NCBI GenBank assembly: GCA_025455065.1
Contig: JALONG010000026.1
Location: 1-53,881, forward strand
Length of the DNA stretch: 53,881 bases
Origin: Candidatus Kapaibacterium sp.
GTDB lineage: Bacteria > Bacteroidota > Ignavibacteria > Kapaibacteriales > UBA4661
Direction: 5' to 3'
Part shown: positions 1 to 53,881 of the stretch, piece after piece
Layout of the letters: each line of letters starts with the position of its first letter
How positions within the stretch are numbered: position 1 is the stretch's first letter
Program-made: the position numbers and the translations under genes
The notes under the pieces: model-generated
Databases searched by the model: none
What the model saw: only the letters and a program-made list of their open reading frames with translations
Told to the model about the DNA's origin: nothing

Positions 1-1
1 C

Positions 2-817
2 GGTACATCCGGATAGTGTAAACATATTATAAACTTGTGTACCGGGTCGTATATGATCTATCCAGGGACATAAATTTTGATTAAATTTGGATGACATATA
101 AAACATATTATTCATATTGGTTACCGACGATATATCCCATAATGATATATCTTGATTCAATTGATCCGTATGACGGAACATAGAATCCATTTCAATAACT
201 GATGATACATCCCATAAGGATAAATTTGAATTAAATTTTACGGCCGCATTAAACATATTCGACATATCCGTTACAGATGATACCTTCCATTGTGATAGAT
301 CGATATTGAATTGTATTGCATTAGAAAACATACTATCCATATTTGTTACGGATGAAACATCCCAGGTTGATATATCATTATTAAAAACAATGGCATCATA
401 AAACATATACAACATATCTAGTACAGATGATACATCCCACATTGATAAATTATGTTGAAAGGAATGGGCGGCATAAAACATATAGGGCATATTTGTGGCA
501 CTAGATGTATTCCATAATGATATATCATCATTAAACGATTCAAATAATGTTGTATATGTACCATTATATAATAAAGATGAAAAATCTTGTATCGTATCAA
601 CACACCATTCATTTAATGTCGACCCGTACCTAGTATGGACATTCGGATCATTGTTCATATAGGCAACAACACTCGTACGTAATTCTTGTGTCGTTTCAAA
701 ACATTGTCCTTTCGTTGTTGTTGCTATCGTTGATGGTTGTTGTACTTGAGGAGATTGTGGTGGTATGGATGGGGTTGTAGTTGGAGATGAAATAGTGATA
801 GGGTCTGAGGTTGGCAT
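2..817 (-). CDS. DUF285/BspA-like repeat protein, partial, probably foreign (eukaryote-like)
   Basis: This minus-strand frame is open from an ATG at 817 through the left edge without a stop (272 codons visible). After a Ser/Thr/Pro-rich N-terminus comes a CFETTQELR segment and then repeats of about 25 residues built on FN-x-D-(I/L)-S-x-W-x-VSSVT-x-M-x-x-MF. The DNA shows the same period: the AAACATA-like motif recurs every 75 bp (about 101, 176, 251, 326, 401, 476). This is the DUF285 (Mycoplasma/BspA-like leucine-rich) repeat. The header before the repeats, with a CF...L...V.AYM...YG...WCV pattern, resembles the many copies in diatom genomes; large algal viruses also carry such proteins. Base composition is far more AT-rich than the rest of the window. 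The frame stays open upstream across the junction, so the true start is uncertain. Function unknown; surface or secreted adhesion is often proposed for the family. Confidence 0.7.
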   Translation of the reverse strand, partial: MPTSDPITISSPTTTPSIPPQSPQVQQPSTIATTTKGQCFETTQELRTSVVAYMNNDPNVHTRYGSTLNEWCVDTIQDFSSLLYNGTYTTLFESFNDDISLWNTSSATNMPYMFYAAHSFQHNLSMWDVSSVLDMLYMFYDAIVFNNDISTWDVSSVTNMDSMFSNAIQFNIDLSQWKVSSVTDMSNMFNAAVKFNSNLSLWDVSSVIEMDSMFRHTDQLNQDISLWDISSVTNMNNMFYMSSKFNQNLCPWIDHIRPGTQVYNMFTLSGCT

Positions 818-830
818 TCGACCAAGTTGA
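818..830. other. abrupt composition and gene-content junction
   Basis: Left of here the sequence is AT-rich DUF285 repeat coding on the minus strand. From about 831 it becomes moderate-GC bacterial coding on the plus strand, entering pspA in mid-gene. In the pspA frame a TGA stands at 828-830, directly before the first recognisable pspA codon. Two unrelated partial genes meeting head to head with no intergenic DNA is what a chimeric contig join looks like. A true insertion is less likely because no mobile element or repeat borders it. Confidence 0.65.
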
Positions 831-1160
831 GCCCAAGCTGCAAAAGCACAGAAGCAGATTGCACAGGCGTTTAGCGGGGTTGGTTCGGATGCCTTCAGCA
901 AATTCGATAAGTTTGAATCAAAAGTAGAGCAGTTGGAATCTCAAGCCGATGCTTTTGGGCAGCTTGCCGGTGACAATACTGCTCTGGAAGATCAATTTAA
1001 GCAGCTCGACCGTGCTGGTACGGACTCCGAACTTTTAGCTCTTAAAGCCAGCATGGGTAAACTTCCTGCTGCGTCGGCATCTTCTGAGCCTTCGCCAGCA
1101 GAAGACCCGGAAGTTATGGAATTAAAACGCCAGATGGGGCAGTTACCACCGAAATCATAA
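831..1160 (+). CDS. pspA: phage shock protein A (PspA/IM30 family), C-terminal part only
   Basis: The frame is recognisable from codon 831 (AQAAKAQKQIAQAF) to the TAA at 1158-1160, about 109 residues. The FDKFESKVEQLESQADA segment and the late DSELLALKASMGKLP segment match the end of the PspA/IM30/Vipp1 family, helical ESCRT-III-like proteins that bind stressed inner membrane. A complete family member has about 220-250 residues, so roughly the first half is missing. The break coincides with the composition junction at about 818-830, so truncation is more likely an assembly artefact than a pseudogene. The C-terminus is Ala/Ser/Pro-rich before a final helix. A YbjN-like gene follows 167 bp downstream in the same direction. 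Confidence 0.75.
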   Translation, partial: AQAAKAQKQIAQAFSGVGSDAFSKFDKFESKVEQLESQADAFGQLAGDNTALEDQFKQLDRAGTDSELLALKASMGKLPAASASSEPSPAEDPEVMELKRQMGQLPPKS

Positions 1161-1327
1161 GGAATGGTTAATAGGTCATGGGTTATAGGTCACAGTAATT
1201 TCTTGCAATGTTGAGTACTTGACCTTTGCCAAATGCCCTAAAAAACCTTCTTTAACGACAACGTTTGTAACGTTCAAGCTAGAACAACTAGAACAATATT
1301 CTATCACCTAGAACCTAGAAAACCATC

Positions 1328-1819
1328 ATGGCAACTCAAGATTTTCTTACAAAAACGCACGGCGACGTAACGCCGGAAGAACTTATAAAACAAACAACTG
1401 CCAGAGTAGAGGCAATGTTGAAGGAGATTTATCCTGATTTCACCTCGTTTGGCGACGGTTCGTTTACTATTACTCAAGGCTCCAGCATGGTGAGCATCGT
1501 TGTTCGCCCCTTTACTCCGCATGAAACCTGCGTTGAGTGTACGTCCAATGTAGTGTACGGTGCGGAAATTTCTCCCGCTATTATGAAATTTCTGCTCAGG
1601 AAAAATGCCGAACTGCACTTTGGCGGCTTCGGGCTGCTCTTCGACGGCACAATCACATTTTCGTACTCCTTTCCCGGCACACACCTCGACAAAGAGGAAT
1701 TCCACACTGCCGTTACGTCGGTGGCAATTATTTCCGACTACTACGATGACGAAATTGTTGCGGCAGCAGGTGGAAAGCGGGCTGTAGATATGAATATCGT
1801 GGATTTGGAAGCGAATTAA
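1328..1819 (+). CDS. YbjN-like / CesT-type chaperone-fold protein
   Basis: A 163-residue soluble protein with no signal peptide or membrane segment. The pattern of an N-terminal helix (EELIKQTTARVEAMLKE), a strand-rich core with SFTITQGSSMVSIVVRPF, and a C-terminal helix after TVTSVA resembles the YbjN/type III secretion chaperone-like fold seen in many bacterial stress proteins. The match is from pattern memory only; the family is broad and poorly understood. It follows the pspA fragment on the same strand, fitting an envelope-stress neighbourhood. A rho-independent terminator lies 35 bp after the stop, so this is probably the last gene of its unit. No good Shine-Dalgarno precedes the ATG, but the next ATG would remove the first helix. 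Confidence 0.55.
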   Translation: MATQDFLTKTHGDVTPEELIKQTTARVEAMLKEIYPDFTSFGDGSFTITQGSSMVSIVVRPFTPHETCVECTSNVVYGAEISPAIMKFLLRKNAELHFGGFGLLFDGTITFSYSFPGTHLDKEEFHTAVTSVAIISDYYDDEIVAAAGGKRAVDMNIVDLEAN

Positions 1820-1854
1820 CTAATCTCGTTCAATCCTGCATTTGTAAAGTAAAG

Positions 1855-1890
1855 ACCCTGTATGTAAGCAATGTACAGGGTTTTTCTTTT
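1855..1890 (+). terminator. rho-independent terminator after the YbjN-like gene
   Basis: An 8-bp perfect stem, ACCCTGTA (1855-1862) with TACAGGGT (1874-1881), encloses an 11-base loop and is followed by a T-rich run (1881-1890). It separates the pspA/YbjN unit from the Rrf2 gene at 2013. Confidence 0.8.
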
Positions 1891-2012
1891 GTTAGACTTC
1901 TCTATGGCGAAGGGTTCCGTCAAAAAAAATATTTTGCGAAACATCATTTTTTTCTTGCGTAGAAGTCACAGGAAAAGTATGTTAGCAACAAAAGAGTATC
2001 TTATCTGAAATA

Positions 2013-2498
2013 ATGTTTTCAAAAGCCTGCATATATAGTATTCAAGCAACGATTTATCTTGCGCAGAAATCAAATCAGAACAGCGACAGGGCATTTATTC
2101 CCGTTGCGGAAATCGCGCAGAGCCTGAATATCCCTTTCCAGTTTTTGAAGAAAATTATTCAAACGCTTGGTGAAGAAGGATTGCTCGTAACGCAGCGAAG
2201 CGCCAAAGGTGGTGTTGCTTTAGCAAGAGCAGCTGAAAACATAACGGTTTTCGACGTAATTAAAGCCATTGACGGCGGAGAAATGTTTGAAAGTGAATGT
2301 ATTCTGAAGTTTCCGGGCTGCGGCAATGAAAAACCTTGCCCGATGCACCATCACTGGGCTGTGGAACGAGTACGGTTAAAAGCGATGTTTGAAAAAACAA
2401 ATCTGTATTACCTCGCAGCGAATGTAAGTAAGGGATTAACAAGGCTTGGCTTTGTTCTTGATATTGAATCCTCAACGGAACCACATTTTTCCAGTTAG
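2013..2498 (+). CDS. Rrf2-family transcriptional regulator with Fe-S cysteines
   Basis: A 161-residue protein that begins with the typical Rrf2 start (MFSKACIYSIQATIYLA). It has a winged helix-turn-helix (about residues 20-75, including FIPVAEIAQSLNIPFQFLKKIIQTL) and the wing GGVALA. Three cysteines, C96-x6-C103-x5-C109, sit where Rrf2 proteins such as NsrR and IscR bind an iron-sulfur cluster. It is the first gene before the nos cluster, 69 bp upstream of the cytochrome start, so a role as an NO- or redox-responsive regulator of nitrous oxide reduction is likely but inferred. A second Rrf2 gene with identical cysteine spacing closes the cluster at 10580. Which ligand the cluster senses cannot be read from sequence. 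Confidence 0.88.
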   Translation: MFSKACIYSIQATIYLAQKSNQNSDRAFIPVAEIAQSLNIPFQFLKKIIQTLGEEGLLVTQRSAKGGVALARAAENITVFDVIKAIDGGEMFESECILKFPGCGNEKPCPMHHHWAVERVRLKAMFEKTNLYYLAANVSKGLTRLGFVLDIESSTEPHFSS

Positions 2499-2582
2499 TA
2501 AAAAAATCACAGTTGTATGCTCTAATAAGCTATAAAATACTATCTAATCCGATAATTTTATTTTATCATGGAGAAAAACTTT

Positions 2583-3104
2583 ATGAAATCGTCCAGCCAA
2601 AAAACTGAATCTAGGGAAAACAAAGCAATACAAATTGCTTGGTACTTTGTGTGGTGTACGTTCTTGCTTGCAGGAATAAATTCCCTGAGTTCATGTGCAA
2701 AGCAAGACGGAGAAGCCGCAAAAACAGAGGCTTCCAAAGAAAACTCATCAAAAGAGGTTGTGAAAGAAAAACCGCAATACTACAAAGTGAAAAATGTGGA
2801 ACTCGGTGCAAGCATTGACGCGGCAATGGCAAAAAATGGCACGCAAATCTTCGATGTTACCTGTACCGGATGCCACAAGTACGATGAAAAGTACGTTGGA
2901 CCGGCTCTTGGAGACGTTACCAAACGCCGCACACCCGAATACATTATGAACATGATTTTAGACACCGAAACGATGATTGAAAAAGATGATACGGTCAAGT
3001 GTATGCTGCAAACCTATCTGATGAAAATGCCCAATATGCAGGTGGACGAAAAAGATGCGCGGTCTGTTCTGGAGCATTTGCGCGAAGTCGGGCAGAAGAA
3101 GTGA
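2583..3104 (+). CDS. c-type cytochrome lipoprotein of the nos cluster
   Basis: A 173-residue exported protein carrying one heme c motif, CTGCH (C94, C97, H98). A class I cytochrome fold follows, with GPALGDV after the motif and a late MKMPNM segment likely to supply the axial Met. The signal peptide ends in a lipobox with C38 (LSSC), then a Lys/Glu-rich linker, so it is probably membrane-anchored in the periplasm. Clade II nos clusters usually encode small c-type cytochromes that pass electrons to NosZ; that role is inferred here. An in-frame ATG lies at 2568, but ATG 2583 has GGAG at 2570-2573 with 9-base spacing and gives a better signal peptide start. No NosR or other membrane electron-donor gene is seen in the window. 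Confidence 0.85.
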   Translation: MKSSSQKTESRENKAIQIAWYFVWCTFLLAGINSLSSCAKQDGEAAKTEASKENSSKEVVKEKPQYYKVKNVELGASIDAAMAKNGTQIFDVTCTGCHKYDEKYVGPALGDVTKRRTPEYIMNMILDTETMIEKDDTVKCMLQTYLMKMPNMQVDEKDARSVLEHLREVGQKK

Positions 3105-3120
3105 TGTTTGGTAAAAAGAG

Positions 3121-3290
3121 GTTTTGACACGGATTGCACGGATTGCACGGATTTCGCAGAATTTCACGTGGAAATCCATCTTGAGATTCCTCCACAAATT
3201 GCACGAATCCTCACGAACCAAGGCAAACCCTATGGTTTTGCAAGGCTTTTCCCGTGTAATCCGCGTCATCCGTGAAATCCGTGTCCAAAA
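3121..3290. repeat. intergenic palindromic repeat with CACGGATT-type arms
   Basis: A left arm (3121-3169) containing tandem CACGGATTG units is mirrored by a right arm (3253-3290) with CGTCATCCGTGAAATCCGTG. The arms pair imperfectly over about 38 bases. Such CACGGATTTCACGGATT sequences are common intergenic repeats in Bacteroidota-like genomes. The short reading frames here are by-products of the repeat. It separates the cytochrome gene from nosZ and could form a large RNA hairpin. Confidence 0.6.
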
Positions 3291-3349
3291 TACTCACAAC
3301 GATAACGAATAATTATTCCATTTTTTTCAAATCTTTGGAGAAATAACCA

Positions 3350-5329
3350 ATGAAAACCAAGATTCTGACAGGGCTTGCGGCACTTGGAATCGGCGCAATG
3401 GTAGTGCTGATAACTGCCTGCCCGTCTGCAAAAAATACAACAGCCGATGCCGGAGATGCAGCACAAAAAGTGTATGTCGCGCCCGGAAAGCAAGACGAAA
3501 ACTACTTTTTTGCTTCCGGCGGCTTTAGCGGACAAATCGGTGTCTATGGCATTCCAAGCGGTCGTTTGCTGCGTGTGATTCCCGTGTTTTCGCAAGACCC
3601 CGAAAAAGGCTGGGGCTATTCCGAAGAAACGAAGCCCATGCTGACTACTTCGCAAGGTTTTATCCCTTGGGACGACACGCACCACTTACAACTTTCCATG
3701 ACCGATGGCATTCCCGACGGACGCTGGCTCTTTGTGAACGGCAATAACACGCCGCGCATTGCCCGTATTGATTTGACAACCTTCCGCACGGCTGAAGTTA
3801 TTGAAATCCCGAACACCGCAGGAAATCACGCTTCGCCGTTTATCACGCCGAACACCGAATACACCGTTGCGGCAACGCGCTTTTCCGAGCCGTACACCTT
3901 TGAAAACGGCGACGTTTCGATTGCGTCGTACAAAGACAATTTCAAAGGCGCACTGAGCTTTATTGCGGTCGACAAGACTTCCGGCAATATGGGCATCAAG
4001 TTCCAAATCCTCATGCCGGGCTTTAACTACGACCTTTCGCACTCCGGCAAAGGTGTTTCCGACGGCTTTTTTTTCTTTACCTGCTACAATTCCGAGCAGG
4101 CAAACACCATGCTGGAAGTGAACGCAAGCCAAAAAGACAAAGACTATATCGCTGCGGTGAATTGGAAAAAAGCGGAGGAATACTTGGCTCAGGGCAAAGG
4201 GCGCAAAGTCAAAGCACCCTATATGCACAATACTTACAGCGACGAAACGCACACCGCCACATCGGAAACGATTGAAGACGTAATGACGCTGAATCCCGCA
4301 GAATGCCCCGGTTTGGTGTATTTCATGCCCACGCCGAAATCTCCGCACGGCTGCGACGTTGATCCGACGGGTGAGTACATCGTTGGCGGCGGTAAACTGG
4401 CAACGGTTATTCCGGTGTTTTCCTTCTCGAAAATTCAGAAAGCTATTGCTGATAAAAGTTTTGAAGGCGACATAGCAGGAATTCCTGTTTTGAACTACAA
4501 AGCCGCTTTGCACGGTGAAGTGGAAAAACCTGGCTTGGGACCGCTCCACACCGAGTTTGATGCCAATGGCAATGCTTACACCTCCTTCTTCGTTTCGTCG
4601 GAAGTGGTGAAATGGAACGTGAAAGATTTGAAAGTGATTGACCGCGCACCGACGTACTATTCGGTTGGACACTTGGTCGTTACTGGCGGCGACAGCAAAA
4701 AGCCTTGGGGCAAGTACCTGATTGCGATGAACAAAATTACGAAAGACCGTTATTTGCCGACGGGTCCGGAACTCACGCAATCGGCACAGCTCTTTGACAT
4801 CACGGGCGAAAAAATGAAGCTGCTCCTTGATTTCCCAACCATCGGCGAACCGCACTACGCGCAGATGTGTCCGGCGGAAGTCATCAAGCCAAAATCGCTC
4901 AAGACCTTCAAACTGCTTAAAAACAAACATCCTTACGTTACACTCGGCGAAAAAGAAACCCGTGTAGAGCGCAAAGGCAAAGAAGTTCACGTGTATGGAA
5001 CAGCAATTCGCTCACACTTTAAGCCGGATAATATCGAAGGCGTAAAAGTTGGCGATGAAGTCTATTTCCACGTGACCAACCTTGAGCAAGACTGGGACGT
5101 TCCGCACGGTTTCGCTGTTCGCCACAATGAAAATGCCGAACTGCTCATCATGCCGGGCGAAACACAAACGCTGAAATGGGTTCCGAAAAAAGCCGGTATG
5201 TTCACGATATACTGCACGGACTTCTGCTCGGCATTGCACCAAGAAATGCAAGGATACGTGCGCGTTTCGCCGGCAAATGCCAAAGTGGAACTCACATCCA
5301 ATGCTGCGAAAGATAAAAAACCGCAGTAA
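3350..5329 (+). CDS. nosZ: nitrous oxide reductase, clade II (Sec-exported)
   Basis: A 659-residue multicopper enzyme that reduces N2O to N2 in the periplasm. The C-terminal cupredoxin domain has the full CuA motif C622-x3-C626-x3-H630-x2-M633. The N-terminal seven-bladed propeller has the expected CuZ histidine segments, for example H111-H112 (DDTHH), H333 (HGCD) and H400 (HTEF). The N-terminus is a Sec-type signal without twin arginines, which marks clade II (atypical) NosZ. C24 in a lipobox-like LITAC context suggests it may be a lipoprotein. GGAG lies a suitable distance before the ATG. It sits between the cytochrome gene and the NosL fusion. No residue expected of an active enzyme was seen to be missing, although all seven histidines were not traced individually. 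Confidence 0.97.
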   Translation: MKTKILTGLAALGIGAMVVLITACPSAKNTTADAGDAAQKVYVAPGKQDENYFFASGGFSGQIGVYGIPSGRLLRVIPVFSQDPEKGWGYSEETKPMLTTSQGFIPWDDTHHLQLSMTDGIPDGRWLFVNGNNTPRIARIDLTTFRTAEVIEIPNTAGNHASPFITPNTEYTVAATRFSEPYTFENGDVSIASYKDNFKGALSFIAVDKTSGNMGIKFQILMPGFNYDLSHSGKGVSDGFFFFTCYNSEQANTMLEVNASQKDKDYIAAVNWKKAEEYLAQGKGRKVKAPYMHNTYSDETHTATSETIEDVMTLNPAECPGLVYFMPTPKSPHGCDVDPTGEYIVGGGKLATVIPVFSFSKIQKAIADKSFEGDIAGIPVLNYKAALHGEVEKPGLGPLHTEFDANGNAYTSFFVSSEVVKWNVKDLKVIDRAPTYYSVGHLVVTGGDSKKPWGKYLIAMNKITKDRYLPTGPELTQSAQLFDITGEKMKLLLDFPTIGEPHYAQMCPAEVIKPKSLKTFKLLKNKHPYVTLGEKETRVERKGKEVHVYGTAIRSHFKPDNIEGVKVGDEVYFHVTNLEQDWDVPHGFAVRHNENAELLIMPGETQTLKWVPKKAGMFTIYCTDFCSALHQEMQGYVRVSPANAKVELTSNAAKDKKPQ

Positions 5330-5337
5330 CGATTTTC

Positions 5338-5444
5338 CCTCATCCCCCGCCTTCTCCCAGAGGGAGAAGGAGCTAAAACAAAGAAAAGCAAAGACTTCTG
5401 AAGCCCTCTCCGAGCGAAGCGCTTGGGAGAGGGTTGGGTGAGGG
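5338..5444. repeat. nested palindromic intergenic repeat between nosZ and nosL
   Basis: Contains a perfect 9-bp hairpin CCTTCTCCC (5350-5358) / GGGAGAAGG (5362-5370) and a second, CCCTCTCC (5404-5411) / GGAGAGGG (5426-5433). The outer arms CCCTCATCCC (5338-5347) and GGGTGAGGG (5436-5444) also pair. This is the widespread CCCTCATCCCC...GGGTGAGGG type of bacterial intergenic repeat. Its position inside the operon may affect mRNA stability or expression of downstream genes. Confidence 0.7.
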
Positions 5445-5493
5445 CTAAAGTGAGGGCAAACAAGAACACACCAACTTTCCAAAGGAAATCACC

Positions 5494-6618
5494 ATGAAAC
5501 CGCTATCCCGCATCCTGCTTGCCGTTGCAGCATTGATGCTGATTGGAATGTATTTTCTCCCGATGTGGAGTATCTCGCTGGATGCACCGCAATATCCTGA
5601 AGGATTAGGGATGAAAATTTATATTAACACCGTTAAGGGAGCATCCGAAGACGATTTAACGAACATCAACGGGCTGAATCACTACATTGGTATGAAGCGC
5701 ATTGAGCCGGACGCGATTCCCGAATTGAAATATATGCCGCCAATTATCGGCGTGATGATTGTTCTGGGGCTGATTGCGGCGTGGCTGGGAAGGTGTTGGA
5801 TGGCGCTCGGGTGGTCTGGTGTGTTTGTCGTATTGGGCATTGTTGGTATGGTTGATTTTTACCTCTGGGAATACGATTACGGGCATAATCTCGACCCACA
5901 CGCAGCGATTGTGATTGAAGGTATGGCATATCAACCGCCGCTTATCGGCTCGAAGCAGTTGCTGAATTTTACCGCTCATTCGTACCCCGATATTGCGGGA
6001 TATATCGCCGGAGTCTCAATTTTGCTGGGCTTTGCGGCATGGTGGGTGAGTTGCCGTATGAAAAAAACAAAGGAACAAAAAACAAAAGAAAGTACCGCGT
6101 CTAATGATGCTCCAGAAGCAAGGAATAATGCGGCTTCCGGACTTTCAAGGATAAGCGTTGCCGCAATGATGGTATTTGTTGCAACTGCGCTTGTTTCCTG
6201 CGAACCCAAGCCCGAAGCGATTGATTGGGGCAAAGAAGAATGTGCGCATTGCAAAATGGCAATTAGCGACAAACGGTTTGCCGCGCAGCTAATCACCACA
6301 AAAGGGAAAGTCTATAAGTTTGATGCTATCGAGTGTTTAGCAGGATTTTTGAACGAAAGTAAAGTTGCAAAAGACGATGTACACTCACTCTGGGTGGCAG
6401 ATTTTACCAAGCCCGGAGAGTTTTTGAATGCAAAAAAATCCTTTTTTCTGCAATCGGACAAACTCCAAAGTCCTATGAGTTTGAATATCGCTGCTTTCCC
6501 GCATCAAAAGGACTTGTCGGCGGCATTGCAGCAATACGGCGGAAAAGAATTGTATTGGGACGGTGTACGTTTGCTCGTGGCAAAAGAATGGGGCGATGAT
6601 GAGCCGCACAAACACTAA
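5494..6618 (+). CDS. nosL: fusion of a nos-cluster membrane protein (NosB-like) with copper chaperone NosL
   Basis: A 374-residue protein in two parts. Residues 1-190 have about four hydrophobic helices with conserved segments such as LDAPQYPEGLGM and NGLNHYIGM. This resembles the small membrane protein often encoded beside nosZ in clade II clusters (sometimes called NosB). After a Lys/Thr/Glu-rich linker (about 190-215) comes a complete NosL lipoprotein: its own hydrophobic segment ending LVSC (C236), then CAHCKMAISDKRFAAQ, the Cu(I)-binding region of NosL, which delivers copper for CuZ. The reading frame is continuous, with no stop between the parts. The retained internal lipobox is odd: the NosL half may be cleaved and lipidated, or stay tethered. 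AAGGAA precedes the ATG. Confidence 0.88.
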   Translation: MKPLSRILLAVAALMLIGMYFLPMWSISLDAPQYPEGLGMKIYINTVKGASEDDLTNINGLNHYIGMKRIEPDAIPELKYMPPIIGVMIVLGLIAAWLGRCWMALGWSGVFVVLGIVGMVDFYLWEYDYGHNLDPHAAIVIEGMAYQPPLIGSKQLLNFTAHSYPDIAGYIAGVSILLGFAAWWVSCRMKKTKEQKTKESTASNDAPEARNNAASGLSRISVAAMMVFVATALVSCEPKPEAIDWGKEECAHCKMAISDKRFAAQLITTKGKVYKFDAIECLAGFLNESKVAKDDVHSLWVADFTKPGEFLNAKKSFFLQSDKLQSPMSLNIAAFPHQKDLSAALQQYGGKELYWDGVRLLVAKEWGDDEPHKH

Positions 6619-6646
6619 ACAGCATAAAATCACGTATCCTCCCGTC

Positions 6647-6680
6647 CTACCGCTTCGCTACGTCTTCGTAGCGGCGGTAG
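6647..6680 (+). other. strong hairpin in the nosL-nosD gap
   Basis: CTACCGC (6647-6653) and CGCTACG (6656-6662) pair with CGTAGCG (6667-6673) and GCGGTAG (6674-6680) around a TCTT loop, giving a 14-bp stem with one 2-base bulge. No T-run follows, so it is probably an intergenic repeat or mRNA-stabilising structure rather than a terminator. Confidence 0.7.
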
Positions 6681-6706
6681 AATGGGTTCCCCGAAAAGAT
6701 ATTTCC

Positions 6707-8083
6707 ATGAAAACCCTTCTCCATATCGCATTATTACTGCTCTTCGGCGTTCAGATGCTTTGTGCAAAAACGCATGAAGTCTATCCTGAGCCGCAAGGAA
6801 AAGGCATTGCAATGGCAGTACACACGGCACTTTCGGGCGATACACTGCGTTTGCACAAGGGCGTGTACAAGGAGCATGACGTGGTGATTGGTAAGGCTCT
6901 GACTATCATTGCAGCAAGCGGGGAAGCGGGTTTGGCGGTGATTGATGCAGAACTGCGTGGTACTTCTATTCTTTTTGTTCGTGCAAACGGCGTAACGGTG
7001 CGGGGTTTGACGTTGAAAAATGTCCCCATTGCCTACGTGAACGACAACGCGGCTATTCGTGTGGAAGGCGCACGAAATGGCGTGTTTGAGAATCTGCATA
7101 TCGAAAATGCGTTCTTCGGGATTTATCTGGCAACATCGGCAAACTGCCGTATTGCGGGGAATGTGCTGAGAGCTACGAAGGGTGATGAATCCTCTTCGGG
7201 CAACGGTGTCCACCTTTGGAGATGTGATGATTGCGTGATTGACGGCAACGATATTCAAGGACACCGCGACGGTATTTATTTGGAATTTAACCGCCACGCG
7301 CTTGTCCGAAACAATAGGAGCGAAGGAAATATGCGCTATGGGCTGCATTTTATGTTTTCAGATTCTTGCGAATATCTCCGCAACACCTTTCGCAAAAACG
7401 GTTCTGGTGTAGCGGTGATGTACTCTCGTGTTGTGCGGATGGTGGGGAACACATTCGAGCAGAATTGGGGCGCAGCCTCATACGGTGTGCTGTTCAAAGA
7501 AATTTCCGATTCCTATATGGCAGAAAACCGCTTTTTCAAAAACACAACAGGCTTGTATGCTGAGGGCGTGAGCCGCACGATGATTGAACGGAATGAATTT
7601 GTAGAAAACGGCTGGGCATTAAAAATCTTCGGAAGCGCGACGGAGAATGTATTTCGCTTTAACAATGTTATAGGCAATTCCTTCGATGTGGCAACGAACA
7701 GTTTCGACAGTGAAAACCGCTTTATTCACAACTATTGGAGCCGCTACGAAGGCTACGACTTGGATAGAAACGGCTTGGGTGATGTTCCCTTTCGTCCCGT
7801 GAGGCTCTTTTCGGTTTTGGTGGAACAGCAGCAACCCGCACTCGTACTCATGCACAGCCTTCTTGTGAATATGCTGGATGTGGCAGAGCGCGTGATACCG
7901 TCCATGACCCCCGAAGCGTTGGTGGATGCGGCTCCGCAGATGCAGCCGTTGGAATTTGGTGGGAAAATGAACAATGACAAAAAATTGCTTACACAAAAAG
8001 CATTTCCCGAAAATGCTTCAGACGTATTGACAAAGCTCCGCTCGAACAATACGACATTCTTCAACGATTTCCTTCATCGTTAA
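6707..8083 (+). CDS. nosD: copper-site maturation protein NosD
   Basis: A 458-residue periplasmic protein: Sec signal peptide (MKTLLHIALLLLFGVQMLCA) followed by a right-handed beta-helix of repeated N-x-(I/F)-x-x-N/G-type coils (about residues 35-330, CASH-type repeats). NosD works with the NosFY ABC transporter to assemble the CuZ cluster of NosZ. The frame extends upstream to 6563, but ATG 6707 gives the signal peptide and avoids overlap with nosL. The conserved family region ends near LVEQQQPALVL...MQPLE. The last ~28 residues, after about 7980, are unlike the family and lie opposite a small minus-strand reading frame. The NosD tail may therefore have been replaced or extended by neighbouring DNA. 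Confidence 0.93.
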   Translation: MKTLLHIALLLLFGVQMLCAKTHEVYPEPQGKGIAMAVHTALSGDTLRLHKGVYKEHDVVIGKALTIIAASGEAGLAVIDAELRGTSILFVRANGVTVRGLTLKNVPIAYVNDNAAIRVEGARNGVFENLHIENAFFGIYLATSANCRIAGNVLRATKGDESSSGNGVHLWRCDDCVIDGNDIQGHRDGIYLEFNRHALVRNNRSEGNMRYGLHFMFSDSCEYLRNTFRKNGSGVAVMYSRVVRMVGNTFEQNWGAASYGVLFKEISDSYMAENRFFKNTTGLYAEGVSRTMIERNEFVENGWALKIFGSATENVFRFNNVIGNSFDVATNSFDSENRFIHNYWSRYEGYDLDRNGLGDVPFRPVRLFSVLVEQQQPALVLMHSLLVNMLDVAERVIPSMTPEALVDAAPQMQPLEFGGKMNNDKKLLTQKAFPENASDVLTKLRSNNTTFFNDFLHR

Positions 8084-8260
8084 AGGTTTTTCATCGGGTT
8101 TGAGTTGCACTTTGTCGAGAATTGCCACCGCGCGTTTGCGACGTTGGGAATCTTCTTCCGAAAGCGGAGAAGAACCACCAAGAAATGCCGATGAAATCTC
8201 ATGTTGTGAAGATGGAATAAGCATTTTTATGACGGAAATACTGAAGTGAATTGAGTTCAT
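8018..8260 (-). CDS. small antisense protein, antitoxin-like C-terminus, possibly a remnant
   Basis: An 80-residue frame on the opposite strand to the nos operon. It overlaps the last 66 bases of nosD and fills most of the nosD-nosF gap. Its C-terminal half (RRKRAVAILDK...KPLTMKEIVEECRIVRAEL) is a charged amphipathic helix with a (T/L)-M-x-E-I-V-x-E-x-R-x-x-R pattern seen at the end of short antitoxin-like proteins. This is pattern recall, not a confirmed match. No toxin gene lies beside it. It could be an orphan antitoxin, the remnant of a toxin-antitoxin pair, or a chance frame; the otherwise long gap inside the operon favours something having inserted. The start was taken at ATG 8260; ATG 8299 would overlap the region just before nosF. 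Confidence 0.4.
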   Translation of the reverse strand: MNSIHFSISVIKMLIPSSQHEISSAFLGGSSPLSEEDSQRRKRAVAILDKVQLKPDEKPLTMKEIVEECRIVRAELCQYV

Positions 8261-8313
8261 TTTCAAAATACTATTTTTTTGTTCAAAACCCGCATACAAT
8301 CACGATAACGACC

Positions 8314-9075
8314 ATGATTGAACTACACAATATCACCAAACGCTTCGGCTCTCAGACGGTGCTGAATAGTCTGAATCTCCGATTTGAAGCGGGTTCTGTA
8401 ACGGCGGTCTTGGGTCCGAACGGTTCGGGCAAAACAACGCTGATGAAAACGATTCTTGGTTTGGTGCGCCCGGATAGCGGTGAAATCGTGCTTTGCGGGG
8501 AGACGGTTATTCGCGGTGGGAACAAAGCAAAAAACGATGATGCCGATTACCGCAAGTCAATAGGCTATATGCCGCAAATTGCGCGGTTTCAAGAAAACAT
8601 CACGGCAAGGGAACTTCTCGCAATGGTGCGGGATATACGCGAGGAAGCCACAAATGAACACGTGTTGCTGCGGCAAGATGAACTATGCACAATGTTTGCT
8701 CTTGCGCCGCACCTCGACAAGCCTCTTAAAACCTTGTCCGGTGGGACGCGGCAAAAAGTCAGTGCGGTGATTGCGCTGATGTTCGAGCCGCAAATTCTCA
8801 TGCTAGACGAACCAACCGCAGGGCTTGACCCTGTGAGCGCAAGCACGCTGAAAGACCTGATTTTTCAAGAGCGTGAGGCAGGAAAAACGGTCTTGCTCAC
8901 ATCGCATATTTTAAGTGAAGTGCAGGAACTCGCCGGTACGATTGTGTTTTTGTTGGAAGGAAACTGCATTTTTCAAGGACAAAGCGCAGAATTACTCGCT
9001 TCCACCGGTGAGAGGACGTTGGAACGAGCCATTGCGAGGCTTTTGCAAGGCTCGCCCCTTGAGCGCACCACCTAA
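8314..9075 (+). CDS. nosF: ABC transporter ATPase NosF
   Basis: A 253-residue ABC ATPase with Walker A (GPNGSGKTT, about residues 35-43), the Q-loop region (YMPQIARF), signature LSGGTRQKV and Walker B LMLDEPTAGLDP. This set is typical of NosF, which energises NosY during maturation of the NosZ CuZ site, probably by exporting a sulfur species. The frame continues upstream to 8251, but ATG 8314 begins the normal MIELHNITKRFG start. It lies 230 bp after nosD and 52 bp before nosY. By itself the protein could be any drug or copper ABC ATPase; the neighbours make NosF the clear reading. Confidence 0.93.
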   Translation: MIELHNITKRFGSQTVLNSLNLRFEAGSVTAVLGPNGSGKTTLMKTILGLVRPDSGEIVLCGETVIRGGNKAKNDDADYRKSIGYMPQIARFQENITARELLAMVRDIREEATNEHVLLRQDELCTMFALAPHLDKPLKTLSGGTRQKVSAVIALMFEPQILMLDEPTAGLDPVSASTLKDLIFQEREAGKTVLLTSHILSEVQELAGTIVFLLEGNCIFQGQSAELLASTGERTLERAIARLLQGSPLERTT

Positions 9076-9090
9076 CCGACTTCAAAAAAC

Positions 9091-9125
9091 CAAAAACGAA
9101 AAACGAAAAACGAAAAACCAAAAAC
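9091..9125 (+). repeat. 7-bp tandem repeat directly upstream of nosY
   Basis: Five consecutive 7-base units, (C/G)AAAAAC, run from 9091 to 9125, preceded by one imperfect unit (9083-9090). They fill the space between the nosF stop and the nosY ATG at 9128, where a ribosome-binding site would normally lie. No Shine-Dalgarno is present; the A-rich tract may serve translation initiation instead. Confidence 0.75.
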
Positions 9126-9127
9126 CA

Positions 9128-9919
9128 ATGAACACTGTAATAAAACTCACGCGCTACGGCATAGTGAGCAGCGCACGAAGCCTGTGGGTGATGGGCTATG
9201 CTGCTTTTTTTCTTCTCGCAAGTGAAGGCTTGATGCGGTTTGGCGGGGATTCTGCGAAAGCTGTGGCCAGCCTCTTGAATGTGGTTTTGCTGCTTATTCC
9301 GCTTGTGAGCATCGTTATCGGCACGATGACGGTTTACAACAACCGCGATTACACGGAATTGCTGCTTTCACAGCCCATTCGGCGTAAACACTTGTTTGTG
9401 GGGCAGTATTTGGGTTTTGCATTGCCTTTGTGCGCGGCGTATTTGTTCGGTGTTGGTGTGCCTCTTGTGGCGAGGCTCGCGCAAGCATCGGAACAAACAG
9501 GCGTTGTGGTGATGCTTCTTGCCACAGGAACAGCATTAACACTCATTTTTACGGCACTTGCGTTTGTTGTCGCCACGCGCTTCGATGACCGCGCTTTTGG
9601 TTTGGGAGCGGCTTTGCTGCTTTGGCTCACGGCTGCGGCACTCTATGACGGCTTGATGCTGGCGGTGATTTGGCAATTCCGCGAATACCCGCTTGAAATG
9701 CCTGTTTTGGCAATGAGTATCTTCAACCCGATAGATTTAGCGCGGACACTGGTAATGCTGAAGTTCGATGTCGCCGCACTCATGGGCTATACAGGCGCGG
9801 TGTTCGAGAAATTTTTCGGAACGGCATTTGGTATGACCGTTGCCGCAAGTGCGCTTCTGTTCTGGCTCGGAGCGCCATTTTTTGCTGGGTTGAGAATGTT
9901 TGCACGGAAAGATTTTTAA
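9128..9919 (+). CDS. nosY: ABC transporter permease NosY
   Basis: A 263-residue integral membrane protein with about six hydrophobic helices, for example near residues 20-38, 48-68, 95-125, 130-160, 170-195 and 240-258. It has the ABC-2 type permease features of NosY (IGTMTVYNNRDYTELLLSQPI, then IFNPIDLARTLVM). With NosF and NosD it forms the transporter complex for CuZ assembly. The frame runs upstream to 8915 inside nosF, but ATG 9128 matches the family start and follows the nosF stop. Spacing to nosF is 52 bp and is filled by a 7-bp tandem repeat. Confidence 0.92.
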   Translation: MNTVIKLTRYGIVSSARSLWVMGYAAFFLLASEGLMRFGGDSAKAVASLLNVVLLLIPLVSIVIGTMTVYNNRDYTELLLSQPIRRKHLFVGQYLGFALPLCAAYLFGVGVPLVARLAQASEQTGVVVMLLATGTALTLIFTALAFVVATRFDDRAFGLGAALLLWLTAAALYDGLMLAVIWQFREYPLEMPVLAMSIFNPIDLARTLVMLKFDVAALMGYTGAVFEKFFGTAFGMTVAASALLFWLGAPFFAGLRMFARKDF

Positions 9920-9923
9920 GCAA

Positions 9924-9971
9924 TTTTTTCACACAATGTTATTTCACTTTTTTCACACAATGTTGTTTCAC
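9924..9971 (+). promoter_or_regulatory. two tandem 24-bp direct repeats before the fasciclin gene
   Basis: Two adjacent 24-base copies (9924-9947 and 9948-9971), TTTTTTCACACAATGTT(A/G)TTTCAC, differ at one base. They occupy the short gap between nosY and the fasciclin gene. Tandem identical sites before a start suggest a regulator-binding region or a recent duplication. The binding protein is unknown; the cluster's own Rrf2 proteins are candidates. Confidence 0.5.
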
Positions 9972-9990
9972 TATTACATGAAGGAAACAT

Positions 9991-10563
9991 ATGAAACCCT
10001 CGAAAATCCACTACGGTTCGGTGCTTGCCATTGCACTCATGCTTGTCTTGAGCATTGGGTGTAATAAGCAGGAAGATGCCGCAAAGAGCGAAGACAACCA
10101 GCAATCAAGCCAATCGGTAGCCGGAGGGCAGGAAAATGTTCAGGATGATGAATCCATGAAAGATATTGTTAAAGTGGCTGTTGGCTCGAAAGACCACACC
10201 ACGCTTGTTGCTGCCTTGAAAGCGGCGGATTTGGTTACGTCTATGGCTAATGCCGGACCGTTTACGGTGTTTGCGCCCACCAATGCCGCTTTTGAAAAAC
10301 TTCCAGCAGGAACGGTAGAAACGCTGCTCAAGCCTGAAAACAAGGGCAAACTGGCGGATGTGCTGTATCATCATGTGATGACTTCTGCACTGGAGGCAGA
10401 CAGTTTCACCGATGGGCAGGCACTCACGATGTTCGACGGCAAACCCGCAAAAATTACGAAAAAAGACGGCACGATGTACATTGACGACGCAAAAGTGCTT
10501 GCTTCCGTGCGGGCTTCCAACGGCGTTGTCCATGTTGTGGATGCTGTTGTGTTAGCGAAATAA
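9991..10563 (+). CDS. fasciclin (FAS1) domain lipoprotein
   Basis: A 190-residue exported protein with a lipobox ending at C24 (LSIGC), an acidic Gln/Ser-rich linker, then one FAS1 domain (about residues 50-190). The domain has both conserved blocks: H1 GPFTVFAPTNAAFEKLP and H2 near the end (VVHVVDAVVL). FAS1 domains mediate adhesion or protein contacts; in this operon the protein may be an accessory envelope factor for nitrous oxide reduction, but no direct role is known. It lies 71 bp after nosY with the tandem 24-bp repeats between. AAGGAA precedes the ATG. The second Rrf2 gene follows after 16 bp, so the two are probably cotranscribed. Confidence 0.9.
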   Translation: MKPSKIHYGSVLAIALMLVLSIGCNKQEDAAKSEDNQQSSQSVAGGQENVQDDESMKDIVKVAVGSKDHTTLVAALKAADLVTSMANAGPFTVFAPTNAAFEKLPAGTVETLLKPENKGKLADVLYHHVMTSALEADSFTDGQALTMFDGKPAKITKKDGTMYIDDAKVLASVRASNGVVHVVDAVVLAK

Positions 10564-10579
10564 ATTTTTTTGAAAAACT

Positions 10580-11002
10580 ATGCTCTCCAACGCTTGCGCT
10601 TACGGGCTTCGTGCAATGATGTACCTTGCGAGGCAGCCTCAGATGGAATATACTGCCATTGACGAAGTTGCCTCCGCAGTACATTTGCCCAAAGCTTTTC
10701 TCCGCAAAATCATGAACAAACTTGTTCGTGCCGGATTAGTGGAATCGGTGCGGGGCGCAGGCGGAGGAGTGCGGCTTTTGCGAGAACCAAGCAATATCCG
10801 CGTGTACGAAATTGTTCTTGCCGTTGATGGCGATAAGCGCTTCACGCGCTGTATGCTGCATTTTGACCAATGCAATTCCGAGGAGCCGTGTGCTTTTCAT
10901 GCTGAATGGGCAAAACAGCGCACGATGATTCAAGAACGCCTACAAGCACTTAGCTTAAAAGAGGTTGCAGAAACAATGCGGAAATTTTATTTGGATGCCT
11001 GA
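10580..11002 (+). CDS. second Rrf2-family regulator of the nos cluster
   Basis: A 140-residue Rrf2 protein starting MLSNACAYGLRAMMYLA, with a winged helix (AIDEVASAVHLPKAFLRKIMNKL), the wing GGGVRLL, and three cysteines C91-x6-C98-x5-C104. That spacing is identical to the first Rrf2 protein at 2013, so both likely hold an Fe-S cluster. It lies 16 bp after the fasciclin gene, at the end of the cluster. The two regulators differ in length and sequence, so they are paralogues rather than a recent copy. They may sense NO and oxygen or redox separately, or act together; this is inference. Confidence 0.88.
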   Translation: MLSNACAYGLRAMMYLARQPQMEYTAIDEVASAVHLPKAFLRKIMNKLVRAGLVESVRGAGGGVRLLREPSNIRVYEIVLAVDGDKRFTRCMLHFDQCNSEEPCAFHAEWAKQRTMIQERLQALSLKEVAETMRKFYLDA

Positions 11003-11151
11003 CATTTTTGTCCGAAATTTGCTGGTTATTCGTTATCACGCTCAAAAAGGATTCAGGGAAACTATGGCAACTTGAATTCACGCAAGATTAATGTGCCCAA
11101 AGAGAGGAACTGTCCTTTTCGAGTTTCTATCCGTAATTATTTCGGACAATT

Positions 11152-12570
11152 ATGAAATTTCACCAAGGATTTTCGGCAAAAACGCGGTTTTTGCTGGTGG
11201 GCATTGCTTTTGGTACCTGCTTTCCGGTAATCGCGGCGGTCATTCGTACCGTACAATATGGCTTCTCAGCCCTTAGCACCAAGATCGCAAACGATCCATT
11301 GCTTTGGATTATATTTACTGCGCCAGTGTTTCTTGGAGGGGCGGCGTATATCGCCGGAACGCTCCAACACAAGGCGGAAATGGCAAATATTTTGCTTGCT
11401 GAAGAAAAGGCATCGGTGCAACGAAAAGTGGACGAAAGTGTAGCAGTTATTGCGGCGCAACAGGAGGAGGCGCATCAAAAAGATGTCGCCGCTTTGCAAG
11501 CAATTCAAGAGGATAAGAATTACCTCGAAGAGCGCGTCTATACTCTTTTGGGCGCGATGCACGAAGTGGCTCAAGGGAATTTGACGGTATCGGTACAACC
11601 TCTGCGCGAAGACCACATTGGCGAGCTTTACAAAGGCTTTAATGCAGCATTGGCGAGTATGAGCGCGTTAGTTCGGCAGATTTCCAATGCTGTCGAAGAA
11701 ACGGTCAATGCAACGGCAGCAATCTCACAAGAATCAAGGCAGGTAGCCACAGGAACGCGGGCGCAAACCGAACAAGTAGGAAATATTGCCGCCGCCGTTG
11801 AAGAGACCGTTGTAACGATTGGAGAATCGAACAGGCAATTATCCGTAGCCTCGGATGAAGCGGAATCAGCCCGCAAAGTGGCGGTTCACGGTAATGCAGT
11901 AATTCACGACATTACGACAAGTATTGATGCAATTTCGCGTGTCGTCGAACAGGCTTCCGAGACCATTAAAGACTTGGGAACAAGTAGTGAAGCCATCAGC
12001 GAGATTGCCAAGGTTATTGACGAAATAGCAGACCAAACGAATCTTTTGGCTCTCAATGCTGCTATCGAAGCAGCACGCGCAGGTGAGCAGGGACGAGGTT
12101 TTGCGGTAGTCGCCGATGAAGTCCGCAAACTTGCCGAGCGTACACAACAAGCGACAAAAGAAATTTCTTCTACGGTGAGACACGTTCAACATCGCACACA
12201 AGATGCTGTCCGCGAAATTGCAAGCGGCGTACGGGAAGTGCAGAAAGGGCAGGACTCGGTGCAGCATTTAGACGATTTTTTGAGAAATGTGATTCAACGC
12301 TCTGAGCGGGTGTCGGATATTTTAACACACTTGGCAACAGCAAGTGAGCAACACTCCAAAGCTACGGAAGAAATTGCCCAACACGTTCACAGCATTGTTC
12401 AAACCACGCAGCAAGCGGCGTTAGCTGTGCAGGAAACTTCGTACAGCATTAAAAGTCTGGAAAAATTAGCAGAGCATTTGCAAGATGTTTCTGAACAATT
12501 TCAAGTTGCTGAAAATATCACAAATACAAGCTCAAAAGAATATCCGGCACTACGGGTTGGTACGAAATAG
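11152..12570 (+). CDS. methyl-accepting chemotaxis protein without a large periplasmic domain
   Basis: A 472-residue chemoreceptor. Two hydrophobic helices lie at about residues 13-31 and 49-67 with only ~17 residues between, so there is no periplasmic ligand domain. A coiled coil and HAMP-like segment follow (about 70-180), then the long MCP signalling domain with the highly conserved hairpin tip [40 protein letters not shown] (within about residues 284-330), which contacts CheA/CheW. It probably senses membrane state, redox or a cytoplasmic signal. No che genes are nearby, so it works with a system encoded elsewhere. It follows the nos cluster by 150 bp and could be separate from it. Confidence 0.93.
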
Positions 12571-12603
12571 CGTACAAATTTTTTTCACTGAGCAATTTTT
12601 TCG

Positions 12604-12611
12604 TAAGTTTG
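12604..12611 (+). promoter_or_regulatory. possible Bacteroidota-type -7 box (TAAGTTTG)
   Basis: TAAGTTTG fits TAnnTTTG and ends 5 bases before the ATG of the small Cys protein at 12617, implying a near-leaderless transcript. The -33 element is weak (T-run at 12581-12585), so this is only a candidate. Confidence 0.35.
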
Positions 12612-12616
12612 AGTCT

Positions 12617-13009
12617 ATGCTACGCAAACTTTTCATACTGCCACTCTGTATTGCATACCTAGCCATGACGTGCCGTGTGGTGATGCCGCTTGTGAATTAT
12701 TGGGTGAACCACGATTCCTACGCGGAACGCTGCGAAAACAAGGCAAAACCAGAGTTGGAGTGCGATGGAAATTGCCAAATGGAAAAAGAAATTGCTGAAG
12801 CAGCCCAAGACGACAACTCACCGCAAAGCCAGACTACGCCTCAGTCCCAGCGTACAAACACAAACGAAACACCCGAACTTTTTCATCTTCTCACGGACGC
12901 TCCCAAATTTGCTTCCCCTGAAACAGGAACCGCGTCGTTCCTTGCTTTTGTCAATACTGCACTTCTTTTCGGCGTAGGAACTGTGCCGTTCCAGCCGCCG
13001 CGTGGTTAA
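12617..13009 (+). CDS. small exported protein with CENK...CDGNC motif, associated with TonB/PepSY metal uptake
   Basis: A 130-residue protein with an N-terminal hydrophobic signal or anchor (about residues 4-22), then a short conserved-looking stretch with C39, C49 and C53 (CENKAKPELECDGNC). A Gln/Thr/Asn-rich linker and a final hydrophobic segment (about 108-122) follow. Short proteins with a CENKxKPExxCxGxC pattern are often encoded just before TonB-dependent receptors of metal-uptake loci in Bacteroidota; the cysteines may bind metal. Start chosen at ATG 12617: the frame extends to 12485 inside the chemoreceptor, but 12617 follows its stop and gives the signal. The TonB receptor starts 126 bp downstream. 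Confidence 0.7.
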   Translation: MLRKLFILPLCIAYLAMTCRVVMPLVNYWVNHDSYAERCENKAKPELECDGNCQMEKEIAEAAQDDNSPQSQTTPQSQRTNTNETPELFHLLTDAPKFASPETGTASFLAFVNTALLFGVGTVPFQPPRG

Positions 13010-13033
13010 TTACCCCGTCTCGTTAATTACCCC
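13005..13033 (+). repeat. 17-bp tandem duplication at the end of the Cys-protein gene
   Basis: GTTAATTACCCC occurs at 13005-13016 and again at 13022-13033 with similar following bases (17-base step). The first copy contains the stop codon of the upstream gene. Confidence 0.6.
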
Positions 13034-13079
13034 TTTTCGTAATTTTTTCTATTCGCCCACTCTGCTTGGGTGATACGAT

Positions 13080-13098
13080 TGCGTGACTAATTCACGCA
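13080..13098. promoter_or_regulatory. perfect inverted repeat before the TonB receptor
   Basis: TGCGTGA (13080-13086) and TCACGCA (13092-13098) flank CTAAT, 37 bases before the receptor ATG. Its size and position fit a dimeric repressor operator, for example for metal control, but the regulator is unknown. A leader-RNA hairpin is the alternative. Confidence 0.45.
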
Positions 13099-13135
13099 GT
13101 TCGCCTTCTACTTTTTTACTACATTCAATAAAACA

Positions 13136-15496
13136 ATGAAAACTACTCTTCTCAAAAGAGCAGCATTATTGCTGCTTACAGGTGTTTTTATGCCTTTAGG
13201 GCTTTTCGCTCAAAACGAACTTTCCGGCACTATCACCGACCAATTCACCCGCGAAGCACTCTCCGGCGCACGAATCTTGGTCAAAGGCACGAAAACAGGT
13301 ACGGTGGCAAATGCTAACGGAAAATTTACACTCAAAACCGCATCAACACTTGCTGCGGAAGACATCATCACAATTTCAATGCTGGGCTACAAAACCAAGC
13401 ATATCGCCGTAAGCGAGGTGCTGTCGGGTGTTCAGGTTGAACTCGCTCCGCAGGTGATTACCTCGCAGCAAGTCGCCGTTACCGCCAATCGCCAATCGCA
13501 GTTGCGCTCGGAAATGCCTGTGGCGGTGAGCGTTGTGAGCAAGCAGCTTATCGAAGAAACCAAGCCCGCAATGATGTACGAAATTTTGAATAAAGTGCCA
13601 GGCGTGGTGATGCAAAATCTTGGCAACGAGCAGCACAGTATGGCTATTCGTTCGCCCATGACCACCCGAGCGCTGTTTCTCTACCTCGAAGACGGCATTC
13701 CGATTCGCACGACGGGCGTTTTCAATCACAATGCGCTTATGGAAATCAACCTTCCAGCCATTCGCGGAATAGATGTTATCAAAGGTCCCGGTTCGGCGAT
13801 GTATGGCGCAAATGCGGTGTCGGGTGCGGTGAATTTCCTTACGCAACGCGCAGGAGTGCGACCAGTCCTTGAGTTTGGTGTGCAAGGCGATAATTTTGGC
13901 TACCAGCGCGGCAATGTGAATCTTGCTAATACCTTTGGCGAAGGCGTTGGCAGTTTGGGCGTGTATGCCGGTGGTTATTACGCGCAGCAAAAAACGTCGT
14001 GGCGCGATTTTAATTCCATGGAAAAGCTCTCCGCCAGCATTCGTGCCGATTACCGCCTTGCCGAACGAACCGCACTCGAACTGACGTATTCGGTAAATAA
14101 TCTTCGGAGCGATATGCCGGGCGGTATTGACAGCCTCATGTATTTTTCGCAACGTTACCCAAGCAATAACACGATTGCCTACCGCGACAACAGAGCGCAG
14201 CGCGGCCGCTTGACGCTTGACCATACCTTTGAAAATAATACTAATATCCGCGCAAGCGTCTTTTACCGCAATAACCAACTGCTGATGTTGCCAAGTTTTC
14301 GTCTGCGCAATGATCCGCGTAACCCACGCGGAGCATTCGGTGAACTCTCGGATTCGCGCTTTACCTCACTTGGCGCGGATGTGCAGTTCCGTACAAGCCT
14401 GATGCTGGGCGATGTTCAGACGAATCTTGTGGCGGGTTTATTTTACGAAAACAGCCCTCACACGGTTCGGGCGAAATTCCTGCGCATCGGGCGCGAAACG
14501 GTGAACGGAAGCACTATCTACAACAGTGTTACCCAGACCGATTCCACGCTGACCAGCTACGATGTGGGTTTGTCGAATATTGCGGGCTATGTGCAGGCTG
14601 AATTTGTGCTGTCGGGGCAGTGGAAAGCTATCGCCGGAGTGCGTTACGACAGGCTTGCCTTTGATTTCAAAAATAATCTTCCTCCAAGCGCATTCACGGG
14701 CGCACCTGACCAAACCACGAGCTACAACAACATTGCGCCGCGGTTTGGCGTGATGTATAACGCCGACGCGGGAACGGGAATGTACGCCAATTACAGCATC
14801 GGTTTTCTGCCACCGGAACTGTCGGAACTTTTTCGCGGTGTGAGCGTTCCCAATCTTTCGCAAGCCTCGTTTAACAACTACGAAGTGGGCGGATATGCGT
14901 CGTTCCTTGACGGTCGGGCTTATCTGGATATGAGTTTGTACCTGCTGGATGGCATCAACGAGGTGATTTCGGTGCAGATAGAGCAGAACGTCTTCCAAAA
15001 TCGCAATGCAGGTGCAACGCGGCATTACGGCGTGGAATTTCAGGTAGGTTTTGTGCCGGTGGATGAAGTGAATATCCGCATTGGCGGCACATATGCACGG
15101 CATATTTTCATGCAATATCGTGAGCGTGTTGGTGCGACAGAGCGTATTTTTGACAACAACGATATGCCGCAAGCACCAGATTTGACGACGTTTTCGGAAA
15201 TAACCTATAAACCAACGTGGCTACCGGGCTTCAGAATTGGCGCGGAATTGCAAACAATGGGGCAGTATTTTCAAGATGTGCAGAACACAAGGAAGTATGC
15301 GGGTCACGCGGTGGTGAATCTGCGGGCGGGCTACAAAATAGGTGGTTTGGATCTGTTCGTGAATGTTCTCAACGTAGCAAATACGCTCTATGCGGAAACC
15401 TCGTCATGGAGCAGTTTTGGGTATTCGTTTACGCCGGCAAACCCGCGTCTAATCAGCGTTGGTGCGTCGTATAATTTAGGAGCATTGTTCAAATAA
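13136..15496 (+). CDS. TonB-dependent outer-membrane receptor with carboxypeptidase-D-like N-domain
   Basis: A 786-residue outer-membrane transporter. It has a signal peptide (residues 1-25), a CarboxypepD-regulatory-like domain (about 28-110, LSGTITDQFTREALSGARILVKGTKTGT), a plug domain (about 125-240, with MEINLPAIRGIDVIKGPGSAMYGANAVSGAVNFLT) and a C-terminal beta-barrel ending in the expected aromatic-containing strand. It would import a metal complex with energy from TonB. It lies between a small Cys protein and a PepSY membrane protein, an arrangement common in copper, iron or siderophore uptake loci. Its place next to the nos cluster, whose NosZ needs up to six copper ions per subunit, makes copper plausible, but substrate cannot be read from sequence. 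Confidence 0.93.
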   Translation: MKTTLLKRAALLLLTGVFMPLGLFAQNELSGTITDQFTREALSGARILVKGTKTGTVANANGKFTLKTASTLAAEDIITISMLGYKTKHIAVSEVLSGVQVELAPQVITSQQVAVTANRQSQLRSEMPVAVSVVSKQLIEETKPAMMYEILNKVPGVVMQNLGNEQHSMAIRSPMTTRALFLYLEDGIPIRTTGVFNHNALMEINLPAIRGIDVIKGPGSAMYGANAVSGAVNFLTQRAGVRPVLEFGVQGDNFGYQRGNVNLANTFGEGVGSLGVYAGGYYAQQKTSWRDFNSMEKLSASIRADYRLAERTALELTYSVNNLRSDMPGGIDSLMYFSQRYPSNNTIAYRDNRAQRGRLTLDHTFENNTNIRASVFYRNNQLLMLPSFRLRNDPRNPRGAFGELSDSRFTSLGADVQFRTSLMLGDVQTNLVAGLFYENSPHTVRAKFLRIGRETVNGSTIYNSVTQTDSTLTSYDVGLSNIAGYVQAEFVLSGQWKAIAGVRYDRLAFDFKNNLPPSAFTGAPDQTTSYNNIAPRFGVMYNADAGTGMYANYSIGFLPPELSELFRGVSVPNLSQASFNNYEVGGYASFLDGRAYLDMSLYLLDGINEVISVQIEQNVFQNRNAGATRHYGVEFQVGFVPVDEVNIRIGGTYARHIFMQYRERVGATERIFDNNDMPQAPDLTTFSEITYKPTWLPGFRIGAELQTMGQYFQDVQNTRKYAGHAVVNLRAGYKIGGLDLFVNVLNVANTLYAETSSWSSFGYSFTPANPRLISVGASYNLGALFK

Positions 15497-15530
15497 ATCT
15501 AGAAATTACCACATATCAAAAAGTATAACC

Positions 15531-17120
15531 ATGATTACAAATACTCTCCGTTCCGATGTGCCCGCATTGGAACACACCCAAACACCAGCAAAAACAAGCA
15601 TTTCGAGCCGAAGCAAACAATGGTTCAAACGCAATGCCTACAATCTTCACCGATGGATAAGCCTTATCGCGCTAGTTCCTGCCTTGATGTGGTCGCTTTC
15701 TGGAATGTCGCATCCGTTTATGGCGCACTGGTTCAAGCCTACGATTGCAAAAGAATTTTTGCCAGCACTGCCGATTGACCAAAGCGCAGTTACCATGCCG
15801 CTTTCGGAGGCACTTCGCGCCAATGGAATCGCGGAAATTAAGCAATTCCGTTTGGTCAATTTTAAGGGCGCTGTATTTTACCAAATCCAGCAAATATCAA
15901 GTCCCGAACACGTGTACCTCAACACTCGCACAGGAACTCGCTTACAGAACGGCGACGCGCTGTATGCTGAGTTTTTGGCAAAGCAGTATTTCGGTAATAA
16001 GAATGCACAAGTGCTTGAAAAGCGCATTATTACTAAATTCGACGATGATTATCGCTATATCAATCGTTTGCTGCCTGTTTGGAAGATTTCCTTTCAAGAA
16101 GGCGGCTACGATGTCTATGTGGAAACGGCTTCGGGGCGCATGGCGACGTACAACACACCACTTCGCCGTGCGTTTTTGCTGACGTTCCAGTATTTGCATA
16201 ATTGGGGTTGGCTGAACGGCGTAGAACCTATGCGGGTAGGCGTGATTGTCGTTTTCCTGAGCGTAATTATATGTGCCGCAGTCGCCGGAATTGTCCTTTA
16301 TTCCTTCACGTGGAAAAAGCGTCGGAGCAAGCCTGCAAGCGGTCTCAGGAAGTATCACCGCAGTATCGGTATTGCAGTTTCTCTTTCTACGTTTACCTTT
16401 GCTGCGAGTGGAATGTATCACGCTTTGCACAAAGAGCGTTTGCGCGATGAAGCAGGACAGCCTGCTTTGCAAGCCACGTTCAAGGCAGAAGAACTGAATT
16501 TTGGTGCAAAAGAAGCCGCCTTTGTCGCGCCGCCAATGTTTGATGTTTCTGCCGTGAAAATGCCTGTTGGTGGCATACCAACTGTGTTCTACCGCTTTTC
16601 GCACAGCGTGAAACTTGACGCGGCAGATGATTGCTGCGCTCCGATGCAAAGCATCAAAGCAGATAACAATGGCAAAAAGCCTGAATCCATCAAGGCTGCG
16701 ACGTATTTCATCGCCGAAACGGGGAAGCCGCTCCCCAGAGGCGATGCACAGTACGCAAAGCACGTGGCGGTGAGACTTGCGGGGATTTCAACCAGTCAAA
16801 TCCTACGTGAGTCGCTCATAACGGAATTTAAGGGTGAGTATGGATTTATCAATAAACGATTGCCTGTACAGCGCATAGATATTGCTTCCGAGAAGAAAAC
16901 TGCTTTATACATTGAGACACAAAGCGGCACTCTGGCAGCAACAGTTCAGGATGGCGACCGTTTGGAGGGTTTTTCTTTTGCCTACGTTCACAAACTGGAG
17001 TTTTTGAAGCCACTTGGAAAGGACGTGCGTGATGGTGTGGCGGTTGGACTGGGCTTGTTAAACAGTGTGGTTGCAATGCTAGGCTTGGTGCTGTTTGTGC
17101 GGTTGCCGAAAAAGCAGTGA
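15531..17120 (+). CDS. PepSY-associated inner-membrane protein
   Basis: A 529-residue membrane protein with four helices (about residues 44-62, 235-258, 282-302 and 503-525) and two large periplasmic PepSY-type regions between them (GIAEIKQFRLVNFKGAVFYQI; SLITEFKGEYGFINKRLPVQRI). NLHRWISL at the first helix and KYHRSIGIAVS at the third are the usual His-containing PepSY_TM motifs. Such proteins are often ferric or cupric reductases, or partners of TonB receptors in metal uptake. It starts 34 bp after the receptor gene and ends before a terminator, so the three genes form one likely unit. A CC pair in DDCCAPM (about residue 367) is notable in the second PepSY region. Confidence 0.88.
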   Translation: MITNTLRSDVPALEHTQTPAKTSISSRSKQWFKRNAYNLHRWISLIALVPALMWSLSGMSHPFMAHWFKPTIAKEFLPALPIDQSAVTMPLSEALRANGIAEIKQFRLVNFKGAVFYQIQQISSPEHVYLNTRTGTRLQNGDALYAEFLAKQYFGNKNAQVLEKRIITKFDDDYRYINRLLPVWKISFQEGGYDVYVETASGRMATYNTPLRRAFLLTFQYLHNWGWLNGVEPMRVGVIVVFLSVIICAAVAGIVLYSFTWKKRRSKPASGLRKYHRSIGIAVSLSTFTFAASGMYHALHKERLRDEAGQPALQATFKAEELNFGAKEAAFVAPPMFDVSAVKMPVGGIPTVFYRFSHSVKLDAADDCCAPMQSIKADNNGKKPESIKAATYFIAETGKPLPRGDAQYAKHVAVRLAGISTSQILRESLITEFKGEYGFINKRLPVQRIDIASEKKTALYIETQSGTLAATVQDGDRLEGFSFAYVHKLEFLKPLGKDVRDGVAVGLGLLNSVVAMLGLVLFVRLPKKQ

Positions 17121-17153
17121 ACGTGCCTATGTCAAAAGATCTCCTCAAACAGA

Positions 17154-17189
17154 GCCTCTCAAACATTGCGTCTGAGGGGCTTTTCTTTT
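17154..17189 (+). terminator. rho-independent terminator after the PepSY gene
   Basis: GCCTCTCA (17154-17161) pairs with TGAGGGGC (17173-17180), with one G-U pair, and is followed by TTTTCTTTT. It ends the small Cys protein/TonB/PepSY unit. Confidence 0.8.
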
Positions 17190-17210
17190 GTAACTTTAGA
17201 TAAAATGTAA

Positions 17211-17346
17211 TACCAATTTACGTTGAAGATTGTGCATTACTTTTTCAATACTTTTCTCTGGAAGCAGCATAAATACTCGCACAAGAAAGAATGTCTGTGC
17301 CACTGAGGCCGGATTTTTTTTGCACAGTTATCAACTCAAATTGGTA
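17211..17346 (+). mobile_element. MITE-like element, family 1, copy 1
   Basis: A 136-bp non-coding element starting TACCAATTT and ending AAATTGGTA. The terminal inverted repeats run about 26 bp with mismatches (9 perfect end bases, then GTTGA and TGTGCA shared). Direct repeats TAA (17208-17210 and 17347-17349) flank it, fitting a 3-bp target duplication. An inverted copy with about 10 differences lies at 26909-27043. It has no coding capacity, so it would need a transposase in trans; 3-bp TNA duplications occur with some IS5-family elements. Confidence 0.75.
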
Positions 17347-17409
17347 TAACACATTGCATTAAACTGTGGATTCAGGTAAAGCCTGGGCATTCGACAAAAT
17401 TTGACGAGA

Positions 17410-18951
17410 TTAAGAACGCTTCAGGCGATACAATTCCCGTTCGATATTGCGGCGCAAACGGCGTTCTCCCGGATATTCTTTGAAGGACTGAGCCTGTTCT
17501 AAACTACCGACAGCCTCAGGTTTTTTGCCGTTTTTAACTTGAGCAATGGCGAGGTAATAATAAATAGAGGCTTTGAGTTGCGCTTCTTCTCCGGCAAGCG
17601 GCAGTGCTTGGGCGTAGTAGGCTTCGGCGAGTTTGTAATCGCTTTTGGATGCAAGTGATCTCCCACCCAGATAGTGCATATTTGCTCGCTCCGCGCTTGT
17701 TAAGTCCGTGCGCTTGAGGCATTCGTTGATGAGCGTGAATGCTTTCGTGTCGTCGCCGCAATCGAATGCCCATTCTGCTTTGATAAGTTGTTGCTCTTTG
17801 TCAGAAACAGGAGATTTTACGCGCTTTTGCGCTACTTCAATATCTTTTGCTTTGGTGTATCCCTCCACCGCAGCAGCGCGATTTCCCAGAAGTTCTTGAC
17901 ACAAACCCCAATTTGCATGGAGCGCCTGAATATCGGAACGTTGAGCAATTCCTTGCTGGAAGACTGTTGCTGCTTGTGTCAAATTGCCCAGTGCCATTTG
18001 TATTCTCCCAAGACTGTTGCAGGATGCCGCAGCCAAAAACTCAACTTTACGCCCTTTGTCATCCGAAGCAGCGCTAAATTGCTTGATAGCATCTTGCGGG
18101 CGACGTAAATCATCGTAGAGCATATTGCCGTAAAAGTAGCGAATAAGCGTATTTCCGGGGTACATCGTCAAAAAAGAGTTGTAGTGCTGTTCTGCGCGGT
18201 CAAACATTCCTTCGCCACCCGTGAATAGGACACCGCGACTGTAAATTTGTGCCAACCACGATTTTGCTTCAGCACGAGCATACACGCCGTTTGCAGCAGC
18301 ATATTCTAATTGCTTTAATCCTTCAACGCGGTTGCCCGTCATTCCTGCAAGTTTAATGACGCTCTGAGCAAACGAAGGAACTTGTGAAACGATATAATTA
18401 AACAGTCCCAAACCCATGTTTGCATCCGCATTGTTGGGGTCTAACGCAAGCGATTGTTTAAGATAATCTACACCTTTTTGTGCGTCCCTTGCGGCTGTGA
18501 GGTAATCGCCTGTTTTTGTGGCGTTAAAGCCCAGCGTAATTCCTCTGTATCCGTGCAGTCCTCCAATGTAAAACAGGGATTTGCTGTCGTTAGGATTTTG
18601 TTGAAGGAATTTCTCACAAATTGTGATTGTTTGCTGTGCGTAACCCAAAAATTTCTGCATCTCAGCGTCCTGCTCATTTTTAGACAAACGGGAAACACGA
18701 GAATAGAGAAAACGATAGTAATACGTCATCGTGCGAAAGAAGTATCCACGCGGGTCTTGGGGAGCAAGTTTGATAACTTCATTCGCTTTCGCTTCGGCTT
18801 CTTCAAATTGAAGATTGTAGAGCGATTCGATAGAAGACATCGTAACGGTGTGGACTTTTGCCCAATCCGGCTGTTGCTGCTGAGCAAAAAGAGCAGTTCC
18901 TGAAAGCACAAGCAAAGCTACGAATGCAGATAAATACTTGGTTTTAGGCAT
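17410..18951 (-). CDS. exported tetratricopeptide-repeat protein
   Basis: A 513-residue protein with a signal peptide (MPKTKYLSAFVALLVLSGTALFAQ), placing it in the periplasm or cell surface. TPR helices run through most of the rest, for example around residues 40-75 (YNLQFEEAEAKANEVIKLAPQDPRGYF), 150-190 (LKQSLALDPNNADANMGLGLFNY) and 255-300. It is a protein-interaction scaffold of unknown partner. It is transcribed opposite to both flanking TonB loci and is followed (on its strand) by MITE family 1, copy 1. It resembles generic TPR proteins of Ignavibacteria/Bacteroidota; no enzymatic motif was seen. Confidence 0.85.
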   Translation of the reverse strand: MPKTKYLSAFVALLVLSGTALFAQQQQPDWAKVHTVTMSSIESLYNLQFEEAEAKANEVIKLAPQDPRGYFFRTMTYYYRFLYSRVSRLSKNEQDAEMQKFLGYAQQTITICEKFLQQNPNDSKSLFYIGGLHGYRGITLGFNATKTGDYLTAARDAQKGVDYLKQSLALDPNNADANMGLGLFNYIVSQVPSFAQSVIKLAGMTGNRVEGLKQLEYAAANGVYARAEAKSWLAQIYSRGVLFTGGEGMFDRAEQHYNSFLTMYPGNTLIRYFYGNMLYDDLRRPQDAIKQFSAASDDKGRKVEFLAAASCNSLGRIQMALGNLTQAATVFQQGIAQRSDIQALHANWGLCQELLGNRAAAVEGYTKAKDIEVAQKRVKSPVSDKEQQLIKAEWAFDCGDDTKAFTLINECLKRTDLTSAERANMHYLGGRSLASKSDYKLAEAYYAQALPLAGEEAQLKASIYYYLAIAQVKNGKKPEAVGSLEQAQSFKEYPGERRLRRNIERELYRLKRS

Positions 18952-19318
18952 ATTTTATGGAAAATGAGTGGGGGATGAATGGCTATGTTTTATTGCTTTA
19001 ACCCAAAATACCATTTTGTTGGCGGAAATTTACTGCTCACACGTAAATTTTTCACAAAATTTCACACTTCTATTTGCCCACTTCCTTGGTATGAAAAGTT
19101 AGATAGCTGATAGCCAGTGATTTCAGTAATTGCTAGAAATTCAGGGAGCAATAGCTTCCAATAACCTAAAACGGAGATATGAAGAGATTTTTTCTTAGCA
19201 ATTCTCTTGCAAATAGCTATATTACTCACTCATGTTCTGGGAAATATCATCACTTTCGTTTAGTGGAGATTTGGTTATGCTGTACGCACTACGCGCTGTT
19301 TATCGTCATTAAGTCAGT
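18952..19318. other. 367-bp intergenic region between divergent genes
   Basis: Divergent spacer between the TPR gene (minus) and a TonB receptor (plus). It should hold both promoters. On the minus strand a TATTTTG sequence near 19010 partly fits the TAnnTTTG box; nothing convincing was found for the plus strand. No RNA gene, repeat or small reading frame could be supported. Confidence 0.5.
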
Positions 19319-21577
19319 TTGCCTCTAATCCCATTGCACTTTGCTCTCATTCCTTCGACTATCACTCGTTTGGGTCGAAACCTTTCCCTTATTACGATTG
19401 TTGGGTGCTTGTTAAGTTGTTTCGGGGCAAATGCTTGGGGGCAGCAGGAAAAGTCGGTTCCGTTAGAAGATTTATCGCTGGAGGAGTTGATGAATGTAGA
19501 AGTAATTTCGGCTTCAAAGACCGCAGAAAAACTTTCCGATGCACCGGCAACCGTTATCGTTCTCACCGCACAAGACCTTGTTCGGCGGGGATATTTGGAT
19601 ATAAGTGAAATGTTCGATGACCTGCCCGGTATGGATGTTACCAGACCCTACGGCGACACCTATATGAAAAATTACTGGCGCGGTTACAGGAATACCATCG
19701 GAAGCCCGTATTTGCTTATGGTGGACAATATCATTATGAATAATCTGTATTTTAATGAAGCGGAAGGTATGGCTTCTCTGCCAATGGCAAACATTGAGCG
19801 CGTAGAAATTGTCTATGGTCCTGCTTCGTCGGTGTACGGAGCAAATGCGTTTATGGGAGTAATCAACATCATCACACAAAAAAATCGGGATTCTTCCGGT
19901 GTGTCTTCGCGGGGACAGTTATTGGCGGGTTCGCTGAACAGGCGCATTGCCGACATGAATCTGATGTACAAAAACAATGATTTTCGGGTATCCGTATCGG
20001 GAAGATTTGATTACGGCATTACGGACAATACCACTGCCGAAAACTATGAATATACGCGGCGGGGATATTTATCAAATCGCAGATTATGGGGGGCGTTGGT
20101 AAATAATCCGAGTTTGGCGGGCATTAACTCGGTTCACCAAAATTCGGGTATTGATGCCAGAATGTACTTTGGTAATACAGAAATTGGGTACATGATGAAT
20201 ACCATGCGAACCGGATACGGACTGGTCTATCCGACCGACAAAGTGCAGCCCAATGGGCTGTGGGCGCGACCACAATGGAGTATTCATGCAAGGCACGAGC
20301 AGCATTTTTCTGCTACCTTTTCTTCAACGACGTTATTGCGTTACCGAGAAAGTGATGTTGGTAATGATTCGTATTTTGTGGAAGGATACGACCTAAGTTC
20401 TCCCGGTAGCCGCGTCGTTGATGTATCCTTTTGGCAATCGTTAAACAATAGTTTTTCGCTCTATCAAGATTTCACCTATTCTCCGCTGCCTGTATTGACG
20501 GTGAATGCGGGGTTGAAATTTGAACGCCGAGACTTACAAAAGGCATACGATGTCAATTATGGTCCGTCGCTTCCGCCCGATAGTGTCCGCTCAATCTATC
20601 CGATGCCAAGCCCTTTTGCTGCGATACGGCAGTATCAAAACCGCATTGTTGTTGATGACGAGGGGGCATACTTACAGGCGAAATATCAGGTACAACACCT
20701 TTTTGGTGCGAATGACAGGCACAATCTCATCGCCGGCTTGCGCTTTGATAATAATTCTGTTTATGGGCTTGCCAGCACTTTGAGAGCAAGTTACGTTGGT
20801 AATTATGGTAATTTGGGCTTACGCCTCATGTATGGGCAAGCATTTCAAGAGCCTGTCCCGAGAACGCTGTTTGGAGGTTGGCGCGGCTCCGGTAGCGACC
20901 CCGATTTGAAGCCTGAGTTATCAAATACCATCGAACTAAGTGGCACGTACACGGAAAATAATCTCAGTGCTGTGGTGAGTCTGTACAATGTTAATAGTCA
21001 AAACACGATTGTCAATACCTCGCAGGGCGCTCAAAACCTTGGTGCGCGTTCTGTTCTGGGGGCTGATATTCATCTTCAAACACGAATTCCGGTCAATGTT
21101 CTCAAGCAACTATCTGTTTGGGGATATTATTCTTATCTGAGTTCTCAAGAGCGCCAAATACACAATGGAACACTGACCGACAGCGTCGCAAGGATTGGCG
21201 ATTTAGCTGACCACAAGGTGTATTTGGGTGTAAGTGCCGACATAAATGCTGATGTAAATATTACGCTCAGAGGGCGATTTATAGGGCAGCGCCAGACAAT
21301 CGCCTCCAATCCAATTCGCGTTATTGACGCATATACTACGGTAGATGCAACCTTTACCTATGAAAATCTTTTTGCCAAAGGTATCGGAATCTCGCTCCGC
21401 GTCTTCAATATTTTCAACGCACAGTATTTTCATCCCGGTTTGCGCGATGCTGCCGCCGGAACAACGCCGGGCGTATTTGACGGGAGGGGAATTTGGCGAG
21501 GCAGTGCAAGTTTTTACAATTCACTTCTTCCACAACCCGGTAGAACTATTCAACTAGCGCTCATCTTTGGTATTTGA
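19319..21577 (+). CDS. TonB-dependent receptor (no carboxypeptidase-D-like domain)
   Basis: A 752-residue outer-membrane receptor. A hydrophobic signal (about residues 20-42) precedes SLEELMNVEVISASK, the usual start of this receptor type, then the plug (about 55-170, with IERVEIVYGPASSVYGANAFMGVINIIT) and a beta-barrel ending ...RTIQLALIFGI. It is unlike the receptor at 13136 in lacking the N-terminal regulatory-like domain. The substrate is unknown; BtuB/colicin-receptor-type proteins share this layout. Start: the frame opens just after a stop at 19310-19312 and no ATG precedes the signal peptide, so TTG 19319 was taken; another non-ATG start a few codons later is possible. It has no obvious partner genes. 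Confidence 0.88.
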   Translation: MPLIPLHFALIPSTITRLGRNLSLITIVGCLLSCFGANAWGQQEKSVPLEDLSLEELMNVEVISASKTAEKLSDAPATVIVLTAQDLVRRGYLDISEMFDDLPGMDVTRPYGDTYMKNYWRGYRNTIGSPYLLMVDNIIMNNLYFNEAEGMASLPMANIERVEIVYGPASSVYGANAFMGVINIITQKNRDSSGVSSRGQLLAGSLNRRIADMNLMYKNNDFRVSVSGRFDYGITDNTTAENYEYTRRGYLSNRRLWGALVNNPSLAGINSVHQNSGIDARMYFGNTEIGYMMNTMRTGYGLVYPTDKVQPNGLWARPQWSIHARHEQHFSATFSSTTLLRYRESDVGNDSYFVEGYDLSSPGSRVVDVSFWQSLNNSFSLYQDFTYSPLPVLTVNAGLKFERRDLQKAYDVNYGPSLPPDSVRSIYPMPSPFAAIRQYQNRIVVDDEGAYLQAKYQVQHLFGANDRHNLIAGLRFDNNSVYGLASTLRASYVGNYGNLGLRLMYGQAFQEPVPRTLFGGWRGSGSDPDLKPELSNTIELSGTYTENNLSAVVSLYNVNSQNTIVNTSQGAQNLGARSVLGADIHLQTRIPVNVLKQLSVWGYYSYLSSQERQIHNGTLTDSVARIGDLADHKVYLGVSADINADVNITLRGRFIGQRQTIASNPIRVIDAYTTVDATFTYENLFAKGIGISLRVFNIFNAQYFHPGLRDAAAGTTPGVFDGRGIWRGSASFYNSLLPQPGRTIQLALIFGI

Positions 21578-21747
21578 GGGGTTCCTACGTGTTTACCATC
21601 GTACCTCAAAATTTCAAAAAGGTGTTGTGCTAAAAGTAAAAAACAAAGATATTGCACGAAGAAGATCGTCAAAACCGCTTTTTGGCATTGCAAAGATTTA
21701 CTTGAACGATAGCCCTGAACCGACATCGTTGAACTGTTATTCCTCCC

Positions 21748-22980
21748 ATGAAATTCCTTAACCGCCTTATCATTCTTCTTGAAATAGCGTTAAGCTATGT
21801 TATGATTCGTCGCCAAAATCTCCGGCAAGAACACAAACAACCTCATAACATTCTGATTTTTGCGTATATGGGCTTAGGAGACGCAATAATGATGCTACCC
21901 ATGCTCCGTGCGGTTAAAGAAACATACCCCGCAGCACAAATCACTGCATTGACGACCTTGCCTTCGCCTGCACACGAGATTTTACGCTTATCCGGCTGTG
22001 TTGATACTATTGAATTTTTTAATTTCAAGCAATCGTTATGGAAGGAGCGTTGGGCGCTTATCAATCGTTTGAAAAAGGTTCGTTTTGATTTGGTCTTTAG
22101 TTCATACGTTGCCCCGGTTCCTTATTTTGTGCGGCTTTTGGCAGATATTCCGCTTCGTATTGGTCACGTCCCCCCCGCACGTGGTGTACGAAATATGAAT
22201 TTACGCTTTCTGTGGACACATTCTGTTCCCCTTCGTGACAACGATAAAGCACACGAGACTACACGCTATCTTGCTTTGGCAGAAGCACTGGGGATTCCTA
22301 CCCAAAAGCACCGTTTGAATATTTCCTTAACGCCAAGTAAGGAACATGAGGAGAGAGCAGTTGATGCACTCAAAAAGTATGGTGTTGGGGCGGAAGATAT
22401 GTGCATCGGTTTTCATCCTGCCGTTGGTGTCACGATGCCTTGGCGGCAATGGGGTGTGGAAAAGTTGATACAAACGGCTCAAGAACTTCAACGTTCTTAC
22501 AGTTCTGCAACAAGAACCGTATGGATACTACTGTTCGGAAGTAATGCCGATAAGGAACTGTTGGAAGAAATGTCCGAAGCACTGAAGCCCAATGTCATCA
22601 TTCTTATCCCAGACCAAATCTGCCACCCTGGCGATATTCCTCTTTCGATGACAATGGCTCTGCTACGGCGATGTAGCCTCCTCATTGCCAATGACGGCGG
22701 TATCGCACATTTAGCGACTGCTTGCGGCACACCATTAGTGCGGATTTTCGGCATGGCGGATTATCACGGCTATAAAGCGCTCCAGCTTGAAAACGGCGTG
22801 AAGAATGTGGACGTATGGAAGGGCTTGGAATGTAGTCCCTGCATGGGACTGGGGGTGATTAAGCCCGGATACAATCTCACAAATTGCGGTCATAGAAATT
22901 GTTTGCAGTTGATTACCGTGCAAGAAGTGGTGCGGGCTGCGGAAGATGTTTTGCCATTAGACAAGGAAAATAATGATTGA
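21748..22980 (+). CDS. family 9 glycosyltransferase (LPS heptosyltransferase-like)
   Basis: A 410-residue GT-B enzyme. The N-terminal domain has the GT9 motif region YMGLGDAIMMLPMLRAVKETYP (about residues 40-60), and the C-terminal domain has LLIANDGGIAHLATACGTPLVRIFG (about 310-335), the sugar-nucleotide-binding region of heptosyltransferases. It probably adds a heptose or related sugar to lipopolysaccharide core at the inner face of the inner membrane. Its last 8 bases overlap the methyltransferase gene, so the two are translationally coupled. A C-terminal segment with several Cys (CSPCMG...NCGHRNC) is seen in many bacterial GT9 proteins. The acceptor sugar cannot be deduced. Confidence 0.88.
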   Translation: MKFLNRLIILLEIALSYVMIRRQNLRQEHKQPHNILIFAYMGLGDAIMMLPMLRAVKETYPAAQITALTTLPSPAHEILRLSGCVDTIEFFNFKQSLWKERWALINRLKKVRFDLVFSSYVAPVPYFVRLLADIPLRIGHVPPARGVRNMNLRFLWTHSVPLRDNDKAHETTRYLALAEALGIPTQKHRLNISLTPSKEHEERAVDALKKYGVGAEDMCIGFHPAVGVTMPWRQWGVEKLIQTAQELQRSYSSATRTVWILLFGSNADKELLEEMSEALKPNVIILIPDQICHPGDIPLSMTMALLRRCSLLIANDGGIAHLATACGTPLVRIFGMADYHGYKALQLENGVKNVDVWKGLECSPCMGLGVIKPGYNLTNCGHRNCLQLITVQEVVRAAEDVLPLDKENND

Positions 22981-23836
22981 AGTTCGAGAAAATATTCACG
23001 GTAATAAAAAACGGTTTGAGTATGCCGTTTCGCTCATAGAACGCTTCCAATGCGCATCAGTGCTGGATGTTGGGTGTGGAAACGGGGAGCATTTGACTAC
23101 GCCGCTTGCCGAGCATTTCCCCTCGGTACGATTTGTCGGTATTGACAGCGATGCAGCTACAATGCGGCTTGCAGAGGAAATTGCCAAGCACCATACTGTA
23201 AAGAATATCCAATTTTTCACCGATGCTGAATTTCAATCGGACGAAAAATTTGATTTGGTGATTGCGTCGGAAGTGATTGAACACGTCGAACGCCCGGGCG
23301 AATTTTTACTCTTTTTGCGTTCAAAACTCAAGCCGAAAGGCGCGATACTGCTCACAACACCGAATGGATACGGTGCTTTTGAATTGATGACCGCCATCGA
23401 AACACCGCTCCATCTTTTGGGTGTGATGAATCTTCTGAGTAAACTGCCCGGGCTGCGCTCGTTAAAAGTCGGTAACAGCTACGATACGGGCAATGTTGCC
23501 GATTTACAAGCAGATACGCTTGCCATCAGCCCTCACGTGAACTTTTTTTCCTACAAGCGGCTTTTGACGCTGTTTAAGGAAGCAGGGTTGCGGGTTGAAG
23601 AATACAAACCTCGTGCGCTTTTTGGGGGATTAGGCTTTCAACAACTTATACGAAGCGCAGAGGCTTTACATAAAAACGCATACTCTTCGGATGGAAAATC
23701 TCCGTATTTGGTGAGTGGCTGGATGTTTGTGCTGAAAAGCAGCAGCAATGAGCCGAAGAAGCAATTTTCTTATCGCCGCAGATTCAATGAGCGTCTTCGT
23801 CGCAGATTAACGGCGAAGCGGTGGGGAACTGGATAA
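22973..23836 (+). CDS. class I SAM-dependent methyltransferase
   Basis: A 287-residue methyltransferase with motif I VLDVGCGNGEH (about residues 24-34), acidic post-I FVGIDSDAATM, and the motif II/III segments FDLVIASEVIEHVERPGEFL and LKPKGAILLTTPNGYG. It is of the Methyltransf_11/23 type often acting on sugars, lipids or quinones. Overlap with the glycosyltransferase gene suggests it modifies the same envelope glycan. The C-terminus is Arg-rich (RRRFNERLRRRLTAKRW), perhaps for membrane or nucleic acid contact. Three bases after its stop a MITE-like element begins, so the natural 3' end may have been altered. Confidence 0.87.
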   Translation: MIEVRENIHGNKKRFEYAVSLIERFQCASVLDVGCGNGEHLTTPLAEHFPSVRFVGIDSDAATMRLAEEIAKHHTVKNIQFFTDAEFQSDEKFDLVIASEVIEHVERPGEFLLFLRSKLKPKGAILLTTPNGYGAFELMTAIETPLHLLGVMNLLSKLPGLRSLKVGNSYDTGNVADLQADTLAISPHVNFFSYKRLLTLFKEAGLRVEEYKPRALFGGLGFQQLIRSAEALHKNAYSSDGKSPYLVSGWMFVLKSSSNEPKKQFSYRRRFNERLRRRLTAKRWGTG

Positions 23837-23839
23837 GTA

Positions 23840-23949
23840 CGTTATTCTTGAAATAAATAACTATTGGAAAATAAGTATTGAAGGTACTTTGATTTTACAA
23901 CACCGCATAAATACTTGGCTAAAAATAATTGCTTAATTTAAGAATCATG
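23840..23949 (+). mobile_element. MITE-like element, family 2, copy 1
   Basis: A 110-bp AT-rich element from CGTTATTCTTGAAAT to the imperfect inverse ATTTAAGAATCATG (about 17-bp terminal inverted repeats with three mismatches), flanked by TA on both sides (23838-23839 and 23950-23951). An inverted copy of the same length, with about five base differences, lies at 39946-40055. TA duplication is typical of IS630/Tc1-mariner-type movement. It has no coding capacity. Confidence 0.78.
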
Positions 23950-24018
23950 TAATAAGCATCATCGTAAATCTTTTCCATTTTTTTTAGCAAAAGTGCAACT
24001 TTATTGAAATTTTTTCGC

Positions 24019-24046
24019 TATCTTTGAAAGCGACTGATTAGTCGCT
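24019..24046 (+). promoter_or_regulatory. promoter -7 box and palindromic operator for the TetR gene
   Basis: TATCTTTG (24019-24026) fits the TAnnTTTG -7 box. It is directly followed by the perfect palindrome AGCGACT-GATT-AGTCGCT (24029-24046), with a further half-like GGTCGCT at 24054-24060. A palindrome over the start of transcription, upstream of a TetR gene, is the usual place of a self-repression operator. The -33 element is not clear. Confidence 0.6.
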
Positions 24047-24089
24047 ACTTAATGGTCGCTGTTTTGAGAATGACTGTTTTTATCAATTT

Positions 24090-24749
24090 ATGATTGCCCT
24101 CTCAACCTTTACCAATCTGCCGCCAGAACGCCAAGAAGCAGTTGTCATGGCTGCTGCGGAAGAGTTTGCGATGAAAGATTACGAAAGTGCGTCGCTATCG
24201 GAAATCGTGAAAAAACTCGGCATTGCCAAAGGGAGTTTTTATCGCTATTTCGATAGCAAACTTTCCTTGTATCGTTATACGCTCAACTACGCACTACAAC
24301 TGCGATTGCAGCATGAGGGAAAGGTCTTACAAAAGCCACTTAACGATTTTTTTGAACTTCTTGTTGAAAATTTTCAAGAAAAACTCGCCTTCGACCTCAA
24401 ATATCCCTTATTTGCTGCACTTTCCTACAAAGTTTTGCAAGAGCAGCATGAAGATGTGCGCGAGACGCAGCACGAACTCAAAAATCAGATTCTGGAGCTT
24501 TTGGTAACAATGCTTAAAGAGCAACAACGACGGGGCATTGTGAGAAAAAATATTGATATTCGGCTTATGGCATTTAGCATTTTTACTCTGCAAGCAGGAA
24601 TGTATGATTTCCTCGCATACCGCTTTGGCATTGATATTCGGGCAAACATTCGAGAGCGCAAACCGATGCTGGAACTCTCAAACAAAGATGTCCGAAAGGT
24701 TGCAAAAGAAATGGCAGAAATGCTGAAAAATGGCATAAAATCATCCTAA
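24090..24749 (+). CDS. TetR-family transcriptional regulator
   Basis: A 219-residue TetR repressor. The N-terminal helix-turn-helix (about residues 10-55, ERQEAVVMAAAEEFAMKDYESASLSEIVKKLGIAKGSFYRYFDSK) is canonical, and an all-helical ligand domain follows. It probably represses itself through the palindrome at 24029-24046, and the adjacent CPBP and glycosyltransferase genes, which follow at 18 bp and 29 bp spacing. The ligand is unknown. The frame has one obvious start; the upstream promoter-operator gives a leader of about 55 bases. Confidence 0.92.
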   Translation: MIALSTFTNLPPERQEAVVMAAAEEFAMKDYESASLSEIVKKLGIAKGSFYRYFDSKLSLYRYTLNYALQLRLQHEGKVLQKPLNDFFELLVENFQEKLAFDLKYPLFAALSYKVLQEQHEDVRETQHELKNQILELLVTMLKEQQRRGIVRKNIDIRLMAFSIFTLQAGMYDFLAYRFGIDIRANIRERKPMLELSNKDVRKVAKEMAEMLKNGIKSS

Positions 24750-24767
24750 AATCACTGTTATTGTACC

Positions 24768-25544
24768 ATGAATACCATGCAAACCATCCCCAAATCGCTC
24801 CAAAACAAACGGCACACCATGTTATTTCGCCGTCCGTTTTCGACAATGCTGCCCTTTATTGCTGCATCAGGCATTATGCTGATAGTAACCCATCGGCTCA
24901 TTCCATATTTGAGCAATGTCAGTGGACAAGAGCCGATTATTTTTTGGTTTATTGCAGGCGGATGGCTTATATTCTTGCCTCTACTGCTATCGTCTTATTT
25001 CGTACTTGATAGGGAAATGACCGCAGAACACACCTCAATACTGGCGAATCTCAAGTATGTATGGGTGGAGCGATTACGATTTCGTGCCATCTCAAGGCAA
25101 GACCTATTCTGGGCTTTAAGCGGAATTATCAGTATTGGAATTTTAGGGCTTGTTTGTACACTCGTCATTCGGGCATGGATTCCTAACTCTTCGCTGCATC
25201 CAGATTTTATGAGCCTTGCGCCATTAACTACGGACAGATACTGGATTTTAGGGTTGTGGTTACCGTTTTGGATATTGAACATTTGGGGAGAAGAAATACT
25301 ATGGCGCGGTCTGCTTTTGCCAATTCAGGAACAGCACTTCGGAAAGTACGCATGGGTTTTGAATACGCTAGGGTGGCTGCTTTTTCATATAGCTTTTGGT
25401 AGTGTTCTTTTAATAACGTTGTTGCCAATTTTGGTGATTGTTCCTTGGATGGTGCAAAAGCGTCAAAACTCGTGGATTGGCGTGATTATCCATGCTGGAA
25501 TTAATGGTCCGGGGTTCTTGGCTGTTGCTTTTGGTTTCGTATAA
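24768..25544 (+). CDS. CPBP-family intramembrane metalloprotease
   Basis: A 258-residue polytopic membrane protein with about six to eight helices. The conserved CPBP (Abi/CAAX Rce1-like) motifs are present: EEILWRG (EExxxR, about residue 178), FHIAFG (about 205) and IIHAGIN (about 243), whose Glu and His residues bind the catalytic metal. Family roles include prenyl-protein processing, bacteriocin self-immunity and regulated proteolysis; the role here is unknown. It lies 18 bp after the TetR gene and 29 bp before the glycosyltransferase, so one operon is likely. The start at 24768 fits, though ATG 24777 is also possible. Confidence 0.87.
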   Translation: MNTMQTIPKSLQNKRHTMLFRRPFSTMLPFIAASGIMLIVTHRLIPYLSNVSGQEPIIFWFIAGGWLIFLPLLLSSYFVLDREMTAEHTSILANLKYVWVERLRFRAISRQDLFWALSGIISIGILGLVCTLVIRAWIPNSSLHPDFMSLAPLTTDRYWILGLWLPFWILNIWGEEILWRGLLLPIQEQHFGKYAWVLNTLGWLLFHIAFGSVLLITLLPILVIVPWMVQKRQNSWIGVIIHAGINGPGFLAVAFGFV

Positions 25545-25573
25545 AATCTTCACATTTTTTTTTGAATTTCCCC

Positions 25574-26868
25574 ATGAATATTGCTCTTGTCGCTGTCGGA
25601 ACTCGCGGCGATGTACAACCCTTTGTGGCGCTTGCGCTTGGATTACAAACCGCAGGTTTTTCGCCGCTTGTCGTCAGTGCAAGCAACGAGGAAGCATTTG
25701 TGCGCGGTTTCGGTGTCTCCTTCCATGCGCTGAACGTGGATATTCAGCGCATTATGGATCAACAAGCCGCGCAAGCCATGACCAAAGGGACAACCCGATA
25801 ACTTTTGCCCAAAGCCATTTAGAAGGCTCAAAAGCCCTTCACGGCACGATGTTGGCGGTGCAGGAGGAGTTGTGGGAAGTGCTGCAAAACGTGGATGCCG
25901 TTGTGTATCATGCTGGAATGCAAAACGTGATGTTCATGGCTGAAGAGCTACAGATACCGTCATTTCTGGCTTCACCGTTTCCACTGGCTGCTACGAGTGC
26001 GTATCCGGCAATCATTTTTTATGGAAAATTACGCCTCATCGGTGCTGTTGGAAAAATCCTTAATATGGCTTCCCATACGGTTTTCCAGCAAATTTTTTGG
26101 ATGCTTTCGCGGTCTGCTGCAAAAGAATTTTGGCAACGACGCGGCAAATCGCACAAAGCAGGTGTGCTTGCACCCACGCGGAAATGTTGGCAGAATGGCT
26201 TGGTTTCTTTTTTTGCCTACAGTCCCTTGCTTTTTCCGGGCGCAGAGGAATGGTCGGAAAACCTCGTAACGACGGGCTTTTGGACGTTGCCCGAAAAGCA
26301 GGATTTTACGCCTTCTCCCGAACTCGCTAGTTTTCTTGCCGAAGGCGAAGCACCGTTATACATCGGTTTTGGGAGTATCAAGGATACATCGGTGTTTCAG
26401 CAGACTTTGACCATGATTGGCGCTGCGTTGGAAAAGGTTGGGGTGCGGGCTGTCTTGGGTTTGGGGTGGAGCAGTGTTGAGGAAAATTTCCCACTATCCC
26501 AAAACATTTGCTTGATTGGTTCTGTGCCGCATCAGTGGCTCTTTCCAAGGGTGCGGGCTGTCGTGCATCATGGCGGTGCAGGGACGACGGCAGCAGGCTT
26601 GAGAGCAGGAAAAGCAACGCTCATCATTCCTCATCTTGGCGACCAACCCGCATGGGGGGTGCGTGTGTGGGAATTGGGTGTTGGTGCAAAACCGATTCCA
26701 AAAAAGAAGCTGACTGCCGAGGCGCTTGAAGCAGGGTTGAGGGAAGTCTTACTGCCTGAACTTCGCATAAATGCTGAAAATTTTGCTGCAAAACTGAATA
26801 ATGAACGAGGAGTTGAAAATGCGGTCGCAGTGATTGCACGGTTTTTATCTCCAGATAAAATCGCTTAA
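25574..26868 (+). pseudogene. family 1 glycosyltransferase (sterol/lipid glucosyltransferase-like), one-base frameshift
   Basis: Two frames together encode one GT1 enzyme of about 431 residues. The N-terminal part, from ATG 25574 (MNIALVAVGTRGDVQPFVALALGLQ), stops early at 25799-25801. The rest continues in the next frame from about 25790 to 26868 and has the donor-binding motif HHGGAGTTAAGLRAGKATLIIPHLGDQPAWG. At the break the sequence reads ACCAAAGGGACAACC; one additional G in the run at 25787-25789 would join the parts into TKGDNPITF without a stop. Both halves look otherwise intact, so this is either a very recent inactivation, phase variation at a short G run, or a sequencing error. The enzyme would glucosylate a lipid such as a hopanoid, sterol or polyketide. 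The TTG at 25562 is a weaker start. Confidence 0.85.
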
Positions 26869-26908
26869 TTCCGTAATTTTGCAATGTTATTGTAAAAATA
26901 GGGGATTA

Positions 26909-27043
26909 TACCAACTTGAGTTGATAACTGTGCAAAAAAATCTGGCTTTAGTGGCACAGACATTCTTGTCTGTGCGAGTATTTATGCTGCTTCCAGAGAA
27001 AAGCATTGAAAAAATAATGCACAATCTTCAACGTAAATTGGTA
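26909..27043 (-). mobile_element. MITE-like element, family 1, copy 2
   Basis: A 135-bp inverted copy of the element at 17211-17346, flanked by TTA at 26906-26908 and 27044-27046 (the complement of the TAA around copy 1, hence the same duplication relative to the element). An internal perfect hairpin, GCACAGAC...GTCTGTGC, is intact here but partly decayed in copy 1. It lies between the convergent glycosyltransferase and M16 peptidase genes. Confidence 0.75.
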
Positions 27044-27105
27044 TTATTTCATTCTTTCAATCTCTATGATTGGCTCTTGCGCGGCAGGACCATTGAAACT
27101 TACCG

Positions 27106-27168
27106 AAAAAAATACCGCATACAATCCTGAAAGCATCATCGAATCAGGATTCTATGCGGTATATTTTT
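27106..27168 (-). terminator. bidirectional rho-independent terminator
   Basis: ATACCGCATA (27112-27121) and AATCCTGA (27123-27130) pair with TCAGGATT (27144-27151) and TATGCGGTAT (27153-27162), an 18-bp stem with one C-C mismatch. Runs of A on the left and T on the right let it work for the minus-strand peptidase gene and for plus-strand transcripts. Confidence 0.88.
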
Positions 27169-27193
27169 TGTCGAAAGGAGGATTGATGCGGGT

Positions 27194-30100
27194 TTAATAC
27201 CCAAACACTTCTTCCAAGGAAAGTTCTTTCACGGTACCGTATTTTGCCAAATCTTCCGTTTTTAAGCGCTTTTTAGAGCCGAGAACCAGCATCGTGTAGG
27301 GTTTGTCTTTGATGTATTCGCTGTAAAATTTCGCTAAATCGTCATAGCTCATTTTCTGCGATTGTTCATAGACCGACTTACGAATATCCGATGTTAAACC
27401 AAGTTTTTTCGCTTCCTCGAAGCTAAAGAGGACATTATCCCGAATAATCCGCTCGGTTTCGAGATTATTTTTGATACTTGCTTGCGCTTGAACGAAGTTT
27501 TTATCGGCTTTAGGCATATTGTTGAGCAAATCCAACATTCCTGTGACGGCTTCGTTGAATTTATCGGCTTGTGTTCCGACGTAGCTATACACGTAAAACG
27601 GTTCTTTGGTGCGCTGCGGCTGCCGGTAAGCGCTGAAAACGCTATAGGCAAGAGCTTTGGACTCACGAATAGTTTGGAACACAATGGAGGACATATTGCC
27701 GCCAAAATACTCATTAAACATATTCACCTGTGGAACAAGCGACGGGTCGTAAGGTACGGACTTCGAGAGCATCAGGATTTCTGCTTGCACCATATCGTAA
27801 TCAACGAAAATAACCGTGTTTTCTTTGGTGTCTTGGAATGTGTAAGGTTGATTTATCGGAACAGCCTTCAAATCTTTCGCTGCGGGCGTTTTGTGTAGTT
27901 TGTCGAGTGCGGTAACAAGCTCTTTTTGCTGCATGGGACCGTAATACAAGACGCGATGCTGGTAACTTGTCAGTTCTTTGATTTTCGTGACAAGCTCATC
28001 AGCTTTTAATGCCCTCAGTTCTGCATCGGAAAGTTGGTCGCGGTAGGGGTTCATTGCGCCGTAGGTGCCATAGTTTGCCATCGCTTGGCGCAAAATAACA
28101 CCTTTATTTTTCTTTGCATCGGCTTTTGCCTTGATTTGTCGCCCGACCAAGGATTCAAGCGCCGTTACATCGGGTTTAGCATTTTTGAGCAAATCTTCAA
28201 AGAGCGAAACACCCTCGGAAAAACTCTTTTGTAAGCCTTCCAAGACCACGTACACTTGATCTTGTGCCGCAAAGACGTTGAATTTGCAGCCTAAAGCAAA
28301 GAGTCTTTTCTTCACATCTTCTGCCGTGAGTTTATCGGTGCCGAGAAACTGAAGATACTGCACGGCAAGTGCCATTTTTTTATCGTGCTGCTTGCCCATG
28401 TCGAGTAGATAAAACAATCGGAACAACTCATTTTCATCGTTTTTCAGCGAAAGCACTTCCACGCCGCTTTTGAGTTTGGTGCTTTGAATATCTTTGCTGT
28501 AATCCAAAAAGCGAGGTTGCATCTTCGCTGCGGGCGTTTCCATGAGCTTTTTTACAAATGGCGATTGTGTGTCGCGGTTGGTTGCAATGGGTGTAATCGG
28601 TGGTTTTGTTACCTTTACAACAGCTTTGCGCTCGCCGGTACGTTTGAAGACGGTGACGTAGTTTTTCGCATAAAATTTTGCTGCAAACGCCATCATGTCT
28701 TTTTTGGTGATTTTCCGCATATCATCAAGTTTTGCCACTGCTTTTGCCCAGTCTGCACCGGTAACAAATGCGCTGACGAACTCATTAACGCGCCCCGCAT
28801 TTTGCTCATTGGAGCGAATTGTTTCCGCATTCAAATTATTGATCACCGCACTCATAAGGCTTTCGTCAAATTTGCCTTGTTTCACTAGGTCAATTTGTTC
28901 CAAAATCAGCGCTGCTACTTCTTCCAAGGTCTGTCCTTGACGGGGGCGACCGGAAAGCAAATGCACGGAATAATCCTGCAAATCCCACGTGCCACTATTG
29001 ACGAAAAGAACTTTTTGCTGCTGGTTCAAATTCAAGTCCATCAAGCCTGCGACGCGGTTAAAGAGTAGTCCGTTCATCATCTGAATGTATGCGCCTTCGG
29101 GGGAATTTACACCCGGAAGACGAAAGCCGATTGTTACGGATTCCGCATCTGGTCCGATATGCTCACGCACAAGTGGTGATGAGGCTTCCGGCTCGGTGGT
29201 GAAGGTGTAGGGTGCAACAGGTTTCGGCTGCATCCAAGCAAATTTGCGGTCAATCATTGCGATAACGCTGTCGGGGTCAAAATCACCGGCAAGACAAATC
29301 GCCATGTTGTTTGGAACGTAGTATTTGTCAAAATATTCCCGAATGAACTTCATGGAAGGATTTTTGAGGTGATCCACCGTCCCGATAGTCGTTTGTTTGC
29401 CGTAGTTGTGATTGGGGAAAAGCGCCTCGGTAACAAGTTCCCAGACAGTGCGTTGGTCACTGTCCAAGCCGATATTTTTTTCTTCATAGACTGCTTCCAA
29501 TTCGGTGTGAAAAATGCGCAAAACGAGTTTACGAAAGCGGTCAGATTCGATTGTAAGCCACTTTTCAAATTGATTCGCCGGAACATCGTTCACATACACC
29601 GTTTGTTCAAACCACGTATAAGCATTCGTGCCTTTTGCGCCGATAGACGCAAGCATTTTGTCATACTCATTTGCAATGGCAAGTTTTGCTGCAACGCCCG
29701 AAATGGAGTCAATTTGCTTGTAAAGGCGCTTGCGCTCAAGCGTATCGGTCGTTTTTCGGTAAACCTCGTATAAATCCTCAATTTTCTGAATTTCAATGCT
29801 TTCTTTAGCGTAGTCAGTCGTTCCAAAATTATCCGAACCTTTGAAGAGCATATGTTCGAGATAATGCGCCAGACCCGTAGCATCCGCTGGGTCACTTTTG
29901 CTACCTGCTCTGACGGCGATTGACGTATAAACGCGGGGTTCGGCTTTATTCACGGAAAGATAGACCGTTAATCCGTTTGCAAGAGTATAGATACGGGCTT
30001 TGAGGGGGTCGTTTTTTACGGAGACGTATTTGTATCCGGCTCCGTCAGTACGTGTTTCCAGCATTGCGGAATTGCTCTCATTGCTGCGGGATGTGTTATC

Positions 30101-30205
30101 CGCAAAAGCATGAGAAGAGGCGAGGGCAAACAACAAAAGTGCTGCTAATGAAAGAAAGCCGGAAAATAAGGTGGGGGGCGCTGTTGCACCAAAACGTTGG
30201 TTCAT
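27194..30205 (-). CDS. M16-family zinc metallopeptidase (pitrilysin/insulinase-like), two-domain
   Basis: A 1003-residue exported peptidase. Signal peptide about residues 1-36. The first M16 domain carries the inverted zinc motif H114-Y-L-E117-H118 (GLAHYLEHMLFKG), with the distal Glu likely in ELEAVYEEKN. A second, inactive-type M16 domain follows (about 520-960) with the usual Arg/Tyr substrate-clamp region. It degrades peptides in the periplasm or at the surface. Start: the frame reaches ATG 30250, but that codon overlaps a good promoter -7 box (30248-30255), so ATG 30205 (MNQRFGATAPP) is the real start. The gene ends at a strong bidirectional terminator. Confidence 0.93.
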   Translation of the reverse strand: MNQRFGATAPPTLFSGFLSLAALLLFALASSHAFADNTSRSNESNSAMLETRTDGAGYKYVSVKNDPLKARIYTLANGLTVYLSVNKAEPRVYTSIAVRAGSKSDPADATGLAHYLEHMLFKGSDNFGTTDYAKESIEIQKIEDLYEVYRKTTDTLERKRLYKQIDSISGVAAKLAIANEYDKMLASIGAKGTNAYTWFEQTVYVNDVPANQFEKWLTIESDRFRKLVLRIFHTELEAVYEEKNIGLDSDQRTVWELVTEALFPNHNYGKQTTIGTVDHLKNPSMKFIREYFDKYYVPNNMAICLAGDFDPDSVIAMIDRKFAWMQPKPVAPYTFTTEPEASSPLVREHIGPDAESVTIGFRLPGVNSPEGAYIQMMNGLLFNRVAGLMDLNLNQQQKVLFVNSGTWDLQDYSVHLLSGRPRQGQTLEEVAALILEQIDLVKQGKFDESLMSAVINNLNAETIRSNEQNAGRVNEFVSAFVTGADWAKAVAKLDDMRKITKKDMMAFAAKFYAKNYVTVFKRTGERKAVVKVTKPPITPIATNRDTQSPFVKKLMETPAAKMQPRFLDYSKDIQSTKLKSGVEVLSLKNDENELFRLFYLLDMGKQHDKKMALAVQYLQFLGTDKLTAEDVKKRLFALGCKFNVFAAQDQVYVVLEGLQKSFSEGVSLFEDLLKNAKPDVTALESLVGRQIKAKADAKKNKGVILRQAMANYGTYGAMNPYRDQLSDAELRALKADELVTKIKELTSYQHRVLYYGPMQQKELVTALDKLHKTPAAKDLKAVPINQPYTFQDTKENTVIFVDYDMVQAEILMLSKSVPYDPSLVPQVNMFNEYFGGNMSSIVFQTIRESKALAYSVFSAYRQPQRTKEPFYVYSYVGTQADKFNEAVTGMLDLLNNMPKADKNFVQAQASIKNNLETERIIRDNVLFSFEEAKKLGLTSDIRKSVYEQSQKMSYDDLAKFYSEYIKDKPYTMLVLGSKKRLKTEDLAKYGTVKELSLEEVFGY

Positions 30206-30247
30206 AGATATCTTCAAAAAAGTTTGGAAAAGGAAAAATATTCGCAG

Positions 30248-30277
30248 CAAAATTACTGGATTATTTCATTTTTACAA
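30248..30277 (-). promoter_or_regulatory. Bacteroidota-type promoter of the M16 peptidase gene
   Basis: On the minus strand TTG (30277-30275), a 19-base spacer, then TAATTTTG (30255-30248), matching TTTG-N19-21-TAnnTTTG. Transcription would start near 30241, about 36 bases before the ATG at 30205. It rules out the upstream ATG at 30250. Confidence 0.7.
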
Positions 30278-30287
30278 CCCTAATGTG

Positions 30288-32192
30288 CTACAACCGCAAA
30301 TGCTGTTCTTTTGCAAAGACGCGGAGCATATCCGCCTTTGTTACTACACCTTGCAACAGACCTTTGGCAACAATCGGCAAACAGGAAATGTTGAAACGCT
30401 CCATTTGGCTGTATGCTTCACGAATACTTGTATCGGGGCTAATGCTGATGACGTTTGTCTGCATTACATCGGCAGCCACAGGAACCGGCACATCGGCAGA
30501 GCGCGAGACGGTAAGAAACCGCAGAATATCTGTGTAGGAGATAATTCCTTGCAGTTCTCCGGCATCATTTTCAACCGGGACATGGCGAATGTGATTCCAC
30601 GTCATTAAGTTCACGACAAAATCTACTACATCGTGAGTACGAACCGTTAGGAGATCTTTGGTCATGATTTCTTCAACGGTCTCCAGCAGTACGTCTTGAT
30701 GCGGTTGTTCATTCAACCGAGCAAGTTCCCATGTGTGGACGGGTGTGCCGTGTTGCTGACGGGAAAGCATTGCCGCGGTCAATGCGCGGTGTTGTTGTTC
30801 ACAGGTGCCTTCATTGTGCATAGCGCTCAAAGATTCCAACGCCCAAAGAGCGCCATTTTGCTTGCGTTCTACTCGTTCTTGCAAAACGCCTAAATAACGT
30901 TCTATATCGCTGCCATCAATGTTTACGCTACGCAAACCTGCTTCTGCAAGCGGGAGAAGGTGGGACGTGATGAGGTCGGGGGCTGGGATAAGGGTGTTGT
31001 TGAGCCATGTAAATTGCGAACGCAAGCCGTGACGCGCTGCGGCGAGGAAATTATCTTTGGCGGCATCAAAGGGAAGTAAATAGCGAATATCGCCGTATTC
31101 TTGGGGCAAAGCCATCATCAAACCCAGAAAAAATGCAGCATTAGCGACTTCATCCAAAACAGTCGGACCCGAAGGAATGACGCGGTTTTCAATGCGCAAA
31201 TGCGGAACTCCGTCCATAATGCCGTAGCAAGGGCGATTCCAGCGCCAAACCGTGCCATTATGCAGGCGTAGTGCGTCTAGCTCAGGAATTTCTCCTTTGC
31301 GGAGTTTTTCGGTTGAAGTGCCATTCAATAATTTGGTGAGAATAAGCCGAAAGCGGGCGATTTCATCCCGAAAAATTTCCACAACCGAGGACTCCACCCA
31401 CGATTCACCAAAGCTGACGCGGTGCGGGTGTCGGCGTTGCAAACGTGCTTCAGAGCGCTCATCCACAGAGTGCTGAAAAAGTGCCAAGCGCGTTTCATGC
31501 CAAAGACGATGACCAAAAAGAACAGGGGAGTTTGCCGCCGCCGCAAGCACCGGTGCGGTTATCGCTTGTGCGATGTTGTACAATTGAGCAAACTCTTCTG
31601 CGCTGACTTGCAAATGCACTTGAAAGCTGGTGCAGGCTGCTTCCAAGAGCATATTGTCGTGCGTAATCGTAATTTCATCCAGCCCTTTGATGTGTGCCGA
31701 AAAACTATGTCCCCGCAGTTGTGTTAAAGCGTGATTCAGCGCGTGGTAGCGGGGTTTGGGGGTCATTGATTCCAGTGATAAATCGCGCTGCCGCATTGTG
31801 GGCAAAATCCCCGTTAAAAGCACGTGAGCGCCGCAAGAATCAGCGCTTTGTTGAGTAGAGCGCACAACGTCGTTCAACTCGTCTTCCATTTGCCGAAACG
31901 CGCTGCCTGAAAAAATACTCGGTTCTAGGTTTGCCTCAAGGTTAAATCGCCCTATTTCCGATGTTAGGCGTTCATCGGTTGTGGCTTGAAGTATTTCCGG
32001 ACCAACAAGGGCAGGGCGCATATTGGCATCAACCAAAAACATTTCCTGTTCCGCTCCGATACGGCGAATATTTTTTTCGATGCGCCCGGATTCTATCAAC
32101 ATTTCCAAGGCTTGAATGTCATCCAAGAGCGCGAGCATGAACCGTTGTTGGTCTTGCAGCTTGTGGTCAAAAGAAACTTTTTGTTCTCCCAT
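30288..32192 (-). CDS. glutamate-cysteine-ligase-like (GCS2) protein fused to two CBS domains
   Basis: A 634-residue cytoplasmic protein. Residues about 20-470 form a carboxylate-amine ligase domain of the GCS2/YbdK type: IGAEQEMFLVD near the start, FNLEANLEPSIFSG, and a later RIENRVIPSGPTVLDE, the sort of Glu- and Arg-rich ATP/metal-binding segments this fold uses. Residues about 490-630 are two CBS domains (IMTKDLLTVRTHDVVDFVVNLM...; VMQTNVISISPDTSIREAYSQM...), which usually bind adenine nucleotides and regulate the attached enzyme. It may ligate an amino acid to glutamate under energy-state control; the substrate is unknown. ATG 32192 was preferred to 32234, which would add a hydrophobic tail-like extension. 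The stop lies 82 bp before the M16 start, but a promoter sits between. Confidence 0.85.
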   Translation of the reverse strand: MGEQKVSFDHKLQDQQRFMLALLDDIQALEMLIESGRIEKNIRRIGAEQEMFLVDANMRPALVGPEILQATTDERLTSEIGRFNLEANLEPSIFSGSAFRQMEDELNDVVRSTQQSADSCGAHVLLTGILPTMRQRDLSLESMTPKPRYHALNHALTQLRGHSFSAHIKGLDEITITHDNMLLEAACTSFQVHLQVSAEEFAQLYNIAQAITAPVLAAAANSPVLFGHRLWHETRLALFQHSVDERSEARLQRRHPHRVSFGESWVESSVVEIFRDEIARFRLILTKLLNGTSTEKLRKGEIPELDALRLHNGTVWRWNRPCYGIMDGVPHLRIENRVIPSGPTVLDEVANAAFFLGLMMALPQEYGDIRYLLPFDAAKDNFLAAARHGLRSQFTWLNNTLIPAPDLITSHLLPLAEAGLRSVNIDGSDIERYLGVLQERVERKQNGALWALESLSAMHNEGTCEQQHRALTAAMLSRQQHGTPVHTWELARLNEQPHQDVLLETVEEIMTKDLLTVRTHDVVDFVVNLMTWNHIRHVPVENDAGELQGIISYTDILRFLTVSRSADVPVPVAADVMQTNVISISPDTSIREAYSQMERFNISCLPIVAKGLLQGVVTKADMLRVFAKEQHLRL

Positions 32193-32889
32193 GATTTGCA
32201 CCCTGAAGAAAAAAAATGAAACAAGTTTCCGCATTAACGATTTATGCGGTTTTTCTTCTATTTCGGATGAAAATGTACGAAAAGTTTTCTATTTTACAAA
32301 ATCTTAAAATATCCCCTGGGAAGCGCGTCCGTATTGCGTTTCGTTTGGAAGGTGGGTGAAAAACTGCTGTGAGTGGGGAAATGAATGGTGATTTTCGTTT
32401 GGAGGAGTATGCGGACGAATATACCGTGCAAGTTCGGGTTCGGTAATAGCTGCGAAGATGAGAGAAACACTACACGTCGGAGGTGAAAAAAGCGATGTAC
32501 TCATGGTTGATTGCGTGGTTGGTGGGGAATGAATGTGCGCCGTTTTGACGCACAAATTGAGCGGATATACCCTCTAAACCAAAAAGTTGAGTAAAAAGTT
32601 TCGCTCCAAGCGAAAAAAATATACTGTTATTGAATGTATTTTCAAGAGTAGATGAGTTTATAGAAATAAAGGTTTAATGCGGCTTTGAGGATGGTTGTAC
32701 CTGAAAAAAATAAAGTTCTTACTATATGAGACGACGCTATTGCAATAGAGACACAATTTGTGTACCTTTGCAACATTTATCGCTTTACCGTAATTCATTC
32801 TTTCGCGCTATTTCCTTTTCGGCATAACTTTTGCACACTCTTGTACAGTTTTTCTCGGCTTCTTCAACCATACTTTTTCGGCACAGACC
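32193..32889. other. 697-bp intergenic region between divergent genes
   Basis: A long divergent spacer between the GCS2-CBS gene and the cyclase gene. A Bacteroidota-type promoter for the cyclase lies at 32740-32770. A Pro/Ser/Thr-rich 83-codon minus-strand frame at 32304-32555 has no recognisable family and was not accepted as a gene. No RNA gene or repeat was identified in the rest. Confidence 0.5.
32740..32770 (+). promoter_or_regulatory. Bacteroidota-type promoter of the cyclase gene
   Basis: TTG (32740-32742), a 20-base spacer, and TACCTTTG (32763-32770) fit the TTTG / TAnnTTTG pattern. Transcription would start near 32777, leaving a leader of about 110 bases before the ATG at 32890. 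Confidence 0.65.
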
Positions 32890-35178
32890 ATGAACTTCAA
32901 ACTCCCTTTTGGTAACAGCTCTTCAGGAAACTCAAGCAACGCTGCGAAGTATCGTCCTCAAACAGCAAATAGCACCAGTTCTAAGCGCTTTTCGTTTCCG
33001 TTCAAAATGCCGTCATTCCGCTTTGGAAGGAAGGGCGCTTCAATGACCATTAAGTCGAAGTTGATGCTTGTGTTGATTCTGCTTTGTACCGCAACAATGC
33101 TGACGTTTGGGATAAAATCCTATCTGGATTTTCGCAATACCATTACCAAACGTTTGATGAGCAAACTCACCACAAGCCGCAATACCAAGCAGCATTACAT
33201 CAAATTTTACTTCGATAATATACGGCAACAGGTGTCGGTTTTAAGCCAAGACCGCGCATTTATTGAGGCAATGCGGGAGTTTCGTGCAGCGTACCACGCC
33301 TTAGACAGTGTTCCGCTTTCGCAAGAGGTAAGCCAAAATGTGCGCAATTATTACGAAAAAGAGTTTATACCTCGCATTGCCACTGAGGAAAACGGTAAAT
33401 CCAAAAATTATTTGTTGGATATTTTTCTTCCTCAGACTCCTTCGGCAATGTATTTGCAGCATCAGTATATTGCCGCAAATCCAAATCCTGTGGGCAAGAA
33501 AATCCTTTTGAAACAAGCACTCGACAGTTCCGCCTATTCCAATGTTCACGCGAAGTTTCATCCGATGTTTAAGGAATTTGTTGAGAAATTCAACTATTAC
33601 GACTGCTTTTTGATTGATGCTGAAACTTCCGAAATCGTCTATTCGGCATTCAAAGAGACTGATTTTACGACCAATCTTCGCAAAGGACCAAATTCGGGAA
33701 GCAGCCTTGCAAAACTCTTTGAGGATGTTGTTCATTCCAAAGAAAAAGGTTTTGTGAAAATTTTGGATTTTCTGCCCTACGAACCCAGTTATGGAGCGGC
33801 TGCCGCCTTTATCGGTGCGCCGATTTTTGATGAAGAGCAGGGGAAAATCATCGGTGTATTGGCATTTCAAATTTCGGTGGATGAAATTACTAAAATTATG
33901 ACCAGCAACCGTGATTGGAAGGGCGATGGAATGGGGCGCACAGGCGAAACATACTTAGTTGGAAGCGATTTTCTTATGCGCTCGCAATCCCGATTTTTAT
34001 TGGAAGACCAAAAGCAGTATGTTGAAACGCTGCATAAAACCAATATCCCCGTGAATGTTGTTGATAAAATTAACCGTTTTGGAACAACCATTTTGCTGCA
34101 ACAAGTAAAAACCGAAGCAACAATTGAAGCACAGGCGGGGCGCTCTGAAACCCGCATGATTACGGATTATCGTAACGAAGAAGTGTTGTCGTCCTTTGCT
34201 CCGCTTCAAATTCCCGATTTACAGTGGGTTATTGTCTCGGAAATGGACATGGCAGAAGCATTTGAGCCGGTGCGAGAGTATGAGCGCTCTTTATTAGTTT
34301 GGACAGCCTCAAGTATCGTGGTTGCAACACTTATCGCATTGATTGTTGCAAATACTTTAACAAAACCCATTAACGCATTGACTTTTAATGCTCAACGGAT
34401 TAGTGAAGGAACAATGTCGGGCTTGAAAAAAGTGCGCAGCGGTGATGAATTTGAAAAACTTTCGCAGGCGTTTGAAACGATGGTGCAAAGTTTGCAGGCA
34501 CAGCGCGAACTTGTCGAATTGCAAAACAAAGATTTTGAGCGGCTTCTTTTCGGTGTTTTTCCTGAGCCTGTTGCAGAGCGTTTGGAGAAAAACGAACGGT
34601 ATTTTGTCGAGAATGTTCCGTCGGTAAGTATCGTCGTTACTGATGTTGTAGGCTTTACGAAAGTTATGCAAACTATCGGTGCAGAAAAAGCGGTTGATAT
34701 TTTGAATGATTTGTTGGTCGCGTTTGATGAAACCGCAGCACGGCATGGTATTGACCGTATAAAAACCATAGGAGACACGTATTTTGGTGCTTCAGGACTA
34801 TTTTCACCGCAAATTGACCACGCAATTCACGCTCTGGAATTTGCAACCGAAGTGCGCAATGTTGTTCAGCGTGTTGGTGCGGAACGTGGCGTAACGATTG
34901 ACTTGGCGGCAGGTATTCACTGCGGCGATGTTACGTCGTATTTGATTGGAAAGCGTAAAATAAACTTCGATGTGGTCGGTGAAACGGTGATGATTGCGAA
35001 AACGCTCTGCGATGTCGCATCGCAAAATCACGGCGGCGTGGTGATTTCGCAGTCAGTATATGATTTAACGCAAGGTTTGTACGAGTTTTCCAACGGTTCA
35101 CCGCTTAATTACGCCGGAAGATTGATGATTCCGACGTGGACGTATGATAATTCCAAAATGTTGAACGGAAGGTCGTAA
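32890..35178 (+). CDS. membrane sensor with HAMP and class III nucleotide cyclase domain (catalytically atypical)
   Basis: A 762-residue receptor: Ser/Asn-rich N-tail (1-50), first helix (about 57-76), large periplasmic sensor of dCache type (about 77-470; GMGRTGETYLVGSD...MRSQSRF is characteristic), second helix (about 475-495), HAMP (about 495-550), a short coil and a class III cyclase domain (about 575-740). Metal-site Asp residues are present (TDVVGFT; IGDTYFG), as are the adenine-selecting Lys (IKTIGD) and Asp (FDVVGE). However, the usual transition-state Asn and Arg of the V-N-x-A-x-R motif are replaced by M701 and T705 (ETVMIAKTL). Activity may be altered or lost. The next gene encodes a cyclic-nucleotide-binding channel, 69 bp downstream on the same strand. 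ATG 33043 (MTIKSKL) is a possible shorter start. Confidence 0.9.
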   Translation: MNFKLPFGNSSSGNSSNAAKYRPQTANSTSSKRFSFPFKMPSFRFGRKGASMTIKSKLMLVLILLCTATMLTFGIKSYLDFRNTITKRLMSKLTTSRNTKQHYIKFYFDNIRQQVSVLSQDRAFIEAMREFRAAYHALDSVPLSQEVSQNVRNYYEKEFIPRIATEENGKSKNYLLDIFLPQTPSAMYLQHQYIAANPNPVGKKILLKQALDSSAYSNVHAKFHPMFKEFVEKFNYYDCFLIDAETSEIVYSAFKETDFTTNLRKGPNSGSSLAKLFEDVVHSKEKGFVKILDFLPYEPSYGAAAAFIGAPIFDEEQGKIIGVLAFQISVDEITKIMTSNRDWKGDGMGRTGETYLVGSDFLMRSQSRFLLEDQKQYVETLHKTNIPVNVVDKINRFGTTILLQQVKTEATIEAQAGRSETRMITDYRNEEVLSSFAPLQIPDLQWVIVSEMDMAEAFEPVREYERSLLVWTASSIVVATLIALIVANTLTKPINALTFNAQRISEGTMSGLKKVRSGDEFEKLSQAFETMVQSLQAQRELVELQNKDFERLLFGVFPEPVAERLEKNERYFVENVPSVSIVVTDVVGFTKVMQTIGAEKAVDILNDLLVAFDETAARHGIDRIKTIGDTYFGASGLFSPQIDHAIHALEFATEVRNVVQRVGAERGVTIDLAAGIHCGDVTSYLIGKRKINFDVVGETVMIAKTLCDVASQNHGGVVISQSVYDLTQGLYEFSNGSPLNYAGRLMIPTWTYDNSKMLNGRS

Positions 35179-35247
35179 ACTGATACAGAAAAAGGTTTTA
35201 GCGCTCTGTTTTTTCTTCATTCCTTCTCAATCTACCGAAACGTTGTT

Positions 35248-36762
35248 ATGACGAATGAACTTTTACTTTGGGTGGTCATTATCGGCGTGGGATTTCCCGC
35301 TTTGATTGTGGCTCTGACGGAAATGCGTTCCCGTATCACGCAGGAAAGCGCGACGCAGTTTCTTCGTTTGACGGTCAATACACTTGTTCCGTTGCTGGCG
35401 TTATGGGCTTTGGTGGAGAAAGTTTTCGGCGTACCGCGTGATAATACCTTCGCCAAAATTATCGAGACTTTTGCGTATGTCAGCATGATGAACATTGGTT
35501 TTTTGGGCTTAAATATCATCTTGTTTTCGGGGAAAGAATCAAAACGTCCATCGAAGGTATTGCTTGATTTTGTGCGGTTTGTATTCATTCTCATCGGAAC
35601 GGGTTTTGTTTTGGCATTGGTGTGGGATATTGACTTGCGCGGTGTTGTTACAACGCTTGGGGTCGGCTCAATTATCATTGGTTTTGCACTTCAAGACACA
35701 CTCGGAAGCCTTGTTTCGGGCTTGATAACCCTTATGCGTCGTCCCTTTGCGGTTGGTGATAAAGTTGTTATTGCCGATATGGAAGGTGAAGTGCAGGATA
35801 TGACGTGGAATTCCGTCGTTTTGCGTCGCCGTGATAATGCGCTGGCAATTTTGCCGCAGTCTATTGTTGCAAAACAGACAGTAGTGAATTTAACTCGTGC
35901 AACTGGCGCGGAACACACCGAAGTTTTGTTGGATTTCGCCAAAAAGCACGCACCAAACACGGTGAAACGTGTGCTTATGGCTACAGCACTCAGTACGCCT
36001 GATATACTGCACGAACCAAAGCCGACAGTGCGGGTTTACGACCATTATGATGTAAATTTACGCTATTCGGTGCGCTTTTGGTCTCCGCAAACAATTTCTC
36101 CAATGGAAGTGCGCGACCAGTTTCTATCGCGTCTTTGGTATGTGGCAAAACGCTATAATTTTGAATGTGCATTGCCAACACGCCGTGTGATTCAAACACC
36201 GCCAAACGAAGAGCCGGAATTACTTTCGTATCGTTCCGAATTAGCTTCTGTGCCGTTGTTTTTCAAAATGGGAACGGATGTGCTGGAAATAGTTGCTAAT
36301 GGCGCTATGCTTCACACCTACGGTGCAGGGGAGGCGCTTATCCGCGAAGGTGAGATGGTGCGGGCGTTGCACGTGATTGTGCAGGGTGAAGGTGTTGCTA
36401 CGGCTTCGGATGAAAAAGGGCGCAAACATGACGTATTTACTTTGCGTTCAGGCGATTTTTGCGGAGAAGCATCGCTGTTTTCTGCTCGCCCAAGCCCATT
36501 TACCATAACCGCAACCCACGATATTACGGCGGTCTTGCTTAATAAACAAATGCTGGACACGCTGGTTGCAAAGGAAACTGCGTTGGTAAAAGAAATCGGG
36601 CGTGTTATCTCGGAACGGCGAGCAAAAATGAAGGAAGTGCTTGGTATTTCTGACCAATCTTCTGCCGTTCCCAGCCAAGTCGCGGAATCCTTCCGCTCTC
36701 AGGCACAAATACAAGCACAGGCTCAAGCTATCTTACTCGAAACCTTACAACCAAAACGTTAA
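35248..36762 (+). CDS. MscS-family channel with C-terminal cyclic-nucleotide-binding domain
   Basis: A 504-residue membrane channel. Several N-terminal helices lead to the MscS pore and beta domain (about residues 130-230; GVGSIIIGFALQDTLGSLVSGLITLMRRPFAVGDKVVIADMEGEV), then a soluble region and a cNMP-binding domain (about 350-470) with the phosphate-binding cassette GDFCGEASLFSARPSPFTITA, which keeps the Gly-Glu and Arg that hold cyclic nucleotides. This is the bacterial cyclic-nucleotide-gated (bCNG) MscS subfamily. Its position just after a cyclase gene suggests it responds to that enzyme's product, or that both are controlled together. A Gln/Ala-rich C-tail ends the protein. What ion or stress it handles is not evident. 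Confidence 0.92.
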   Translation: MTNELLLWVVIIGVGFPALIVALTEMRSRITQESATQFLRLTVNTLVPLLALWALVEKVFGVPRDNTFAKIIETFAYVSMMNIGFLGLNIILFSGKESKRPSKVLLDFVRFVFILIGTGFVLALVWDIDLRGVVTTLGVGSIIIGFALQDTLGSLVSGLITLMRRPFAVGDKVVIADMEGEVQDMTWNSVVLRRRDNALAILPQSIVAKQTVVNLTRATGAEHTEVLLDFAKKHAPNTVKRVLMATALSTPDILHEPKPTVRVYDHYDVNLRYSVRFWSPQTISPMEVRDQFLSRLWYVAKRYNFECALPTRRVIQTPPNEEPELLSYRSELASVPLFFKMGTDVLEIVANGAMLHTYGAGEALIREGEMVRALHVIVQGEGVATASDEKGRKHDVFTLRSGDFCGEASLFSARPSPFTITATHDITAVLLNKQMLDTLVAKETALVKEIGRVISERRAKMKEVLGISDQSSAVPSQVAESFRSQAQIQAQAQAILLETLQPKR

Positions 36763-37026
36763 GTTTTTACACAAAAACTTTGCTTTAACCGTCTCCTTGC
36801 GTAAATTACGAAAAACTACCAATGTTCAAAGGTCGTCAAAGTTTGTGGATGCTTTTTTGCCTTGTTAAATCCTGAGTTAATTGTTGAGTTTGTGTGTGCG
36901 TCATTTGTTTGCAACTGCGCACCGTGTTTTGAATTGAAGCAGTCAATACGCCACACCGGATGGGTGTTTCTGTGGTATTGCTGCGTCAAATAACCTCTCT
37001 TGTTTCATCTCTGTTTCTGTGATATT

Positions 37027-38817
37027 ATGACGTTTCAGGAGTATGTGTGCAAATTCGTTCCCGAAGAATTTGCTATTGATAACGATTTATTTCGGCGTGC
37101 AAAATTAACGGCTAGTATCGCCTTTGTCTCTGCTGTTACTTGTCCTATCGCTTCTATCTCTTATCTTTTCTATGGTCATTATTGGGCGATAGTGTTTGTT
37201 ATGTCAGCCGGAGCCTGTTTTGTCTTTCTTCCCTTTATCCAGAAACAAACTCGCAGTCAAACCCTTGCTGCACAGTTACAATGCGTTGTTACCTACCTCA
37301 TGCTCAACGCTTTAATGCTAACGACAAACGGCATCCGCTCTACTGTTGCGCCGTGGTTAGCGATTATCCCGCTTTTAGCGGCGTTGCTTTTAGGGCGAAA
37401 ACCCATGTTTCAATGGCTTGCAATCTGCATCGGTAGCGGTCTTGCGTATTATATCGCTGCTCTTTTGGGGTATCAGTTCATCAGTCGTATTCCGGAGTGG
37501 GGTATTCTGCGCTCGGAGTTCGTTGCTATTGCTATTCTGCTTACGATTCAAACACTCATCGCAAATCTTTTTGAGAGTGGTCGTCAAGAAGCCTTTTCGT
37601 CATTGGAAAAGCGTAACCGCGAAGCTGCTGAACTGAACAAAGGCTTGATTCAAATGAAATCAGCCTTGGAAACCGAAAAAGTTAAAGTGGAAGAAATGGT
37701 TTTGGATTCGGAAAAGCTAAACGAGTACCTTGCCGCAAGTATGGAACATATGTTGGAGGCTGTTCACCGATTTGCAAGTGGAGATTTGACGGTGCGTTTT
37801 TATGTGGAAAAAGAGGACGATATTGGGAAAATTTTTGTCGCGTTCAACAATGCGATTGACAATATGCGCAAAACGATTATCAAAGTGGTTGAAAACGTTG
37901 AAGCAACGGCAAGCGCGAGCGCAGAAATTTCTGCAAATACGGAAACAATGTCCGTCGCAACTCGTGAACAGGCATCACGCATAATGGCGGCAGCTTCAGC
38001 AGTAAAATACATAGCCGAGCAGATGAACAGCACTGCCGAACAAGCATCGGAATTTGCTGCTTCAGCGAAAAAAACTGCTGCCGAAACACAGGAAAGCGGT
38101 AAAATTGTTGCGCAAACGATTCAAGGTATGAACAAAATTGATGAAGTCGTGCAGCGTTCCGCCGCAACGGTTGAAGAACTTGGACGCAGCAGTAATCAAA
38201 TCGGCGAGATAATTCAAGTTATTGATGAAATTGCTGACCAAACAAATTTACTTGCCTTGAATGCTGCTATCGAAGCTGCCCGTGCAGGCGACCAAGGAAG
38301 GGGCTTTGCGGTGGTTGCCGATGAAGTACGGAAACTCGCCGAGCGCACGACCAAAGCAACAAAAGAAATTGCTGCAATGATAACCAAAATTCAGCGCGAT
38401 ACGCATGACGCGGTGCTGGTGATTCGTCAAGGAACGGGCGAAGTGGAGCGGGGAAAAGTGCTGGTCGCAAAAACAGGTGAAGCGCTTGAAGCCGCGATGA
38501 AATCTGCTACGCGAAGTTCTGAAACGTACTCTCAAATTGCGCACATTAACCAAGAACAATCCGGTGAAATGAACGAACTTTCGGAAAACATTGACAGTGT
38601 TACTCGCGTTGTACAAGAAACGGCGAATGGAACCGAACAAGTCGCCGATGCAGCATTAAATCTGAACAAACTCGCCGAATACCTCAGTAAACTCGTTGGT
38701 GGTTTCCGCATTGATAACCGAACTGTCTTGCAAATTTCCGCAGCACCAAAGCACGCTGAACGAAATTGGCGAGAGTTTGTGCCGGATGAAAAAAAAATCA
38801 AAGAACTTGAACAGTAA
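37027..38817 (+). CDS. methyl-accepting chemotaxis protein with six-helix membrane sensor
   Basis: A 596-residue chemoreceptor. The N-terminal ~190 residues contain about six hydrophobic helices with short loops (roughly 28-48, 50-70, 83-103, 110-125, 130-150, 168-188), so the signal is probably sensed within the membrane. A coiled coil and HAMP-like region (about 195-290) precede the signalling domain with [48 protein letters not shown] at the tip. ATG 37027 ([10 protein letters not shown]) was chosen over 37000 because the latter adds a short Cys-rich tail with no support. No che genes are nearby. The membrane part is not a sensor domain I can name. It ends at a strong terminator. Confidence 0.93.
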
Positions 38818-38826
38818 AAACTTGTA

Positions 38827-38859
38827 CAAAGCGCGGAACGTTCTCCGCGCTTTGTTTTT
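38827..38859 (+). terminator. rho-independent terminator after the chemoreceptor gene
   Basis: CAAAGCGCGGA (38827-38837) pairs perfectly with TCCGCGCTTTG (38844-38854), followed by TTTTT. Confidence 0.92.
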
Positions 38860-38982
38860 ATGCGGTAATCGCAGTGTGAAACGTTGCTTTTACCTTGCAA
38901 AATCCTAGAAATTGGGTAAATTAGAAATCGTTCAATCCAAATGACCAATCGTAGCTTTTACCACCCTTGAAAGGTTTTCGGA

Positions 38983-39420
38983 ATGATTTGGAATCTTCTT
39001 ATTGTTCTTTGTGCATTTATCGGAATGGAACTATTTAGCGGCTTCTTTCACAAGTATATTATGCACGGTATCTTATGGCGTATTCACAAAACGCATCATG
39101 TACACGGTAAAGGATTTTTTGAACTGAACGATATTTTTTCTTTGACATTCGGTGCAATCGCAACGCTCCTCGTGTTGCTGGGTTCGGAAGGGTTTGATTG
39201 GCGCTTTTGGGTTGGAATAGGTATCATTACTTACGGCGCAGTGTATTTTGTCGTGCATGACATATTTATTCATCGCCGAATCAAATGGATTGAACATTCT
39301 AATCTTCGATACTTGCAGGCGCTCCGTCGCGCTCACAAAGCCCATCATGCCTATACGGAGTGTAATCCGGGTGAAGAATACGGTTTGCTCTGGATTGGAA
39401 AAAAATATTGGTCGAAATAA
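38983..39420 (+). CDS. crtZ: CrtZ-like carotenoid 3-hydroxylase (fatty acid hydroxylase superfamily)
   Basis: A 145-residue membrane di-iron enzyme with the four His clusters of the family: HKYIMH (about residue 23), HKTHHVH (about 35), HDIFIHRR (about 92) and HKAHHAY (about 117), spaced among four hydrophobic helices. This length and motif set fit beta-carotene 3-hydroxylase, which would hydroxylate carotenoid rings in the inner membrane. No other carotenoid gene is in the window, so its substrate is inferred from family alone. It follows a terminator and precedes a universal stress protein gene by 40 bp, perhaps one light/oxygen-stress unit. Confidence 0.85.
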   Translation: MIWNLLIVLCAFIGMELFSGFFHKYIMHGILWRIHKTHHVHGKGFFELNDIFSLTFGAIATLLVLLGSEGFDWRFWVGIGIITYGAVYFVVHDIFIHRRIKWIEHSNLRYLQALRRAHKAHHAYTECNPGEEYGLLWIGKKYWSK

Positions 39421-39460
39421 ACATTTAACAACATTTTTATACCTATGTTGAAGGACAATT

Positions 39461-39919
39461 ATGCTGACAAAGAACGCACAAATCCTTGTCCCAACGGATT
39501 TTTCCGCACCTTCCAATCATGCGCTGGAATACGCTGAAACCTTTGCAAAAGCCTTCGATGCCACGTTGCATCTGGCTCACGTCATCCAAGAAATTGAGTA
39601 CACCGAAGAATGGGGGAATGTTTATACAAAACTCAAGGAAGTGCGAGAAATGGTCGAAGAGCAATCACGCCAAAAACTCCACGCCCTTCAAGAAAGACTT
39701 ACTGCAAATGGCATCAATTCCACTCTCGTCATTGCCCATGGCAGACCAGACGTTGTTTTGAAAGAGTATATTGAAAAACATGGAATTTCGCTTGTCATTA
39801 TTGGTACGAGCGGGAAGCGCGGGGTGGAGCATTTTGTTTTGGGAAGCACTACCGAAAGACTCTTGCGGTCTGCTTCGTGTCCTGTACTTGCGGTCAGAAT
39901 GAAGCAACATTCCTCATAA
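39461..39919 (+). CDS. universal stress protein (UspA family), ATP-binding type
   Basis: A 152-residue cytoplasmic protein of one Usp domain. It starts ILVPTDFSAPSNHALEYAETFAKAF and ends with the ATP-binding loop G-x2-G-x9-G-S-T (GTSGKRGVEHFVLGSTTERLLRSASCPVLAVR), so it is of the nucleotide-binding class. Usp proteins help survival under starvation or oxidative stress. It lies 40 bp after crtZ and just before MITE family 2, copy 2. The frame start at ATG 39461 is clear. Confidence 0.92.
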   Translation: MLTKNAQILVPTDFSAPSNHALEYAETFAKAFDATLHLAHVIQEIEYTEEWGNVYTKLKEVREMVEEQSRQKLHALQERLTANGINSTLVIAHGRPDVVLKEYIEKHGISLVIIGTSGKRGVEHFVLGSTTERLLRSASCPVLAVRMKQHSS

Positions 39920-39945
39920 GTAGATTTCTACTATTGAATTTAGTA

Positions 39946-40055
39946 CATGATTCTTAAATTAAGCAGTTATTTTTAGCCAAGTATTTATGCGGTGTTGCAA
40001 AATCAAAATAGCTTCAATACTTATTTTCCAATAATTATTTATTTCAAGAATAACG
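39946..40055 (-). mobile_element. MITE-like element, family 2, copy 2
   Basis: A 110-bp inverted copy of the element at 23840-23949, from CATGATTCTTAAAT to ATTTCAAGAATAACG, flanked by TA at 39944-39945 and 40056-40057. About five base differences separate the copies. It lies between the universal stress gene and the P-type ATPase. Confidence 0.78.
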
Positions 40056-40164
40056 TATTTAGTGTTCTTGCCGTTATCCTGTTGTTTTTTTTTGATGCTC
40101 TTGGCGCGCCCTCTCAGTGTCGTGAGAAATGTTCGACTTTGTCTGTCCATTCATCTCTTTTACT

Positions 40165-42906
40165 ATGAATATCCATTCCAAACCGCTTGAAACCTTGTTG
40201 CAGGAATTTCAAGCCAATACAACGTCAGGTTTAACGGATGCCAATGTGCAAAAGGCACGTGAAACCTACGGTTTTAACGAGCTTCCGCCACCGAAAGAAA
40301 CGCCTGTGTGGTTGCAATTTTTGCAGGAGTTCAACGACCCCATTATGTATATCCTTATGGCTGCGGGGGTAGTTAATGCGCTGGTTGCAGAGCCGAAGGA
40401 CGCGCTCGTTATTGCGTTTGTGGTGATTTTGAATACTGTCGTGGGGTTTATTCAGGAACGTCGAGCAGAAAGTGCTTTACAATCACTGAAAAAACTGACC
40501 GCACCTACGGCGCGAGTGCTACGAAACGGGCAAATGGTGGAAATACCCGCACGAGAACTTGTGTGCGGCGATATTTTACTTGTCGAAAGCGGTACACGAA
40601 TAGCCGCTGATGCCCGTATCTACGAGGCGCTGACGTTGCAAGTGGATGAATCCATGCTGACGGGAGAGTCGCTTGCCGTGACGAAAAAACCTGATATGCA
40701 ACTTGATGACCACGCACCAATCGGTGACAGATTGAATATGCTTTTTGCCGGAACTATCGTGCAGCGAGGGCGCGGAAAAGCTATCGTTACAGGGATTGGC
40801 TTGCATACGGAGTTTAGTAAAATTTCCACCGAAATTCAGAACGCGGAGGAAAATGAATCACCCTTGCAAGAGCGCTTGGAAGGGTTTGGCAAATACCTCA
40901 GTATCGGCATTGTTGCTATTGTCATCGGTATTTTTCTTCTTGGCTGGCTGCGCGGGCAATCGGCTCTCACAATGGCTTTAACGGCTATCGGTCTTGCAGT
41001 TTCGGCAATCCCCGAAGGGCTTCCGATGTCCGTGACTATCACGCTTTCGATTGGTATGCGGCTTATGGCAAAGCGTCATGCGGTGATTCGGAAACTCGTT
41101 GCTGTGGAAACTTTGGGCAGTACGAATGTGATTTGTTCGGACAAAACAGGAACGCTGACACGCAACCAAATGACCGCCGTGAAACTCTTTGTAGGCGGCA
41201 TGGAATGGAACATTTCCGGTACAGGATACGACAAAAAAGGAGAGATTACTTCGACAGAAGGCAAACAAGCAAATTTTGCCGAAAATCAGGCATTGTCTTG
41301 GCTTGTGCGAGTGGGGCAACTCTGCACCGAAACCCGCTTGAAAGACCCCGGCAGCGATGCGCCAGCGTTTGAAATTGTCGGAGACCCAACAGAAGCGGCA
41401 TTGCTAGTCTTAGGGCATAAAGCAGGAATGGATAGGGAGCGCGAACAATGGGGCGTTTCGGTGGATTTACCGTTTGAATCCGAACGGCAATTTATGGGCG
41501 TAACAGCGAGCAATGGCGACAAACGCTATATTCTCGTTAAAGGCTCGTTAGAGCGCTTGCTGCCTCGTTCTCCACAAATTATGCAAGCTGACGGAACGCT
41601 TCAGCCGATTGACCCAGCGTTATTGCAAGCGCAAACAGAAAAATTTGCCGAACAAGGGCTTCGGGTGCTGTTTCTCGCCATGAAAGAAGTGAGCGACGTG
41701 AAGCCGCCCTACGAGATGGAAACCGTTGATAACTTGGTTTGTGTAGGGTTAGCGGCGATTGTGGATCCTGCTCGTGAGGAAGCCCGCGACGCTATTGCCG
41801 AATGTCGGAAAGCAGGAATCCGTGTAAAAATGATTACCGGAGACCACGCAAAAACAGCACAGGCAATCGCCTACGATTTACGCTTAGACGGCGAAAATAA
41901 GCCCGAAGTGCTTGCGGGGCGTGAATTGGAGGCGATGAGCGATGAAGAACTCTACAAACGTGTTGAAACAACGGATGTGTATGCTCGTGTTTCGCCAACA
42001 GACAAACTCCGCATCGTCAAACAGTTACAGCGTTACAATCACGTTGTCGCCATGACCGGCGACGGTGTAAACGACGCACCGGCGCTGAAACAAGCAGACA
42101 TTGGGATTGCCATGGGTTCGGGAACGGACGTTGCGAAAGATGTTTCCGGTATGGTTATCACCGATGACAATTTTGTAAGCATCGCTGCTGCGGTGCGGCG
42201 TGGACGGGTGATTTTCTCGAATTTGCGGCACATTTTGATTTACATTTTAACCACAAGTTTGGGTGGTGTATTAACGGTTGCCAGTTCTGTTGTGGTTGGA
42301 ATACCGCTTCCTGTCTTGCCTGCACAGCTTTTGTGGATTAACTTGGTAACCGACGGAACATCCACATTTCCCCTTGCTTTTGAGAAAGAACATGGTAACG
42401 TGATGAATTACCGACCTCGCAAACGAGACGAGGCGCTGCTTTCAACGCGCATGGTAGGGCATATCATTTTTTGCGGTTTTTGGATGATGTTGGGTACAAT
42501 GCTCTTGTTTTACTACAATGCTGTTGTGCTGGGGTATCCCATGTTGAAGGCTCAAACGGCTGCATTTTGTACACTTGCCTTGTTCCAAATCTGGAATGTC
42601 CAAAACTCACGTTCCTTGGAACGGTCGCTGTTTTGGAATCTTCCCGGACGCGGCAGTGGTGCGACATTAGAGAAAATCCGTTTTACCGATAATCTTCCGT
42701 TGTTAGGTGTGATGGTGCTTGCGATGGTCTTGCAAATTGGCGCGGTTGAGTTACCGTTCCTTGACGCGCTGTTGGATACGCCGTATTCGTTGGATGTGGC
42801 GGATTGGGCGCGGATTGCGGCTGTTTCATTCTCGATTATCGTTATTGTGGAAATCGAAAAACTTGTCTTGGCAGTGAAAAATCGTTGGTTTGGGGGCGCA
42901 AAATGA
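40165..42906 (+). CDS. P2-type cation ATPase (calcium-pump-like)
   Basis: A 913-residue P-type ATPase: N-terminal cation-ATPase domain (FQANTTSGLTDANVQKARETYGFNELP), actuator loop TGES (about residue 175), phosphorylation site SDKTGTLT (about 325), the nucleotide-binding region, the hinge TGDGVNDAPAL (about 632) and ten or so helices. PEGLP in helix 4 and LLWINLVTDG in helix 6 are the ion-site segments of P2 (SERCA/PMR1-like) pumps, suggesting Ca2+ or Mn2+ export. ATG 40165 (MNIHSKPLETL) is preferred to 40129, which adds a non-family extension. Its stop overlaps the next gene (ATGA), so the GPP34-like protein is translationally coupled. Confidence 0.93.
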   Translation: MNIHSKPLETLLQEFQANTTSGLTDANVQKARETYGFNELPPPKETPVWLQFLQEFNDPIMYILMAAGVVNALVAEPKDALVIAFVVILNTVVGFIQERRAESALQSLKKLTAPTARVLRNGQMVEIPARELVCGDILLVESGTRIAADARIYEALTLQVDESMLTGESLAVTKKPDMQLDDHAPIGDRLNMLFAGTIVQRGRGKAIVTGIGLHTEFSKISTEIQNAEENESPLQERLEGFGKYLSIGIVAIVIGIFLLGWLRGQSALTMALTAIGLAVSAIPEGLPMSVTITLSIGMRLMAKRHAVIRKLVAVETLGSTNVICSDKTGTLTRNQMTAVKLFVGGMEWNISGTGYDKKGEITSTEGKQANFAENQALSWLVRVGQLCTETRLKDPGSDAPAFEIVGDPTEAALLVLGHKAGMDREREQWGVSVDLPFESERQFMGVTASNGDKRYILVKGSLERLLPRSPQIMQADGTLQPIDPALLQAQTEKFAEQGLRVLFLAMKEVSDVKPPYEMETVDNLVCVGLAAIVDPAREEARDAIAECRKAGIRVKMITGDHAKTAQAIAYDLRLDGENKPEVLAGRELEAMSDEELYKRVETTDVYARVSPTDKLRIVKQLQRYNHVVAMTGDGVNDAPALKQADIGIAMGSGTDVAKDVSGMVITDDNFVSIAAAVRRGRVIFSNLRHILIYILTTSLGGVLTVASSVVVGIPLPVLPAQLLWINLVTDGTSTFPLAFEKEHGNVMNYRPRKRDEALLSTRMVGHIIFCGFWMMLGTMLLFYYNAVVLGYPMLKAQTAAFCTLALFQIWNVQNSRSLERSLFWNLPGRGSGATLEKIRFTDNLPLLGVMVLAMVLQIGAVELPFLDALLDTPYSLDVADWARIAAVSFSIIVIVEIEKLVLAVKNRWFGGAK

Positions 42907-43793
42907 CCTCTCCTCTGGCCCTGTACGAACAAGTCCAACTCCTTTCCATGAAAGATGATACAGGTTTGGTGCATAATTTCGATGTACTGAACGCCACTGC
43001 GTATGCCGTTGCGGGGGCAGTTATCATGGATTTGTCATTGGGCGGCTGGTTGCGGTTTGACAACGAGGGATATTGCCAAATTGTTCCTGACAAAAAAGCG
43101 CCTGATGATGCGGTATTGAGAGCCGTTTTGCAGCGAATCGCAAAATCTGAAACGTTGTATGCGGCAAAAGACTGGATTCCGTTTATCCAACTCCGCGAAC
43201 ACCCGGAACGAGCAGCAATTACCTCGCTTATCGCTAAAGGAGTTGTGAGATTAGAGCGAAAATGGGGATTTTTCTCCAAAAAACGCTATCCGCTCAAAAA
43301 TGTCACGCTCAAAAAAGAGCTGCTCAGTTCGCTTACCGATGCCTTAAAATCTCACTCTCAGCCTGCATTCCGTACGATTGTTCTTTTGGGGCTTGTTTAT
43401 TCGGCGCGGTTGTCGCCGTATATTTTCCCTGCACAATTCCGCAGCAATCCCGATGCGCTGTATGCCGCAATTAAAGCCACTTTGAAGAAAAAGCCCGTTG
43501 ATAATGGCGTAGAAGGCGCGTTAATGCAGCGCCCGGAGGATGATACCGACGACACGATATACGTTGAAACAGTAGATTCATTTGATGCCTTCTATTGGTC
43601 GGTAGATTCGTTGTATGATGCTGTCAGCGAAAGCATTAGCGATGCCGAAAGCAATGATTCGTGGGGTGGAACGACAAATTTCGGCAACGACTCAGATTCC
43701 GGGGGAGGTTCTTGGGGCGGAAATAGCGAAAGCGGAGACAGTGGAAGCGGTGATAGCGGTGATAGCGGCGGCGGGGACGGGGGCAGCGATTGA
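42903..43793 (+). CDS. GPP34 (GOLPH3/Vps74-like) domain protein with Gly/Ser/Asp-rich tail
   Basis: A 296-residue protein. The first ~220 residues match the GPP34 pattern: LALYEQVQLLSMKDDTGL at the start, then AYAVAGAVIMDLSLGGWLRFD and later VVRLERKWGFFSKKRYPL. In eukaryotes this fold binds phosphatidylinositol-4-phosphate and Golgi enzymes; bacterial members have no settled role. A low-complexity Gly/Ser/Asp tail (about 258-296) is unusual. ATGA overlap with the P-type ATPase (42903-42906) means coupled translation, so the two proteins probably act together, for example in membrane or envelope homeostasis. The frame begins upstream inside the ATPase, but ATG 42903 matches the family start. 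Confidence 0.85.
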   Translation: MTSPLALYEQVQLLSMKDDTGLVHNFDVLNATAYAVAGAVIMDLSLGGWLRFDNEGYCQIVPDKKAPDDAVLRAVLQRIAKSETLYAAKDWIPFIQLREHPERAAITSLIAKGVVRLERKWGFFSKKRYPLKNVTLKKELLSSLTDALKSHSQPAFRTIVLLGLVYSARLSPYIFPAQFRSNPDALYAAIKATLKKKPVDNGVEGALMQRPEDDTDDTIYVETVDSFDAFYWSVDSLYDAVSESISDAESNDSWGGTTNFGNDSDSGGGSWGGNSESGDSGSGDSGDSGGGDGGSD

Positions 43794-43893
43794 TTCTCAG
43801 GGGAAATTTGTGGGCAAATAACGACTTTTCCGTAATTTCTTCCTACTTTTCATTACCTCACCCAGTTCTTCTCACTTTTCCTTACGCTTTGCC

Positions 43894-46071
43894 ATGAAAA
43901 AACGATGGTTACTTGCTTTTGGGGCGTTGATTGCCTTTGTGCTTTCTACTGCCGTCTTAATCTCACAAACAAGTTCAAAAAATGCGCAAGCAGCATCAGC
44001 GCGAGTTTCTGTCAGTTCGGATATAAGTTCCCTTATGCTCATGCCGCTTCCGCAGGATATTCGCCCGGGAACGGGAAAATTTCGCCTTGCTTCAACGGCA
44101 ACGGTGTATGTAAGCGGCAATGGGCATCCGCGTATTTACGGCGCTGCAAGCCGTTTTATGCGAAATTTGAGCGACCGCACAGGGCTGAATTTTATGCTGG
44201 AAGGCTATGTTACGCCCCAAGATACGGCGAAATCCTCAACGATTCAGATTTCATGCCGCAAAGCAGGAAAAGTCGCTCTTGGCATGGACGAATCTTATAC
44301 GCTTACTGTTTCGCAGCAAAACGTTTCCATCAACGCAGAAACTGATATTGGCGCGTTACGTGGTCTTGCGACGTTATTGCAACTTACCACCCAAGACGAA
44401 GAGGGCTATTTCTTTCCCATCTTGACGATAAACGACAGTCCGCGTTTTCCTTGGAGAGGTCTTCTTTTGGACGTTTCGCGGCATTTCTTTTCGGTGGATG
44501 TTGTGAAAAAGCAATTAGACCTTTTGTCGTTTATGAAATTGAACGTTCTGCATTTGCATTTAACTGACGACCAAGGATTTCGGATTGAAAGCAAAACCTA
44601 TCCAAAACTCCATGAAATGGGTTCGGACGGTCAGTATTTCTCTCAATCCGAGATGAAAGACCTCATCAAATACGCCGATGAGCGGGGAATACGCATTGTG
44701 CCGGAGTTCGATTTGCCCGGACATAGCACGAGTTGGTATATCGGGTATCCGGAGTTTTCAAGCGGCACAGGCGCTACGTTTGGCGGACCTTACCAAATAG
44801 ACCGCAAATGGGGCAGAGGCAGTCCTGTGATGAATCCTATCAAGGAGGAAGTGTATCAATTTTTGGACGTGTTTTTCAAGGAAATGAGCGAACTGTTTCC
44901 TGATGAATACCTGCACATTGGCGGAGACGAAAATAATGGCTTGCAATGGGCGAATAACCCCGAAATTCAGGCGTTTATGAAGGCAAATGGTCTTGCAAGC
45001 AAGGAAGCGCTTCAGAATCACTTCAACAAGCGTTTGCAAGTCATTATCAACAAGCATGGCAAAAAGGTCATGGGATGGGATGAAATCTTTGTTGAAGGAG
45101 TTCCTAAAACGATTCTTATTCAATCATGGCAAGGCAAAGAAGCCCTCTACAAAGCCGCACGGCAGGGCTTTACGACAATCCTTTCGAGCGGATATTACCT
45201 CGACATTCACGAGCCGACGGATAAACATTATTTGAACGAGCCGATGCCGGATTCGGTGAAATTAAGCGCAGAAGAGCGTAAATACGTACTTGGTGGCGAG
45301 GCGTGTATGTGGACGGAGTATGTGAATGCGGGAAATGTGGATTCAAGAATTTGGCCCCGTATGGCTGCTATTGCCGAGCGATTCTGGTCTGCGGCTTCGG
45401 TGCGCGATGTGGAGGATATGTACCGCCGTTTAGACCACATTTCCGCGTGGTTAGAGCAACTTGGCTCAACGCACGAAAGCAATGTTCCTGTGATGCTCCG
45501 GCGTTTGGCGGGTGTCGGCGAGGACATAACACCGCTAAAAACCTATGCGGATGTGCTGGAAACGGTAAAAGAATACAAGCGTGGGCAGATTATTCGATTC
45601 ACGTATTCGTCGTTTTTTCCGCTAACGGGCATTGCCGATGTTGCACGTCCCGACGCAAAAACTGCTCGGCAATTTCGCTCACAAACCGCGAAATATCTTG
45701 CACTATTGAAGGAAATCAAAGAAAGTGCGGCAGGGAAAAATGCTACTGACTCAAGTAAAATAGCGCTCTTGGATGCAACACGCGAATCACTTTCCGCTTG
45801 GCTCAGAATTTGGAAAAACAACCACGATAAGCTCGTGCCGTTATTACGGAAAAATCCCCGTTTGGCGGAAAGTGAAGAACATTCGCTATCGCTTTCAATG
45901 GCTTCACAGCTAGGCTTAGAGGCGATTGACCGCTTGGAGCGTGGAGTGGCTATTACACCGCAGTGGAAATACCTTGCGGCGCTCATTTTGGAACGCGCAA
46001 AACAGCCTCGTGCGCAGACCGATATTATGGTGCTGCCGGCGATTGAACTCTTGGTGAAAGCGGCGAAATAA
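43894..46071 (+). CDS. beta-N-acetylhexosaminidase (GH20)
   Basis: A 725-residue exported glycosidase. N-terminal hydrophobic signal or anchor (about residues 5-28), a GH20b-like domain (about 45-175), then the catalytic barrel starting near FPWRGLLLDVSRHFF (about 185). The catalytic pair is D345-E346 in HIGGDENNG; HLHLTDDQGFRIES is also typical. It removes terminal GlcNAc or GalNAc from chitin oligomers or other glycans by substrate-assisted catalysis, outside the cytoplasm. A C-terminal helical region (about 500-725) follows. It stands alone with its own terminator downstream; no chitin-use operon is nearby. Confidence 0.94.
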   Translation: MKKRWLLAFGALIAFVLSTAVLISQTSSKNAQAASARVSVSSDISSLMLMPLPQDIRPGTGKFRLASTATVYVSGNGHPRIYGAASRFMRNLSDRTGLNFMLEGYVTPQDTAKSSTIQISCRKAGKVALGMDESYTLTVSQQNVSINAETDIGALRGLATLLQLTTQDEEGYFFPILTINDSPRFPWRGLLLDVSRHFFSVDVVKKQLDLLSFMKLNVLHLHLTDDQGFRIESKTYPKLHEMGSDGQYFSQSEMKDLIKYADERGIRIVPEFDLPGHSTSWYIGYPEFSSGTGATFGGPYQIDRKWGRGSPVMNPIKEEVYQFLDVFFKEMSELFPDEYLHIGGDENNGLQWANNPEIQAFMKANGLASKEALQNHFNKRLQVIINKHGKKVMGWDEIFVEGVPKTILIQSWQGKEALYKAARQGFTTILSSGYYLDIHEPTDKHYLNEPMPDSVKLSAEERKYVLGGEACMWTEYVNAGNVDSRIWPRMAAIAERFWSAASVRDVEDMYRRLDHISAWLEQLGSTHESNVPVMLRRLAGVGEDITPLKTYADVLETVKEYKRGQIIRFTYSSFFPLTGIADVARPDAKTARQFRSQTAKYLALLKEIKESAAGKNATDSSKIALLDATRESLSAWLRIWKNNHDKLVPLLRKNPRLAESEEHSLSLSMASQLGLEAIDRLERGVAITPQWKYLAALILERAKQPRAQTDIMVLPAIELLVKAAK

Positions 46072-46085
46072 AGTTAATTCCAATG

Positions 46086-46131
46086 AAAAAGCCGTTATTG
46101 CGATACACTCACGCATTAACGGCTTTTTTTT
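46086..46131 (+). terminator. rho-independent terminator after the hexosaminidase gene
   Basis: AAAAAGCCGTTA (46086-46097) pairs with TAACGGCTTTTT (from 46117), with a further TGCG/CGCA inner pairing, followed by a T run. Confidence 0.88.
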
Positions 46132-46157
46132 ATTCATTATTTTCGCAAACTTTGAAT

Positions 46158-46295
46158 TTACAAGTGGTCATCTTCAGGGCGTGAACCCTCGCTTTTCAGT
46201 GCTTTCACCACAAAAACAATTACCACAGTAAGCATCACACCAACTGCTCCAAAGACGATAGCAGAATAGACAACGCCATTTTCAATGATTGCCAT
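46158..46295 (-). CDS. 45-residue single-helix membrane protein
   Basis: A short gene on the minus strand: ATG at 46295, TAA at 46160-46158. A strong Shine-Dalgarno, AAGGAGG, lies seven bases before the ATG, better than nearly all other genes in the window. The protein has a short N-terminus (MAIIENGV), one hydrophobic helix of about 23 residues (VYSAIVFGAVGVMLTVVIVFVV) and a charged C-tail (KALKSEGSRPEDDHL). It resembles in layout the small subunits of membrane complexes such as CydX/CcoQ, but no family match is recognised and no oxidase gene is adjacent. It lies between a terminator and the end of another minus-strand gene, 131 bp downstream of it. Confidence 0.65.
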   Translation of the reverse strand: MAIIENGVVYSAIVFGAVGVMLTVVIVFVVKALKSEGSRPEDDHL

Positions 46296-46426
46296 AACAA
46301 GCCTCCTTAATGCTGAACGAACAAGAATACAGAATTATTTTTCGGCAAAAACATACAAACTTTAGCGGATTTTACCAAGAATTTTCCGTTTTTTGCGCAG
46401 GGTTTTGAGAAAAAAAACGTACAACC

Positions 46427-47206
46427 TCAATACCGCATCAGAACAACGCCGCTTTGCTGTTCACCTTTGTCCCCGGGAAGCCCGACGATACCTTTGTATG
46501 ATAAGATTCTATGCGGTTTGGCGCGTTCAAAGCAGAAAAATGAAGGTTCGCCCATGAGCATCCGATAAAAAAAGTTCGACGGCTCAAGTTTAACCTTAAT
46601 GCACGGCACACCGGAGACCGTTTCATAGCCAACTTTAATAATGTTCATTTCCGCAACAATGCCAATAAGCGGCAAAGCAAGCATAAACGATGTTTTGCCT
46701 TCTTCATCAACCGTTTCGATACTTTGGCGTATGCGCTCGCTGATGAGCGTAGCAATCAAGCCGTTTTCGGCTGTGATGCTTTTTTCTTCGAGGTTTGCAC
46801 CTGTGCGTTCACGGCGTTGGGCGACAAAACGGTTGCCTTTGGAGAACTGGCGTAAATACTCGCCGGTGCGGAAGTCATCTACAACATTCGAGTAAAGAGT
46901 GAGGGGTCTTGTGCGATATTTGGAGGTTTCCTGCCGAACAAGTCGTTTTCCGGCATCAAAATAGCTTGTGATGCGGTGAACGGTGTCACCTTGTTGCTTA
47001 AATTCGACAGTGTAGGTGTGGCTTGTCTTGCCGGAAATCGTCATTTCAGCAGAATGGTTTATCGGTGCTTGACCTGAGAGGCGCACAGACACTGTGAAAA
47101 TGGCAAGAAAGACAAGGAAATTTGTTTGTACACTTTTTGGTACACGTTGTAGTACACTGCGCCCAGTAAAGCGCAAAAAACATGGTGAAAACATACACAG
47201 GAACAA
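46427..47206 (-). CDS. exported protein of unknown function
   Basis: A 259-residue protein. A long basic N-region then a hydrophobic signal (about residues 29-45, FLVFLAIFTVSVRL) suggests export. The rest looks beta-rich, with SHTYTVEFKQQG, TLYSNVVDDFRTGEYLRQF and GVPCIKVKLEP, rather like the lipoprotein-carrier-type or DUF4412-type barrels of Bacteroidota, but no firm family was recognised. It is divergent from holA (135 bp apart). The 45-residue membrane protein gene follows on the same strand. Confidence 0.65.
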   Translation of the reverse strand: MFLCMFSPCFLRFTGRSVLQRVPKSVQTNFLVFLAIFTVSVRLSGQAPINHSAEMTISGKTSHTYTVEFKQQGDTVHRITSYFDAGKRLVRQETSKYRTRPLTLYSNVVDDFRTGEYLRQFSKGNRFVAQRRERTGANLEEKSITAENGLIATLISERIRQSIETVDEEGKTSFMLALPLIGIVAEMNIIKVGYETVSGVPCIKVKLEPSNFFYRMLMGEPSFFCFERAKPHRILSYKGIVGLPGDKGEQQSGVVLMRY

Positions 47207-47300
47207 TGTTGAAGAAAATTCAAAGAAGCTTTGAACAAGAGAGACGTTACAAATTTAGCGTAATTGCACGAATTTTTACAAACAGAAAATGGGGAAACCT

Positions 47301-47331
47301 TTTGAAGACCGCATAAAGTGTAGTAAATTTG
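47301..47331 (+). promoter_or_regulatory. Bacteroidota-type promoter of holA
   Basis: TTTG (47301-47304), a 19-base spacer, and TAAATTTG (47324-47331): an exact match to TTTG-N19-TAnnTTTG. It ends 10 bases before the holA ATG, so the transcript would be nearly leaderless. Confidence 0.75.
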
Positions 47332-47341
47332 GTGCTTAACC

Positions 47342-48451
47342 ATGTCAAATTTCTCTGAAGTAATGTTTTCGTGTATGCTCGAATCTATCGCACCACTCGT
47401 TTCAGCAAAGCGCTTTCCGCCTGTGTTATTGATGTTTGGCGAAGAAGATTTTCTTGTGGAAGAAGCCTCCACAGCGCTTTTGGAGGCTGCTGTGGAACAA
47501 AACGGCATGGAATCCTTCAATTTTGACAGCATAGACGGCACGGACATTACGCCGGAGGCGCTCGTCGGTATGGCAAGTGCTTTTCCAATGATGGCGGAGC
47601 GGAGAGTAGTCGTGGTACGGCATTTTGAGAAAATGAACACGGGACGCGGCAAAGATGCCGAGAAAAAATCCCCACTCTCCCAATATTTTCGTAATCCTTC
47701 ACCGACGACGTTTTTGCTGCTTATTGCCGCAACGGATGAATTGCAAGGCTTAAAATCCGCACTTTCCAACGCAAAACAGCAAGAAAAAGCCAAGAAAAAA
47801 CTTGCCGCGCTGAAATTTCCCTATAATCTGCTTATTGGCGAATGTGAGTGGATTGAATTTCCCAAAATGCGTGATAGTGGGCTGCCGTCGTGGGCTGCGG
47901 AGCGCTTTAAGCGCTTGGGGCGTGAGATAGCGCCGGATGCGTGTGAATTGCTTGTTGCGCAAGCAGGGGAATCGCTCAGGGATTTGCACAATGAAATTCA
48001 GAAAATTATCACCTTTGCACCGAACAAAAAACGCCTCACACGCGAGGATATTGCTGAGGTTATCGGTGTTTCCAAAAACTACAATATTTTCGAGTTGCAG
48101 CGCACTATTGGGGAAAGAAACCTCTCGAAAGCGCTTGAAATAACGCAACGTATGTTGGTGGTGGATAGGCAGGAATTGATGATTATTACCATGCTGACGC
48201 GCTATTTCACGATTCTTTGGAAACTGAGTGAATTGGCGCAGCAGACACAAAGCCCCTTTGAAATGAGTAAATCGGTTGGAGTGGATCAATATTTTATTGC
48301 TGAATACCTCGCAGCGCTCAAAAAATACCCCCGAAACCGCATAGAAACTGCATTTTACGCATTATGTGAAGCGGATATTGCCATGAAATCCACCTCAGTC
48401 GAAGGCGGCGACGTGATTTTGCAAAAAATGTTGATGAAAATTATTGGGTAA
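47342..48451 (+). CDS. holA: DNA polymerase III delta subunit
   Basis: A 369-residue clamp-loader subunit. It has the family order: an N-terminal ATPase-like fold without a Walker A motif (PPVLLMFGEEDFLVEEA, about residues 27-43), AFPMMAERRVVVVRHFEKM (about 80-98), then AERFKRLGREIAPDACELLVAQAGESLRDLHNEIQKI (about 182-218) and the C-terminal collar domain. Delta opens the beta sliding clamp during replication. It has its own promoter 10 bases upstream. It is a core gene and shows no sign of transfer. Confidence 0.92.
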   Translation: MSNFSEVMFSCMLESIAPLVSAKRFPPVLLMFGEEDFLVEEASTALLEAAVEQNGMESFNFDSIDGTDITPEALVGMASAFPMMAERRVVVVRHFEKMNTGRGKDAEKKSPLSQYFRNPSPTTFLLLIAATDELQGLKSALSNAKQQEKAKKKLAALKFPYNLLIGECEWIEFPKMRDSGLPSWAAERFKRLGREIAPDACELLVAQAGESLRDLHNEIQKIITFAPNKKRLTREDIAEVIGVSKNYNIFELQRTIGERNLSKALEITQRMLVVDRQELMIITMLTRYFTILWKLSELAQQTQSPFEMSKSVGVDQYFIAEYLAALKKYPRNRIETAFYALCEADIAMKSTSVEGGDVILQKMLMKIIG

Positions 48452-48569
48452 ATTCCCCAAAAATCAAAAAATACTGAATTTTCCGTATTTCATTTGAAAT
48501 ATGAATTGTATAGATTGATGCTTTCCTTGTTTGATTTTCTTTACACGTCCTTGATGTAAGCATTATTCT

Positions 48570-51185
48570 ATGAGTCGTTTTTGTTATATATTGATTGGCA
48601 TTATTGCATTTCTTCTTGCGGTAGAACAAGGAGAAGCGCAGCAAACAAGCGTTGCCGTCCCACAAGTGCGCGATACGATTGACTACAAACTTATCCGTAC
48701 AGACGATGAAGATTTTGCTGTTTTTGTGAAGCCCGCAGAGGTCGTTGAATGGGGCATTGGTCTTTTTGCGCAGGGGAAAGTTTCTGCAAACATGGGCAAT
48801 CTGCTAACAAGGAGTAATGCGCCTTCCCAGCCAAGTTTCTTTTTTCAGGCTTACGAACCCACAGGGACAAGTGTTGTCGGAGTAGATATTCGCCCAACGG
48901 TGGAATACGGATTAAGCCTGTATGCGCCTATGCTGGCGAATGTTGCCGGAAGAAATATCGGAGTGAACCTTGATGTTTACTTAGCTTCCTACCGCTTTGG
49001 AGTCCAGTATTTGATGAGTACGATGCTCTCAAACGATGCTTTTCAGGTATTTCTGCGACAAAATAGCGCACTCGAAAATGGCGAGTACAATTTCAACATT
49101 TTCCCAAAATTTTACTCCACCTATCGCTATCTCAATTTCGCTCCAATGCTGAATATAAGCGGCTTCCTGCTTGGTGCAAACATAGGTATCCCTTTTGCCC
49201 TCATACCCTCGGAAATGCGCTCTCCATCGAACTCTGTGCTTGGTATGTCGCAGCGAAGCGACGTGATTCCGCAGGCAAATTTGCGAATCATTATTGAGCC
49301 GCGTATTGGCATTATTGCGCCAATTATCACCACTCGAAGCGGAGCGCTGAATTTCCTTGCAACCATTTCGTGGATGCCGCCAACCCTTGCACCATTGGGA
49401 GTTGCCGACAGCCTGCTTATTCGCAGTTCAAACACCAGTATGCAGAACGCAATGCAAACGTGGTGGAATCGGGAGAGAGCCAACGCTCCAATGGGAACGA
49501 CACTTGCCGCAACGCCATTTCAGAGTCCGGTAAACATTCATAATGATTTCCTCCTTTCACCGCTCAGTATTTCTGTGGGACTCAGCTATGTTTTCCACTT
49601 CGGAAATGCTAGCGTACTGGATGAATTTGAGCGTGAATCCTACCGTGCTGACAGTGTTCGTGGGCAATATGCCCGCATTAACAAAGTGCGCGACACCATT
49701 CGTACACGCTCAACCGATTTAGCAGACAGCCTTGCAAACGGCATTATTGCACAAAGTAAACTCAAAGATTCTCTTGCTGCGATAGAAAAACGCACCGAAA
49801 TACAGTCGTTGCAACGCCGCCAAGACAGTGTGCGCAAGGCGCAGGAACGCGAGATTTTTGCTGCAAAGGAAGAACTTGCTATCACCATGGGGATTAAATC
49901 CAGCCTTGAATCGCAGAAAAAAGACCTCGAAAAAAAGAACAAACAAAAAGAAGAAGCTCTCGCCGCTAAATCCCGTGAACTCAGCGAAAAACAACGTGCG
50001 TTGGATGAAAAACAGCGCCTTTTGGAAGAAGCAAAACAAAAGGTTTTTGAAGCGAAACTTGGCTCCATAATTGGTATGAACGAGGACGGTTCGGAAATGC
50101 AGGAAAATCCGACGCTGCGTGTCGAGGAATTTTCCGCAAAAAGCATCCGTCCGCTTTTGCCGATAGTCTTTTTTGACCAGAGTTCATCGGTTATTCCGGC
50201 GCGGTACAGGCAGATAAAACCGGCATTGAGGGAAGGATATACCTTACCCAAAGAAGCGCTCCAGCCCTTGTTCCAACTGCATGGCGAAATGCTGAATATC
50301 GTTGCAAAGCGCCTCCAACAAAAGCCTTTGGCAAAACTTACCCTTTCCGGTATTCAAGCCCCGACCGAATCCGACCCCAAAGTGGCAGCACGACGCGCTG
50401 AAGCCGTTGCGGACTACTTTATTTCAACGTGGAAAATTCCTTCCGAGCGCCTTATTCGTCAAACCAGACCAGCCGCTCAAGGCATGAACGAAGGGCGTTC
50501 TGTGGCGCTTTCTTCCGATGATGAGACCTTGCTTGCGCCCTACATCTTGCCCACCGTGGCGCGTTCTGCCACGCCGCCTGTTATTACCGTCGGCATCAAC
50601 ATCAATGCCGGTGCGGGACTCAAGCAATGGCAACTTGCCATTCGGCAAATCGTCGAAAACGAGGACATTGAACTGAAGGATACCACCTCGAAAGCCCAGA
50701 TTCCACGCTATTCGTGGTTTGTGAACGATGAACAGGCAACCATGCCACGTTCCCAAAACCCGCTTACAATCTCGCTCGAAGCGACAGATATCACCAATGC
50801 CAAAGCGCCCGAAGCCCCGTTCAAAGAACTTAAAGTCGAAAACCTGAGCCTCGCACAAAAACAGGCTTCCGGTAAGGCAGACAGTGAAGTTCTTCTGTAT
50901 GAATTGCTCTTTTCAACGGCGTTGAACGAGCTGTCTCCCGAATCAAAAGCCCTTCTGCCCGAAATCAAACGCCGTATTCAAGCGGATTCCAAAGTGCGTG
51001 TAACGGTGTTTAATCCTCGCAACGCACAGGGAACGGCTTCCGACATCGCACAAATGCTTGGCATTGAGCAGAGCAAAGCGATTATTCGTATTTCCGGTGC
51101 AAAGCGTTTTTCCGCTCAAACGAGCGAAGCCAATATCTTCAATCAGTCTATGCTTGTACGGATTGATAACCCTGCGAAGGAATGA
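48570..51185 (+). CDS. large outer-membrane protein: barrel, coiled coil and OmpA-like domains
   Basis: An 871-residue exported protein: signal peptide (about 1-24), a predicted beta-barrel (about 55-355), a long coiled coil (about 355-495, rich in Glu, Lys, Gln and Arg), then an OmpA-like region (about 525-650, starting RPLLPIVFFDQSSSVIP and containing ARRAEAVADYFISTWKIPSERL) and a second OmpA-like half near the C-terminus (about 775-871). OmpA-like domains usually bind peptidoglycan. This arrangement is known in Ignavibacteria/Kapabacteria-like genomes. It begins an operon with the TPR/barrel and VWA genes (25 bp and overlap spacing). The function of the set is unknown; envelope organisation is likely. 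Confidence 0.8.
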   Translation: MSRFCYILIGIIAFLLAVEQGEAQQTSVAVPQVRDTIDYKLIRTDDEDFAVFVKPAEVVEWGIGLFAQGKVSANMGNLLTRSNAPSQPSFFFQAYEPTGTSVVGVDIRPTVEYGLSLYAPMLANVAGRNIGVNLDVYLASYRFGVQYLMSTMLSNDAFQVFLRQNSALENGEYNFNIFPKFYSTYRYLNFAPMLNISGFLLGANIGIPFALIPSEMRSPSNSVLGMSQRSDVIPQANLRIIIEPRIGIIAPIITTRSGALNFLATISWMPPTLAPLGVADSLLIRSSNTSMQNAMQTWWNRERANAPMGTTLAATPFQSPVNIHNDFLLSPLSISVGLSYVFHFGNASVLDEFERESYRADSVRGQYARINKVRDTIRTRSTDLADSLANGIIAQSKLKDSLAAIEKRTEIQSLQRRQDSVRKAQEREIFAAKEELAITMGIKSSLESQKKDLEKKNKQKEEALAAKSRELSEKQRALDEKQRLLEEAKQKVFEAKLGSIIGMNEDGSEMQENPTLRVEEFSAKSIRPLLPIVFFDQSSSVIPARYRQIKPALREGYTLPKEALQPLFQLHGEMLNIVAKRLQQKPLAKLTLSGIQAPTESDPKVAARRAEAVADYFISTWKIPSERLIRQTRPAAQGMNEGRSVALSSDDETLLAPYILPTVARSATPPVITVGININAGAGLKQWQLAIRQIVENEDIELKDTTSKAQIPRYSWFVNDEQATMPRSQNPLTISLEATDITNAKAPEAPFKELKVENLSLAQKQASGKADSEVLLYELLFSTALNELSPESKALLPEIKRRIQADSKVRVTVFNPRNAQGTASDIAQMLGIEQSKAIIRISGAKRFSAQTSEANIFNQSMLVRIDNPAKE

Positions 51186-51210
51186 GAAAAAATCTATCGA
51201 AAGTGAATGT

Positions 51211-52455
51211 ATGACCATTCTACGACGTATCAATTTCTATCTGCTGCGCTTGATAATTCCTGCTTTCTGTGGTGTTTCCTGCACTGTCTGTGCATTAGGA
51301 CTACAAGCACAGGAAGGCACGGCTCCGCAAGATACACTCACGAGCGCACAAGTGAAACCACGTGAAATTCCACAATTTACTTCTGCTGCGGAAGCCTTCA
51401 AAAGTGGGCTTTTGGCATTAGAAAAGCAGCAATTTCGCCCTGCAAAGGACGCTTTTCGTTGGGCAACGGTGTTAGACCCCGTGAACACGACCTATTTGCA
51501 CCAATTCGCAAAAGCGCTGTTTTATGCTGATGGCAAGAATCGAGATTCTATGCGGCTTGCCAATGAATTGATGAATCTGTATTCCTCCTTGGGCAAAGAA
51601 ACTTCGGAGGTGCAACTGAAAAAGGCGCAAGTGCTGAAAACCGACATTGAAAACCGCTTGGAAGGCTTGTTACAAGACAGTCTGCGCATTGCACAGCGTG
51701 ATGCCGCAAGATACGGCGCAGATTTCGGCTACAAAGCTCGCCTAAAGCCGCCCCCGGAGCGCAAAGCGCCTGATTCCTCGCTTGCAGGGCAGACCGATTG
51801 GCAAATTTCCATGCTGCTTGCGGCTGGGCTAATGCAGCAACCGCATGGGCGCTTCGACCAATGGGCATCGGGTGGCGTGGATGTTCGTTGGGGCGCGTGG
51901 TTGCCGCTTGGTGACGGCTTAGATTGGGGCGTTGATGCGGCGCTTTCATTGCGTTTGAGTGGGCTGTTAGAACAGACATCCCTTCTTTCAAGTATTGATT
52001 CGTCCTTTGCTTACAGGCGATTTTACGAGGCTGGAACAACCATTCGTTTGCGATTTTCACCGCGTTCAACGATTGTTTTTGGCGTTTTGGGTTCGGTCTA
52101 TGCCGATAATGCGCAAGGCTTCCGAATAAGGGATAATGAGGCTTGGAGTCAATTTCAACCGTTTTTCTTGGCGGGAGGCGGTGTTTTTCTTGAGCCACGT
52201 TTGGGTTTACCCGGAATTATACTGGAAGGGCGCTATTACGCGCTTGCTTTTGGTGCTGCAACAACTCCTTCAAGAATTATTTCAGGCGCTCTGGGGTATG
52301 GTTTTGGCAGTGCGGAAATTCTTGCAGAGGGAATGTTTATGCAGCGTCAGAACATTGTTTCATCGGCTCTTCCTCAATCATTGCTGTATGCCCGATTAAG
52401 CCTTCGGTGGCATTTTATTCAAGCGGTGAATAATCCTCAAAAGGAGGTGCAATAA
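51211..52455 (+). CDS. exported protein with TPR-like N-domain and C-terminal beta-barrel
   Basis: A 414-residue protein. Signal peptide (about 1-33, ending LGLQAQ), a TPR-like pair of helices (about 55-110, EAFKSGLLALEKQQFRPAKDAFRWATVLDPVNTTYL), a linker, then a C-terminal part (about 185-405) of alternating beta strands with aromatic ends, which looks like an outer-membrane barrel. No specific family was recognised. ATG 51211 was chosen because the frame extends upstream into the OmpA-like gene. Its TAA overlaps the ATG of the VWA gene (52453-52457), so those two are coupled, and AGGAGG lies just before that ATG. Confidence 0.7.
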   Translation: MTILRRINFYLLRLIIPAFCGVSCTVCALGLQAQEGTAPQDTLTSAQVKPREIPQFTSAAEAFKSGLLALEKQQFRPAKDAFRWATVLDPVNTTYLHQFAKALFYADGKNRDSMRLANELMNLYSSLGKETSEVQLKKAQVLKTDIENRLEGLLQDSLRIAQRDAARYGADFGYKARLKPPPERKAPDSSLAGQTDWQISMLLAAGLMQQPHGRFDQWASGGVDVRWGAWLPLGDGLDWGVDAALSLRLSGLLEQTSLLSSIDSSFAYRRFYEAGTTIRLRFSPRSTIVFGVLGSVYADNAQGFRIRDNEAWSQFQPFFLAGGGVFLEPRLGLPGIILEGRYYALAFGAATTPSRIISGALGYGFGSAEILAEGMFMQRQNIVSSALPQSLLYARLSLRWHFIQAVNNPQKEVQ

Positions 52456-53881
52456 TGAAACGAATGATTCTCTATATTCTCCCGTTATTCATACTTCTTG
52501 TTGTTTTACAAGCCTCACCAATACTTGCGCAGCAAGGATGCGGCGGTGTAAAACAGGTGATGTTTGTGTTTGACGTGTCGGGTGGCATGAAAACGAATGA
52601 GCGCCTTGCAGAAGCAAAGAAATTTGCCCTAAGAACGCTTCAAGAGCGGGCGTTGGAGAATCTGCTGTACAAGGTCATTTCATATGGCGGAAATTGCAAC
52701 GATGTGGTCGTGGAGGTAGATTGGACGCGGGATATGACGGTACTGAGTGCCGGAATAAAGGGATTGTATGCCGGAGGTGCTACGCCTCTTGCGTCGTCGG
52801 TTGATTTGGCGATTGACGAAATAAAAAAATCCGCCTACCCTGAGGAGACGCAAGTTTGTTTGATGAATAATTCTGCCAATTCCTGCGGCTCAGTGAAAGA
52901 AATTCTGGATAAACGTTTGCCGGAAATCCCGTGCGTTCACTTTTATGCCATTGGCTTGGAACTTGACGAGCAGGAATCTTCGGCATCCATTGATAAAGCA
53001 AACGCTGATTTACAAATGCTTGCAGAGCGCACAAACGGTCGCTTTGCGCCATTGACCGACATTCGAGAACTGACGGGCGTTGCAATGAAAGATACGGGAT
53101 TTGCCATTTCGCCTGTGCAGTTTGTTCCTCGAAAAAAAGTTCGCGCTCTTACCCTAACGCAAGACTCCAAGCCACGTGTCGGCAATGCCGATTCCACACA
53201 ACGTGCGTCACAAACACTTGCTTCAAATAATCAGGCACAGCAACAAGCCAAACAGGAAAAATCCCCACAAACAAGCAATGACGAGCAATCTTCGGTAAAA
53301 ACCGATTCTGCGAAGCAATCGCCAAATTCATCACCAAAAGAATCTTCCACGAAAGAATCCTCAGCAAAAGAAACTTCTACAAAAGAAACTTCTACAAAAG
53401 AAACTTCTGCAAAAGAAACTTCTGCGAAAGAAACTTCTGTGAAAGAAACTTCATCTCAAGCCGCATCATCAAACGCATCAGAAAAGCAGCCTTCTTCGAC
53501 ATTGGCAGTCACAAATACTGCCCCAAATTCCAATGCGAAAACGAACAATTCCTCCAAGACCACAAAAAAGTCGGAATCTTCGCAAAAGGGTAAATCAATG
53601 AAAGCTGACAATGTTGTGGGGCAAGATACTACGCCGTCGTCAAGCGAACAGTCCGATGCGTGGCAATGGAAAGCCGTGAAGCAAATTGAACCCAAAAAAC
53701 AATCAACCAAAAAACAATCAACCAAAAAATCATCAACACTCGCTGTAAAGCAATCAGAAAAGGGAACTAGTACCGCTTCAAACACCCAAGCCCCAAACAC
53801 CCAAGCCCCAAGCCCCCAAGCCCCAAGCCCCCAAGCCCCAAGCCCCCAAGCCCCAAGCACCCAAGCCCCAAACACCCAAGC
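52455..53881 (+). CDS. exported von Willebrand factor A-like protein with low-complexity repeats, partial
   Basis: At least 475 residues, open to the right edge. Signal peptide (about 1-28), then a VWA-type fold (about 33-210): D40-V-S-G-G where the MIDAS motif expects D-x-S-x-S, T110 in YAGGATPLASSVD, and the third metal-site loop replaced by CLMNNSANSCGS, which lacks the usual TDG. The metal site is therefore probably incomplete. From residue 240 it becomes Ser/Lys/Thr/Gln-rich, with eight KE(T/S)Sx units (53337-53456) and a final run of (N/S)(T/P)QAP units (53781 on). The ATG overlaps the previous stop and has AGGAGG before it, so it is coupled to that gene. It may be a surface or envelope protein; no function is assigned. 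Confidence 0.75.
   Translation, partial: MKRMILYILPLFILLVVLQASPILAQQGCGGVKQVMFVFDVSGGMKTNERLAEAKKFALRTLQERALENLLYKVISYGGNCNDVVVEVDWTRDMTVLSAGIKGLYAGGATPLASSVDLAIDEIKKSAYPEETQVCLMNNSANSCGSVKEILDKRLPEIPCVHFYAIGLELDEQESSASIDKANADLQMLAERTNGRFAPLTDIRELTGVAMKDTGFAISPVQFVPRKKVRALTLTQDSKPRVGNADSTQRASQTLASNNQAQQQAKQEKSPQTSNDEQSSVKTDSAKQSPNSSPKESSTKESSAKETSTKETSTKETSAKETSAKETSVKETSSQAASSNASEKQPSSTLAVTNTAPNSNAKTNNSSKTTKKSESSQKGKSMKADNVVGQDTTPSSSEQSDAWQWKAVKQIEPKKQSTKKQSTKKSSTLAVKQSEKGTSTASNTQAPNTQAPSPQAPSPQAPSPQAPSTQAPNTQ
53337..53456 (+). repeat. 15-bp tandem repeat within the VWA gene
   Basis: Eight in-frame units of 15 bases encode KESSx/KETSx. The unit length keeps the frame when copies are gained or lost, so length variation is expected. 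Confidence 0.9.
53781..53881 (+). repeat. 15-bp tandem repeat at the right edge
   Basis: In-frame units encoding NTQAP, SPQAP and STQAP (nearly seven copies visible) run to the last base. The contig probably ends here because the assembler could not cross the repeat. Confidence 0.9.

Follow-up and report, generated by a model that had tools for sequence, protein, structure and literature searches.

Locus and domain architecture

The window, that is, the whole stretch of 53,881 nucleotides that was analysed, carries a gene for a receptor-like protein of 762 aa (32890..35178, + strand) followed on the same strand, 69 bp downstream, by a gene for a 504-aa MscS-family channel with a C-terminal cyclic-nucleotide-binding (CNB) domain (35248..36762); the initial annotation had described a sensor cyclase next to such a channel. 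The open reading frame of the receptor gave Pfam matches to dCache_1 (sub-threshold), HAMP and Guanylate_cyc. Its domain order is TM1, a periplasmic sensor with a dCache-like part, TM2, a HAMP domain and a degenerate class III cyclase domain, the transmembrane segments and topology being taken from a reading of the sequence. The dCache_1-like part covers residues 235-450 (33592..34239, + strand) and scored 41.3 bits, under the curated cut-off of 45, while the HAMP domain (residues 486-537; 34345..34500, + strand) scored 30.6 bits at a cut-off of 25. Across the six orthologs, the window's own sequence included, mean pairwise identity was 75.5% for sensor residues 76-465 and 81.3% for the HAMP domain.

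The cyclase domain spans residues 574-750 (34609..35139, + strand; Pfam Guanylate_cyc E 1.2e-29). A scan of the organism's own genome returned identical coordinates and 107 bits for this domain, compared with 183-235 bits for 24 canonical paralogs. Its membership of class III is assigned by sequence only, with matches to adenylyl cyclases of the PDB down to E 1.1e-32; an AlphaFold2 model built from six sequences reached a pLDDT of only 32.6 and was set aside. In domain order, catalytic family, metal-binding Asp residues and base-site Lys/Asp, the receptor resembles the sensor-HAMP-cyclase membrane adenylyl and guanylyl cyclases. What sets it apart from these membrane class III cyclases is the loss, in 6/6 orthologs, of four residues: the Asn and Arg of the transition state and the Arg and Lys that bind the triphosphate.

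The intergenic gap (35179..35247, + strand) contains no listed terminator-like site of the + strand, and a promoter-like match (9/12) ends at 35151; in the scan, both types of site were near background in this region. In the other five genomes, for which we selected the start codons ourselves, the gap measures 49-172 bp. Receptor and channel genes adjoin on one strand in all six cyclase-bearing genomes, which belong to two genera, and both genes are absent from three genomes of the family. In a seventh genome the channel gene is truncated at a contig edge. No ortholog was detected in 51 genomes of other families, and a search of a 395-genome sample of the phylum at E 1e-40 gave two matches, one being the own genome and the other a genome of its genus; no more than four candidates were scored among the matches listed.

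Twelve proteins of the window were checked against the five remaining loci. The pair alone recurred, except that L088 holds a 60-residue stretch of one further protein. An all-against-all comparison of open reading frames found no third gene common to the six loci; three of the compared contigs are just 7-9 kb long and the genomes are drafts. Two genomes (G007 and G001) also have the next downstream gene in common, a TPR histidine kinase that is 85% identical, and the further cross-matches among loci are kinase-like proteins of low identity. The proposal that the two genes form a receptor-to-channel pair conserved together is thus supported by their adjacency, by the lack of another common neighbour and by their joint absence from three family members. 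Few independent events underlie this co-inheritance. Among 10 distant MscS-CNB loci with flanks of up to 6 kb, a cyclase lies near the channel gene in one, L097 of the Acidobacteriota. This CHASE2 cyclase has both Asn and Arg; a gene for an M48 peptidase lies between it and the MscS-CNB gene, which carries the canonical Arg. Since this is a single case, we draw no conclusion on such neighbourhoods outside the Kapabacteria.

Active site and evolution of the cyclase domain

The active-site columns were compared among the six orthologs and the remaining 25 class III domains of the own genome. The transition-state Asn, present in 25/25 of these domains, is replaced by M701 (34990..34992, + strand; M,M,M,I,Q,Q in the orthologs), and the transition-state Arg, present in 24/25, by T705 (35002..35004, + strand; T,T,A,A,D,D). 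None of the six orthologs carries either residue, so the two substitutions, which the initial annotation had already pointed out, are not sequencing errors. The loss extends further than that annotation had noticed. The triphosphate-binding Arg, found in all 25 other domains, is replaced by A673 (34906..34908, + strand; A,A,S,S,A,A), at a position that we take to be R484 of mammalian AC C1. Likewise, the phosphate-binding Lys (22/25) is replaced by A742 (35113..35115, + strand; A,A,A,A,S,N), presumably equivalent to K1065 of AC2. Both residues are missing from 6/6 orthologs. Two residues past A742, all six orthologs have an Arg (R744), in a column that holds Lys in 21 of the 25 paralogs.

The metal-binding and base-selecting residues were retained, in agreement with the initial annotation. 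The metal-binding Asp pair is formed by D585 and D629, the former being Glu in one of six orthologs, and the adenine-selecting residues K625 and D694 occur in all six. Ma1120, which occurs naturally and carries Ala in place of the Asn, is an active class III cyclase (PMC4215837); this activity and the retained metal and base residues count against inactivity of the domain.

Where Asn and Arg would stand, the substitutes vary between clades (M/I/Q and T/A/D), which fits positions without a catalytic job. Together with the four lost residues, this pattern suggests that the domain probably no longer catalyses cyclic-nucleotide formation. Nevertheless, the domain is not decaying: strong purifying selection is indicated by three sister pairs, whose dN/dS values are 0.048, 0.030 and 0.045. 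The orthologs form one clade (support 100/100) on a very long stem of 4.41 changes per column, and the short end branches within it measure 0.011-0.11, against a tree-wide median end branch of 0.41.

Loss of the active site was also considered as a specific signature, and this idea was dropped. Conservation in 23 or all 24 of the canonical paralogs was seen for 45 columns, of which 17 are lost and 17 kept in all six orthologs; by our own count the lost ones comprise 3/7 catalytic and 14/38 other columns, so that catalytic positions are not enriched, which speaks against the pseudo-cyclase reading. Similarly, Pycsar was rejected as a candidate system, as the PADLOC PycC model gave 22.6 bits for the cyclase and matches to the CNB region of the channel gave just 18-19 bits.

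The channel and its CNB domain

The channel possesses the MscS pore and beta domain (Pfam MS_channel_2nd, PF00924, 59.3 bits) and a C-terminal CNB domain at residues 356-442 (36313..36573, + strand; cNMP_binding, PF00027, 53.3 bits). Foldseek matched the channel model to PKA-R structures and to MscS (E 9.7e-15), the latter with a TM-score over the query of just 0.28, as the model is made up of several domains. The bCNG channels, reportedly members of the MscS superfamily with a C-terminal CNB, share this order of MscS pore, beta domain and CNB domain, and likewise have the cassette Glu.

The phosphate-binding cassette (G406-T419; 36463..36504, + strand) has been rewritten, however, and the "seemingly complete cNMP pocket" of the initial annotation did not hold up. 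The Glu that serves the ribose is kept (E407; 7/7 channel orthologs), but the Arg for the cyclic phosphate is in place in none of the seven: the R209-equivalent is S416 in the window, and among the seven it is Ser in five and Cys in two. The A211-equivalent, Ala in 10/10 distant homologs, is F418, with Phe or Tyr in all seven orthologs. An extra Arg, R414, stands two residues ahead of the canonical place in 7/7 orthologs and in 0/10 distant homologs. These three changes set the channel apart from the bCNG channels. As the phosphate-binding Arg is lost and an aromatic residue has entered the cassette, the channel is not expected to show the customary response to cAMP or cGMP, and its CNB domain, judged by these residues, probably does not bind cyclic nucleotides.

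The cassette Arg is also missing in 4/10 distant MscS-CNB homologs and, by our reading of the alignment, in 14/18 other CNB domains of the own genome. This frequent absence elsewhere counts against its loss as a telling sign.

The Foldseek matches also brought up the nucleoside cassette of trypanosomatid PKA regulatory subunits. As in the channel described here, a polar residue replaces the cassette Arg in these proteins, which are cAMP-independent (PMC10959531). They have a Glu at the A202 position, whereas all seven channel orthologs have Ser, and the nucleoside cassette was consequently rejected as a description of the channel.

A possible receptor-to-channel module

We favour, and hold to be somewhat probable, the reading that the pair arose from a cyclic-nucleotide circuit and forms a receptor-to-channel module, in which a pseudo-cyclase is the output of the receptor and controls the channel either through contact or through some ligand that is neither cAMP nor cGMP. 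The periplasmic domain would sense an outside signal, which would travel via the HAMP domain to a class III cyclase domain presumably incapable of cyclic-nucleotide synthesis. This domain would pass the signal on through its conformation and, with Asp585, Asp629, Lys625 and Asp694 kept, may have retained the binding of metal or of a purine. The receptor output would then act on the adjoining MscS channel, most likely through direct contact of the two cytoplasmic domains or through a ligand without a cyclic phosphate. The residue losses, the synteny and co-inheritance, the purifying selection and the single clade were observed; the physical coupling and the direction of control from receptor to channel, like the lack of catalysis and of cyclic-nucleotide binding, are inferred. 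More tentatively, the messenger may have been lost on both sides, so that the pseudo-cyclase gates the CNB-bearing MscS channel by direct contact, with no second messenger, and the outside signal opens or closes the pore; we regard this specific version as possible but doubtful.

It is fairly unlikely that the cyclase is still active with an altered site, forming a nucleotide product slowly or of an unusual kind to which the rewritten CNB is matched. In its favour, the metal Asp pair is in place, with Glu for one Asp in a single ortholog, as are Lys625 and Asp694; both partners are changed in all six genomes showing both, the invariant Arg414 could serve a moved phosphate, and Ma1120 (PMC4215837) is an active enzyme with Ala at the Asn position. 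Here, however, the transition-state Arg and both triphosphate clamps have gone as well, the PADLOC pyrimidine cyclase model scores 22.6 bits only, and the substitutes for Asn and Arg drift although a new active site should be conserved. Of the three options raised by the initial annotation, an unusual product or slow catalysis would have been expected to leave a conserved substitute for Asn/Arg, and none was seen; the third, a pseudoenzyme, is the best supported because four catalytic residues are lost in 6/6 orthologs, the Asn and Arg substitutes are unconserved and purifying selection is strong. A ligand relay, in which pseudo-cyclase and CNB domain both sense a cellular purine nucleotide or nucleoside, is unlikely. 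The retained base-site Lys/Asp and CNB Glu would suit it, as would trypanosomatid PKA, which has a polar residue at the same Arg and binds nucleosides (PMC10959531), but the marker Glu of the nucleoside cassette is Ser in all seven channels.

The C1 half of mammalian adenylyl cyclase keeps the metal Asp, has lost Asn and Arg, and supplies the triphosphate Arg. The first two features are shared by the cyclase of the window, which could accordingly be imagined to pair with one of the 24 canonical cyclases of its genome and to donate the metal site to the heterodimer; in many class III cyclases that are heterodimers, some catalytic residues are missing from the halves (PMC8815786). Yet the triphosphate Arg required of C1 is Ala or Ser in all six orthologs, so that the C1-like combination of Asp pair and Arg does not occur, one of them has Glu for the first metal Asp, and the conserved neighbour is a channel and no cyclase, leaving this idea weakened and highly improbable. 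Finally, the genes might be neighbours without a common function, each having drifted separately. Only two genes are involved, with gaps of up to 172 bp and no fusion seen, the independent events are few, and the draft genomes include contigs of 7-9 kb; nonetheless, adjacency in 6/6 genomes of two genera without a third common gene makes such a coincidence decidedly improbable.

Pseudo-kinases are well known, and among the matches listed in our literature search there was no class III pseudo-cyclase for which a bacterial partner was stated. Given a conserved pair whose maker and receiver of cyclic nucleotides have both changed, the rewiring of a second-messenger circuit would become testable. 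The receptor-to-channel module would also bear on the signals used by MscS-CNB channels, given that the phosphate Arg is missing in distant homologs too. Taken together, our results suggest that in one family of Kapabacteria a signalling pair has kept the parts of a cyclic-nucleotide circuit while its messenger was changed or dropped.

Distribution and surroundings of the gene pair

Contig C77 of a draft genome of 5.6 Mb, which forms the window, encodes, 69 bp apart on the forward strand, a receptor-like protein of 762 amino acids (32890-35178) with a sub-threshold dCache_1 match, a HAMP and a Guanylate_cyc domain, and a channel of 504 amino acids (35248-36762) with an MscS beta domain and a C-terminal cyclic-nucleotide-binding (CNB) domain. 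A cyclase ortholog was found in 6 of the 61 genomes searched (the five beyond the window's own are 68-81% identical to it) and a channel ortholog in 7 (56-86% for the other six). In all six genomes that carry both, the two genes are direct neighbors in the same orientation, 49-172 bp apart, confirming as recurrent the neighborhood from which the initial annotation had proposed a circuit. The channel of the seventh genome (G001) starts at a contig end, so that its cyclase cannot be judged. The named relatives with these genes (loci L088-L093), from which a Kapabacterial origin of the window is deduced, are known as metagenome-assembled genomes under the labels Candidatus Kapaibacterium or Ignavibacteria bacterium. 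Of the ten family genomes, three (99, 86, and 70% complete) lack both genes, and neither was found in any of the 51 other-family genomes searched. A search of 395 sampled genomes of the phylum with the channel profile returned, among the matches listed, only the own genome and one congener.

The flanking genes are unrelated to the pair and encode a chemotaxis receptor and, on the opposite strand, a GCS2-CBS protein; the latter (30288-32234) has two CBS stretches fused to a GCS2-type glutamate-cysteine ligase domain. When 12 window proteins were searched for at the other five loci and in two additional stretches downstream, the pair alone recurred, except for a 60-residue match of one window protein in L088. 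An all-against-all comparison of open reading frames found no third gene common to the six loci, three of the compared contigs spanning only 7-9 kb. At other loci, the pair adjoins genes for a transposase, histidine kinases, a pyridoxal enzyme, or a metallopeptidase, among others. In the close relatives G007 and G001, the next downstream gene on the channel's strand encodes a TPR histidine kinase (L090:7519-9840 and L091:1403-3766, 85% identical), and the other cross-matches between loci were kinase-like proteins of 22-56% identity. Since the pair is retained while its surroundings change, a common function of cyclase and channel is favored, albeit over few independent events.

The active site and constraint of the cyclase domain

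The own genome holds 26 class III cyclase domains, and the window domain was aligned with the other 25 (PF00211) and with five orthologs. The transition-state Asn position is M701 in the window and Asn in all 25 other domains, while the transition-state Arg position is T705 and Arg in 24 of 25. Both substitutions described in the initial annotation are thereby borne out, and metal-binding Asp585 and Asp629 as well as Lys625 and Asp694 are retained, as it had said, Asp585 being Glu in the G007 ortholog. The triphosphate-binding Arg position, which corresponds to R484 of mammalian numbering, is A673 (Arg in 25/25), and the phosphate Lys position, corresponding to K1065, is A742 (Lys in 22/25); this column assignment is consistent with an alignment to adenylyl cyclase 9. 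Across the six orthologs (window, G002, G007, G009, G006, and G005), the residues are M/M/M/I/Q/Q at the Asn, T/T/A/A/D/D at the Arg, A/A/S/S/A/A at the triphosphate Arg, and A/A/A/A/S/N at the phosphate Lys position. Elsewhere in the genome, a highly divergent class III domain (C30:84010-84462, 43 bits) on a very long tree branch has, in the alignment, Leu in place of the transition-state Arg and an Asn where the first metal ligand would stand, and five class III domains lie on one strand within ∼9 kb (C61:22371-31385).

Both transition-state residues are called essential in mammalian adenylyl cyclase by the title of a 1997 study by Yan, cited in PMC4215837. Loss of the Asn alone is no proof of inactivity, because Ma1120 of Mycobacterium avium, according to PMC4215837, is active with Ala at this position; its Arg is retained. 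The window domain lacks the Asn, the Arg, and both triphosphate ligands, the Asn and Arg substitutes differing in kind between clades, and its homodimer is likely incapable of cyclization. A role as the C1-like half of a heterodimer, a class of enzymes reviewed in PMC8815786, would need the triphosphate Arg, which this domain does not have. A survey of actinobacterial cyclases (PMC2447327) may well discuss members without catalytic residues.

As to decay, the cyclase domain is intact and under constraint, with dN/dS values of 0.048, 0.030, and 0.045 in three sister pairs. For the window and G002, pN was 0.060 in the cyclase domain vs. 0.129 in the sensor, synonymous change being saturated for sensor and HAMP. 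Mean all-pair identity of the cyclase domain was 70.1%, the lowest of six segments measured (sensor 75.5%, HAMP 81.3%). A tree built from 72 cyclase rows united the six orthologs in one clade (100/100, in a bootstrap that had not settled), whose stem measures 4.41 changes per column and whose end branches measure 0.011-0.11, the median end branch of the tree being 0.41. The long stem and short tips fit a single episode of rapid change, after which constraint set in anew. At least 23 of 24 canonical paralogs agree in each of 45 columns. All six orthologs retain 17 of these columns, some orthologs retain 11, and none retains the remaining 17. By our count, the losses comprise 3 of 7 catalytic and 14 of 38 other columns, which speaks against a simple "lost catalysis" signature; the catalytic losses count because of what these residues do, not through enrichment among lost columns.

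The CNB domain of the channel

In a Foldseek search, the channel model (mean pLDDT 71.8) matched MscS structures and CNB domains of PKA regulatory subunits. The seemingly complete cNMP pocket read in the initial annotation is not right, since the phosphate-binding cassette (G406-T419) is rewritten in all seven channel orthologs. Glu407 is retained, but the canonical Arg is replaced by Ser (five orthologs) or Cys (two), an Ala shared by 10/10 distant MscS-CNB homologs gives way to Phe or Tyr, and an invariant Arg stands two residues ahead of the canonical place, where 0/10 distant homologs have one. Loss of the cassette Arg alone is not rare, because it is missing in 4 of 10 distant homologs (Thr or Ala; Arg in six) and, by our reading of the alignment, in 14 of 18 other CNB domains of the genome. 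The nearest precedent for its meaning is trypanosomatid PKA, which, according to PMC10959531, has polar residues instead and answers to nucleosides. A cassette of that type is ruled out: the same paper gives Glu at the A202 position, where the channel has Ser.

Two adjoining small proteins of the window's genome (C80:70398-71094) have one CNB domain each, both with the cassette Arg; such twins (open frames of 124-163 amino acids) occur next to each other in eight family genomes, the other seven at G002:C53, G003:C66, G004:C19, G005:C56, G006:C113, G007:C51, and G009:C186. In an acidobacterial locus (L097:2429-7092), three consecutive genes on one strand encode a CHASE2 cyclase with Asn and Arg, an M48 peptidase, and an MscS-CNB channel whose cassette has the canonical Arg.

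A putative receptor-to-channel coupling

As the most likely mechanism, we propose that the periplasmic domain would read an outside signal and relay it via HAMP. The cyclase domain would then, instead of making a messenger, change its conformation, possibly while binding metal or purine, and so act on the CNB domain of the channel. As cyclase and CNB domain both look unsuited to cAMP, contact between both cytoplasmic domains would be the simplest route, the alternative being a ligand without cyclic phosphate. Among the matches listed for open-access literature on MscS with CNB domains, class III cyclases without catalytic residues, pseudo-cyclases, and cyclase/MscS links, none described such a pair; Pycsar is the subject of PMC11224242. 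The alteration of cyclase and channel is genuine and conserved and extends beyond the first description, and, as far as searched, the doubly altered pair is confined to one Kapabacteria family.
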